The notes under the pieces were generated by a model. It saw nothing but the letters and a program-made list of their open reading frames with translations, was not told the origin of the DNA and did not search any database. A program made the translations under genes and the position numbers. Below, piece after piece: positions 1 through 37,921 of a stretch of DNA of 37,921 bases; the stretch's first letter is position 1; every line of letters begins with the position of its first letter. The stretch is from Thermoanaerobaculia bacterium (GTDB lineage Bacteria; Acidobacteriota; Thermoanaerobaculia; Multivoradales; Multivoraceae), in contig JANQPS010000664.1 of assembly GCA_028285365.1 (NCBI GenBank), positions 1 through 37,921 of the forward strand, given 5' to 3'.

Positions 1-174
1 TTCGACGGAATCGCCGCGCGCCCGTCTCGCTAGCGCTGCCCATGCCGAAGCATCCGGACGCGTCTCGACCCGGTCGTCGGCGTCGCGGGCGATGCGACCC
101 CGGTAGCCGCCACTGGCTGCCTGCCGATCCGCGAGCTGGGAGAAGGCCTCGCGAGACGTGACTTCCCAATCCAT
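1..174 (-). CDS. N-terminus of a hypothetical protein (truncated by window edge)
   Basis: Open minus-strand frame from ATG at 174 (MDWEVTSREAFSQLADRQAASGGYRGRIARDADDRVETRPDASAW...) running off the window start; no family recognised. Confidence 0.45.
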   Translation of the reverse strand, partial: MDWEVTSREAFSQLADRQAASGGYRGRIARDADDRVETRPDASAWAALARRARGDSVE

Positions 175-249
175 GGCGCCACTATACGACCGAAACCCTC
201 GGGCTCGATGTCAGCGGCTCAGCTCGACGATGCGCGGCCACGAGGCGAG

Positions 250-1731
250 CTAGGTCGACGGTTCGGGCTCGGCCTCACGTGCCTCGACGAGGTCGAGGAG
301 CTCGAGAGTTCGCATCAGCTCTGCGAGGTCGAACGGCTCGATTCCCAGCCCGTCGGCGATCTGACCCAGGCTCACGTCTTTCCTCAGGGCGGTGAACAGG
401 CCCGTGAGGAGCTTGGCTACCGGCGCCGAGAGCGGCAGCGGCGGGCTGGAGCCGATCTGCAGTCGCATGGAGCTCTGCGCGCTGGCCCGTGAGAACGAAG
501 TTCCGCTGATGATGTTGGCGCGTCCGCGCTCGGAGAAGGCGAGCCGGAGTGACCGCGAGGCCTCGGATCGAGCAGCATCCGTGTTCGCGAGGGCCGCCAT
601 GAGCAGAGACTCCCGCGGGGCACCAGGCGCTGCCTGTTTTCGAGCCGCGAAGAGGAGTGGAGCCTGCCGATACTCGCCTCCCCAAGGTACCGTCGGGCTC
701 GTTCTGCCGAGGACGAACCAGTGTCGCGACACCTCGAGCGGTTCGAACGACTCGGCGGAGAGGTAGCTCGCGATGTCGCGGTCGGTACGGTTGGGAAGAA
801 TGGCGGGGTCGCCGGGGACGTTGAAGGGCAGCCCGAGATTGATCCAGAGACCGCCGTCCTCGAGAACTCGATGGATCTCGCGAACCACGGTGGTGGCGTT
901 GGGAATGACGTCGAGCAGGTACTGCGAGATGACGACGGACTGGCTCCCCGAGACCAGAGGCAGGTCGGCGACGTCGGCGATCACCAGCTCGGTATTGGCG
1001 GTGGCGATGCCGACGGCGTCGGCGGGTGAGCACTCGAGGGTGCCGGGCCGGGACACCAGGCCGTAGCGCAGGGATTCGCCATCGAGCAGGCGACGGGTGA
1101 CGAGTTGGATTGGTGCGGCAAGCTCGATTCCGATGGCGCGCTCGACGGCTCCCGTAAGGCGTTGGAGCAGACCGCCAGTGCCGCTGCCGAGGACGCTGAG
1201 GGTCTTGCCGGATCGATCTCCGCTGTCACCGCCGTGTCGTCCCATGAGCTGGGTCATGGCTGCGGCGAGCGCGTCCAGCTCCCGCGTGTCTCCCCAGTCC
1301 TGGTTGAGGTAGGGAAGCAAGAGACCCGGGTCCCAGCCGCAGAGGAGCTCGTACGACGAATCCGCAAGGGTCGGTGCTGCCTGATGCTCTTGCAGGCCGT
1401 CAAAAACGTCCTTGTAGGAGCTCATGAGGAGCTCTCTGTTGAGTGCGTCACAGGCGAGGACGTCGTCACCGTGTTCGCGCGTGGCTTCATCCAGGCTCTC
1501 GCGAGACAACATGTAGCTCCTGCCGCGCCCATCGAGCTCCGCCGACGCGGTTTGCAGTTTGCGCGCCCAGGAGCCCAGGAGGCCCCAGGGTCGGAGGACG
1601 AAGGTCGGAGTACGCGAGAACACCGGGAAGCTGCGAGAGCAGTTCGGGCAGTCGATGGTCGCCGCGTCGATGGATCCGGCTGGAATGTCGAGTGGAGTGC
1701 CGCATCCGACACAGCGGTAGATCTGGCTCAT
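250..1731 (-). CDS. Class I SAM-dependent methyltransferase with N-terminal zinc-ribbon-like motif (CVGCGTPL...CPNCSRSF)
   Basis: Trm112-like CxxC..CxxC N-terminus; VLGSGTGGLLQRL motif I; later SQYLLDVIPNATTVVREIHRVLEDGGLWINLG methyltransferase core. Confidence 0.8.
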   Translation of the reverse strand: MSQIYRCVGCGTPLDIPAGSIDAATIDCPNCSRSFPVFSRTPTFVLRPWGLLGSWARKLQTASAELDGRGRSYMLSRESLDEATREHGDDVLACDALNRELLMSSYKDVFDGLQEHQAAPTLADSSYELLCGWDPGLLLPYLNQDWGDTRELDALAAAMTQLMGRHGGDSGDRSGKTLSVLGSGTGGLLQRLTGAVERAIGIELAAPIQLVTRRLLDGESLRYGLVSRPGTLECSPADAVGIATANTELVIADVADLPLVSGSQSVVISQYLLDVIPNATTVVREIHRVLEDGGLWINLGLPFNVPGDPAILPNRTDRDIASYLSAESFEPLEVSRHWFVLGRTSPTVPWGGEYRQAPLLFAARKQAAPGAPRESLLMAALANTDAARSEASRSLRLAFSERGRANIISGTSFSRASAQSSMRLQIGSSPPLPLSAPVAKLLTGLFTALRKDVSLGQIADGLGIEPFDLAELMRTLELLDLVEAREAEPEPST

Positions 1732-1741
1732 CGGTTCCTCG

Positions 1742-3694
1742 TCAGCTGCCTGCAGCGGTTCTGAGGGCCGCTACGATGAAGCGCCCGTCCTGGCTGCGAT
1801 GGATCGGTTGGGAAAAGGCTGGATCGTTGAGAGCGTCGCTCAGGCTCGGAGGATACGGCATCTGACTAGCACGAGAGTCGATGAGCACGTGCGTGATTCC
1901 CATACGTCCAAGCTCCTCTCGAGCGCCGGCCCGATCGGGCAGGTGCCGGAAGCGATCGATGATCTGCGAGGCTTCGAAGAAAGAGTCCGCGACGAAAGGC
2001 CGGCGGACGTAGAAGCCATGGTTGGTACCCAGCAACAGCAAACGAGCGTCTTTGGGGAGCTGGTCGTCGATGAATCGGTAGACCGGGTGCTCCACTCGCT
2101 CGGGAAGCTGGTCACCGTGGATCACGAGATCACCGACGAGGCCAGGAACCTGGCGGACGTAGACCCAGCTCGCCATGAACAGGGCCACGGCAAGACCAGC
2201 CGCGGCTGCAAGCTGGATGCTTGCGCGCAGGTTGGCCGCAACAGAAGCGAGGAGATGGCTCAGCTCCCTCGCCGAGGCAATCGACAGCAGGGCGAGCGCC
2301 GGTATGAGAAAGCGAGTCTGCTGCGAGGTCGCTGACCAGCTGACGAACAGCGCCAGCACCGTCAAGACGCAGACGCGAGACAGGCGGTCTCGCCAGGCTC
2401 CCAGAAGTGCGACCGGCAACGCCAAGAGCCAGACTCGACTGATCGCTCCGTCGAAGTTGTCGTAGCCACGATCACTCTCCGTGATCACACGCAGGGGGAG
2501 CAGAAGGTAGTCGGTGAGGTCTCGCCCACGACCGATCGACTGTTGCCACCTGGAGTGCTGCTCAGCCAGCTGAGCGCTCCACTCCGGTCCGCCGAAGGTC
2601 TCCCAGAACAGTGGGTAGACGGGGTTGCCGGTGAGCAGGTAGCTCTTGAGCAACCACACGACCCCGAAGGTGAAGCAGATCCCCAGGACAAGAGCGCTCC
2701 GGCGCAGCGTGAGCCGCGCCGTCTGAGGGGGCTGCGCGTCGGTGCCCCTGGTGCGGTAGGTCACGACGGCAAGAGCCAACAGCAGCGAGATGGGGCCGAA
2801 AAGACCGTTCAGCTTGATCGCGACGAGCATCCCGCAGCACAGGGCGATGAGCCGCCACATTCGCTCCGACCCGCTCGACTCGGCCTGCTTCCATGCGACC
2901 AGCGCCATGCTCAGGAAGAAGGCAGATGCCAGGTCGACGTAGGCGATGCGCATCTCGTACAAGACGACCGGATTGAACAAGAATAGGGCCACCGCAAACG
3001 CCGCGGCCTGCCGACCGGTCAGGACCGCGAGGCATCCGAGAGTGGCCAGGCCGAAGCCGAAGTGGACGAGTTTGGCAGTCACAGGACCCTGGAGCGCGAG
3101 CGCCGCACCGTAGAGCAGCTGAGTTGCCAGTGGCCAGTGTGAGTAGACGTTCTGGGGAACGGCGTAAAAGCCGCCGTGCTCGAGGAACAGGCGGGGAAGA
3201 GTCAGGTGGTAGACGTTGGTGTCCCATGAGATGTCCGGGCGCAGCGTGTGGATGAACAGCGCTCCTAGGATCACGGCGACGGCCACGCCGAGCGCGACCT
3301 CGGCAACCCGAGCGAGTCTCGGCGAAGCCGCTGTCTCCTGAGCGTTCTGACCGGAGACGTCGTCGATGCTCACACCATCTGCAGCAGCCGCGGCTTCGGC
3401 AGGCGCACCGGGTGTCTGCTCGTCGCGTTTTCGCAAGCGCCACGCGGGAACGGCGCACGAGACTCCGGCAAGCACCAGGACGAGCAGCACGGCTCGCTGG
3501 TAGAGACCCACGCTCGCGAGCGCGAAGAGCACGACCACCCAGGCGCTCGCTCCCAGAGCGAGCTCGCTCAGCAGCAGAACCAGGGGGTTGCGACGGTCGA
3601 GCCCGATCCAGAGTCGAGCCAGGAGATGCCCGGGTGCGAGGATCGCAACCAGGAGCAAGAGCGCGCCGGCGAAAGGCGCAAGGGTGGTGAGCAC
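1742..3694 (-). CDS. Multi-TM glycosyltransferase family 39-like protein (ArnT/PMT-like)
   Basis: Many hydrophobic segments; N-terminal loop with RPDISWDTNVYHLTLPRLFLEHGGFYAVPQNVYSHWPLATQLLYG; 11 bp upstream of nothing on the same strand except the methyltransferase, so probably co-transcribed. Confidence 0.72.
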   Translation of the reverse strand: MLTTLAPFAGALLLLVAILAPGHLLARLWIGLDRRNPLVLLLSELALGASAWVVVLFALASVGLYQRAVLLVLVLAGVSCAVPAWRLRKRDEQTPGAPAEAAAAADGVSIDDVSGQNAQETAASPRLARVAEVALGVAVAVILGALFIHTLRPDISWDTNVYHLTLPRLFLEHGGFYAVPQNVYSHWPLATQLLYGAALALQGPVTAKLVHFGFGLATLGCLAVLTGRQAAAFAVALFLFNPVVLYEMRIAYVDLASAFFLSMALVAWKQAESSGSERMWRLIALCCGMLVAIKLNGLFGPISLLLALAVVTYRTRGTDAQPPQTARLTLRRSALVLGICFTFGVVWLLKSYLLTGNPVYPLFWETFGGPEWSAQLAEQHSRWQQSIGRGRDLTDYLLLPLRVITESDRGYDNFDGAISRVWLLALPVALLGAWRDRLSRVCVLTVLALFVSWSATSQQTRFLIPALALLSIASARELSHLLASVAANLRASIQLAAAAGLAVALFMASWVYVRQVPGLVGDLVIHGDQLPERVEHPVYRFIDDQLPKDARLLLLGTNHGFYVRRPFVADSFFEASQIIDRFRHLPDRAGAREELGRMGITHVLIDSRASQMPYPPSLSDALNDPAFSQPIHRSQDGRFIVAALRTAAGS

Positions 3695-3766
3695 GGGGGA
3701 AGCGTAGCGGACCGCGAGCCTAGGCCTGGCAGAGCCCGGTCTCGGCGCGCGGATTCCCCCTACACC

Positions 3767-5173
3767 TCATCCACGCAGGCGGTTGATCGCCTCCATCATC
3801 GACTCGACAGTCGTGAACTTCTCGCGCACCTTGCCCTTCTCTTCGCCGAGGCGGATCTCTTCGGCGTCGAGCCGTTCCCAGTCGGCGAACGTGACGAAGT
3901 CGACGCCGCGCTCCTGCAGGAGCGCGACGATGCGTTCGGGGTCCTTCTCCGGGTCGGCGTCAGCCCTCCGACTCTGGACGTCCTCGATCAGTTTCGCCAC
4001 GGTTGCCTGGGAGTCGGGGCCGTTGGTACCGATCAGCCCGGAGGGGCCGCGCTTGGCCCAGCCGACGACGTACTGATTGGGCACGACCTCGCCGTCCTGG
4101 CTTTCGAGCAGTCGACCCTCGTCGTTGGGGAAGATGCCCCAGCGTTCGTGAAACGGGACGCCTTCGATCGGCACGCCGCGATAACCCACTGCCTTGAACA
4201 GCAGGTCGACGTCGAGGTCGTAGGTGTCACCAGTACCACGGGGGCGAGGGGTGCCTGAATCATCGGCGTAGAGCTCGTTGCGCTCGATGCGCACGCCGGT
4301 CATCTTGCCGTCCCCACCCAGCACGGCGACGGGGGAGACCAGGAACTTGCAGTGGATCTTGCGCTCGGCTTCGCCGGTGCCCTGGGTCGACGTCTCCTTC
4401 AGATACTCGACGTTCTTCTTGGCGCTCGGAGCAGCTTCGTTCTCCAGCCAGGTGGCGCTCAGCTCGTCGAGGTCGACCTCGGCGCCATCGATCACGAGAT
4501 CGGCGCCTTCGAGCGAGCCGACCTCTTTGATCTCCTTGGGTGAGAAGGCGGCCTGCGCAGGTCCGCGGCGACCGAGGATGGTGATCTCGCGCACCGTGCT
4601 GGTGCGCAGAGCCTGCAGCGCTTCGTCGGTGATGTCGCTCGCGGCGAGCTCGCCGTGCGGGTCCTGGGCCAGAATCCGCACGACGTCCATCGCGACGTTG
4701 CCGTTACCGACGACCGCGACACTCGTCGCCTGGTCCAGCGCAAAGTCGCGGTCCTGAAAGTCGGGATGGCCGTTGTACCAGCCGACGAACTCGGTGGCCG
4801 AGTAAACACCGTCGAGGTCTTCACCCTCGATTCCCATGGCGCGGTCGGACTCGTTGCCGGATGCGTAGATCACGCAGTCGTAGTGGCGCAGCAGATCGTC
4901 GACGCTCAGGTCGCAACCGATCATGACGTTGCCGAAGAAGCGGAAGTTCTCGTGCGCAGCCGTTTTGTTGTAGACACGGATGACGTTCTTGATCTTCTGG
5001 TGATCGGGAGCGACGCCGCCGCGGACGAGCCCGAATGGGGTTGGCAAGCGATCGAACAGATCGGTCGTGCACTCGAGATCGCTCTTGAAGAGCGCACCAA
5101 TCGCGTAGAACCCACTCGGACCCGATCCCACGACCGCGACGCGCAGCGGTCGCTCTTGACTCCCTAGCTCCAT
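3767..5173 (-). CDS. FprA-type ferredoxin/adrenodoxin-NADP+ reductase
   Basis: VAVVGSGPSGFYAIGAL FAD motif; FDRLPTPFGLVRGGVAPDHQKIKNV; VAVVGNGNVAMDVVRIL NADP motif; GWAKRGPSGLIGTNGPDSQATV. Confidence 0.93.
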   Translation of the reverse strand: MELGSQERPLRVAVVGSGPSGFYAIGALFKSDLECTTDLFDRLPTPFGLVRGGVAPDHQKIKNVIRVYNKTAAHENFRFFGNVMIGCDLSVDDLLRHYDCVIYASGNESDRAMGIEGEDLDGVYSATEFVGWYNGHPDFQDRDFALDQATSVAVVGNGNVAMDVVRILAQDPHGELAASDITDEALQALRTSTVREITILGRRGPAQAAFSPKEIKEVGSLEGADLVIDGAEVDLDELSATWLENEAAPSAKKNVEYLKETSTQGTGEAERKIHCKFLVSPVAVLGGDGKMTGVRIERNELYADDSGTPRPRGTGDTYDLDVDLLFKAVGYRGVPIEGVPFHERWGIFPNDEGRLLESQDGEVVPNQYVVGWAKRGPSGLIGTNGPDSQATVAKLIEDVQSRRADADPEKDPERIVALLQERGVDFVTFADWERLDAEEIRLGEEKGKVREKFTTVESMMEAINRLRG

Positions 5174-5416
5174 GACTTGTGTCTCCAGCGCTGGCGGGCG
5201 CTGGGACCTCGCCAGTCGGTCTCTCGAGTGACTCGAATCCGTCGGATCCGGTCACGGGTGTGGCTTGCGGGCGGCTATCATAGCGGCCATCCACACACTA
5301 CCGGTCGAGCCGGATCGTCACGATCGCTCGGGCTGCCAACGGGGCCCGGTCGGGCTGCTTGGGTGGCTACCCCGTCGTGACGTCGGACACTCGGCTCTGC
5401 AGCACAGGAACGAACG

Positions 5417-6226
5417 ATGAGCCAGCCCGGAGATACTGAAGCTGCGACTGTGAGGGTCGAGCGCGACGGCCCGGTGACGACGGTCATACTCGACCGCCCG
5501 GACGTCCGCAACGCTGTGAACAACGCCACCGCTGAAGCGTTGGCTGACGCTTTTCGCGAGTTCGATGCTGACGACGAGGCTCAGGTCGCCGTCTTCTGGG
5601 GTGATCACGGCACGTTCTGCGCTGGTGCCGACCTCAAGGCCGTTGCCAGCGGTGAGCGCACCCTACGTTACGAACAGGCCAGTGAGTACCAGGGTGACGG
5701 GCCCATGGGGCCGTCGCGCATGGTGCTCGGCAAGCCGGTGATCGGCGCGGTCAGTGGCTACGCGGTCGCCGGCGGTATGGAGCTGGCGCTCTGGTGTGAC
5801 CTCCGTGTGGTCGAAGAGGACGCGGTTTTCGGAGTGTTCTGTCGTCGTTGGGGTGTGCCGCTCATCGATGGTGGAACCGTGCGGTTGCCGCGGCTGATCG
5901 GTCTGTCGCGCGCACTCGATCTCATCCTCACCGGACGCCCGGTGGAAGCTGACGAGGCCCTTGCGATGGGGCTCGCCAACCGAGTCGTGCCCAAGGGTGA
6001 GGCGCGCGCGGCGGCCGAAGCACTCGCGCGCGAGCTGATTCGCTTCCCTCAGCTCTGTCTACGCACCGATCGGGCTTCGGCCTATCGATCGCTCGACCTG
6101 ACCTTCGACGAGGCGATGCGTGCCGAGTTTGCGGACGGCTTCGAGGTCATCGAGAAGGAGGCGCGCGTTGGCGCCAAGCGTTTCGCGGACGGCAAGGGCA
6201 GAGGCGGCGATTTCGAAAGGATCTAG
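5417..6226 (+). CDS. Enoyl-CoA hydratase/isomerase (crotonase) family protein
   Basis: LDRPDVRNAVN; GTFCAGADLKA; GYAVAGGMELALWCDLRV crotonase motifs. Confidence 0.93.
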   Translation: MSQPGDTEAATVRVERDGPVTTVILDRPDVRNAVNNATAEALADAFREFDADDEAQVAVFWGDHGTFCAGADLKAVASGERTLRYEQASEYQGDGPMGPSRMVLGKPVIGAVSGYAVAGGMELALWCDLRVVEEDAVFGVFCRRWGVPLIDGGTVRLPRLIGLSRALDLILTGRPVEADEALAMGLANRVVPKGEARAAAEALARELIRFPQLCLRTDRASAYRSLDLTFDEAMRAEFADGFEVIEKEARVGAKRFADGKGRGGDFERI

Positions 6227-6306
6227 CTGAGTAGGCGTGATGAGTAACAGGCTTGCCCAGCGAGACCACCCCGCGCCTTCGGTCCATGGGACCTCCGGTG
6301 CTCGTT

Positions 6307-6375
6307 AGAGGTCTTGACCCCGTAAGCGGCCTAGGCTCGTAGCGTCTTGGGTTCGTAGTAAAGGTCAAGACCTCT
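6307..6375. repeat. Perfect 13-bp inverted repeat AGAGGTCTTGACC / GGTCAAGACCTCT with 43-nt spacer
   Basis: Direct reading: arms 6307-6319 and 6363-6375, in the intergenic region between the two crotonase genes. Confidence 0.85.
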
Positions 6376-6469
6376 GGCTGGGTCACCTGATGGAGTACTG
6401 TGCCAGGCAGCGCTAGTCACCTTTTTTCAGCCCCGTTTCACAACCTGTTCTCGACACAAGGAGAGACTC

Positions 6470-7330
6470 ATGACCACAGCCCCTGTCGACGTGACCTATG
6501 AGGAGATCCTCTACGAGGTCAGCGATCCCATCGCCACGATCACACTCAACCGTCCGGATCGTCTCAACGCCCTCACCGGCCGACTCCTGTCGGAGCTTCG
6601 GCACGCGATCGCGGCCGCCGAGGCCGACGAGCGGGTGGTGGCGATGGTCATCACCGGAGCCGGTCGAGGATTCTGTGCTGGTGCCGACATGCAGCGTCTC
6701 AAGAACACCGCTGACGGGTCGGGCCACGCCTTTGCCGAAGAGCTCGAGTCGAGCCCCGGCGACCCGGAAATGGGTGAAGACTTCCAGGTGACGTATGGCT
6801 ACCTGCTCGCCGTCAGAAAACCCATCATCGCGGCGATCAATGGCCCTTGTGCCGGCCTCGGATTTTCGATCGCGATGTTGTGTGACCTGCGTTTCGTCTC
6901 GGAGAACGCTACGTTCACGACCGCCTTCGCCAATCGCGGTCTGATCGCCGAGCATGGTCTCAGCTGGATCCTGCCACGTCTCATTGGTCCGAGTCGCGCC
7001 CTCGATCTGCTGTGGACCGGTCGCAAGTTCGACGCCCAGGAGGCCGACCACCTCGGCATCGTCAACTTTCTCGTCCCTCACGACGAGCTTCTCGAGCGAG
7101 CCCAGGACTACGTGCGGACCCTGGCGGAGCGCTCCGCGCCGAACTCGCTGCGCATCATGAAGCAGCAGGTCTACAAGCACCTCATGACCAGCCTCGGGCC
7201 GGCGCTCAGCGAGACCAACACGCTCATGGCGGAGAGTCTCGAACGCGACGACTTCAAAGAGGGCGTCAACTCGTTTCTCGAGAAGCGCGCGCCACAGTTT
7301 GCCCGGGTGGGTCTACCCGGCGACATGTAG
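6470..7330 (+). CDS. Enoyl-CoA hydratase/isomerase (crotonase) family protein
   Basis: LNRPDRLNALTGRLL; GRGFCAGADMQRL; GPCAGLGFSIAMLCDLRF; AFANRGLIAEHGLSWILPRLIG; AAGGAGAG-type RBS upstream (acaaggagagactcATG). Confidence 0.94.
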   Translation: MTTAPVDVTYEEILYEVSDPIATITLNRPDRLNALTGRLLSELRHAIAAAEADERVVAMVITGAGRGFCAGADMQRLKNTADGSGHAFAEELESSPGDPEMGEDFQVTYGYLLAVRKPIIAAINGPCAGLGFSIAMLCDLRFVSENATFTTAFANRGLIAEHGLSWILPRLIGPSRALDLLWTGRKFDAQEADHLGIVNFLVPHDELLERAQDYVRTLAERSAPNSLRIMKQQVYKHLMTSLGPALSETNTLMAESLERDDFKEGVNSFLEKRAPQFARVGLPGDM

Positions 7331-7432
7331 GCGGGGCGAGGAGACGAGTGCCAGCCTGGGGAGCCCCGTCGCGCGGGTGACGGGCTCGTCGCGGTCTGGC
7401 GCTCGAGAGAGGTTCTTCGCGTCGCCCTTCGG

Positions 7433-7567
7433 GCATCCGCTCTGAACGACGGGGTAATGGTGAGCGTGTTAGACGGCGTTTCGTGAGCTGGCATCCGCTC
7501 CGAACGACGGGAGAGTGGGAGCGCACCAGTCGGCGTTCGTGAGCCGGCGTCCGCACTGAGCGATCGG
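7433..7567. repeat. Degenerate tandem repeat, period about 57-58 bp, about 2.4 copies
   Basis: GCATCCGCTCTGAACGACGG (7433), GCATCCGCTCCGAACGACGG (7491), GCGTCCGCACTGAGCGATCGG (7548), with related intervening sequence (GACGGCGTTTCGTGAGCTGG / GTCGGCGTTCGTGAGCCGG). Confidence 0.75.
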
Positions 7568-7729
7568 AGCCTGTGTTGTCGTGGCCAGCGATGACGAGCA
7601 TCACCTCGCTCGTCGTTCAGAGGGAGGAAACTCGCAACGCGAGTGACCGACCGAAGAACCTCGAATGTCACACTCGTCAGGAGTGACCCCGGCGAACGCT
7701 GCGACCCGCGGGCCGGGCCCGCGGCGGGA

Positions 7730-8095
7730 TCAGGCGTCGTCGCGATGAACCGTGTCTGGACTGAAGGCCGGCAGGCAGATCGCGACGTAGCGGGCGCCGC
7801 CGGTCTCCGGAGTCGAGTAGCGGACCCATTCGCCTGGCCTTGCGCGCACGGCCTCGCCCGCTGAAACGCGCATCTGACCGCCTTCGAACTCGACGTCGAG
7901 GGAGCCTTCGAGCACGATCGTGAGCTCTTCGAAGGCGGGTCGCTGGCCGGGCTCGACCCAACCCTGCGGCGAGGTCATGACGGCGACGCTGGCGTTCTCG
8001 TGACCGGTGTTGACGCGGCCGAAGTACTCTTCGATGCGCTTGGGTTTGTTGCCGGCGGCCTCGATGATGGACGGCGCTTTGATGTGCTCGGGCAT
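7730..8095 (-). CDS. Small cupin-domain protein
   Basis: AFEELTIVLEGSLDVEFEGGQMRVSAGEAVRARPGEWVRYSTPETGGARYVAICLPAF cupin pattern. Confidence 0.82.
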   Translation of the reverse strand: MPEHIKAPSIIEAAGNKPKRIEEYFGRVNTGHENASVAVMTSPQGWVEPGQRPAFEELTIVLEGSLDVEFEGGQMRVSAGEAVRARPGEWVRYSTPETGGARYVAICLPAFSPDTVHRDDA

Positions 8096-8099
8096 GAGG

Positions 8100-9383
8100 T
8101 CAGGCTCCAGGAGAAGCGGATGGGATCTGGTCGAGGACCACCTGGGCCAGACGCTCGGCAGCGGTGTACGGATCGACGTCGACGTCGGTATTCATCTGCA
8201 CGGCGACGGCGATGTCGTGCTCGGGAAGGTAGATGAGCTGCGAGCGCCAGCCCGGGAACCACCCGCCGTGTCCGACGACGTGCCCGAGCTCGCTGGCATA
8301 GGTGTAGACCCCGGCGCCGTAGAAGCGCTCCTGGCTCTCATCGCGGGCGACGTTGATGCCGAACAGGAGCTCCTGGGTGGCGGCGTCGAGCAGCTCTCCT
8401 TCGTAGAGCGCCTTGGCCCAGCGAACGAGGTCCTGAGAGTTTGTGGCGAGGCCTCCGCCCGTCCATTCGGAACCAGGATTGAAGGCCATGACGCCGTCGG
8501 TGGCGGTCTTCTCGGGCAGGCCGAAGGGGTGCTCGGGGTCGAGATACCCGGCCGCGAGTCCGGGCAGGTCGCGAGTGTTGGAGGGAGACGTGAGCTGCAA
8601 ACCGAGAGGCTCGAGAAAACGCTCGCCCAAAGTCTCGTAGTAGGCCTGAGCGCCGGCTTTCTCGATCACCAACCCCAGGAGGATGTATCCGGTGTCGGTG
8701 TACTGGTAGCTCTCGCCGGCAGGGAACAAGGGGTCCATGCCCAAGACGAAACTCACCTGGCGCTCGGGTGGAAACGAGAGCTCCGGATTGGCGGCGCGCT
8801 CGGTGCTCACAGCCTCTGCGTAGGCCTCGGTGTAGACGTGGTCGGGGACGCCGCTCGAGTGATTGAGCAGCTGGCGCACGGTCATGGTCTCGGCGTTGGG
8901 GACCTGCGCGTACCAGTCGTTGTGACCCAACAGCGAGCTGACCTTGGCGTCGAGCTCGAGCTTGCCCTCCTGGATCAACTGCAGCGCGGTGGCAGCCACG
9001 AACGTCTTGCCGATGCTTCCCGACAGCATTCGATGGTCTTTGGTCATCGGGGTCTGCTGCTCGCGATCGGAGACTCCCACCGCGACCGCGCCGGTTCGTC
9101 CGTCAGGGAGAGCAAAAGCCGCGGTGGCGCCGGGAAAGGTGCTCGTCTCGTGGACGTTGCGCAGCTCGGCTTCGAACGCGGAGGAGATCACGTCGAGTCC
9201 ACCCTGTCCGGAAGCCCCGCCGCCATCAGCGACTGTGGTGCTCTCCTCGGGTGCGCCACAGCCGAGCACCCCCATGAGTGCTACGCAGACGAGTCCCGGA
9301 AAGACCCCGCCGTGCCTTGCTCCAGTGGCGGTGGATCGATCGGGCGTTGCTGTCTTCACGGATGGGTTCCTCAGGTCAGCCAA
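8100..9383 (-). CDS. Beta-lactamase-related serine hydrolase, predicted lipoprotein
   Basis: Lipobox-like VLGCGAPEE; SGSIGKTF (SxxK), YQYTDTGY (YxD/N), VGHGGW (HxG) motifs. Confidence 0.9.
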   Translation of the reverse strand: MADLRNPSVKTATPDRSTATGARHGGVFPGLVCVALMGVLGCGAPEESTTVADGGGASGQGGLDVISSAFEAELRNVHETSTFPGATAAFALPDGRTGAVAVGVSDREQQTPMTKDHRMLSGSIGKTFVAATALQLIQEGKLELDAKVSSLLGHNDWYAQVPNAETMTVRQLLNHSSGVPDHVYTEAYAEAVSTERAANPELSFPPERQVSFVLGMDPLFPAGESYQYTDTGYILLGLVIEKAGAQAYYETLGERFLEPLGLQLTSPSNTRDLPGLAAGYLDPEHPFGLPEKTATDGVMAFNPGSEWTGGGLATNSQDLVRWAKALYEGELLDAATQELLFGINVARDESQERFYGAGVYTYASELGHVVGHGGWFPGWRSQLIYLPEHDIAVAVQMNTDVDVDPYTAAERLAQVVLDQIPSASPGA

Positions 9384-9492
9384 GAGATTCGGCCCAGGTC
9401 ATGGGTTGGTCCGGAGTGTGTCGGTCGCCAAGACAGTACACGACACGTTTGGCGACCGACGCGCGCTTGCGGCGTTCACCGAGTGCTAGCGT

Positions 9493-10287
9493 GTGCACAT
9501 GATCGATCTCACAGGCAAGACTGCTCTCGTGACCGGTGCAACCCGCGGCATAGGGGAGGCTTGTGCCCGGGCGCTCGACGCAGCCGGTGCCCGTGTGCTG
9601 CTTTCCGGCCGCACGGCCTCCGATCTCGAGCGCGTGGCGGCGGAGCTCGAGAACGCGCCGCTCATGCTCGAAGCCGATCTGGCCCCGTCGCGCGCCGGTA
9701 CCGCCCTCGCCGAGCGCGTCCTCGACGAAACGGGAGGTGTCGACATTCTGGTCAACAACGCCGGCATCCCCATGCGCCGGACCCCCGACAAGCTCACCGA
9801 GCAAGACGTCGACCTCGTCTTCTCGATCAACGTGCGCTCGCTGCTCATGTTGACCGTCGGGTTGGGGCCGTCCATGGTCGAGCGCGGTGGCGGATCGGTC
9901 ATCAACATCTCCTCGATTGCCAGCCTGCGCGGACCGTTGGGGCGGGTCGCCTACGCAGGCACCAAAGGTGCTGTCGACGCCATGACCCGCGCCCTGGCCG
10001 CCGACTGGGGGTCGCAGGGGATTCGCGTCAATGCCGTTTGTCCAGGCCTCATCAAGACGGCCATTTGGGAAGAGAGCCGCCGGACCGTACCTGGGCTCAG
10101 TGAACAGCTCGAGCAGCAGATTGCGCTCAAGCGGTGGGGCGAAGGCAGCGACTGCGCCGACGTCGTCGTCTTTCTGGCCTCCGACATGGCGCGCTACGTC
10201 ACGGGCGAGGTGATCGCTGTCGACGGTGGCATGGCGAGAGTCAGCTCGGCGCCCGGGTCCGCAGTCAAGGTGCCGGGGACGAGCTGA
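9493..10287 (+). CDS. SDR family oxidoreductase (GTG 9493 or ATG 9499 start)
   Basis: TALVTGATRGIGEA; DILVNNAGIP; SSIASLRGPLGRVAYAGTKGAVDAM; RVNAVCPGLIKTAI; YVTGEVIAVDGG. Confidence 0.95.
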   Translation: MHMIDLTGKTALVTGATRGIGEACARALDAAGARVLLSGRTASDLERVAAELENAPLMLEADLAPSRAGTALAERVLDETGGVDILVNNAGIPMRRTPDKLTEQDVDLVFSINVRSLLMLTVGLGPSMVERGGGSVINISSIASLRGPLGRVAYAGTKGAVDAMTRALAADWGSQGIRVNAVCPGLIKTAIWEESRRTVPGLSEQLEQQIALKRWGEGSDCADVVVFLASDMARYVTGEVIAVDGGMARVSSAPGSAVKVPGTS

Positions 10288-10339
10288 CGCCTTTGGGGTC
10301 GCCTGCTGACTCCCGACGTGGCACCAGGTCGCCTGCATC

Positions 10340-12985
10340 TCAAACGAGCGCCAAGGCCTCCTGCAGTGCCTTGGCAGACTGCGGTCGCGGACCGCGACTT
10401 CGTGAGAGCGCGCGGGCCAAGAGCTCGTCCAAGGGCTCGGGCGCATCGGGTAGGGCCTCTCTGAGACTGGGAGTCGGCCCTCGCCGGATGCGGTCGATGG
10501 TCTCGGGCTTGGTTGGTCCCAGAAACGGGTTGCTCCCGGTAAGGCACTCGAAGAGAACCGTAGCCAGGCTCCACACGTCGAACGAGTAGTCCGGCCGATC
10601 ACCGTCGAGCGCTTCGGGGGAGAGGTAAGGCAGCGTCCCCATGATGGGATAGCCGCCATCTCCTGGGACGACCGCAGTCTGCTCCTGCTGCTCGTCGTGC
10701 TCTTGCAGAACGTCGTCGCCGGCACTCGAGTCCAGCACCAGCTTGGCCAGACCGAAGTCGAGGAGCTTGGGCGTGTCATCATCGGTGTAGCCGATGTTGC
10801 TCGGCTTGATGTCGCGATGCAGGATCCCATGATTGTGGAGACGGTCGGTCACGGCTGCCATCGCTGAGATGAGATCCACCGACGCGCCCACGTCGAGTGG
10901 CCCCTCATCGAGGCGGTCCGCCAGAGTGCCACCGCTCAGGTACTCGAAGATCAGTAGCGGTTGCCCGCGCCAGGACTCCGCGCCATAAATCAGGGCGAGG
11001 TTCGGATGGCTGACTGAAGCCATCGTCCTGGCCTCCCGCCGAAGTCTCACGAGTCGTCTGGAGCTCTGGGACGGCAGTGTCTTGATCGCCACGAGTCGGC
11101 CGAGGTCGAGGTCTTCAGCTCGGTAGACGACGCCCATACCTCCCTGGCCGATCTTGGCTTCGAAGAGGAACTTGCCGGCCAGGACCCGCGGCAGGCCGTT
11201 GGCAGAGTTGGCTCCACCACATCTCGAACACTTCGCCCGGTCGTGGCCTTCGACGAGACCGCACCGGGCGCACTCGTGACCGAGGACTTCCGGAGAGCGC
11301 GTGGATCGCCGCCGACCGAACGTGGCGGACGCCGCTTCTGCTGCCAAATGTCCGTGATCGTCCGTGCCGAGAGTCGGCGCCTCGCTGGTGCCGCCGCCGC
11401 TGGAGAAGGACGAGTCGAGCCTCAGAGAGGCTGCCGCAGCGACACCGTTGAGCAGCAGCAAATCGTCTTCGGTGAACTCGAGGCCGCTCTGCTTCTCGCC
11501 CAGTGCGATGACTCCGATGAGGTCTGAGCTGGAGTCGAGGATGGGGACTAGGAGTCTGAAGCCGCTGTCGACCAACCAGTGGCGCTCATCGCTCGTGAGA
11601 TCGGCGACCTCCGTCGACTCTTCGAGATCAAGCTGGAGTGGTCCGTCGAGCTTTCGAACGAGCACGGAATCGATTGGCAAGGCTCGAGCTCGCTCTCCCT
11701 GTGACCTCAGCGCCCGCGTGCTGATGTCGAGGATCAGCACGTCCACGACGTCGAGGTGAAGGGCTCGATCGATCTCTTCGCAGAGAAGGCCAGAGATGGC
11801 GTTGATGTCTGGGGCAGTGCGGGCTCTGTCGGCAAGCGATACGAGAATGCGCCGCGCGTCGTACCCTTCGCGGAAGAAGCGGCGATCGAGGGCTTCGAGG
11901 AGTCGCGGACGAGCTCGAATGGCCAGGAACCCGAGCAGGGTCAGACCCCCGAGGAGGATGACATCGGGTCCGGAGAAGATCGAGTCCAGGGTCTCCTGCC
12001 TCCGGTTGTACAAGAGCACGAGGGATCCGACGAACGGTGCTGCGGTCAAGGTCATCAGGGTCGTGCGAGCCAGCAGATACTCGAGCGCCTTGCGGACGAT
12101 CAGTTTGAGCGGAATCACACGATGCGCCACGATGACGTAGCTTGCGGTGAACGGCACCGTGAGGAGAAACACGTCCATGACGTGAGTCACCCTGTCCTGG
12201 AAGGTCCCAGGCGCAAGATAGGCGTCTCTGAACTCTGGAGATAAGAGCATCAGGAACACCACAAGGACAAAGGGTGCTATCCCTGCCAAGAGCGCGAGGA
12301 CGAGTGCGGCCGCTCGTCTACGCTCCTGGGTAGGCGCAAGCCTTGTCTTGAGGAGACCAAAGACGAACACCGCCATCATCAAGATGAATAGCAGCGGCCA
12401 GTACAGACTCGATGGATTCCGACGGACGAGGCCGAGGAGACCGTCCTCTGACAGGGGAGAGTACACCCGGCCGCCGAGCATCAAGAGATTGGCGAGAAAC
12501 AGAACCGAACCGCAGATCGCGGAGAAGACGGTGCTAACCCCGAGCGTCTTCTCCCAGCGTCCGGAGAGTGGCACCTGTGGAAACTCGGCCGCGAATCGCC
12601 AGGCAAAGTATGGAAGGAAAGCGTCTAGCTGGAGGTACTCGAAGAGGCTTACGCGGACGTCCCAGGGCCCTGGCACCGAGATGATGGCCGCCTCGGCGAA
12701 CGTCGTGGCTACGAGCAACAGAAAGGCTCCCAGCTGTCGACCCGCCTTGTTGTTACGGGCGCCGAACAGAAGCAGGCCTGCCACCAGACCAAAGCACGCC
12801 ATGTAGGCGAGATGGAGCGAAAGCCGCGTGTCTCGATTCGGCTCCGACTGTAGGAGCACGAGCGCGCAGCACAAGCCAATAGACAGCTTGAGCGCCGCGA
12901 GCGCCACAAGGCCACGCCACCAAGGGTTTGCTGAGTGCATCGGTTCTTGGCAGCTGATCTTATTCAGCATGCTGCCAAGTGCCAC
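10340..12985 (-). CDS. Multi-TM / GAF / zinc-ribbon / Hanks-type Ser/Thr protein kinase
   Basis: Several N-terminal TM segments; GAF-like region around EALDRRFFREGYDARRILVSLADRA...LDVVDVLILD; CARCGLVEGHDRAKCSRCGG; kinase motifs GQGGMGVVYRAE, VAIK, HRDIKPSNIGY, DFGLAK, GTLPYLSPEALDGDRPDYSFDVWSLATVLFECLTGSNPF. Confidence 0.92.
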   Translation of the reverse strand: MALGSMLNKISCQEPMHSANPWWRGLVALAALKLSIGLCCALVLLQSEPNRDTRLSLHLAYMACFGLVAGLLLFGARNNKAGRQLGAFLLLVATTFAEAAIISVPGPWDVRVSLFEYLQLDAFLPYFAWRFAAEFPQVPLSGRWEKTLGVSTVFSAICGSVLFLANLLMLGGRVYSPLSEDGLLGLVRRNPSSLYWPLLFILMMAVFVFGLLKTRLAPTQERRRAAALVLALLAGIAPFVLVVFLMLLSPEFRDAYLAPGTFQDRVTHVMDVFLLTVPFTASYVIVAHRVIPLKLIVRKALEYLLARTTLMTLTAAPFVGSLVLLYNRRQETLDSIFSGPDVILLGGLTLLGFLAIRARPRLLEALDRRFFREGYDARRILVSLADRARTAPDINAISGLLCEEIDRALHLDVVDVLILDISTRALRSQGERARALPIDSVLVRKLDGPLQLDLEESTEVADLTSDERHWLVDSGFRLLVPILDSSSDLIGVIALGEKQSGLEFTEDDLLLLNGVAAAASLRLDSSFSSGGGTSEAPTLGTDDHGHLAAEAASATFGRRRSTRSPEVLGHECARCGLVEGHDRAKCSRCGGANSANGLPRVLAGKFLFEAKIGQGGMGVVYRAEDLDLGRLVAIKTLPSQSSRRLVRLRREARTMASVSHPNLALIYGAESWRGQPLLIFEYLSGGTLADRLDEGPLDVGASVDLISAMAAVTDRLHNHGILHRDIKPSNIGYTDDDTPKLLDFGLAKLVLDSSAGDDVLQEHDEQQEQTAVVPGDGGYPIMGTLPYLSPEALDGDRPDYSFDVWSLATVLFECLTGSNPFLGPTKPETIDRIRRGPTPSLREALPDAPEPLDELLARALSRSRGPRPQSAKALQEALALV

Positions 12986-13104
12986 TCAGCGAGGCAGTTT
13001 GTCGTTAGTGTGGGCGTCGAACGCGGCATCCGAACTGGCCGCGCCCGACATGGCCCGAGAGCGTCTTCTATGTGGGTACCGTGTACGCCTTGACTGGATC
13101 GTCT

Positions 13105-13491
13105 CTAATCGTCGGCGGGGACAATACCGTCGCAAACAGTGAGTTCCGGTACGACACCGCCGGCCAAACACAGTCCTCTGACGATCGAGATCGACTTCCT
13201 GGCCGCTTCTTGGGTCACGGTCTTTTCGCCTTTCGCTGCGGCTGCAGCGGCGGCACAGAAACCCATGAATCCCGACGAGGTGAGGAGAGTCAGCTTGTTG
13301 TTCTCCCAGAAAGGGCCGTTGACCTTGTCCTTGAAGTTCTGACGAAAGGGCTCTTCGAAGTACTGTTTCTTCTCCTTGTCAGTCAGCGTTATCCACTCGT
13401 CGGTCTGACTGAGATCGTTGTACGTGTCGACTCCTCTGACGAGTTGCGTGAGGCAATGTGTCAGTGCGTCTTCCCATACCTTGCTGCTCAT
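13105..13491 (-). CDS. Small orphan protein (about 128 aa), four Cys, poly-Ala tract
   Basis: ORF track extends to 13722, but an internal ATG at 13491 has a strong SD (GGAGGTTCTTATG); product MSSKVWEDALTHCLTQLVRGVDTYNDL...GFMGFCAAAAAAAKGEK...LCLAGGVVPELTVCDGIVPADD; no family recognised. Confidence 0.72.
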   Translation of the reverse strand: MSSKVWEDALTHCLTQLVRGVDTYNDLSQTDEWITLTDKEKKQYFEEPFRQNFKDKVNGPFWENNKLTLLTSSGFMGFCAAAAAAAKGEKTVTQEAARKSISIVRGLCLAGGVVPELTVCDGIVPADD

Positions 13492-13610
13492 AAGAACCTC
13501 CGATTGAGTCCGACCTGTCAGGAGCAATCCTGTTGGCCGTTTGTCTTGGTTTTGTGGGCCGCAGAGCGACCGAGTCACGGTGTCAGCTTCTGAACGTGTT
13601 CCTGTACTTG

Positions 13611-13626
13611 AGCACGATCTGGGCCA
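13611..13626 (-). promoter_or_regulatory. Candidate sigma-54 -24/-12 promoter (TGGCCC-N5-GTGCT)
   Basis: Two mismatches to TGGCAC-N5-TTGCW with correct GG/GC spacing; 120 nt upstream of the 13491 start codon. Confidence 0.45.
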
Positions 13627-13690
13627 GCTCTCTTCTGCCTTTCGTTTGTAGGAAATCTGCTTTCGGGATTCGGCGGTGGCGCAACAACCT

Positions 13691-13729
13691 GACGGTCGAA
13701 ACGGTCCGGACGGTTGCTCCATCCGTCTC
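13691..13729 (-). promoter_or_regulatory. Candidate enhancer (UAS): GACGGTCGA-AACGGTCCG-GACGGTTGC 9-bp units plus nearby CCGTC
   Basis: Three consecutive 9-bp ACGGT-containing units about 65-105 bp upstream of the candidate -24 element; same core as 17394-17443. Confidence 0.45.
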
Positions 13730-13741
13730 GACAGCCGCTTG

Positions 13742-15343
13742 TCAGCGTTCCAGCTCGGTCATCCGGATCTTGAGTCCTTCTTTCGAGACTTCGAGAGCCT
13801 GTGCAGCAGCCTCGATCTTGTGGTCGTTGGCTTCGAGAGCAGCTTCGATTTCGTCCGCGCCGAGGTCTTTCGCTTTGCGGACCCTCTTGCTCTTCTCGAC
13901 GAGTGAGTAGAGCGAGCCTCGAGACAGGTTGAGAACTTTGGCAGTGGGCCGGATCTGCCAGTGGTTGGCGCGGAGGCACTCGACGAGCTCGTCTTCGCTG
14001 ACGTCCGCGGGATCTCTATAGCGATGGCGTGCGGGCGTCGTCGGGGTGGTTGGAGCGGTGGAGTCTCGAGGTGCTGTGATCGGGGCTGACAGCTGATCTT
14101 CGAGCCAGGGTAGGACTTCGTTGGTCGCGAGCCACTCCCGATCATGGAAGCGCACGGCGAGCCGTGTCGCGACGTTGCGCAGCTGACGCACGTTGCCAGG
14201 CCATCTGTCGAGTGCCAGAGCAGCTACCGCTGCGGCAGGCAGCCACGGACGGTGGCCGTCGGTGTCGAGTTTGTTGCGGCCAGCAGCCTCCTGCAGCTCG
14301 GCGGCTAGCAGGGGATAGAAGAGACGGCCGATATCTTCTCGGCGATGTCGGAGCGCAGGCAGATGAATGACGTAGGCGCTGAGGCGTTGGAGGAGAGGCT
14401 CGCGAAACTCCCCTTGTTCTACCGCCTCTTCGAGGCGAGCATCGGTTGCCGCCAGAATGCGCAGATCGACTTCGTGTTCCTCTTCCGATCCCACGGAACG
14501 GATGGCTCGGTCTTCGATCGCTCTGAGCAGCAGGGCTTGAACCTCGGGGGGAGTGGCCCCGACTTCATCGAGAAACAAGGTCCCAGAAGCGGCCGCGCGA
14601 AAGAGACCAGCACGTGATCTCGTGGAACCGGTAAAAGCCCCTCGAGCCGCTCCGAACAGCTCTGCGGCTGCGAGCGACGGGGGCAACGTCGCCATGTTGA
14701 CCGCAACGAACGGGCCTGCCGAACGCTCACTGGCGTCGTGAATGGCTCGCGCAGTCAGTTCCTTGCCTGTTCCGGTCTCGCCACGAATGAGGACCGGCAC
14801 GTCGACGCGTGCCAACCGCATGATGTCGCTGAAGACTTCCAGCATCCCGTCGCTCTCACCCCGTAGGGAATCGGACGAGCGGATGGCTCTCGTGGGTTCG
14901 AACCGGCGATGCAAGAGGAGGCAGACGCTCTTGCCTAGTAGCAGGACCACTCCTCGGTCGATGGCATCGTCGTCGAATTGCGTTCGACCGGAGCAGGTGA
15001 CGCCGTTGACTGCGAGGCGAGTCGCGCTCGAGGAGTCGATTGTCCAGGTGGCTTCCCGCCTCTCGAGAAGGATTGGCGAGCGACTCAGATGTGTCTCGGC
15101 GAGTGGCTTGCGGCGCCCTCCAGAAAGCGAGGAGAACTCCGGCTCGAGGCGCGAGAGTTTGATGGTGTCGCGAGTCGACGTCGCGTCGAAGAGCTCGGGG
15201 AACGCAATCTCACCTACGCGACCCGTGTCCGGGTGGGCGAGGATGGTGAAACAAACGCGCGGCGTGGAGTCTTCGGTGTCGAAAGACTCGTCGTCGACGG
15301 TGTCTATGTTGAGCCAGTTGCTGCCGGCACTCGGCGGCGACAT
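13742..15343 (-). CDS. Sigma-54-dependent enhancer-binding protein with divergent FHA-like N-terminus and two C-terminal Fis-type HTH units
   Basis: GETGTGKE Walker A; ELFGAARGAFTGS; GTLFLDEVG Walker B; LPALRHRREDI; WPGNVRQLRNV; N-terminal LSRSPILLERREATWTID...VNG...RGVVLLLGKSVCLLLHR; C-terminal DELVECLRANHWQIRPTAKVLNLSRGSLYSLVEK and DEIEAALEANDHKIEAAAQALEVSKEGLKIRMTEL. Confidence 0.93.
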   Translation of the reverse strand: MSPPSAGSNWLNIDTVDDESFDTEDSTPRVCFTILAHPDTGRVGEIAFPELFDATSTRDTIKLSRLEPEFSSLSGGRRKPLAETHLSRSPILLERREATWTIDSSSATRLAVNGVTCSGRTQFDDDAIDRGVVLLLGKSVCLLLHRRFEPTRAIRSSDSLRGESDGMLEVFSDIMRLARVDVPVLIRGETGTGKELTARAIHDASERSAGPFVAVNMATLPPSLAAAELFGAARGAFTGSTRSRAGLFRAAASGTLFLDEVGATPPEVQALLLRAIEDRAIRSVGSEEEHEVDLRILAATDARLEEAVEQGEFREPLLQRLSAYVIHLPALRHRREDIGRLFYPLLAAELQEAAGRNKLDTDGHRPWLPAAAVAALALDRWPGNVRQLRNVATRLAVRFHDREWLATNEVLPWLEDQLSAPITAPRDSTAPTTPTTPARHRYRDPADVSEDELVECLRANHWQIRPTAKVLNLSRGSLYSLVEKSKRVRKAKDLGADEIEAALEANDHKIEAAAQALEVSKEGLKIRMTELER

Positions 15344-15457
15344 CAGTCAGCCAGCTCCCACTACCTGAGATCTTGGATTGTGAATTCAGTGTAGCAACTC
15401 ATGAAGCTTCCGAGGGCCGCCGCTTCGGCGTCGTGGGGCGCTCAGGGTGCGGCGCTG

Positions 15458-15504
15458 AAAAAAACTCGCCGGGGGACGCAACAGCACACGTCACCCCGGC
15501 GACC
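15458..15504 (-). terminator. Rho-independent terminator for the 17201-15523 operon
   Basis: Minus-strand TCGCCGGGGTGACG...CGTCCCCCGGCGAG followed by TTTTTTT; begins about 19 nt after the stop at 15523. Confidence 0.88.
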
Positions 15505-15522
15505 GGAGATCAATGACACCGT

Positions 15523-16344
15523 CTAGAGGCGCGACCCGTCGTCGATGTGGGAGATACGCTGGTCATAGCGCATGACGGTGTTGCGCAGCTTGCGCAGAAG
15601 CATCGCGTGCTCGTTGCGTCGCTCGTCGACGACGCCTGGGGGTGGGTAGACGAAACGAAGTGAGGTCTCTGCCGAGGTCACGAGGAGGAGCTCATGGCCG
15701 CTGTTGCCTTCGATGACCTCGTAGACGACGACCGGGTCGGAGTCGCCTCCGGCTCGATAGGCCGCAAGTAGCTCTTCGAGAGCCCTCTCCATGGCCGCGC
15801 CACCTCCAGGACGAGCGAACAGCCTCGTGGTCATGAGGCCTGACGAGCCGGAGAGTTTGCGTCTCTCCGGTCCGGCTTCGGACGAGAGATCACTACGTCG
15901 CTCGAGGACGAGCCGATACTGATGGTCGACCCGCTCGATGGCGCGATCCCACGCCTCGGTGCTGCGAAGGTCTTCGACCATCTGAACTCGAATCTCGTCT
16001 TCCCAGGTGGCAACCTCCCTCAGCGAGCGGAAGGACGTGGCAACGACGTAGAACGAGGCCGGCATGCGGTTCGCCCCAAACGGGCTCTGCAGCACCATGT
16101 GCACGCCCCGGTAGGAATCGAGCGCGTTCTCTGGTGTTCTGGAGCGCCATCTCTCGATCAGGTAGCGCATGTCGCCTCTGTAGGGTTGCATCTGATTCAA
16201 GCCGACTTCGTGAACGAGAAGTCGCACGTGGGTGGCGTCGTCGAACCACTGGATGTCGGAACCGGCCGAGCGAGAGGTCGCGCCGAAGAGACACAGCAGC
16301 ACCATCGGTGCAAGGGACCACGCTCCAGGGGTCGCTGCCTTCAT
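15523..16344 (-). CDS. Predicted secreted protein, paralogous to the adjacent gene
   Basis: N-terminal signal-like segment WSLAPMVLLCLFGATSRSAG; start codon overlaps the upstream stop (ATGA). Confidence 0.78.
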   Translation of the reverse strand: MKAATPGAWSLAPMVLLCLFGATSRSAGSDIQWFDDATHVRLLVHEVGLNQMQPYRGDMRYLIERWRSRTPENALDSYRGVHMVLQSPFGANRMPASFYVVATSFRSLREVATWEDEIRVQMVEDLRSTEAWDRAIERVDHQYRLVLERRSDLSSEAGPERRKLSGSSGLMTTRLFARPGGGAAMERALEELLAAYRAGGDSDPVVVYEVIEGNSGHELLLVTSAETSLRFVYPPPGVVDERRNEHAMLLRKLRNTVMRYDQRISHIDDGSRL

Positions 16345-17201
16345 GGTTTGCTCTGACTGCTGACGTCGGCCGCTCCGAGCGCGGGCGACAGTTCGTGGTT
16401 GCGCTCGGCGTAGCGCACTTCGTAGCGTCTCGTCGTCTCGAGAAAGTCAGCAGCCAGGACTGCCAGCTCACTGCCGAGGGACTCTTCGACCTTCTGGATC
16501 TCAGCGGCGAGATCGGCCTCGTTTCGCGACGCACTGCCTACGACAAATAGTGGCCCCTCCGGCCCGACAGCTTGCTGGAACACGACGTAACCCTGGCCAC
16601 TGTTGCGCTTCTCGACGGCGGCGCGCCAGGCTTCTAATGCTGCTTCGAAGGCAGCTTCTTTCCCAGGCTTGACGAAGGCGTACTCGAGGCGGAGGAAGTT
16701 GCGTTCGTTCGCGAGAACCCAGGGCTTCTCGGGCTCGTAGGAGAGGTCGCCCCGAAATCGTAGGAGAGTGGTCGACGTCGAGAGCAGGGTGTCGCTCATC
16801 GTCGCGACTGCGTCGCCAATCTTCGAGTCACCGCTGGCGATCAGCGCGTCGGTGGCAGCGTTGGCGCGGTCGAGGTCCGCCATGGACTGCAGCGGAAACA
16901 CGTAGCTGACACCAACCGAGCTGCGGTTGTTCCAGGCCTGGGTCGCCCGGAGCGGGTACTTGTGATGGCTCAGGACCGCCTGGATCTGCTTCATGGCCGG
17001 AACGTAGTCCTGGAGCTTCGACGGATCGATTTCGTGCTCGGTGAGTTGAATGTAGGGCGGGGGAGATTGAGCGGGCAGAACACTCGAGGCGAGGAGCGCA
17101 ACGAGCGAGAAGATCGAGAAGACGGCGAGTGACGGGCGACGGACGAGCCGGGTTCGTCCGGGGAGATGGCAGGGAAACGACTGGTGATGGATTGGATACA
17201 C
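16341..17201 (-). CDS. Predicted secreted protein with dimeric alpha/beta-barrel-like (NIPSNAP/ABM-like) pattern
   Basis: GTG start with AGGAGG SD (agcaggaggaatccagcGTG); signal segment LAVFSIFSLVALLASSVLPAQS; EYAFVKPGKEAAFEAALEAWRAAVEKRNSGQGYVVFQQAVGPEGPLFVVGSASRNEADL. Confidence 0.78.
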   Translation of the reverse strand: MYPIHHQSFPCHLPGRTRLVRRPSLAVFSIFSLVALLASSVLPAQSPPPYIQLTEHEIDPSKLQDYVPAMKQIQAVLSHHKYPLRATQAWNNRSSVGVSYVFPLQSMADLDRANAATDALIASGDSKIGDAVATMSDTLLSTSTTLLRFRGDLSYEPEKPWVLANERNFLRLEYAFVKPGKEAAFEAALEAWRAAVEKRNSGQGYVVFQQAVGPEGPLFVVGSASRNEADLAAEIQKVEESLGSELAVLAADFLETTRRYEVRYAERNHELSPALGAADVSSQSKP

Positions 17202-17322
17202 GCTGGATTCCTCCTGCTGGTCCTCTCGAAAGAGGCCTTGGTTGAGTTGACGGACGCCACCTCAGAGTTGCAGGCGCGCTGAGTGATCAGCGAGCTCTTC
17301 GAGATGGCTAGCAACCCGGCAG

Positions 17323-17338
17323 TGCAACAGGAGTGCCG
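17323..17338 (-). promoter_or_regulatory. Candidate sigma-54 -24/-12 promoter (CGGCAC-TCCTG-TTGCA)
   Basis: One mismatch to TGGCAC-N5-TTGCA, correct spacing; 122 nt upstream of the GTG at 17201. Confidence 0.65.
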
Positions 17339-17393
17339 GGCCCGGGCAGGCTCTGGAAGAGCTGGAAAGGCAGTGTTTTGGGGGTCTTCTGCT

Positions 17394-17443
17394 GAGCAGA
17401 CGACGGTCGTCAGAGCGGTCGCGACCGTCTAGACCGTCTGCTC
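17394..17443. promoter_or_regulatory. Nested inverted repeat with several GACGGTC/GACCGTC copies; candidate EBP enhancer
   Basis: Outer arms GAGCAGACGACGGTC / GACCGTCTGCTC; central perfect 12-bp palindrome CGGTCGCGACCG (17416-17427); 56-105 bp upstream of the candidate -24 box. Confidence 0.55.
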
Positions 17444-17493
17444 GGCTAACGGGTGATCTGTTCGGCGGCCGCTAGCCACCAGAGATCCGAGGC

Positions 17494-17937
17494 TCAGCTC
17501 CAGGACTGCAGCTCGATCAGGTTGCCTTCCGGGTCTCTTGCATACACGAAGACGAGCTCACCGACCCCGTCGATGTGTCGGCGGGTGACCTCGCCGGCCA
17601 ACGAACCGCCGTGCTGGCATACCGCCGCCGCAGCCTCCTCGACGCTCGTCACTTCGAAGGCGAGGTGTCCGAGCCCACGCCGATTCGCCGATCCTGGCTC
17701 GAGTGGGTCGACCATCTCGTAGGAGTAGATCTCGAGGGTCGGCCCGCTGTCGCCATGCCCCGGCAGTCGCAGGTGAGCACCTTCGAGCGCGGCGTTCGGT
17801 ACGCCGGTGCCGCGTGACAGCCAGGATCCTGACTGTCTGCGCTCCGGTGGCACCGGCTCGCAACCGAACACGTCGCTGTAGAAGGCTGCGAGGACGCGCC
17901 AGTTGGTGGCGATGATGTTCGTGTGGGCGTAGCGCAC
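17494..17937 (-). CDS. VOC (glyoxalase/bleomycin-resistance) superfamily protein
   Basis: RYAHTNIIATNWRVLAAFYSDVFGCEPV...GLGHLAFEVTSVEEAAAAVCQHGG...VFVYARDPEGNLIELQSW. Confidence 0.9.
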   Translation of the reverse strand: MRYAHTNIIATNWRVLAAFYSDVFGCEPVPPERRQSGSWLSRGTGVPNAALEGAHLRLPGHGDSGPTLEIYSYEMVDPLEPGSANRRGLGHLAFEVTSVEEAAAAVCQHGGSLAGEVTRRHIDGVGELVFVYARDPEGNLIELQSWS

Positions 17938-18025
17938 TGTGACGGGACGTTAGCGCACGGGTACTCGAGTCGATGGCAGTCGGGTTGCGGGCGCCCGAGT
18001 CGCCTCGCTAACTGCTAGACCGTAG

Positions 18026-19774
18026 CTAGGCCGTCAGGCGATGGTCCTCCAGCGACTGTTTCTCGACCAGGTCGCGATAGACGTCGTGGGTACTCATGAG
18101 CTCCTCGTGCCGTCCGATCCCGGTCACTCGTCCCGACTCCATGATTGCGATCTGATCGGCTTCGCGAACCGTCGAGAGGCGGTGGGCGACGACCAGGGTG
18201 GTCCGCTCCTGGGTCAAGTCTGCGAGGGCGGCGCGGATGGCTTCCTCGGACTCGGCGTCGAGGTTGGCGGTCGCCTCGTCGAGCATGAGGATGTCGGGGT
18301 CCGTCAAGAAGGCTCTTGCTATGGCGAGACGCTGACGCTGGCCCCCGGAGAGTTTGACGCCTCGTTCACCGACCTCGGTGTCGAGTCCCTCGGGCAGGTT
18401 GGCCACGAACTCGTTGGCACGCGCTGCCGCCAGGGCATCGTTCACCTCACGTTCACTGGGTTGTGACTCCAATCCGAGGCACAGGTTCTCGCGGACCGTG
18501 CCGGCCAGCAGAGGCGCCTCCTGGGGGACATACCCGATGGTTCGGCGCCAAGCGGCCAGCTGGAGCGTGTCGAGCGGCTCGTCGCCGACGCGGATGGTGC
18601 CGGAGTCCGGTCTGTAGAAGCGCTCGATGAGCGACAGCACGGTCGTCTTGCCGGCGCCGCTCGGACCGACGAGCGCGGTCATCTTGCCTGCGGGGATCTC
18701 GAGGCTCAGTCCATCGAGCACCTGCGCACCGTCATCGTCTTGTCCGTAACTGTGGGTCACGCTGTCGAAGGTGAGGGTCGCGCCACGAAGGGGCGCCGGA
18801 CCGCCTTCAGTGCGGTCTTCGACGGTCTCGTCGAGAAGGCCGCTGAGGTAGGCGGCGGCGCCGGCGGCCTTGCTGAGTGATGCGGCGAACGTGGAGAACT
18901 GAATCATGGGAACGACGACCTGGAACAGGTAGAGGATGAAGGCCACCAGGGTGCCCACAGTGAGCGTTCCGGTACCGACCCGGGCGCCACCGTAGCCGAG
19001 GATCGCGACCATCGCGCCGCTCATGGCGAGCGTCATGGTCGGTCCGAGCGCAGCCATGATGCGCGCCTCTCGGTATCCGAGGCGCTTGAGATCGTCGACC
19101 GACTCCCGCGCCCTTCCCAGCTCTTCATTCTCGGCGCAAGAAGCCTTGACGAGCCGCATCTCGGCCAGAACTCCGGCCAGGCGGCCGCTCAGTTTGGCTT
19201 GGCCGTCCTGGACGTCTTTGCCGATGGCAGTCAGACGCGTGGCGATCGGGAGAATCAGTAGAAGTCCCGCCAGGGAGCAGCCGAAGAGGACGAGCGTGAG
19301 ACGCCAGTCGAGCACCCAAAGGATGACGATCGAGCCAACCATGGCCAGAATGCTGGCCAGCAGGCCAACGGCCTCGACCGTCAGGAGGCTCTTGACGGTG
19401 ACGGTGTCGCTCATGGCGCGACTCGTCAGCTCTCCCGACTGAGCCTCGTCATGAAAGGGCATGGGGAGATGGAGTAGGCGTCCGACCAGCTGCGTTCGAA
19501 GGTCGGCGGTCATGATCTCGCCAGCCCTCGCCAGGAGATAGAGACCGACGCCGCTGACGACGGCCTGACCCAAGATGACCAGGACGAGCTGGATGATCAG
19601 CGGGCGCGGAACGATCCCTGCGCCGGCTTCGCCGATGAGGTCGCGTGTGATCAACGGAACCCACAGGCCCGCGGCGGTCTCGATCAATGCGAAAACGCTG
19701 GCGACGACCAGGAGCAGCCACGGAATTCGCATTCGGCGGATGAGTCGGGTGAGGGCTTTCATGGGGTGTTGCAT
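18026..19774 (-). CDS. ABC exporter, fused TMD-NBD half-transporter (start at internal ATG 19774; ORF track extends to 19909)
   Basis: GPSGAGKTT Walker A; VKLSGGQRQRLAIARAF signature; ILMLDEATANLDAESE; N-terminal six-TM domain. Confidence 0.93.
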   Translation of the reverse strand: MQHPMKALTRLIRRMRIPWLLLVVASVFALIETAAGLWVPLITRDLIGEAGAGIVPRPLIIQLVLVILGQAVVSGVGLYLLARAGEIMTADLRTQLVGRLLHLPMPFHDEAQSGELTSRAMSDTVTVKSLLTVEAVGLLASILAMVGSIVILWVLDWRLTLVLFGCSLAGLLLILPIATRLTAIGKDVQDGQAKLSGRLAGVLAEMRLVKASCAENEELGRARESVDDLKRLGYREARIMAALGPTMTLAMSGAMVAILGYGGARVGTGTLTVGTLVAFILYLFQVVVPMIQFSTFAASLSKAAGAAAYLSGLLDETVEDRTEGGPAPLRGATLTFDSVTHSYGQDDDGAQVLDGLSLEIPAGKMTALVGPSGAGKTTVLSLIERFYRPDSGTIRVGDEPLDTLQLAAWRRTIGYVPQEAPLLAGTVRENLCLGLESQPSEREVNDALAAARANEFVANLPEGLDTEVGERGVKLSGGQRQRLAIARAFLTDPDILMLDEATANLDAESEEAIRAALADLTQERTTLVVAHRLSTVREADQIAIMESGRVTGIGRHEELMSTHDVYRDLVEKQSLEDHRLTA

Positions 19775-19815
19775 GGAGTGTCTCCGTCCTCTGTGACCGA
19801 CATTTTTGCTCGAAA

Positions 19816-19829
19816 TGACCAAGCGGTCA
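19816..19829. promoter_or_regulatory. Candidate TetR-family operator TGACC-AAGC-GGTCA
   Basis: Inverted repeat in the divergent intergenic region between the ABC exporter and the TetR gene. Confidence 0.6.
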
Positions 19830-19890
19830 ATATGATCTACAGATACGGTCATTGTTTGCTCGAAGTTTCGTTCAGTGAGACAATGTCCCC

Positions 19891-20775
19891 GTGGCCGATC
19901 CCCGTACACGCCTCCTGCAAGCCGCCCATGAGCTCTTTCTCAGTCAAGGCTTCACCAAGACCACCATCCAGCAGCTGGTGGATCACGCTGGGATTTCCAA
20001 GGGCGCCTTCTATCTCCACTTCCGCTCGAAGTCGGAGGTCATGTCGGCTCTCGTTGCGCACCAGGGGGACCAGGTCCTCGATGCGATCGCCGAGCTCAAG
20101 GAGCGTGAGGATCTTTCGGCCATCGACAAACTCCGTGCACAGATCCGCTACCAGTGCACGGACCTCCTCGAGCACCGGGTGCTGCTCGAGATCTTCATCA
20201 AAGAAGCTGACGTTGCGATCGATGAGGAGATGGTGCTCAGGGCGCAGCGAGCACGGTTCGACTGGCTGCAGATGCAGAAGGACTTTCTGCGTCTCGTGTT
20301 CCCAGAACACGACGAGCGCTACACGAGCGATCTCGCGGTGCTGCTCGAAGGAGCCATTCACGAGTTTGCGAGCTACGTCTTGCTCGAAGGTGTCGAGCTC
20401 GATCCGGACCGGATTGCGGACTTCCTGGTCGTCGCGACACAGGGTGCTGTCGCCGGACTCGAGGACGCCTCGGTCGAGCCGGTGATCTCGGGAAGCGCTC
20501 TCCCTGACCTCCAGGAGATCGACGCTCGACTCGAGGCGTCGGCGAGAGGGCGTATCGACACGGCTCTCGAGCAGATGTTGGAAGAGGCCGGAAAGCTGGG
20601 TGCCGACGAAGAGCGTGAGGTCGCGGAGACGATCGATGTCCTTCGGGCTACGCTCGACCAGAGCGAGCCCAGTCGAGTCATCCTTCAGGGTCTGCTTGCC
20701 AACCTGCGTGAGATCAAGGAGCTCTTGCCCCAGCGTCGGGCGCTGGCCCACGAGCTGAGGATCAAGCTCATCTGA
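19891..20775 (+). CDS. TetR/AcrR family regulator with long C-terminal extension (GTG start)
   Basis: RLLQAAHELFLSQGFTKTTIQQLVDHAGISKGAFYLHFRSKSEVMSALV HTH; 294 aa. Confidence 0.9.
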   Translation: MADPRTRLLQAAHELFLSQGFTKTTIQQLVDHAGISKGAFYLHFRSKSEVMSALVAHQGDQVLDAIAELKEREDLSAIDKLRAQIRYQCTDLLEHRVLLEIFIKEADVAIDEEMVLRAQRARFDWLQMQKDFLRLVFPEHDERYTSDLAVLLEGAIHEFASYVLLEGVELDPDRIADFLVVATQGAVAGLEDASVEPVISGSALPDLQEIDARLEASARGRIDTALEQMLEEAGKLGADEEREVAETIDVLRATLDQSEPSRVILQGLLANLREIKELLPQRRALAHELRIKLI

Positions 20776-20793
20776 TGGCGATCTGGCGCTGTC

Positions 20794-20835
20794 AGGACGA
20801 GCCAGTACCGAGGACGAGCCACTACCGAGGACGAG
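20794..20835. repeat. 17-bp tandem repeat AGGACGAGCCAGTACCG, about 2.5 copies
   Basis: Copies at 20794 and 20811 (one mismatch), partial copy at 20828. Confidence 0.75.
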
Positions 20836-20893
20836 AGGGAGCCGTGTGAGAAGGGCCGATCAGAGTGGCGAGGCAACCAGCTAGGAGAACGAC

Positions 20894-21382
20894 ATGACGA
20901 TGCCGAGCCGTATCCCTCCTGGAGTCCGTGAGGTCCTCGAGCGCCATGGCCTCGAGGCCCGTGAGTTCGAGCCGGGAAGTACCCCGACCTCCGAGATGGC
21001 GGCAGATCAGCTCGGAGTCGCCGTTGGCCAGATTGCCAAGTCGATCGTGCTCAAGGCCAAAGACGGACGCTTCATTCTCGCGGTCTGCCCCGGTGACGTG
21101 CGCATCGACAACAAGCGGCTCAAGGCCGAGCTCGGTTGCAAGGCGCGGATGGCTACCGCGGAAGAGACCGAAGAGATGACCGGTTTCAAACCCGGTGGCG
21201 TCTGCCCGTTCGGCGTCTCGGGTCTCGAGATCCTGCTGGAAGAGGGGCTTGAGGACTACGACGTCATCTATCCCGCGGCCGGGACGGACGCATCCGGCGT
21301 GCCGATGACGTTCGAGCAGCTGCGCGACGTGACGGGAGGCCGGGTGGTGAGCGTCTGCGGGCCACGCTTGGAGAAGGGCTGA
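20894..21382 (+). CDS. YbaK/EbsC-type aminoacyl-tRNA deacylase
   Basis: AADQLGVAVGQIAKSIVLKAKDGRFILAVCPGDVRIDNKRLKAELG...GFKPGGVCPFGV; SD aggagaacgacATG. Confidence 0.9.
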   Translation: MTMPSRIPPGVREVLERHGLEAREFEPGSTPTSEMAADQLGVAVGQIAKSIVLKAKDGRFILAVCPGDVRIDNKRLKAELGCKARMATAEETEEMTGFKPGGVCPFGVSGLEILLEEGLEDYDVIYPAAGTDASGVPMTFEQLRDVTGGRVVSVCGPRLEKG

Positions 21383-21480
21383 GCGGAGGCGGTTGTTGGA
21401 GGGGATGGGTTTGGGACGTCTTCCGGGGGCCGTTGCTGGGATCTGCTCGGCTGGTTGATCTCCGCCCGGCGAGGGTGGGT

Positions 21481-21650
21481 GGGCTTCGCATGCTGTCTTG
21501 CAGTACCGGTCGCCTTCCCGTGGTTCTGGCAACGACGGTTATGCGGTGGACCTCGAAGCAAGCGGGCCGAGGTCCCTTCCCTTCGGCCGCTCGAACGGTG
21601 CGCTGCGGTCCGGGCATCTCTAGCGGCCTTCAGTCAGGATGACACCGGAG
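21481..21650 (+). repeat. Dispersed intergenic element, copy 1 (related to 27368-27543)
   Basis: Shared blocks with copy 2: GGGCTTCGCAT; AGCGGG(C/G)CGAGGT(C/T)CC; CTGCGGTC; GGCC-T-CAGTCAGGATGACACC vs GGCCTCCTGTCGGAATGACACC. Confidence 0.6.
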
Positions 21651-21686
21651 GAGGGAGGGCGAGCAACACGAGCGCCTTGGAAGTGA

Positions 21687-21740
21687 TCCCGTAGTTTGCC
21701 AACGGCAAACTACCAAGCAACGCGAAGCGTTGCCGGGAAC
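21687..21740 (-). repeat. Palindromic double-hairpin repeat, copy A
   Basis: TCCCGTAGTTTGCCAACGGCAAACTACCAAGCAACGCGAAGCGTTGCCGGGAAC; hairpins GTAGTTTGCC-AAC-GGCAAACTAC and GCAACGC-GAA-GCGTTGC. Confidence 0.95.
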
Positions 21741-21768
21741 TCCTTGCAATCAGCCTCGCTGGAAGTCT

Positions 21769-21822
21769 TCCCGTAGTTTGCCAACGGCAAACTACCAAGC
21801 AACGCGAAGCGTTGCCGGGAAC
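21769..21822 (-). repeat. Palindromic double-hairpin repeat, copy B (identical 54 bp, period 82 bp)
   Basis: Exact match to copy A; ends 60 bp before the permease start. Confidence 0.95.
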
Positions 21823-21881
21823 AAGAATCTGCTCTCTTCGTTGTGCTCCCCAGAGGCTCACAAATTCCCGAGGTGTCACCA

Positions 21882-24497
21882 ATGAACTGGCTCGCCGATC
21901 TTCGTATTGCAGCGCGCGGTCTTCTGCGCAGTCCCACTTTCAGCGTGGTCTCTGTCCTCGCGCTGGCGCTCGGCATCGGAACGAGCGTGGCCATTTTCAG
22001 TGTCATCTACAACGTGGCGCTCAAGCCGTTGCCGTGGTTCGAACCGGACCGCATCGTTTCGTTCAGTGAAGTCTCGCCGGATCTTCCCGGGGGTCGTGGA
22101 GGCGGCAGCTCGTTCATGCTCCACAACGTCCGTGAGTTTCGTGATCGGAGTGAGGCATTCGACGGGATCGCAGCACACTGGGCCAACGGCTACACCCTCA
22201 CGGGGCTCGACGAGCCGGTGCGCCTTTCCGGGTCGCGCGTCTCGCCCGATCTGTTCGGAATCCTAGGGGTTTCGCCATTGGTCGGACGCACCTTCACCCA
22301 GGACGAGGTGGACGCCGGCGAAGAGAAGCTCGCCGTGCTCGCCCACGGGACCGCGATACGGTTCTTCGACAGTCTGGAGGAGGCCAACGGCGGCGTTTTG
22401 CGCCTCGACGGCGAGCCGTACACGGTGATCGGCGTGATGGGGCCCGAATTCGAGTTTCCCGATGACTCCGTGGAGCTTTGGGTGCCGCTCGTCTGGCAAG
22501 AATCGCCCGATCCGAATCAGCGTCGCGAGATCGGCCTGCCGGTCATCGGGCGCCTGGCCGATGGCTTCTCGCTGGAGCAGGCACAATCTCAGGGAGACAC
22601 CCTGCTCGCGGCCATTCGCCAGGAGCGAGATGCGCGCTTCGAACAGGCGAGGCAGCAGACGACGGAAGCGAGCTCCGGTTCGGGCACGCATGATGGTGAA
22701 GAGGGTGATGGCGAAGCTGCGGCTGCTGGGTCAGGCGGCGCAGGACCGGCCGGAGAGGCTTCGAGTCGCAGTCATGCCCAGGCGGGGCCGAGCGCGGACC
22801 AGCGTGCTGAGGCGCCGCCCCAGCCGAAGCTCGTTCTGAGGAGTCTTCTCGACCAACAGCTAGAGCCAGTGCGCCCGGCCATGACGATGCTCGGTGGGGC
22901 CGTCCTGCTCGTGATGTTGATCGCCTGCGCCAACGTCGCCAACCTCTTGTTGACGCGCAACCTGCAGCGCCGCCGGGAGCTCGCGACCCGAGCGGCACTC
23001 GGTGCTGCGCGCAGCGGTCTGGCTCGACTGTTGATCATGGAGAGCCTGCTGCTCGGGCTCATTGGTGCCGTACTTGGTCTCGGTCTCGCCACAGCCGGCC
23101 TACGCGTCATTCGCTCACTCGATCCAGGTTCGATCCCGCGTCTTGCGGAGGTAGGTCTGGGGCTGCCGGTCATCGCCTTCGCCGTGGGGCTCGCGCTCGT
23201 GACAGGAGCTCTGTTCGGGCTCGTTCCCGCCCTTCTCCTGTCGTTCAGACGTCTGATCTCCGGCCTCGGGCGTGAGGCCGGCCCGGTGTCGGGAGGTCGA
23301 CCCGTTCAGGGCCGACTGCGTGGTGCCCTGGCCGTTGCCGAGGTTGCTCTGGCTCTGGTGCTGCTGATTGGTGCGGGTCTGCTCGCCAACAGCTTCTTGC
23401 GCCTGATCAACGTCGACCCCGGGTACCAGCCGGAGGGTGTGTTCAGTGCTTTCGTAGCGCCCGCGACAAGTCAGTATCCGCCGGGTGAATCGAGGAATGC
23501 CTTCTACAACTCGCTGTTGGAGCGCGTTCGCTCGGCTCCAGGCGTCGAGTCCGCGGGCCTCGTCAACTTCTTGCCGCCAGTTCAGGGACGCGTGGTCCTG
23601 TCGATGCAGATCGAAGGGCAACCGCAACCCAACGATCCCCGCGAGGTTCCCCAAGCCGACCTGCGCGTCGTCTCGACGGGCTACATCGAATCGATGGGCA
23701 TCTCACTGCTCGACGGACGCACCTTCGACGAACGGGATCGCACGGCCAGTGAGTCGACGGTGATGGTCAACAAGAGCTTCGTCGACAGCTATTTCGATGA
23801 GGGTGAGCCCGTAGTAGGTGAGCGCATCGCCAACTTCGGGGAGATCGTCGGAGTGGTGGGTGACGTGAGAGCTCAAGGCCTCGACAGTGATCCCATGCCG
23901 ACGATGTTTCTCCTGGCAGAACAAGCGCCGCCCATGATGGCTCAGATCTTCAGCCGCATGGCTCTCGTCGCGAAGACCGATGGGACGACCACACCTGATG
24001 CGCTCGTTCCGGTCGTGCGGAGTCAACTGACGTCGCTCGACTCCAACGTGGCTCTCGAAGACGTGCAGCCACTCGCGGAGCGGCTCGCGGAGTCGGTCGC
24101 GCTGCCGCGGTTCTACGCCACCATCGTCTCGGTGTTCGCAGGCCTGGCGCTGCTGCTCGCGGTGCTCGGCGTCTACGGAGTGCTGTCGTTTGCGGTCAGC
24201 CAGGAAACCCGTCAGACCGGCATCCGCATGGCGCTGGGAGCCCAGCAGAACTCCGTCGTCACCCGCACTCTGCTGCGCGGTGTTGGGCTGACAGCGATTG
24301 GCATCGTGCTCGGAACCTTCGGTGCCCTGGCTTTGAGGGGACTGGTAGCGGGCATGCTCTTTGGGATCGCGCCCAACGATCCCATGACTTTCGCTGGTCT
24401 CGCGGGCCTTCTGCTACTCGTCGCCACCGTCGCATGCCTGGTGCCCGCTCGGCGCGCGGCTTCCGCCAATCCGGTCGAAGCACTCCGGCACGAGTAG
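21882..24497 (+). CDS. ADOP-type FtsX/MacB-like ABC transporter permease
   Basis: MNWLADLRIAARGLLRSPTFSVVSVLALALGIGTSVAIFSVIYNVALKPLPW start; duplicated FtsX-type TM blocks; C-terminal RMALGAQ...PARRAASANPVEALRHE. Confidence 0.93.
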   Translation: MNWLADLRIAARGLLRSPTFSVVSVLALALGIGTSVAIFSVIYNVALKPLPWFEPDRIVSFSEVSPDLPGGRGGGSSFMLHNVREFRDRSEAFDGIAAHWANGYTLTGLDEPVRLSGSRVSPDLFGILGVSPLVGRTFTQDEVDAGEEKLAVLAHGTAIRFFDSLEEANGGVLRLDGEPYTVIGVMGPEFEFPDDSVELWVPLVWQESPDPNQRREIGLPVIGRLADGFSLEQAQSQGDTLLAAIRQERDARFEQARQQTTEASSGSGTHDGEEGDGEAAAAGSGGAGPAGEASSRSHAQAGPSADQRAEAPPQPKLVLRSLLDQQLEPVRPAMTMLGGAVLLVMLIACANVANLLLTRNLQRRRELATRAALGAARSGLARLLIMESLLLGLIGAVLGLGLATAGLRVIRSLDPGSIPRLAEVGLGLPVIAFAVGLALVTGALFGLVPALLLSFRRLISGLGREAGPVSGGRPVQGRLRGALAVAEVALALVLLIGAGLLANSFLRLINVDPGYQPEGVFSAFVAPATSQYPPGESRNAFYNSLLERVRSAPGVESAGLVNFLPPVQGRVVLSMQIEGQPQPNDPREVPQADLRVVSTGYIESMGISLLDGRTFDERDRTASESTVMVNKSFVDSYFDEGEPVVGERIANFGEIVGVVGDVRAQGLDSDPMPTMFLLAEQAPPMMAQIFSRMALVAKTDGTTTPDALVPVVRSQLTSLDSNVALEDVQPLAERLAESVALPRFYATIVSVFAGLALLLAVLGVYGVLSFAVSQETRQTGIRMALGAQQNSVVTRTLLRGVGLTAIGIVLGTFGALALRGLVAGMLFGIAPNDPMTFAGLAGLLLLVATVACLVPARRAASANPVEALRHE

Positions 24498-24500
24498 TGG

Positions 24501-24526
24501 TTCGGTCGTTTGTGACGACGACCGAA
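24501..24526 (+). terminator. Hairpin just after the permease stop (TTCGGTCGT-N8-ACGACCGAA); terminator-like without U-tract
   Basis: Perfect 9-bp stem starting 4 nt after the stop codon. Confidence 0.45.
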
Positions 24527-24691
24527 GCGGCGCGGGTCATGTGACTTTCCGGACTCAGCGGGGTCTCGATTGATGACGGCGGAGTTGTGCCTGGCCACAC
24601 GCGCTCTTCACCGTTTTCTGGAACAATCCTCCGAACTAAACGGCGTGTGAGGAGATCTGTCCTCCGCCGAGACCCTGGGGAGCCTTGAGCG

Positions 24692-25843
24692 ATGGGAATA
24701 CTGGATCGTCTACGCCTTGAACTGATCGACATCATCGAGTGGATCGACGATCCACACGCGACGCTGGTCTGGCGTTTTCCGCGCTATCGCAACGAGATCA
24801 AGCACGGCGCCAAGTTGATCGTGCGCCCGGGGCAGGTGGCCATCCTCGTCAACGAAGGTCAGCTGGCCGACGTGTTTGGTCCTGGGACGCACACCCTCGA
24901 GACGAAAAACGTGCCGATCTTGAGAACTCTCCAGAGCTGGGCCACTGGTTTCGAGAGCCCCTTCAAGTGTGAGGTCTACTTCGTCAGTACTCGCCAGATC
25001 ACGGGGCTCAAGTGGGGCACTCCCAACCCGATCATGATGCGGGACGCCGACTTCGGCCCCATTCGTCTGCGCGCTTTTGGCACCTACAACGTGCAGTGCA
25101 AGGACCCCCGCGCGCTGCTCGAGCAGCTGGTCGGTACCGATGCCCAGTTCGAGGCTGACGAAGTCGCCGAGATGCTGAGATCGTTCATCGCCAGCTCGTT
25201 TGCCGACGTCGTCGGCTCGGCCAACGTCGCAGCGCTCGATCTGGCCGCAAACTATACGGAGCTTGCCGATTCCGTCCGCCAGAAGGTGGTCGCCGATCTG
25301 GGAGGCGAGTACGGTCTCGACCTGCCTCAGCTGTTCATCGTCAACGTGTCGTTGCCCGAGCAGGTCGAGAAGGCGCTCGACACCCGCACCAGCATCGGTG
25401 TCATCGGCGACATGACCCGCTACCAGCAGTACCAGATGGGTGAGGCGATGCGAGCCGCCGCCGAGAACCCGGCAGGTGGCGGGGCCGCCGAGGGCATGGG
25501 ACTCGGCGCCGGTTTTGCCATGGCGTCGGCTATGGCCAACCAGATGAATGCCGCTCAGCAGCAGCCTCAGATGTCTCCCGTCGGGGCGCCGATGGTGCCG
25601 ATGGCCCCGGCGGCTATGACGCCGCCACCTCCGCCGCCTGCTCCCATGCCGACGTGGTACATCGCCGAGTCCGGAAACACGCTGGGTCCGTTTACGGCTC
25701 CGCAGCTTGCCGAGCTCGTCGCCCAGGGCCGTCTGCTTCGCGAGACGCCGGTTTGGCGGGCGGGTTTTGCCGCTTGGCAGCAGGCTGGCGAAGTGCCCGA
25801 GATCGGTACTCTGCTAGGACCCCCGCCGGCGCCGGCTGGTTGA
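24692..25843 (+). CDS. SPFH-domain protein (YdjI/virion-core-like) with C-terminal GYF_2-like domain
   Basis: RNEIKHGAKLIVRPGQVAILVNEGQLADVFGPGTHTLETKNVPIL; poly-Pro linker; WYIAESGNTLGPFTAPQLAELVAQGRLLRETPVWRAGFAAWQQAGEVPE. Confidence 0.88.
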   Translation: MGILDRLRLELIDIIEWIDDPHATLVWRFPRYRNEIKHGAKLIVRPGQVAILVNEGQLADVFGPGTHTLETKNVPILRTLQSWATGFESPFKCEVYFVSTRQITGLKWGTPNPIMMRDADFGPIRLRAFGTYNVQCKDPRALLEQLVGTDAQFEADEVAEMLRSFIASSFADVVGSANVAALDLAANYTELADSVRQKVVADLGGEYGLDLPQLFIVNVSLPEQVEKALDTRTSIGVIGDMTRYQQYQMGEAMRAAAENPAGGGAAEGMGLGAGFAMASAMANQMNAAQQQPQMSPVGAPMVPMAPAAMTPPPPPPAPMPTWYIAESGNTLGPFTAPQLAELVAQGRLLRETPVWRAGFAAWQQAGEVPEIGTLLGPPPAPAG

Positions 25844-25991
25844 TGATCGGCTAGGGGGGCTCCTGGCACTCGGTCCTCGGTCGCGGTGAGCCGCGCCGCG
25901 CCGATGGGTAATGGGCTTCTCGATGTCCTCCTCGTCATCTCGATCTGTTACAGATGTGGTTCCTGCCTGACCAAGTGAGGTTCGTCTCCCG

Positions 25992-27188
25992 TTGAGCTCT
26001 GCACGATCCGTCGAGCTTCCGCCGCTGCCGAAAGAGACCGTTCCCGAAGCGATCCAGGTCGAGCGCCCCGGACTCACCCGCGGTGCTCATTCGAGGCCCG
26101 ATCTCGATCCGGAGACCGATCCTCGTCACTTTCCGTGCCCGCAGTGCGCGGCGGATCTCGAGTATGCGATCGGGAAAGAGTCGCTGCGCTGTCTCCACTG
26201 CGGCTATGACCACCAGGTCGAGGTGGACCTCGAGCTGCGCATCGAAGAGCAAGACTTCGCCAAGACGCTGGAGCGCATCGAGAAGCTTCGTCGCGATGGT
26301 GGCGCTGCAGTGGTGGGCGAGGAGACCGTACGCTGTGAAGCGTGTTCAGCGGAGGTCTCCTTTCAGGGTGCCGTCACCAGCACCGACTGCGCCTACTGCG
26401 GGCAGCCCGTTCAGCGTGACCGCGTGCATACCGCTACCGACCGCATCCCGGTCGACGGTGTGCTTCCGTTTACGGTGGACAAGCGCGAAGCCCAGAAGAG
26501 ACTGACCCGGTGGATCAAGAAGTTGTGGTTCGCCCCCGGGGCATTCAAGCGCAGTGGTTTGCGAGGACGGTTCGAAGGTACGTTTCTGCCGTACTTCAGC
26601 TTCGACAGCCTCACGTTCACGGCGTATCGAGGGCAACGAGGTGACAACTACACGGAGCAGGTCGGCAGCGGCAAGAACCGGCGCACCGTGGTCCGGACCC
26701 GGTGGACTCCGGCATCCGGCAGGTTCCAGCGTTTCTTCGACGACGTTCTGACGCTCGCGGTGCGCAACGCCGAGCTTCCGGATGTGCAGCGACTCGAACC
26801 CTGGCCTCTCGAAGATCTGAAGCCGTTTCGCGCCGAATACCTGGCGGGTTTTGGAGCCAGGACCTACGACCGTGAGCTCGCCGAGTGCCTGCCGGACGCC
26901 AAGACTCGGATGGATTCGGCGTTGCGCCAGGAAGTGCGCCGGCGCATCGGCGGTGACCAGCAGCAGATCACGAGCATGGACACCAGCTTCGACGCGCTGA
27001 CCTACAAACACCTGCTTCTGCCGCTCTGGCTGATGAGCTACTCGTTCAAGAACAAGACCTACCAGGTGGTCATCAACGCCACCACCGGCGACGTATTCGG
27101 CGAGCGTCCCTACAGTGCCCTCAAGATTGCGCTTGCGATCTTGGCGGGACTGGCGGCGATCGCCATGCTCATTTTTGTCGTCAGATAG
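25992..27188 (+). CDS. Zinc-ribbon protein with C-terminal TM segment (YdjG-like); TTG start
   Basis: CPQCAADLEY...CLHCGYDHQ and CEACSAEVSF...CAYCGQPV double ribbons; FEGTFLPYFSFDSLTFTAYRGQRGDNY; C-terminal IALAILAGLAAIAMLIFVV. Confidence 0.82.
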   Translation: MSSARSVELPPLPKETVPEAIQVERPGLTRGAHSRPDLDPETDPRHFPCPQCAADLEYAIGKESLRCLHCGYDHQVEVDLELRIEEQDFAKTLERIEKLRRDGGAAVVGEETVRCEACSAEVSFQGAVTSTDCAYCGQPVQRDRVHTATDRIPVDGVLPFTVDKREAQKRLTRWIKKLWFAPGAFKRSGLRGRFEGTFLPYFSFDSLTFTAYRGQRGDNYTEQVGSGKNRRTVVRTRWTPASGRFQRFFDDVLTLAVRNAELPDVQRLEPWPLEDLKPFRAEYLAGFGARTYDRELAECLPDAKTRMDSALRQEVRRRIGGDQQQITSMDTSFDALTYKHLLLPLWLMSYSFKNKTYQVVINATTGDVFGERPYSALKIALAILAGLAAIAMLIFVVR

Positions 27189-27193
27189 AAAGA

Positions 27194-27366
27194 ACGGCAA
27201 CCGTTCCGGTTGCTTTGGAGTTTGCCTTTGGCAAACTCCGAGACGACTTCCAACGTGCTGGTTCGGCAACCGTTCCCGCTGCTTTGCCTTCGGCGAACTC
27301 CCGGATGACTTACAAGGCGCTTTGGACTTGGCCTGGCGAGCTCCCGGAAGACTTTCAGCATGCTGG
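27194..27366 (+). repeat. Palindromic double-hairpin repeat array, one intact and two degenerate copies, opposite orientation to 21687-21822
   Basis: CGGCAACCGTTCCGGTTGCTTTGGAGTTTGCCTTTGGCAAACTCC aligned with reverse complement of 21769-21822; second unit from 27264; remnant near 27323. Confidence 0.85.
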
Positions 27367-27367
27367 C

Positions 27368-27543
27368 GGGCTTCGCATTACCTGGGAGGCAGGCCGCCCC
27401 CCTTTTCGGGGCACGATGTCGCGATGACGGTGAGGCGCCTGCTATTGAAACGAGCGGGGCGAGGTTCCTCCATCCGGCCGGACGACAGTTGGTCTGCGGT
27501 CGGCCATCATTTCCCGGCCTCCTGTCGGAATGACACCCGCGGT
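27368..27543 (+). repeat. Dispersed intergenic element, copy 2 (GTCATTCCGAC...GAGGAACCTCG on the minus strand)
   Basis: See copy 1 at 21481-21650; same relative orientation. Confidence 0.6.
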
Positions 27544-27660
27544 TGATTGCTCGTCAGAGGCAGCGCAGACCCGACGGGTCGTCGGCGTGAGGGTACGGGC
27601 ATGCTCCGTCCCCCGACCCATCGAGCGCGCTCCGCGCCGACTCAGCGGAGACGTGTCTCG

Positions 27661-28242
27661 CTACGGGTAGAGCCGGGAGACCGTCCACTCACCGTCGGCT
27701 CCTCGCTCGTAGACCTCCCGGTCGTGGAGTCTGAAGTCGCCGCGCGTCCAGAACTCGATACGCCTCGGCTCCACGAGAAAGCCGCCCCAGTGGGGAGGGC
27801 GGGGGACGTCGCCGTCTTGGTGTTGGGCTTCCATGTCTTCGACTTCGGCGAGGAGGACGTCTCGACTCTCGAGCGGGCGACTCTGGCGGGACGCCCAGGC
27901 GCCGATGCGACTTCCCCGCTGGCGGGAAGCGAAGTATTCGTCGGCCTGCGCATCGCTCACCCGCGTCACTTTCCCAGCAGCGCACACCTGCTTATCGGTG
28001 GCTCTCCAGAAGAAGTTCAGCGCGATGTTGGGGTTGCCCGCGAGCTCGGTGCCCTTGCGGCTTTCGAGATTGGTGTAGAAGACGAAGCCGCTGCGATCGA
28101 AGCCTTTGAGTAGGACGACACGTGACGAAGGTCGGCCTTCGCCGTCGACCGTGGAGATCACCATCGCGTTCGGGTCGCGGGTCTCCTCACGCTCGGCCTC
28201 GGCAAAGACGCGGGCGAAGCGGTCCATCGGATGTTCGGTCAT
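27661..28242 (-). CDS. pdxH: Pyridoxamine 5'-phosphate oxidase (start at internal ATG 28242)
   Basis: PNAMVISTVDGEGRPSSRVVLLKGFDRSGFVFYTNLESRKGTELAGNPNIALNFFW...RQRGSRIGAWASRQSRPLESR...PPHWGGFLVEPRRIEFW...W.VSRLYP. Confidence 0.95.
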   Translation of the reverse strand: MTEHPMDRFARVFAEAEREETRDPNAMVISTVDGEGRPSSRVVLLKGFDRSGFVFYTNLESRKGTELAGNPNIALNFFWRATDKQVCAAGKVTRVSDAQADEYFASRQRGSRIGAWASRQSRPLESRDVLLAEVEDMEAQHQDGDVPRPPHWGGFLVEPRRIEFWTRGDFRLHDREVYERGADGEWTVSRLYP

Positions 28243-28479
28243 GCTGACGTTCTCCAGAAGTTGGTCGGGGTCCTGCGCACGCGCAACCCACATGAATTCT
28301 TACGATGATCGCGCGACGAGTCGATGTGGGATTCGATGGAGCTCGGTCGATTCGGGCTTCGTTTTCGAGGCGCTCGTCATCAGTTACTCTCCAGGTTCCC
28401 TCTCGAATTCGCCTCTCAGTCGGTCACGCAACGGTGCTGGTCGTGACGACCACTCCGCGCCTCTCATCTTGGAGCTCAG

Positions 28480-29661
28480 ATGATTCAGGATCCCCTCGGT
28501 CAGCTCGTCGTTCTCCTTGCCGTCGTCTGGATCTCGATCTCGTTGACGAGTCGCTATGCGTGGGCCGAACGGTTTTCGGCCGTGCTCTGGATTCTGCTCC
28601 TGGGAGCGTTGGCTTCCAACCTGGGGCTCATACCTACCGAGGCTCCCCTGTACGGTCAGCTGATCGGGTTGGCAGTTCCGGTCGCGGTGGCGCTCATCCT
28701 CTTCAAGGTCGACCTTCGCGACCTCCGAACGGCCGGGCGACCGATGATTGCGGCCTTTGCCCTGGCGGCGATCGGCACGGTCGTCGGGGTGGTGGTGGCT
28801 TCGGTCGTGACGGCTCCGTGGCTGGAACCGGTGCTTGGAGAGGACAGCTGGAAGATCGCCGGTCCCTACGTCGGAACCTACGTTGGAGGGAGCCTCAACT
28901 TCTTCGCTCTCTGGGAAGGACTCGAGCTGGGTAGCCCGGACCTTTTTGCCGCCGCCAACGCGGTCGACAACCTGTCCATTCTGCCGCTGTATGCGATCTG
29001 GGTCACGGTGCCGCTTTGGCTCGCTGGCCGCTTTCCCGTTCGCAGTCTCTGGGCACTGGAATCCGATGTCGTCGAGTCTGACGTCGGCGGTAACGTGAAC
29101 GCTCCGGCGCCAAACGAAGACGCCGGGTTCGTGCTGGCGGATGTGGTCACGCTGATGCTGCTCGCCTTCGGGGTCGTCTGGGCCAGCGGTCTGATCAAGA
29201 CCCACGTCATCGACACCTTTGCTCCGGGGGTGCCCGAGATCCTCGTGGTCACGACCCTGGCCCTCGTCATGGGGCAGTTTCGGGTCATCAAACGGCTCCA
29301 GGGGGCATGGAGCCTCGGCAATCTAGCGTTCTACCTCTTCTTCGCCGCGATCGGAGCTCTGATCAACGTGGTGAACGCCATCGTCTTGTCGCCCATTCTC
29401 TTCGTGTTCGTGCTCATCGTGATCGTGCTGCACATGACCGTGACCTACGGTGGGGGACGACTGCTGGGGATGGATCTCGGAGTGCTCACGATCGCCTCGA
29501 TCGCCACCAAAGCCGGTCCGCCGTTGGTTCTGCCAATGGCCGAGCAGAAGGGTTGGCAGCACCTGGCGCTCCCAGGCATGCTGGTCGGTCTGCTGGGCTA
29601 CGCGATCGGCAACTACATCGGCTTCGGCGCTGCCTACCTCGTGCGCTCTCTGATCGGGTGA
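28480..29661 (+). CDS. DUF819 family multi-TM protein
   Basis: DPLGQLVVLLAVVWISISLTSR...GPYVGTYVGGSLNFFALWEGL...AANAVDNL...ASIATKAGPPLVLPMAEQKGW pattern. Confidence 0.85.
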   Translation: MIQDPLGQLVVLLAVVWISISLTSRYAWAERFSAVLWILLLGALASNLGLIPTEAPLYGQLIGLAVPVAVALILFKVDLRDLRTAGRPMIAAFALAAIGTVVGVVVASVVTAPWLEPVLGEDSWKIAGPYVGTYVGGSLNFFALWEGLELGSPDLFAAANAVDNLSILPLYAIWVTVPLWLAGRFPVRSLWALESDVVESDVGGNVNAPAPNEDAGFVLADVVTLMLLAFGVVWASGLIKTHVIDTFAPGVPEILVVTTLALVMGQFRVIKRLQGAWSLGNLAFYLFFAAIGALINVVNAIVLSPILFVFVLIVIVLHMTVTYGGGRLLGMDLGVLTIASIATKAGPPLVLPMAEQKGWQHLALPGMLVGLLGYAIGNYIGFGAAYLVRSLIG

Positions 29662-29770
29662 AGCCGCGGAGCCAGAGGGGAGGCCGGCTGCCGCTCGGTC
29701 GCGAGACCTCTGAACGCAGGAGTGCTGCCTGGTCTTCGCGAGAGCTCAGACCTTGGCTCGGGTCTGGGCC

Positions 29771-31312
29771 TCAGATCTTCGGCCAGTAGCGATCTCTCAA
29801 CTTGCGTTTGTAGAGCTTCCCGGTCGGCAGACGCGGTAGCTCCTCTTCGAAGTCGATCGACTTGGGGATCTTGTAGCCTGCGAGATGCTCGCGGCAGTAG
29901 GCGAGAAGCTCGGCAGCGAGATCGTCTCCTCGTGACTCCCATGAGACGGGTTGGATCAGAGCCTTGACCTCTTCGCCCAGGTCTTCGTTCGGCACTCCGA
30001 TGACGGCGACGTCCAGCACCTTGGGGTGGAGCACGAGCGCGTTCTCGATCTCCTGAGGATAGATGTTGACGCCACCCGAGATGATCATGAAGGCCTTGCG
30101 ATCGGTGAGGTAGACGAAGCCGTCGTCGTCGACGTAGCCGACGTCGCCGAGCGTCGTCCAGCGCTCGTTTGTGGGATGACGAGAGTCGAGCGTCTTTGCC
30201 GGATCGTTGTGGTACTCGAAGAGAGCTTCTTCTTCGGGTTGCTCGAAGAAGATTGTGCCTTCTTGGCCAACCCCTAGTTCGTGACCTTCTTCGTCGCAGA
30301 TGTGGACGTCGGCGTTGATCGGTTGTCCCACTGAGCCGGGGTGGCTGAGCCACTGCTCCGAGCTGATGAGACAGGTTCCGTTACCTTCGGTCCCTGCGTA
30401 GTACTCCAAGAGGATCGGCCCCCACCACTCGATCATCTGCCGCTTGACCTCCACCGGACAGGGAGCTGCGGCATGAATGGCGACGCGATGGGTACCGAGG
30501 TCGTGGCGAGTCCTGGCCTCCTCAGGCAGTTTGAGCATGCGCGAGAACATCGTCGGGACCCATTGACTCACGGTCACGCCGTGTTGCTCGATGGCCGCCA
30601 GGGCGAGCTCCGGGTCGAACTTGGACAGGGCCACGACGGTGCCACCCGACATCTGAGTACGCGCCGTGAATCCCAGCGGTGCGGCGTGGTAGAGAGGCGC
30701 TGGCGAGAGGTATACAGCGTTGCTGTCGATTCCGAACAGCATCGCGCGTCGCGTCGCAACCGGGTCTTCGTCAGACACGAGATCACCTTCGAGGGGGCGC
30801 TTGACTCCTTTGGGACGACCGGTGGTTCCCGAGCTGTAGAGCATCGTGCGGCCACGGGGCTCGCTCTCCAGGCGCTGGGCCGGAAAGTCTCCCAGACGCT
30901 CTCGGTAGCTGTGCCAGCCGTTTGCGGGTTCTCCGATCATCAGCCGGTCCGAGCAACCTGGTGTCAGCGTTGCGAGCTCTTCTGCGACCGTGGCGAGCGC
31001 GTCGGAGGACACGATGGCCTGCGCGCCGCAGTCGTTGACGATGTAGGCGGCTTCTTCGGCGGTGAGATAGCGGTTGATCGCCGTCAGGTACAGGCCTGAG
31101 CGCATCGCGGCCCAGTAGACCTCGAAGTAGCTCGCCCGGTTCTCCATGAGCAGTGCGACGTGATCGCCGCTGCGCAGACCTCGTTGCCACCAGAGCTGAG
31201 CCAAGCGATTGGAATTGTCGTCGAGCTCCTTGTAGGTCAGGGACTCGCCCGTCTCCGCCATCAGTATGGCGACTTTGTCCGGCTGGGTTTGGGCGTACTC
31301 ACCTGGATACAT
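29771..31312 (-). CDS. AMP-binding acyl-CoA synthetase (start at internal ATG 31312)
   Basis: TMLYSSGTTGRPKGVKR; EYYAGTEGNG; TLGDVGYVDDDGFVYLTDRKAFMIISGGVNIYPQEIE; LPRLPTGKLYKRKLRD. Confidence 0.95.
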   Translation of the reverse strand: MYPGEYAQTQPDKVAILMAETGESLTYKELDDNSNRLAQLWWQRGLRSGDHVALLMENRASYFEVYWAAMRSGLYLTAINRYLTAEEAAYIVNDCGAQAIVSSDALATVAEELATLTPGCSDRLMIGEPANGWHSYRERLGDFPAQRLESEPRGRTMLYSSGTTGRPKGVKRPLEGDLVSDEDPVATRRAMLFGIDSNAVYLSPAPLYHAAPLGFTARTQMSGGTVVALSKFDPELALAAIEQHGVTVSQWVPTMFSRMLKLPEEARTRHDLGTHRVAIHAAAPCPVEVKRQMIEWWGPILLEYYAGTEGNGTCLISSEQWLSHPGSVGQPINADVHICDEEGHELGVGQEGTIFFEQPEEEALFEYHNDPAKTLDSRHPTNERWTTLGDVGYVDDDGFVYLTDRKAFMIISGGVNIYPQEIENALVLHPKVLDVAVIGVPNEDLGEEVKALIQPVSWESRGDDLAAELLAYCREHLAGYKIPKSIDFEEELPRLPTGKLYKRKLRDRYWPKI

Positions 31313-31524
31313 ACCGTGCTCCTGGTTGCTGGATGGGAGACCCGACCGCGCTCGACCGGCACTGATCTGCTGAGCTGGGGTGGAAGCGAATGGTAGTCGA
31401 CCCGCGCTGCGACCATGAGGTCCTCGGAAGTTCGAGCCGCCTGTCGACGTTCTGTCACAAGACCGGTGAGTCGCTATGGTCAATTCACATATCTTGCGGT
31501 AGCCTGGTCGGAGGAGGCAGTAGC

Positions 31525-32037
31525 ATGAGACGTAGTAAACCCCTGATGACACTGGCTTTAGCCGTCGCCCTGGGTGGTCTCCTGACCGTCCCGGTGTTTG
31601 CCAACAAGAACAAGGACCGGGTGGTCAAGGACAAGCTGGTCCTGACAGAGTGTGAGCTCGACTTTTCGCTCAAGGGTTGGTCCTTCTTCTACAAGACCGG
31701 CCGCGGCGAGGGCACCGTCCGTTGCGACAACGGCCAGACGGCCCGAGTTGCCCTCAGGACACGCGGTGGCGGACTGACTCTCGGCAAGTTCTCGATCGAC
31801 GACGGCTTCGGCAATTTCTCGCCAGTCGAAGACATCTCGCAGGTGTTCGGTGCCTACGGCACTGCGTCCGCGCACGCTGGCGCTGCTCGCTCTGCGGCAG
31901 CGACTGCCATGACCAAAGGTTCGGTGTCGCTGGCGCTGGCCGGTACGGGCCGCGGTTTTGACCTCGGTCTGGACTTCGGTCGCTTCACCGTACGTCGCCT
32001 GGCCGATCAGTCAGAGGTGTCGTCGGCGACCGAGTAG
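31525..32037 (+). CDS. Predicted secreted protein (weak DUF992-like resemblance)
   Basis: SD ggaggaggcagtagcATG; signal peptide MRRSKPLMTLALAVALGGLLTVPVFA; small beta-rich domain. Confidence 0.72.
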   Translation: MRRSKPLMTLALAVALGGLLTVPVFANKNKDRVVKDKLVLTECELDFSLKGWSFFYKTGRGEGTVRCDNGQTARVALRTRGGGLTLGKFSIDDGFGNFSPVEDISQVFGAYGTASAHAGAARSAAATAMTKGSVSLALAGTGRGFDLGLDFGRFTVRRLADQSEVSSATE

Positions 32038-32119
32038 CTCGGTGTTCAGGGCCTGTGGCTTCGGCCGGTTGTGGAGCGTTTGCCTCGGGTCGTCGAGACG
32101 ACGATCGTCGATCTCGCTC

Positions 32120-32371
32120 TCAAGGTGCCAGTGCGTAGATCAGGACGTACGGCAGGATCACGACCCAGACCCAGATTCTGAGATCACGCCAGGGTTTCTG
32201 GTCGGGAGCGCCGCGAAAGACGAACTCCCGTGAAGCTCGCAGGGTGGCGAGCGCGGGAATCAGCAGGAGTGCCAGCGCAAACCACCGAGCGTGCTGGAGA
32301 GGCACCGCTGAGAGCAGGGCGTCGAAGGGCCCGAGAACGAGCTCGATGGCCGATCTGATCAGGTCCGTCAC
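32120..32371 (-). CDS. Small two-TM protein, putative accessory of the SSS symporter
   Basis: GTG start overlapping the symporter stop (GTGA); TM segments [17 protein letters not shown] and [16 protein letters not shown]. Confidence 0.75.
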
Positions 32372-33903
32372 GCCGTGGTCTCCTCCGCAGAATCCGGCTC
32401 ACCGATCGATTCGCGAGGGGGCTCGCCTTTGGGTGTGGCGAGACTGACGGCGACGGTGAGCCCCAGAGCGAGTACGAACGACCACCAGGCGATGAACAAG
32501 AACGGCTCGTTGGAACTGAACAGTCCGGCCATCGCCGAGCTGTTGAGGGTCACCGAGAAGAGGACACCACCTGTGAGCCCGGCGAGCGCCCCCCACCGAT
32601 TGGCGCGCTTCCAGGCGATCCCGAGGATCAGGATGGCGAGCGTTGGTCCCTGGATGAGGGAGAACGACGTCTGGATGGCGTTGTAGATGTTGCTGAAGCG
32701 CAGCTCGATCTGAGGAGCCACCAGAGCTCCGAGCAGCAGCAGGATGGCGCTGATCATCCGTCCCCAGCGGAGTCCGGCCTGCTCATCGAGCGGTGTTCCC
32801 CAGCGCGCCTTGAGCTTGCCGACGACGTCGTTCGTCCACAGCGTCGACGCCGAGTTCAGATTGGAGTCGACGCTCGACATCAGGGCCGCCAGGAAGGCTG
32901 CGAGCATGATGCCTCGTAGGCCTGCGGGGAGCAGCAGACGAATGAGGTTGGGCACGGCCTCATCGCCGTTCTCGAGGCCGGGAATGATGATGATTGCAGC
33001 GAGACCCGGGAGTGCGACGAGCAGAGGGATGAAGAGCTTGAGGAAAGCTGCAGTGAGTACTCCAGCCTTGGCGTCCCACTCGCTGCGGGCGCCGAGGGTG
33101 CGCTGAACCATGGCCTGATTGCCGGTGTAGTACGCCGTCGACAGCACGATGCCCAGTCCCAGCACGATTCCCGACCAGGGAAACGGTGTCGTGGTGTCGT
33201 GTGGAAGATAGAGGCTGAAGTGATCTGCATAGGCCGGCCCCTGGGCCACGATCTGCTCGCGAAGGGAGCCGAGCCCGCCGACTTCGGCCATCGCGCGTGC
33301 CAGCAAGATGCCGCCGCCGACGAACATGATGATCAGCTGAACGACGTCGGTCATGACCACTGCCGCGAGGCCGCCCGAGATCGTGTAGAGACCGACGATG
33401 ATGGTGGTGACCCAGATCGAGACCAGGGGATCCCACCCCAGCACCCCGCGCAGGAGGACCGCGGTCGCGTGGATCATGATCCCGAGGTTGAGCAGCAGGA
33501 TGAGCCCCCAGCTGACTGCGAGAAACGTCTGGACCTCGGTGCCGTAGCGTCGTCCGAGGTACTGCGGCACCGTCATGACTTTCGAGCGCCAGTAGAACGG
33601 CACGATCACGAACGCAGCGATCAGGAGAGCCGGCATCGAGCCCAGCCAGTCGAAGTTCGCCTGGGCGAGACCGTAGGCGTAAGTGCCTCCCGCAACGGCG
33701 ATGAAATCCGTCGCTCCGATGTCGCTCACGACGATCGACATGCCGATTGCCCAGAAGGGGAGGGCTCGTCCGGCGAGGAAGAAGTCGGTCGAGCTCTTGA
33801 CCCGCCTCGACGTCCACCAACCGACGAACAGGATGCCGACGAGGTACGCCAGCACGATCGACGTGTCGAGAGCGCCGAGTCCCATCTGACCACCGCCCGC
33901 CAT
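32368..33903 (-). CDS. Sodium:solute symporter (SSS/SGLT family)
   Basis: [73 protein letters not shown]; multi-[20 protein letters not shown]. Confidence 0.95.
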
Positions 33904-34739
33904 CAGTCGACCTCCACCTGGCCCGTCTCCGTCTGATCGAGCGCCGAGAGTGACTGCAGATACCGGAGGCTTTCTCGGGCAGCATCTTCCGCCGAGCCGT
34001 CGCAGAAGTCTTGTTCGACGATCAGGCCGCGTACGCCGACTTCCAACGCGGCCTCGACGATCGCTGCAATGTCGAGGTCGCCCTGGCCGAGTGGTGTGAA
34101 GCGAGCCTCTTGCGCGTCGCCCCCGGCGTTCTCCAGAGAACCGTCTTTGAGGTGAAGGAGTCGCAGCCTGGGCCCGAACCTCCGAATGTAGAGCGCTGGA
34201 TCGATGCCGGCAAAAGCCAACCAGTAGACGTCGAGCTCGAAGAAGACGGATGCGATCGAGAGCTCGGCGCGCATGACCTCGAGGCCGTCAGAGCTTCCGC
34301 GGTTGCGGACGAGCTCGAACTCGTGGTTGTGATAGCCGAGGCGCTGACCGCGCGCCTGGAGGCGAGCCCCCCACTCATCCAGATCGCGAGCCAGCGCTGC
34401 AAGGATCTCGTGGCGCTCTGCCTCTGTTCCTCGTCGCTCGGGTGACAGCCATGGGATCACGAGGTCGGCACAGTCGATAGCGGCGTAGGTGTCTGCCAGC
34501 TCGATCAGGTTGCCCTGCTCGAAACACTCGAGTGGCACGTGGGCAGAGAGAACGCAGAGCGATCGCGCGTCGAGCTCGGCCCGAGCAGCCTTGGGCTCGA
34601 GGCCCCAGAGACCACCGTCGGCGCTGAAGAGCTCGACGTTGCGATAGCCGGCAGCTGCTGCGACGTCGAGAGCGGCCAGGAGGCCGCCGCGAGTGAGAGA
34701 GTCACGAACGGTGTAGAGCTGAAGGGCAATAGGTGGCAA
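33903..34739 (-). CDS. Sugar phosphate isomerase/epimerase (xylose isomerase-like TIM barrel)
   Basis: IALQLYTVRDSL...AAAGYRNVELF...LGYHNHEFELV...ELDVYWLAFAGIDPALYIRRFGPRLRLLHLKDGS...VRGLIVEQDFCDG. Confidence 0.93.
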   Translation of the reverse strand: MPPIALQLYTVRDSLTRGGLLAALDVAAAAGYRNVELFSADGGLWGLEPKAARAELDARSLCVLSAHVPLECFEQGNLIELADTYAAIDCADLVIPWLSPERRGTEAERHEILAALARDLDEWGARLQARGQRLGYHNHEFELVRNRGSSDGLEVMRAELSIASVFFELDVYWLAFAGIDPALYIRRFGPRLRLLHLKDGSLENAGGDAQEARFTPLGQGDLDIAAIVEAALEVGVRGLIVEQDFCDGSAEDAARESLRYLQSLSALDQTETGQVEVD

Positions 34740-34762
34740 GGTCTGGTCCCGAGGGGATGGAT

Positions 34763-37267
34763 CTATGGGCGGTCAGTCGATGTCGCTGACGGGTCGCGCT
34801 CGATGAAGCCATGATGGAGTCCGAGATAGTAGGGGAGCAGAAACGAGGCGCCGTCGGCGAGGTTGAGACCACGTCCACCATAGTCGAGCGTCCAAGGATC
34901 GACGTTCCAATGGTTGACCCACCGTTCGTCGATCGGTAGCACCTTGCCGTCGCGCTTGTGTCCCTTGGGGCGCTGCTCGGTCGATGTGCGTAGCTCCACG
35001 ATGTCGAGCCGGTGGGAGTTGCGTAGCGGCCAGTCGATGCGGTCGAGAGGGTAGCGCCGCAGTGTGTCGAGCGAGTCCTCGGCCCAGTCGTTGCCGTCGG
35101 GTTCCACCATGAAGTCGTCGAAGGCGTCCCTGTAGCGAGTGGGGTTGTCTTTCATCGCGCCGGCGAACAGGTAGTGAAAGAGCGGATTGCGCTCGGGTGC
35201 CTCGTTGCGCCAGTAGCGATAGAAGCTGTGTGCCCAGAGCGAGCGCAGTTGATCGTCCCGCTCGTAGCGCATGAGGTTGTAGAACCCCATGAACGCCATC
35301 TCGTCGTCGGACTGGTTGCCGGTTCCGGGCCCCTCGTGGACCTTCGGCGTGCGCGTGTTGGCCGCGTAGCCGTGACGTTCGATGAGCTCTCGAGCGGCTG
35401 AGGCGTAGCGCTCCCTGTCAGCACCCACGGCTACGTGCTCCGCGACCCGCAAGTAGGAGAGCATGCTCATCGAGTTGAGGCCGCGCTCCTCCCACCAGTC
35501 GAGATCATCGTTCAGAGCAGATGGTGAGAACACCGCCCAGCGAGTGGGGAGGCCGTCGTGGTCGACCAGGCTGTGGTCGTTGGCGAGCAGATGGTCTGTG
35601 ACGCGTTGGACCGCTTCGCGGACGCGTACCTTCTCGTCCTCGTCGGCGACCAGGTCGTAGTACAGAGCATTGAAGAAGTAGTGACCGTCGAGCTCGTCGG
35701 AGCTCGTGTCACCTTTCCAGAACCACTGGCCGTCGGCTGAGGTTGGCCACCGAGGTTCGATCAGTTTCCACTTGCGGTCACGCTGCTGGTGCTCGCGATC
35801 GCGGGCGAGACGACCCTCGTTGGGGTCCGGGCCTGAGATCGTCAGGATGCTGCGTGCGATGAAGCCTGGCGGCGGCTCGTGTGAACCACCCTCGGTGACG
35901 AGGCCTAGGAACTCGAGCGCGCGAAACGCCCTCCGGGCTCGGTCTCGAGCGGTTTGCGAACCGGTGGCTGACCAGGCGAGAACCTGGGCAGCGCCGTACA
36001 TGCTCGTCCACAGTCCGTCGTTGTCGCTATCTCGCTGGCGATACGGATCCTTCTGGCCGGGCTCTTCCAGGATCACGGCGTCGACGTAGGAGTACGGTGT
36101 GCGCCGGTGTCGCTTTTCGATCTCCTCGTCGAAGAAGCCGGCTTTCTCCTCGAGAGTGACTCCGAGCTGGGCGATCTCGCTGACCCCTGAGCTAGTCGCC
36201 GCCCAGGCGTGTCCAGACGCATCGACCGAGAGCGCATGGACCTGGTTGTCGAGGAGCCAGCGCGGCCCGGCGCGATACTCCCACAGCGAGTGGGCGGGCT
36301 GATCCAGATCAGGGACGAGGCGGATCAAGCCATGGTCTCCCCCGATCCACACAGATCCATCGGGGCTCGGGCTAACGGAACTGAGATCACCTACCGGAGG
36401 GCCCTGATGGTTCTCCCAGAGGACCCACGACTGGTCCTTCGAATCGTAGGCGCCGACTCCGCGCTCTGCCGTGACCCAGAGGTGGCCTTCGTGGTCGAAG
36501 GCAACGTCAGTCACGCTCGCAGCGTCCCAGGTGGCGCCAGCCGACCGTATGGGTACATCGAGCCACGATGAGGACGTGTCGTCGAGGTGGTGAAGTCTGA
36601 GTGCGGGGTCGAGCCCGCGCACCAGCACGGCGACGGCACTGCTGGAGGCAGCGACGAAATGCGGTTGCTCTCCGAGATCGAGTTGCACGACGAGCTCGAG
36701 GTTGCGGTCGCGACGCTCGATTCGCGACGCGTCGAAGCTCCAGAGCGAGCCGCCCGTGGGATCTGTGAAGACCCTCGACGCGGACCAACTGACGGGCACA
36801 CTGTTGCCTGCTCCATCGTCGATGCGGGCGACCTCGTCCTCGTACGTAGCGAAGAGACCGGCTGTCGTCCAGGCGAGGGAACTTGGTGGCGCCTCCAGAG
36901 ACGCGGCGTTCTCCCAGCTTGCCGCTTCGAGCGCTTCGACCCGCTTCGAGAGCTCGGCGGTGCGGGCGGGTGGCTTGCGCCTGAGGATCATGATCTCGTT
37001 GCCCGTTGCGACTGCTACCTCACCTCCGGGAGAGATGGTGACGTGATGCGCCGAGGGTTCGAGCTCGTGACGCACGGGCACCTGCTGCTTGAAGGTCGGG
37101 GGAGCCGCGCTCGCCTGTTGAGAGAGAGCCTGATGAGAGAGAGCCTGATGAGAGAGAGCCTGAGCGGAGAGAACTGTGCCGGAAAGGGCTGCCATCGCGA
37201 CGAGGATCCATCGCGTGATGGCGCGCTCCAATCGGAGCCCAGGGCGTGCCGAAGCTGTTTTGACCAT
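34763..37267 (-). CDS. Large secreted protein: N-terminal regulator-type propeller-like repeats, C-terminal alpha-helical (possible toroid) domain
   Basis: Signal peptide then repeated VTDVAFDHEGHLWVTAERGVGAYD / DLSSVSPSPDGSVWIGGDHGLIRL / VHALSVDASGHAWAATSSGVSEI; C-terminal HYFFNALYYDLVADEDEKVRVREAVQRVTDHLLAND. Confidence 0.85.
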   Translation of the reverse strand: MVKTASARPGLRLERAITRWILVAMAALSGTVLSAQALSHQALSHQALSQQASAAPPTFKQQVPVRHELEPSAHHVTISPGGEVAVATGNEIMILRRKPPARTAELSKRVEALEAASWENAASLEAPPSSLAWTTAGLFATYEDEVARIDDGAGNSVPVSWSASRVFTDPTGGSLWSFDASRIERRDRNLELVVQLDLGEQPHFVAASSSAVAVLVRGLDPALRLHHLDDTSSSWLDVPIRSAGATWDAASVTDVAFDHEGHLWVTAERGVGAYDSKDQSWVLWENHQGPPVGDLSSVSPSPDGSVWIGGDHGLIRLVPDLDQPAHSLWEYRAGPRWLLDNQVHALSVDASGHAWAATSSGVSEIAQLGVTLEEKAGFFDEEIEKRHRRTPYSYVDAVILEEPGQKDPYRQRDSDNDGLWTSMYGAAQVLAWSATGSQTARDRARRAFRALEFLGLVTEGGSHEPPPGFIARSILTISGPDPNEGRLARDREHQQRDRKWKLIEPRWPTSADGQWFWKGDTSSDELDGHYFFNALYYDLVADEDEKVRVREAVQRVTDHLLANDHSLVDHDGLPTRWAVFSPSALNDDLDWWEERGLNSMSMLSYLRVAEHVAVGADRERYASAARELIERHGYAANTRTPKVHEGPGTGNQSDDEMAFMGFYNLMRYERDDQLRSLWAHSFYRYWRNEAPERNPLFHYLFAGAMKDNPTRYRDAFDDFMVEPDGNDWAEDSLDTLRRYPLDRIDWPLRNSHRLDIVELRTSTEQRPKGHKRDGKVLPIDERWVNHWNVDPWTLDYGGRGLNLADGASFLLPYYLGLHHGFIERDPSATSTDRP
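37121..37165. repeat. 15-bp in-frame tandem repeat (3 copies) encoding (ALSHQ)n just after the signal peptide
   Basis: agagagagcctgatg x2 then agagagagcctgagc; protein AQALSHQALSHQALSQQA. Confidence 0.9.
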
Positions 37268-37436
37268 AGGGATTCAAGTGGTCCTCGAGCCGATGGAACG
37301 TGGCTGACTTCTGAGTGGAAGGCGAAGTATGACAAGGGAGTATCTCAGAGTGTGCGTCGAGGTCCGTGGGTCTGCGCTACTGTCTGTCGTTCAGGCGGAG
37401 CTGATACCGAGCTGATACCGAGCTGATGCAGATCTC

Positions 37437-37921
37437 ATGCAGATAAGGACACTCAGGGACGGTGAGCAAGAGGCAGTTCTAGAGCTGCTCGACGGCTGGC
37501 CGTTCGAAGACGCTCGCAGGGGCCGCGACTTCTTCCGTCGCTATCTCGAGCTCGATCACACGTTCGAGCCTCGGAACATCTGGGTAGCGGAGGAGGCCGG
37601 ACAGCTGGTCTGTTGTGTCCATGTCTTTCCGCGGCGCCTTCGCCTCGAGGGTCATGAAGTGCCTGCCGGCGGCATCGGCAGCGTATTCACCAGCGCGTCG
37701 TTTCGAGGTCGTGGCCTGGCCTCCGAGGTCCTGCAAGCGGCCGTCGACGACATGACCGCGCGGGGAATGGAGCTCTCGCTGCTCTGGGCGAATCGAGTGG
37801 CCTGGTACCAAGGACTCGGCTGGGAGCCGTGGGGGGGCGAGCAGGTCGAGTTGATCTGGGGAGACCCAGTTGGCGCTGGCCGCGCCCGAAGACCTGCCGA
37901 GGCGTCGCGCCTCGAAGTGGT
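37437..37921 (+). CDS. GNAT-family N-acetyltransferase, truncated by window end
   Basis: Manual translation MQIRTLRDGEQEAVLELLDGWPFEDARRGRDFFRRYLELDHTFEPRNIWVAEEAGQLVCCVHVFPRRLRLEGHEVPAGGIGSVFTSASFRGRGLASEVLQAAVDDM...; not in the ORF track because it has no stop in the window. Confidence 0.85.
   Translation, partial: MQIRTLRDGEQEAVLELLDGWPFEDARRGRDFFRRYLELDHTFEPRNIWVAEEAGQLVCCVHVFPRRLRLEGHEVPAGGIGSVFTSASFRGRGLASEVLQAAVDDMTARGMELSLLWANRVAWYQGLGWEPWGGEQVELIWGDPVGAGRARRPAEASRLEV

Follow-up and report, generated by a model that had tools for sequence, protein, structure and literature searches.

Bacterial enhancer-binding proteins (EBPs) of the NtrC/PspF/NorR type, which work with sigma-54 promoters, are the closest described systems (review PMC7175178). 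The EBP encoded in the window, the 37,921-nt stretch of Thermoanaerobaculia DNA analysed here, resembles them in having an AAA+ domain with Walker motifs, a GAFTGA-type loop, a Fis-type HTH, and a candidate UAS upstream of a -24/-12 element. In contrast to these proteins, it carries two HTH motifs per chain and is accompanied by GAC/GTC-core arrays with units about once per helical turn, and its R domain falls outside groups 1-5 in the table of the same review (PMC7175178).

FHA-domain EBPs have been described in Myxococcus xanthus (Jelsbak, Givskov and Kaiser 2005, cited in PMC12288465). The window EBP shares with these proteins a presumed FHA input coupled to Ser/Thr kinases and an output through AAA+ and HTH domains; it differs from them in an N-terminus that is too divergent for the Pfam FHA models. 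Another M. xanthus protein, Nla28, works in the starvation-response network and has repeated 8-bp half-sites, CT(C/G)CG(C/G)AG, upstream of sigma-54 promoters; tandem-repeat sites of EBPs typically lie 80-150 bp upstream (PMC7910581). The repeats at the two window promoters discussed below (P1 and P2) are likewise found upstream of sigma-54-like elements, but the window loci have multi-unit GACCGT arrays instead of such half-sites. Our search of the open-access literature found no paper on double-HTH EBPs or on sigma-54 in Thermoanaerobaculia.

Gene order and the two sigma-54-like elements

On the minus strand, the genes and candidate promoters are arranged in the order glyoxalase (17937-17494), P1, p286, p273, EBP (13742..15343), P2, a small protein, and a membrane/GAF Ser/Thr kinase. 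The putative P1 target p286 (16341..17201) is a 286-aa protein with an apparent signal peptide and a GTG start following a AGGAGGAA-type ribosome site; weak homologues were found in 8 of 99 genomes, together with two further matches in its own genome (22-29% identity). The second gene behind P1, p273 (15523..16344), encodes a 273-aa protein without a family.

The predicted P2 target (13105..13491, minus strand) encodes a 128-aa orphan protein with GGAGG 6 nt ahead of its ATG. A Pfam search gave nothing over the cut-off, NCBIfam gave no family, and no homologue was found in 149 genomes of the class. The codon score of this gene is weak but positive and its GC content by codon position is coding-like, and the fold prediction was uninformative (pLDDT 44). 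Because the gene is an orphan, footprinting of P2 in orthologues is impossible. The following kinase gene (10340..12985, minus strand, start at 12985 or 12907; Pkinase E 9.7e-38, GAF match just under the cut-off at E 3.9e-4) is possibly part of the P2 transcript, judging from its strand and the gap of 120-200 bp. An Rfam scan of the window produced no match.

The initial annotation had proposed that a second sigma-54-like promoter lies upstream of the small-protein gene and shares an enhancer core, spacing and leader length with the first. The minus strand indeed reads TGGCCC-AGATC-GTGCT (TGGCCCAGATCGTGCT) at 13626-13611 (P2), which scores 11.1 bits with an approximate matrix and has two mismatches to TGGCACNNNNNTTGCW, deviating at both elements (TGGCCC, GTGCT). 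P1, with CGGCAC-TCCTG-TTGCA (CGGCACTCCTGTTGCA) at 17338-17323 on the minus strand, is the best site in the window (13.8 bits, one mismatch to the sigma-54 consensus). The GG and GC dinucleotides are present with proper spacing at -24/-12 in both elements.

The candidate enhancer array of P2 consists of three consecutive 9-bp units (13691..13717), 65-91 bp upstream of the -24 element. On the plus strand these read GACGGTCGA AACGGTCCG GACGGTTGC, where RACGGTY corresponds to the GACCGTC type on the gene strand. The nearby CCGTC (13723..13727), also recorded initially, is a possible partial unit and is too short to weigh alone. At P1, the candidate array (17402..17438) is located 64-100 bp upstream of the -24 element and reads GACGGTC-TA-GACGGTC-GC-GACCGCTC...GACCGTC on the gene strand; it comprises the previously noticed GACGGTC motifs at 17438-17432 and 17429-17423 and a GACCGTC at 17408-17402. 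The P1 units lie in both orientations, a point against the reading preferred below.

The agreement in motif and spacing holds, with GACCGTC 64 bp from the -24 element at P2 and 63 bp at P1. The promoter-to-start distances of 120 nt (P2, start at 13491) and 122 nt (P1, start at 17201) are also correct as first given, but leaders in the EBP family vary widely (about 30 to 300 nt), so this equality carries no weight and is probably a coincidence.

Frequency of the elements in the window and in the genome

The -24/-12 match of P2 had been called weak by itself, and over the whole window it does not exceed chance: order-1 Markov windows contain 2.5 sites of at least 11 bits per 38 kb, compared with two in the window. 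The conjunction of such a match with the repeat units is beyond chance. Both window sites of at least 11 bits, P1 and P2, have three RACGGTY units 45-115 bp upstream, and a composite with at least two units occurred in none of 150 Markov-resampled windows.

The scan suggested in the initial annotation gave the few hits expected, all at this locus. The genome scans were pattern searches with patterns written after P1 and P2 had been seen, and the rarity figures therefore overstate the case: in the 9.1-Mb genome, GACCGTC-N50..80-YGGCMC-N5-KTGCW matched P1 and P2 only (three matches for the reversed control), and the tandem units RACGGTYNNRACGGTY occurred seven times (once for the reversed control), three of them at P1/P2. 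Around the other four RACGGTYNNRACGGTY matches, loci of up to 3 kb contain no good sigma-54 site. A much looser composite showed no excess in the same genome, with 82 hits compared with 197 for the reversed control.

Chance recurrence of short GC-rich words in two intergenic regions would be in keeping with the frequency of the loose composite, with the post hoc choice of patterns, and with a generic repeat-count test, in which the sites taken singly were not significant (P1 p 0.16, P2 p 0.30). A test of sharing between P1 and P2, in one 7-mer version, was weak as well (p 0.1), with 25 of 60 non-cognate pairs equally good. This explanation appears very unlikely in view of the genome-wide rarity, the Markov simulation, and the finding of this core at the equivalent position in the related loci L165, L167 and L172. 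Across the class, GGACCGT combined with a sigma-54 site was not enriched (11 hits compared with about 9 for the reversed control); therefore, the P2-like core is not a class-wide regulon signal.

Repeat arrays and sigma-54 sites at related EBP loci

Eighteen further genomes of the class encode numerous relatives of the EBP, and its own genome encodes another two. Upstream regions around 60 related EBP loci contained 32 sigma-54 sites of at least 12 bits, compared with 1.6 in shuffled sequences. Within 300 bp downstream of the EBP stop codon, a sigma-54 site score of at least 11 bits is reached in 13 of 59 loci and in 1.2% of shuffles. These relatives share the same architecture, in which the EBP stop codon is followed by a repeat array, a sigma-54 site and the next gene. 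The readable genes behind the post-EBP sites are often small and mutually unrelated, with family databases searched for the window's own gene only.

The arrays of the family are periodic. Upstream of 31 EBP-adjacent sites, self-matches of 5-mers peaked at lag 10 (2.23 per region), compared with 0.38 in control upstream regions of these loci lacking such a site and 0.16 in shuffles, and the repeat lags were 9-12, 19-22 and 30-31 bp. Periodicity was weaker at 20 exact sigma-54 sites located elsewhere in three genomes (1.0 at lag 10), a few of which likewise have GAC-core arrays.

Such periodicity bears on the idea that the repeats at 13680-13720 and 17390-17440, inverted as well as direct, could be terminators or repetitive DNA following the EBP and glyoxalase genes. 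Each lies shortly after a stop codon and is able to form a fold (-21.1 and -26.6 kcal/mol, respectively), but their z-scores on the transcribed strand are only -1.0 and -1.9, no T run follows, a terminator scan gave no match at either repeat, and the lag-10 signal is much weaker where genes of these loci lack an upstream sigma-54 site. We consider this origin of the repeats highly improbable. An intrinsic terminator at the arrays, defined as a stable hairpin followed by a T run, was rejected as a candidate.

The core of the array varies from locus to locus and includes TCGTCGAG, CGACAC, CGACAT, TGACACC and GACCGT. GACCGT-type arrays with a good sigma-54 site at the position of P2 are present in L165 (GGACGGTAGGACGGT ... 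AGACCGTCCGGACGGTC) and in L167 and L172 (GGACCGTTGAACGGTCC), and at the paralogous locus L146 of the same genome, the sigma-54 sites on either side of the EBP gene both come with CGACATG-type arrays. The -12 variant GTGCT of P2 recurs at the family sites L158, L162, L167, L172 and L186. Loci with similar HTH motifs tend to have similar arrays (Mantel r 0.37, p 0.0002, n=24 loci), a correlation that draws on close relatives among the top pairs. The array score alone separates EBP-adjacent from far gaps only modestly (10% compared with 3% at a score of at least 10), and other repeats are among the hits.

L165, L167 and L172, together with L146 and the periodicity, indicate that P2 follows the family pattern. 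The shared enhancer core claimed initially is found at P1 and P2; as a fixed GACGGTC enhancer it did not hold up, and it is instead a locus-specific version of a family-wide repeat array. The reading of P2 is decided by this comparative evidence, which supports the original proposal of a second enhancer-linked promoter. We regard it as likely that P2 is a sigma-54 promoter with the 13691-13717 array as its enhancer, and that the EBP binds the P1 and P2 arrays and activates both promoters. As the family loci share this architecture, the array behind the EBP gene of the window is probably the place where the EBP binds when it switches on neighbouring genes.

Alternatively, the P2 array alone could be functional, for instance serving P1 or another nearby promoter as an auxiliary or shared enhancer, with the -24/-12 match arising by chance. 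The match is at chance level when taken alone, and P2 scores lowest among the 13 post-EBP sites, which was counted against it. On the other hand, P2 is the best site within 300 bp past the EBP stop codon, a region in which 1.2% of shuffles reach 11 bits; its orientation and distance range are those of the relatives, the spacing of GACCGTC is nearly that of P1, and the start codon that follows P2 has a strong ribosome site. An array acting without P2 is accordingly unlikely, and a sigma-54 promoter at P2 is the preferred reading.

Several further observations concern arrays and targets at other positions. GAC/GTC-core arrays precede exact sigma-54 sites in L200, L206 and L203, where no EBP match is present within 1.5-kb flanks; these sites are possible distant targets of the EBP family. 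The highest array score in the window belongs to direct repeats of about 11 bp (GAGCTGATACC type) at 37364-37450, in a gap beside a minus-strand gene with its start called at 37231, where no link to an EBP was seen. In L156, a unit of about 10-11 bp (CCTCGACCCC type) is repeated head to tail at least five times at positions 1379-1460, 4 kb from an EBP gene. Beside five EBPs, the sigma-54 targets (L127 7311-7934, L142 7078-7698, L145 4060-4704, L173 4035-4661 and L140 4178-4762) encode similar proteins of about 200 aa with a common MRIFPLQNALID-type stretch, L140 being more distant. We presume that these proteins resemble the PixA/AidA inclusion-body proteins.

The activator and the proposed circuit

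The EBP contains a Sigma54_activat domain (PF00158, E 4.5e-57) and an HTH_8 match (27.2 bits). Its sigma-54 contact loop reads GAFTGS, not GAFTGA, and 8 of the 61 family members have this form. Two C-terminal HTH motifs were read by eye in essentially every row of an alignment of these 61 proteins, including that of the window, and the AlphaFold model (pLDDT 80.8) places two three-helix units at residues 450-484 and 496-530. The N-terminus is beta-rich in the model. Pfam sequence scans of this region found no FHA domain, and the EBP family profile matched chain 3gqs_A, which we take to be an FHA domain, with an E value of 0.0022 across an SR...SK-NG pattern. A PDB fold search was uninformative on the N-terminus, because each of the 50 matches listed was to a sigma-54 activator protein, in most cases to its AAA+ domain. 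The EBP is one of a family that has expanded in Thermoanaerobaculia and whose N-terminus is divergent and FHA-like.

A kinase of the HRDxKPxN type is encoded within 5 kb of 26 of the 61 EBPs, as a raw count. The sigma-54 DNA-binding domain (PF04552) is present in the genome in two parts (positions 1-73 and 87-160) on contigs G000:C1293 and G000:C1081 (L196, L197), one of them at the first bases of its contig, which is compatible with a single rpoN gene split during assembly.

In the proposed mechanism, the EBP would use its two C-terminal HTH motifs to bind both the P2 array and its counterpart at P1. The bound protein would form an AAA+ ring and loop to the sigma-54 RNA polymerase at -24/-12, where its ATP hydrolysis would start transcription of the 128-aa gene, and perhaps of the downstream kinase gene, from P2. 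From P1, it would activate p286-p273 and perhaps the EBP gene itself. Given its FHA-like N-terminus and the Ser/Thr kinase encoded nearby, the EBP may respond to threonine phosphorylation, either of itself or of a partner. Were the EBP a target of this kinase, P2 would, we infer, complete a feedback loop. The matching numbers also prompt the idea that each chain reads two neighbouring units, one with each HTH motif.

Sigma-54 activators usually have one HTH and few sites. A broader model, which we put forward tentatively and hold at slightly less than even, is that FHA-like, double-HTH paralogues form private circuits, each reading its own GAC/GTC-core array, with about one unit per helical turn, at the regulator locus and thereby controlling small genes specific to the lineage. 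The window EBP with the RACGGTY arrays at P1 and P2 would be one such circuit, its two HTH motifs resting on adjacent units. If so, the double-HTH paralogues would be a natural set for learning how HTH residues set the enhancer sequence, and the family would show how parallel circuits stay separate within one cell. Many orphan genes beside these regulators would then become predictable sigma-54 targets.
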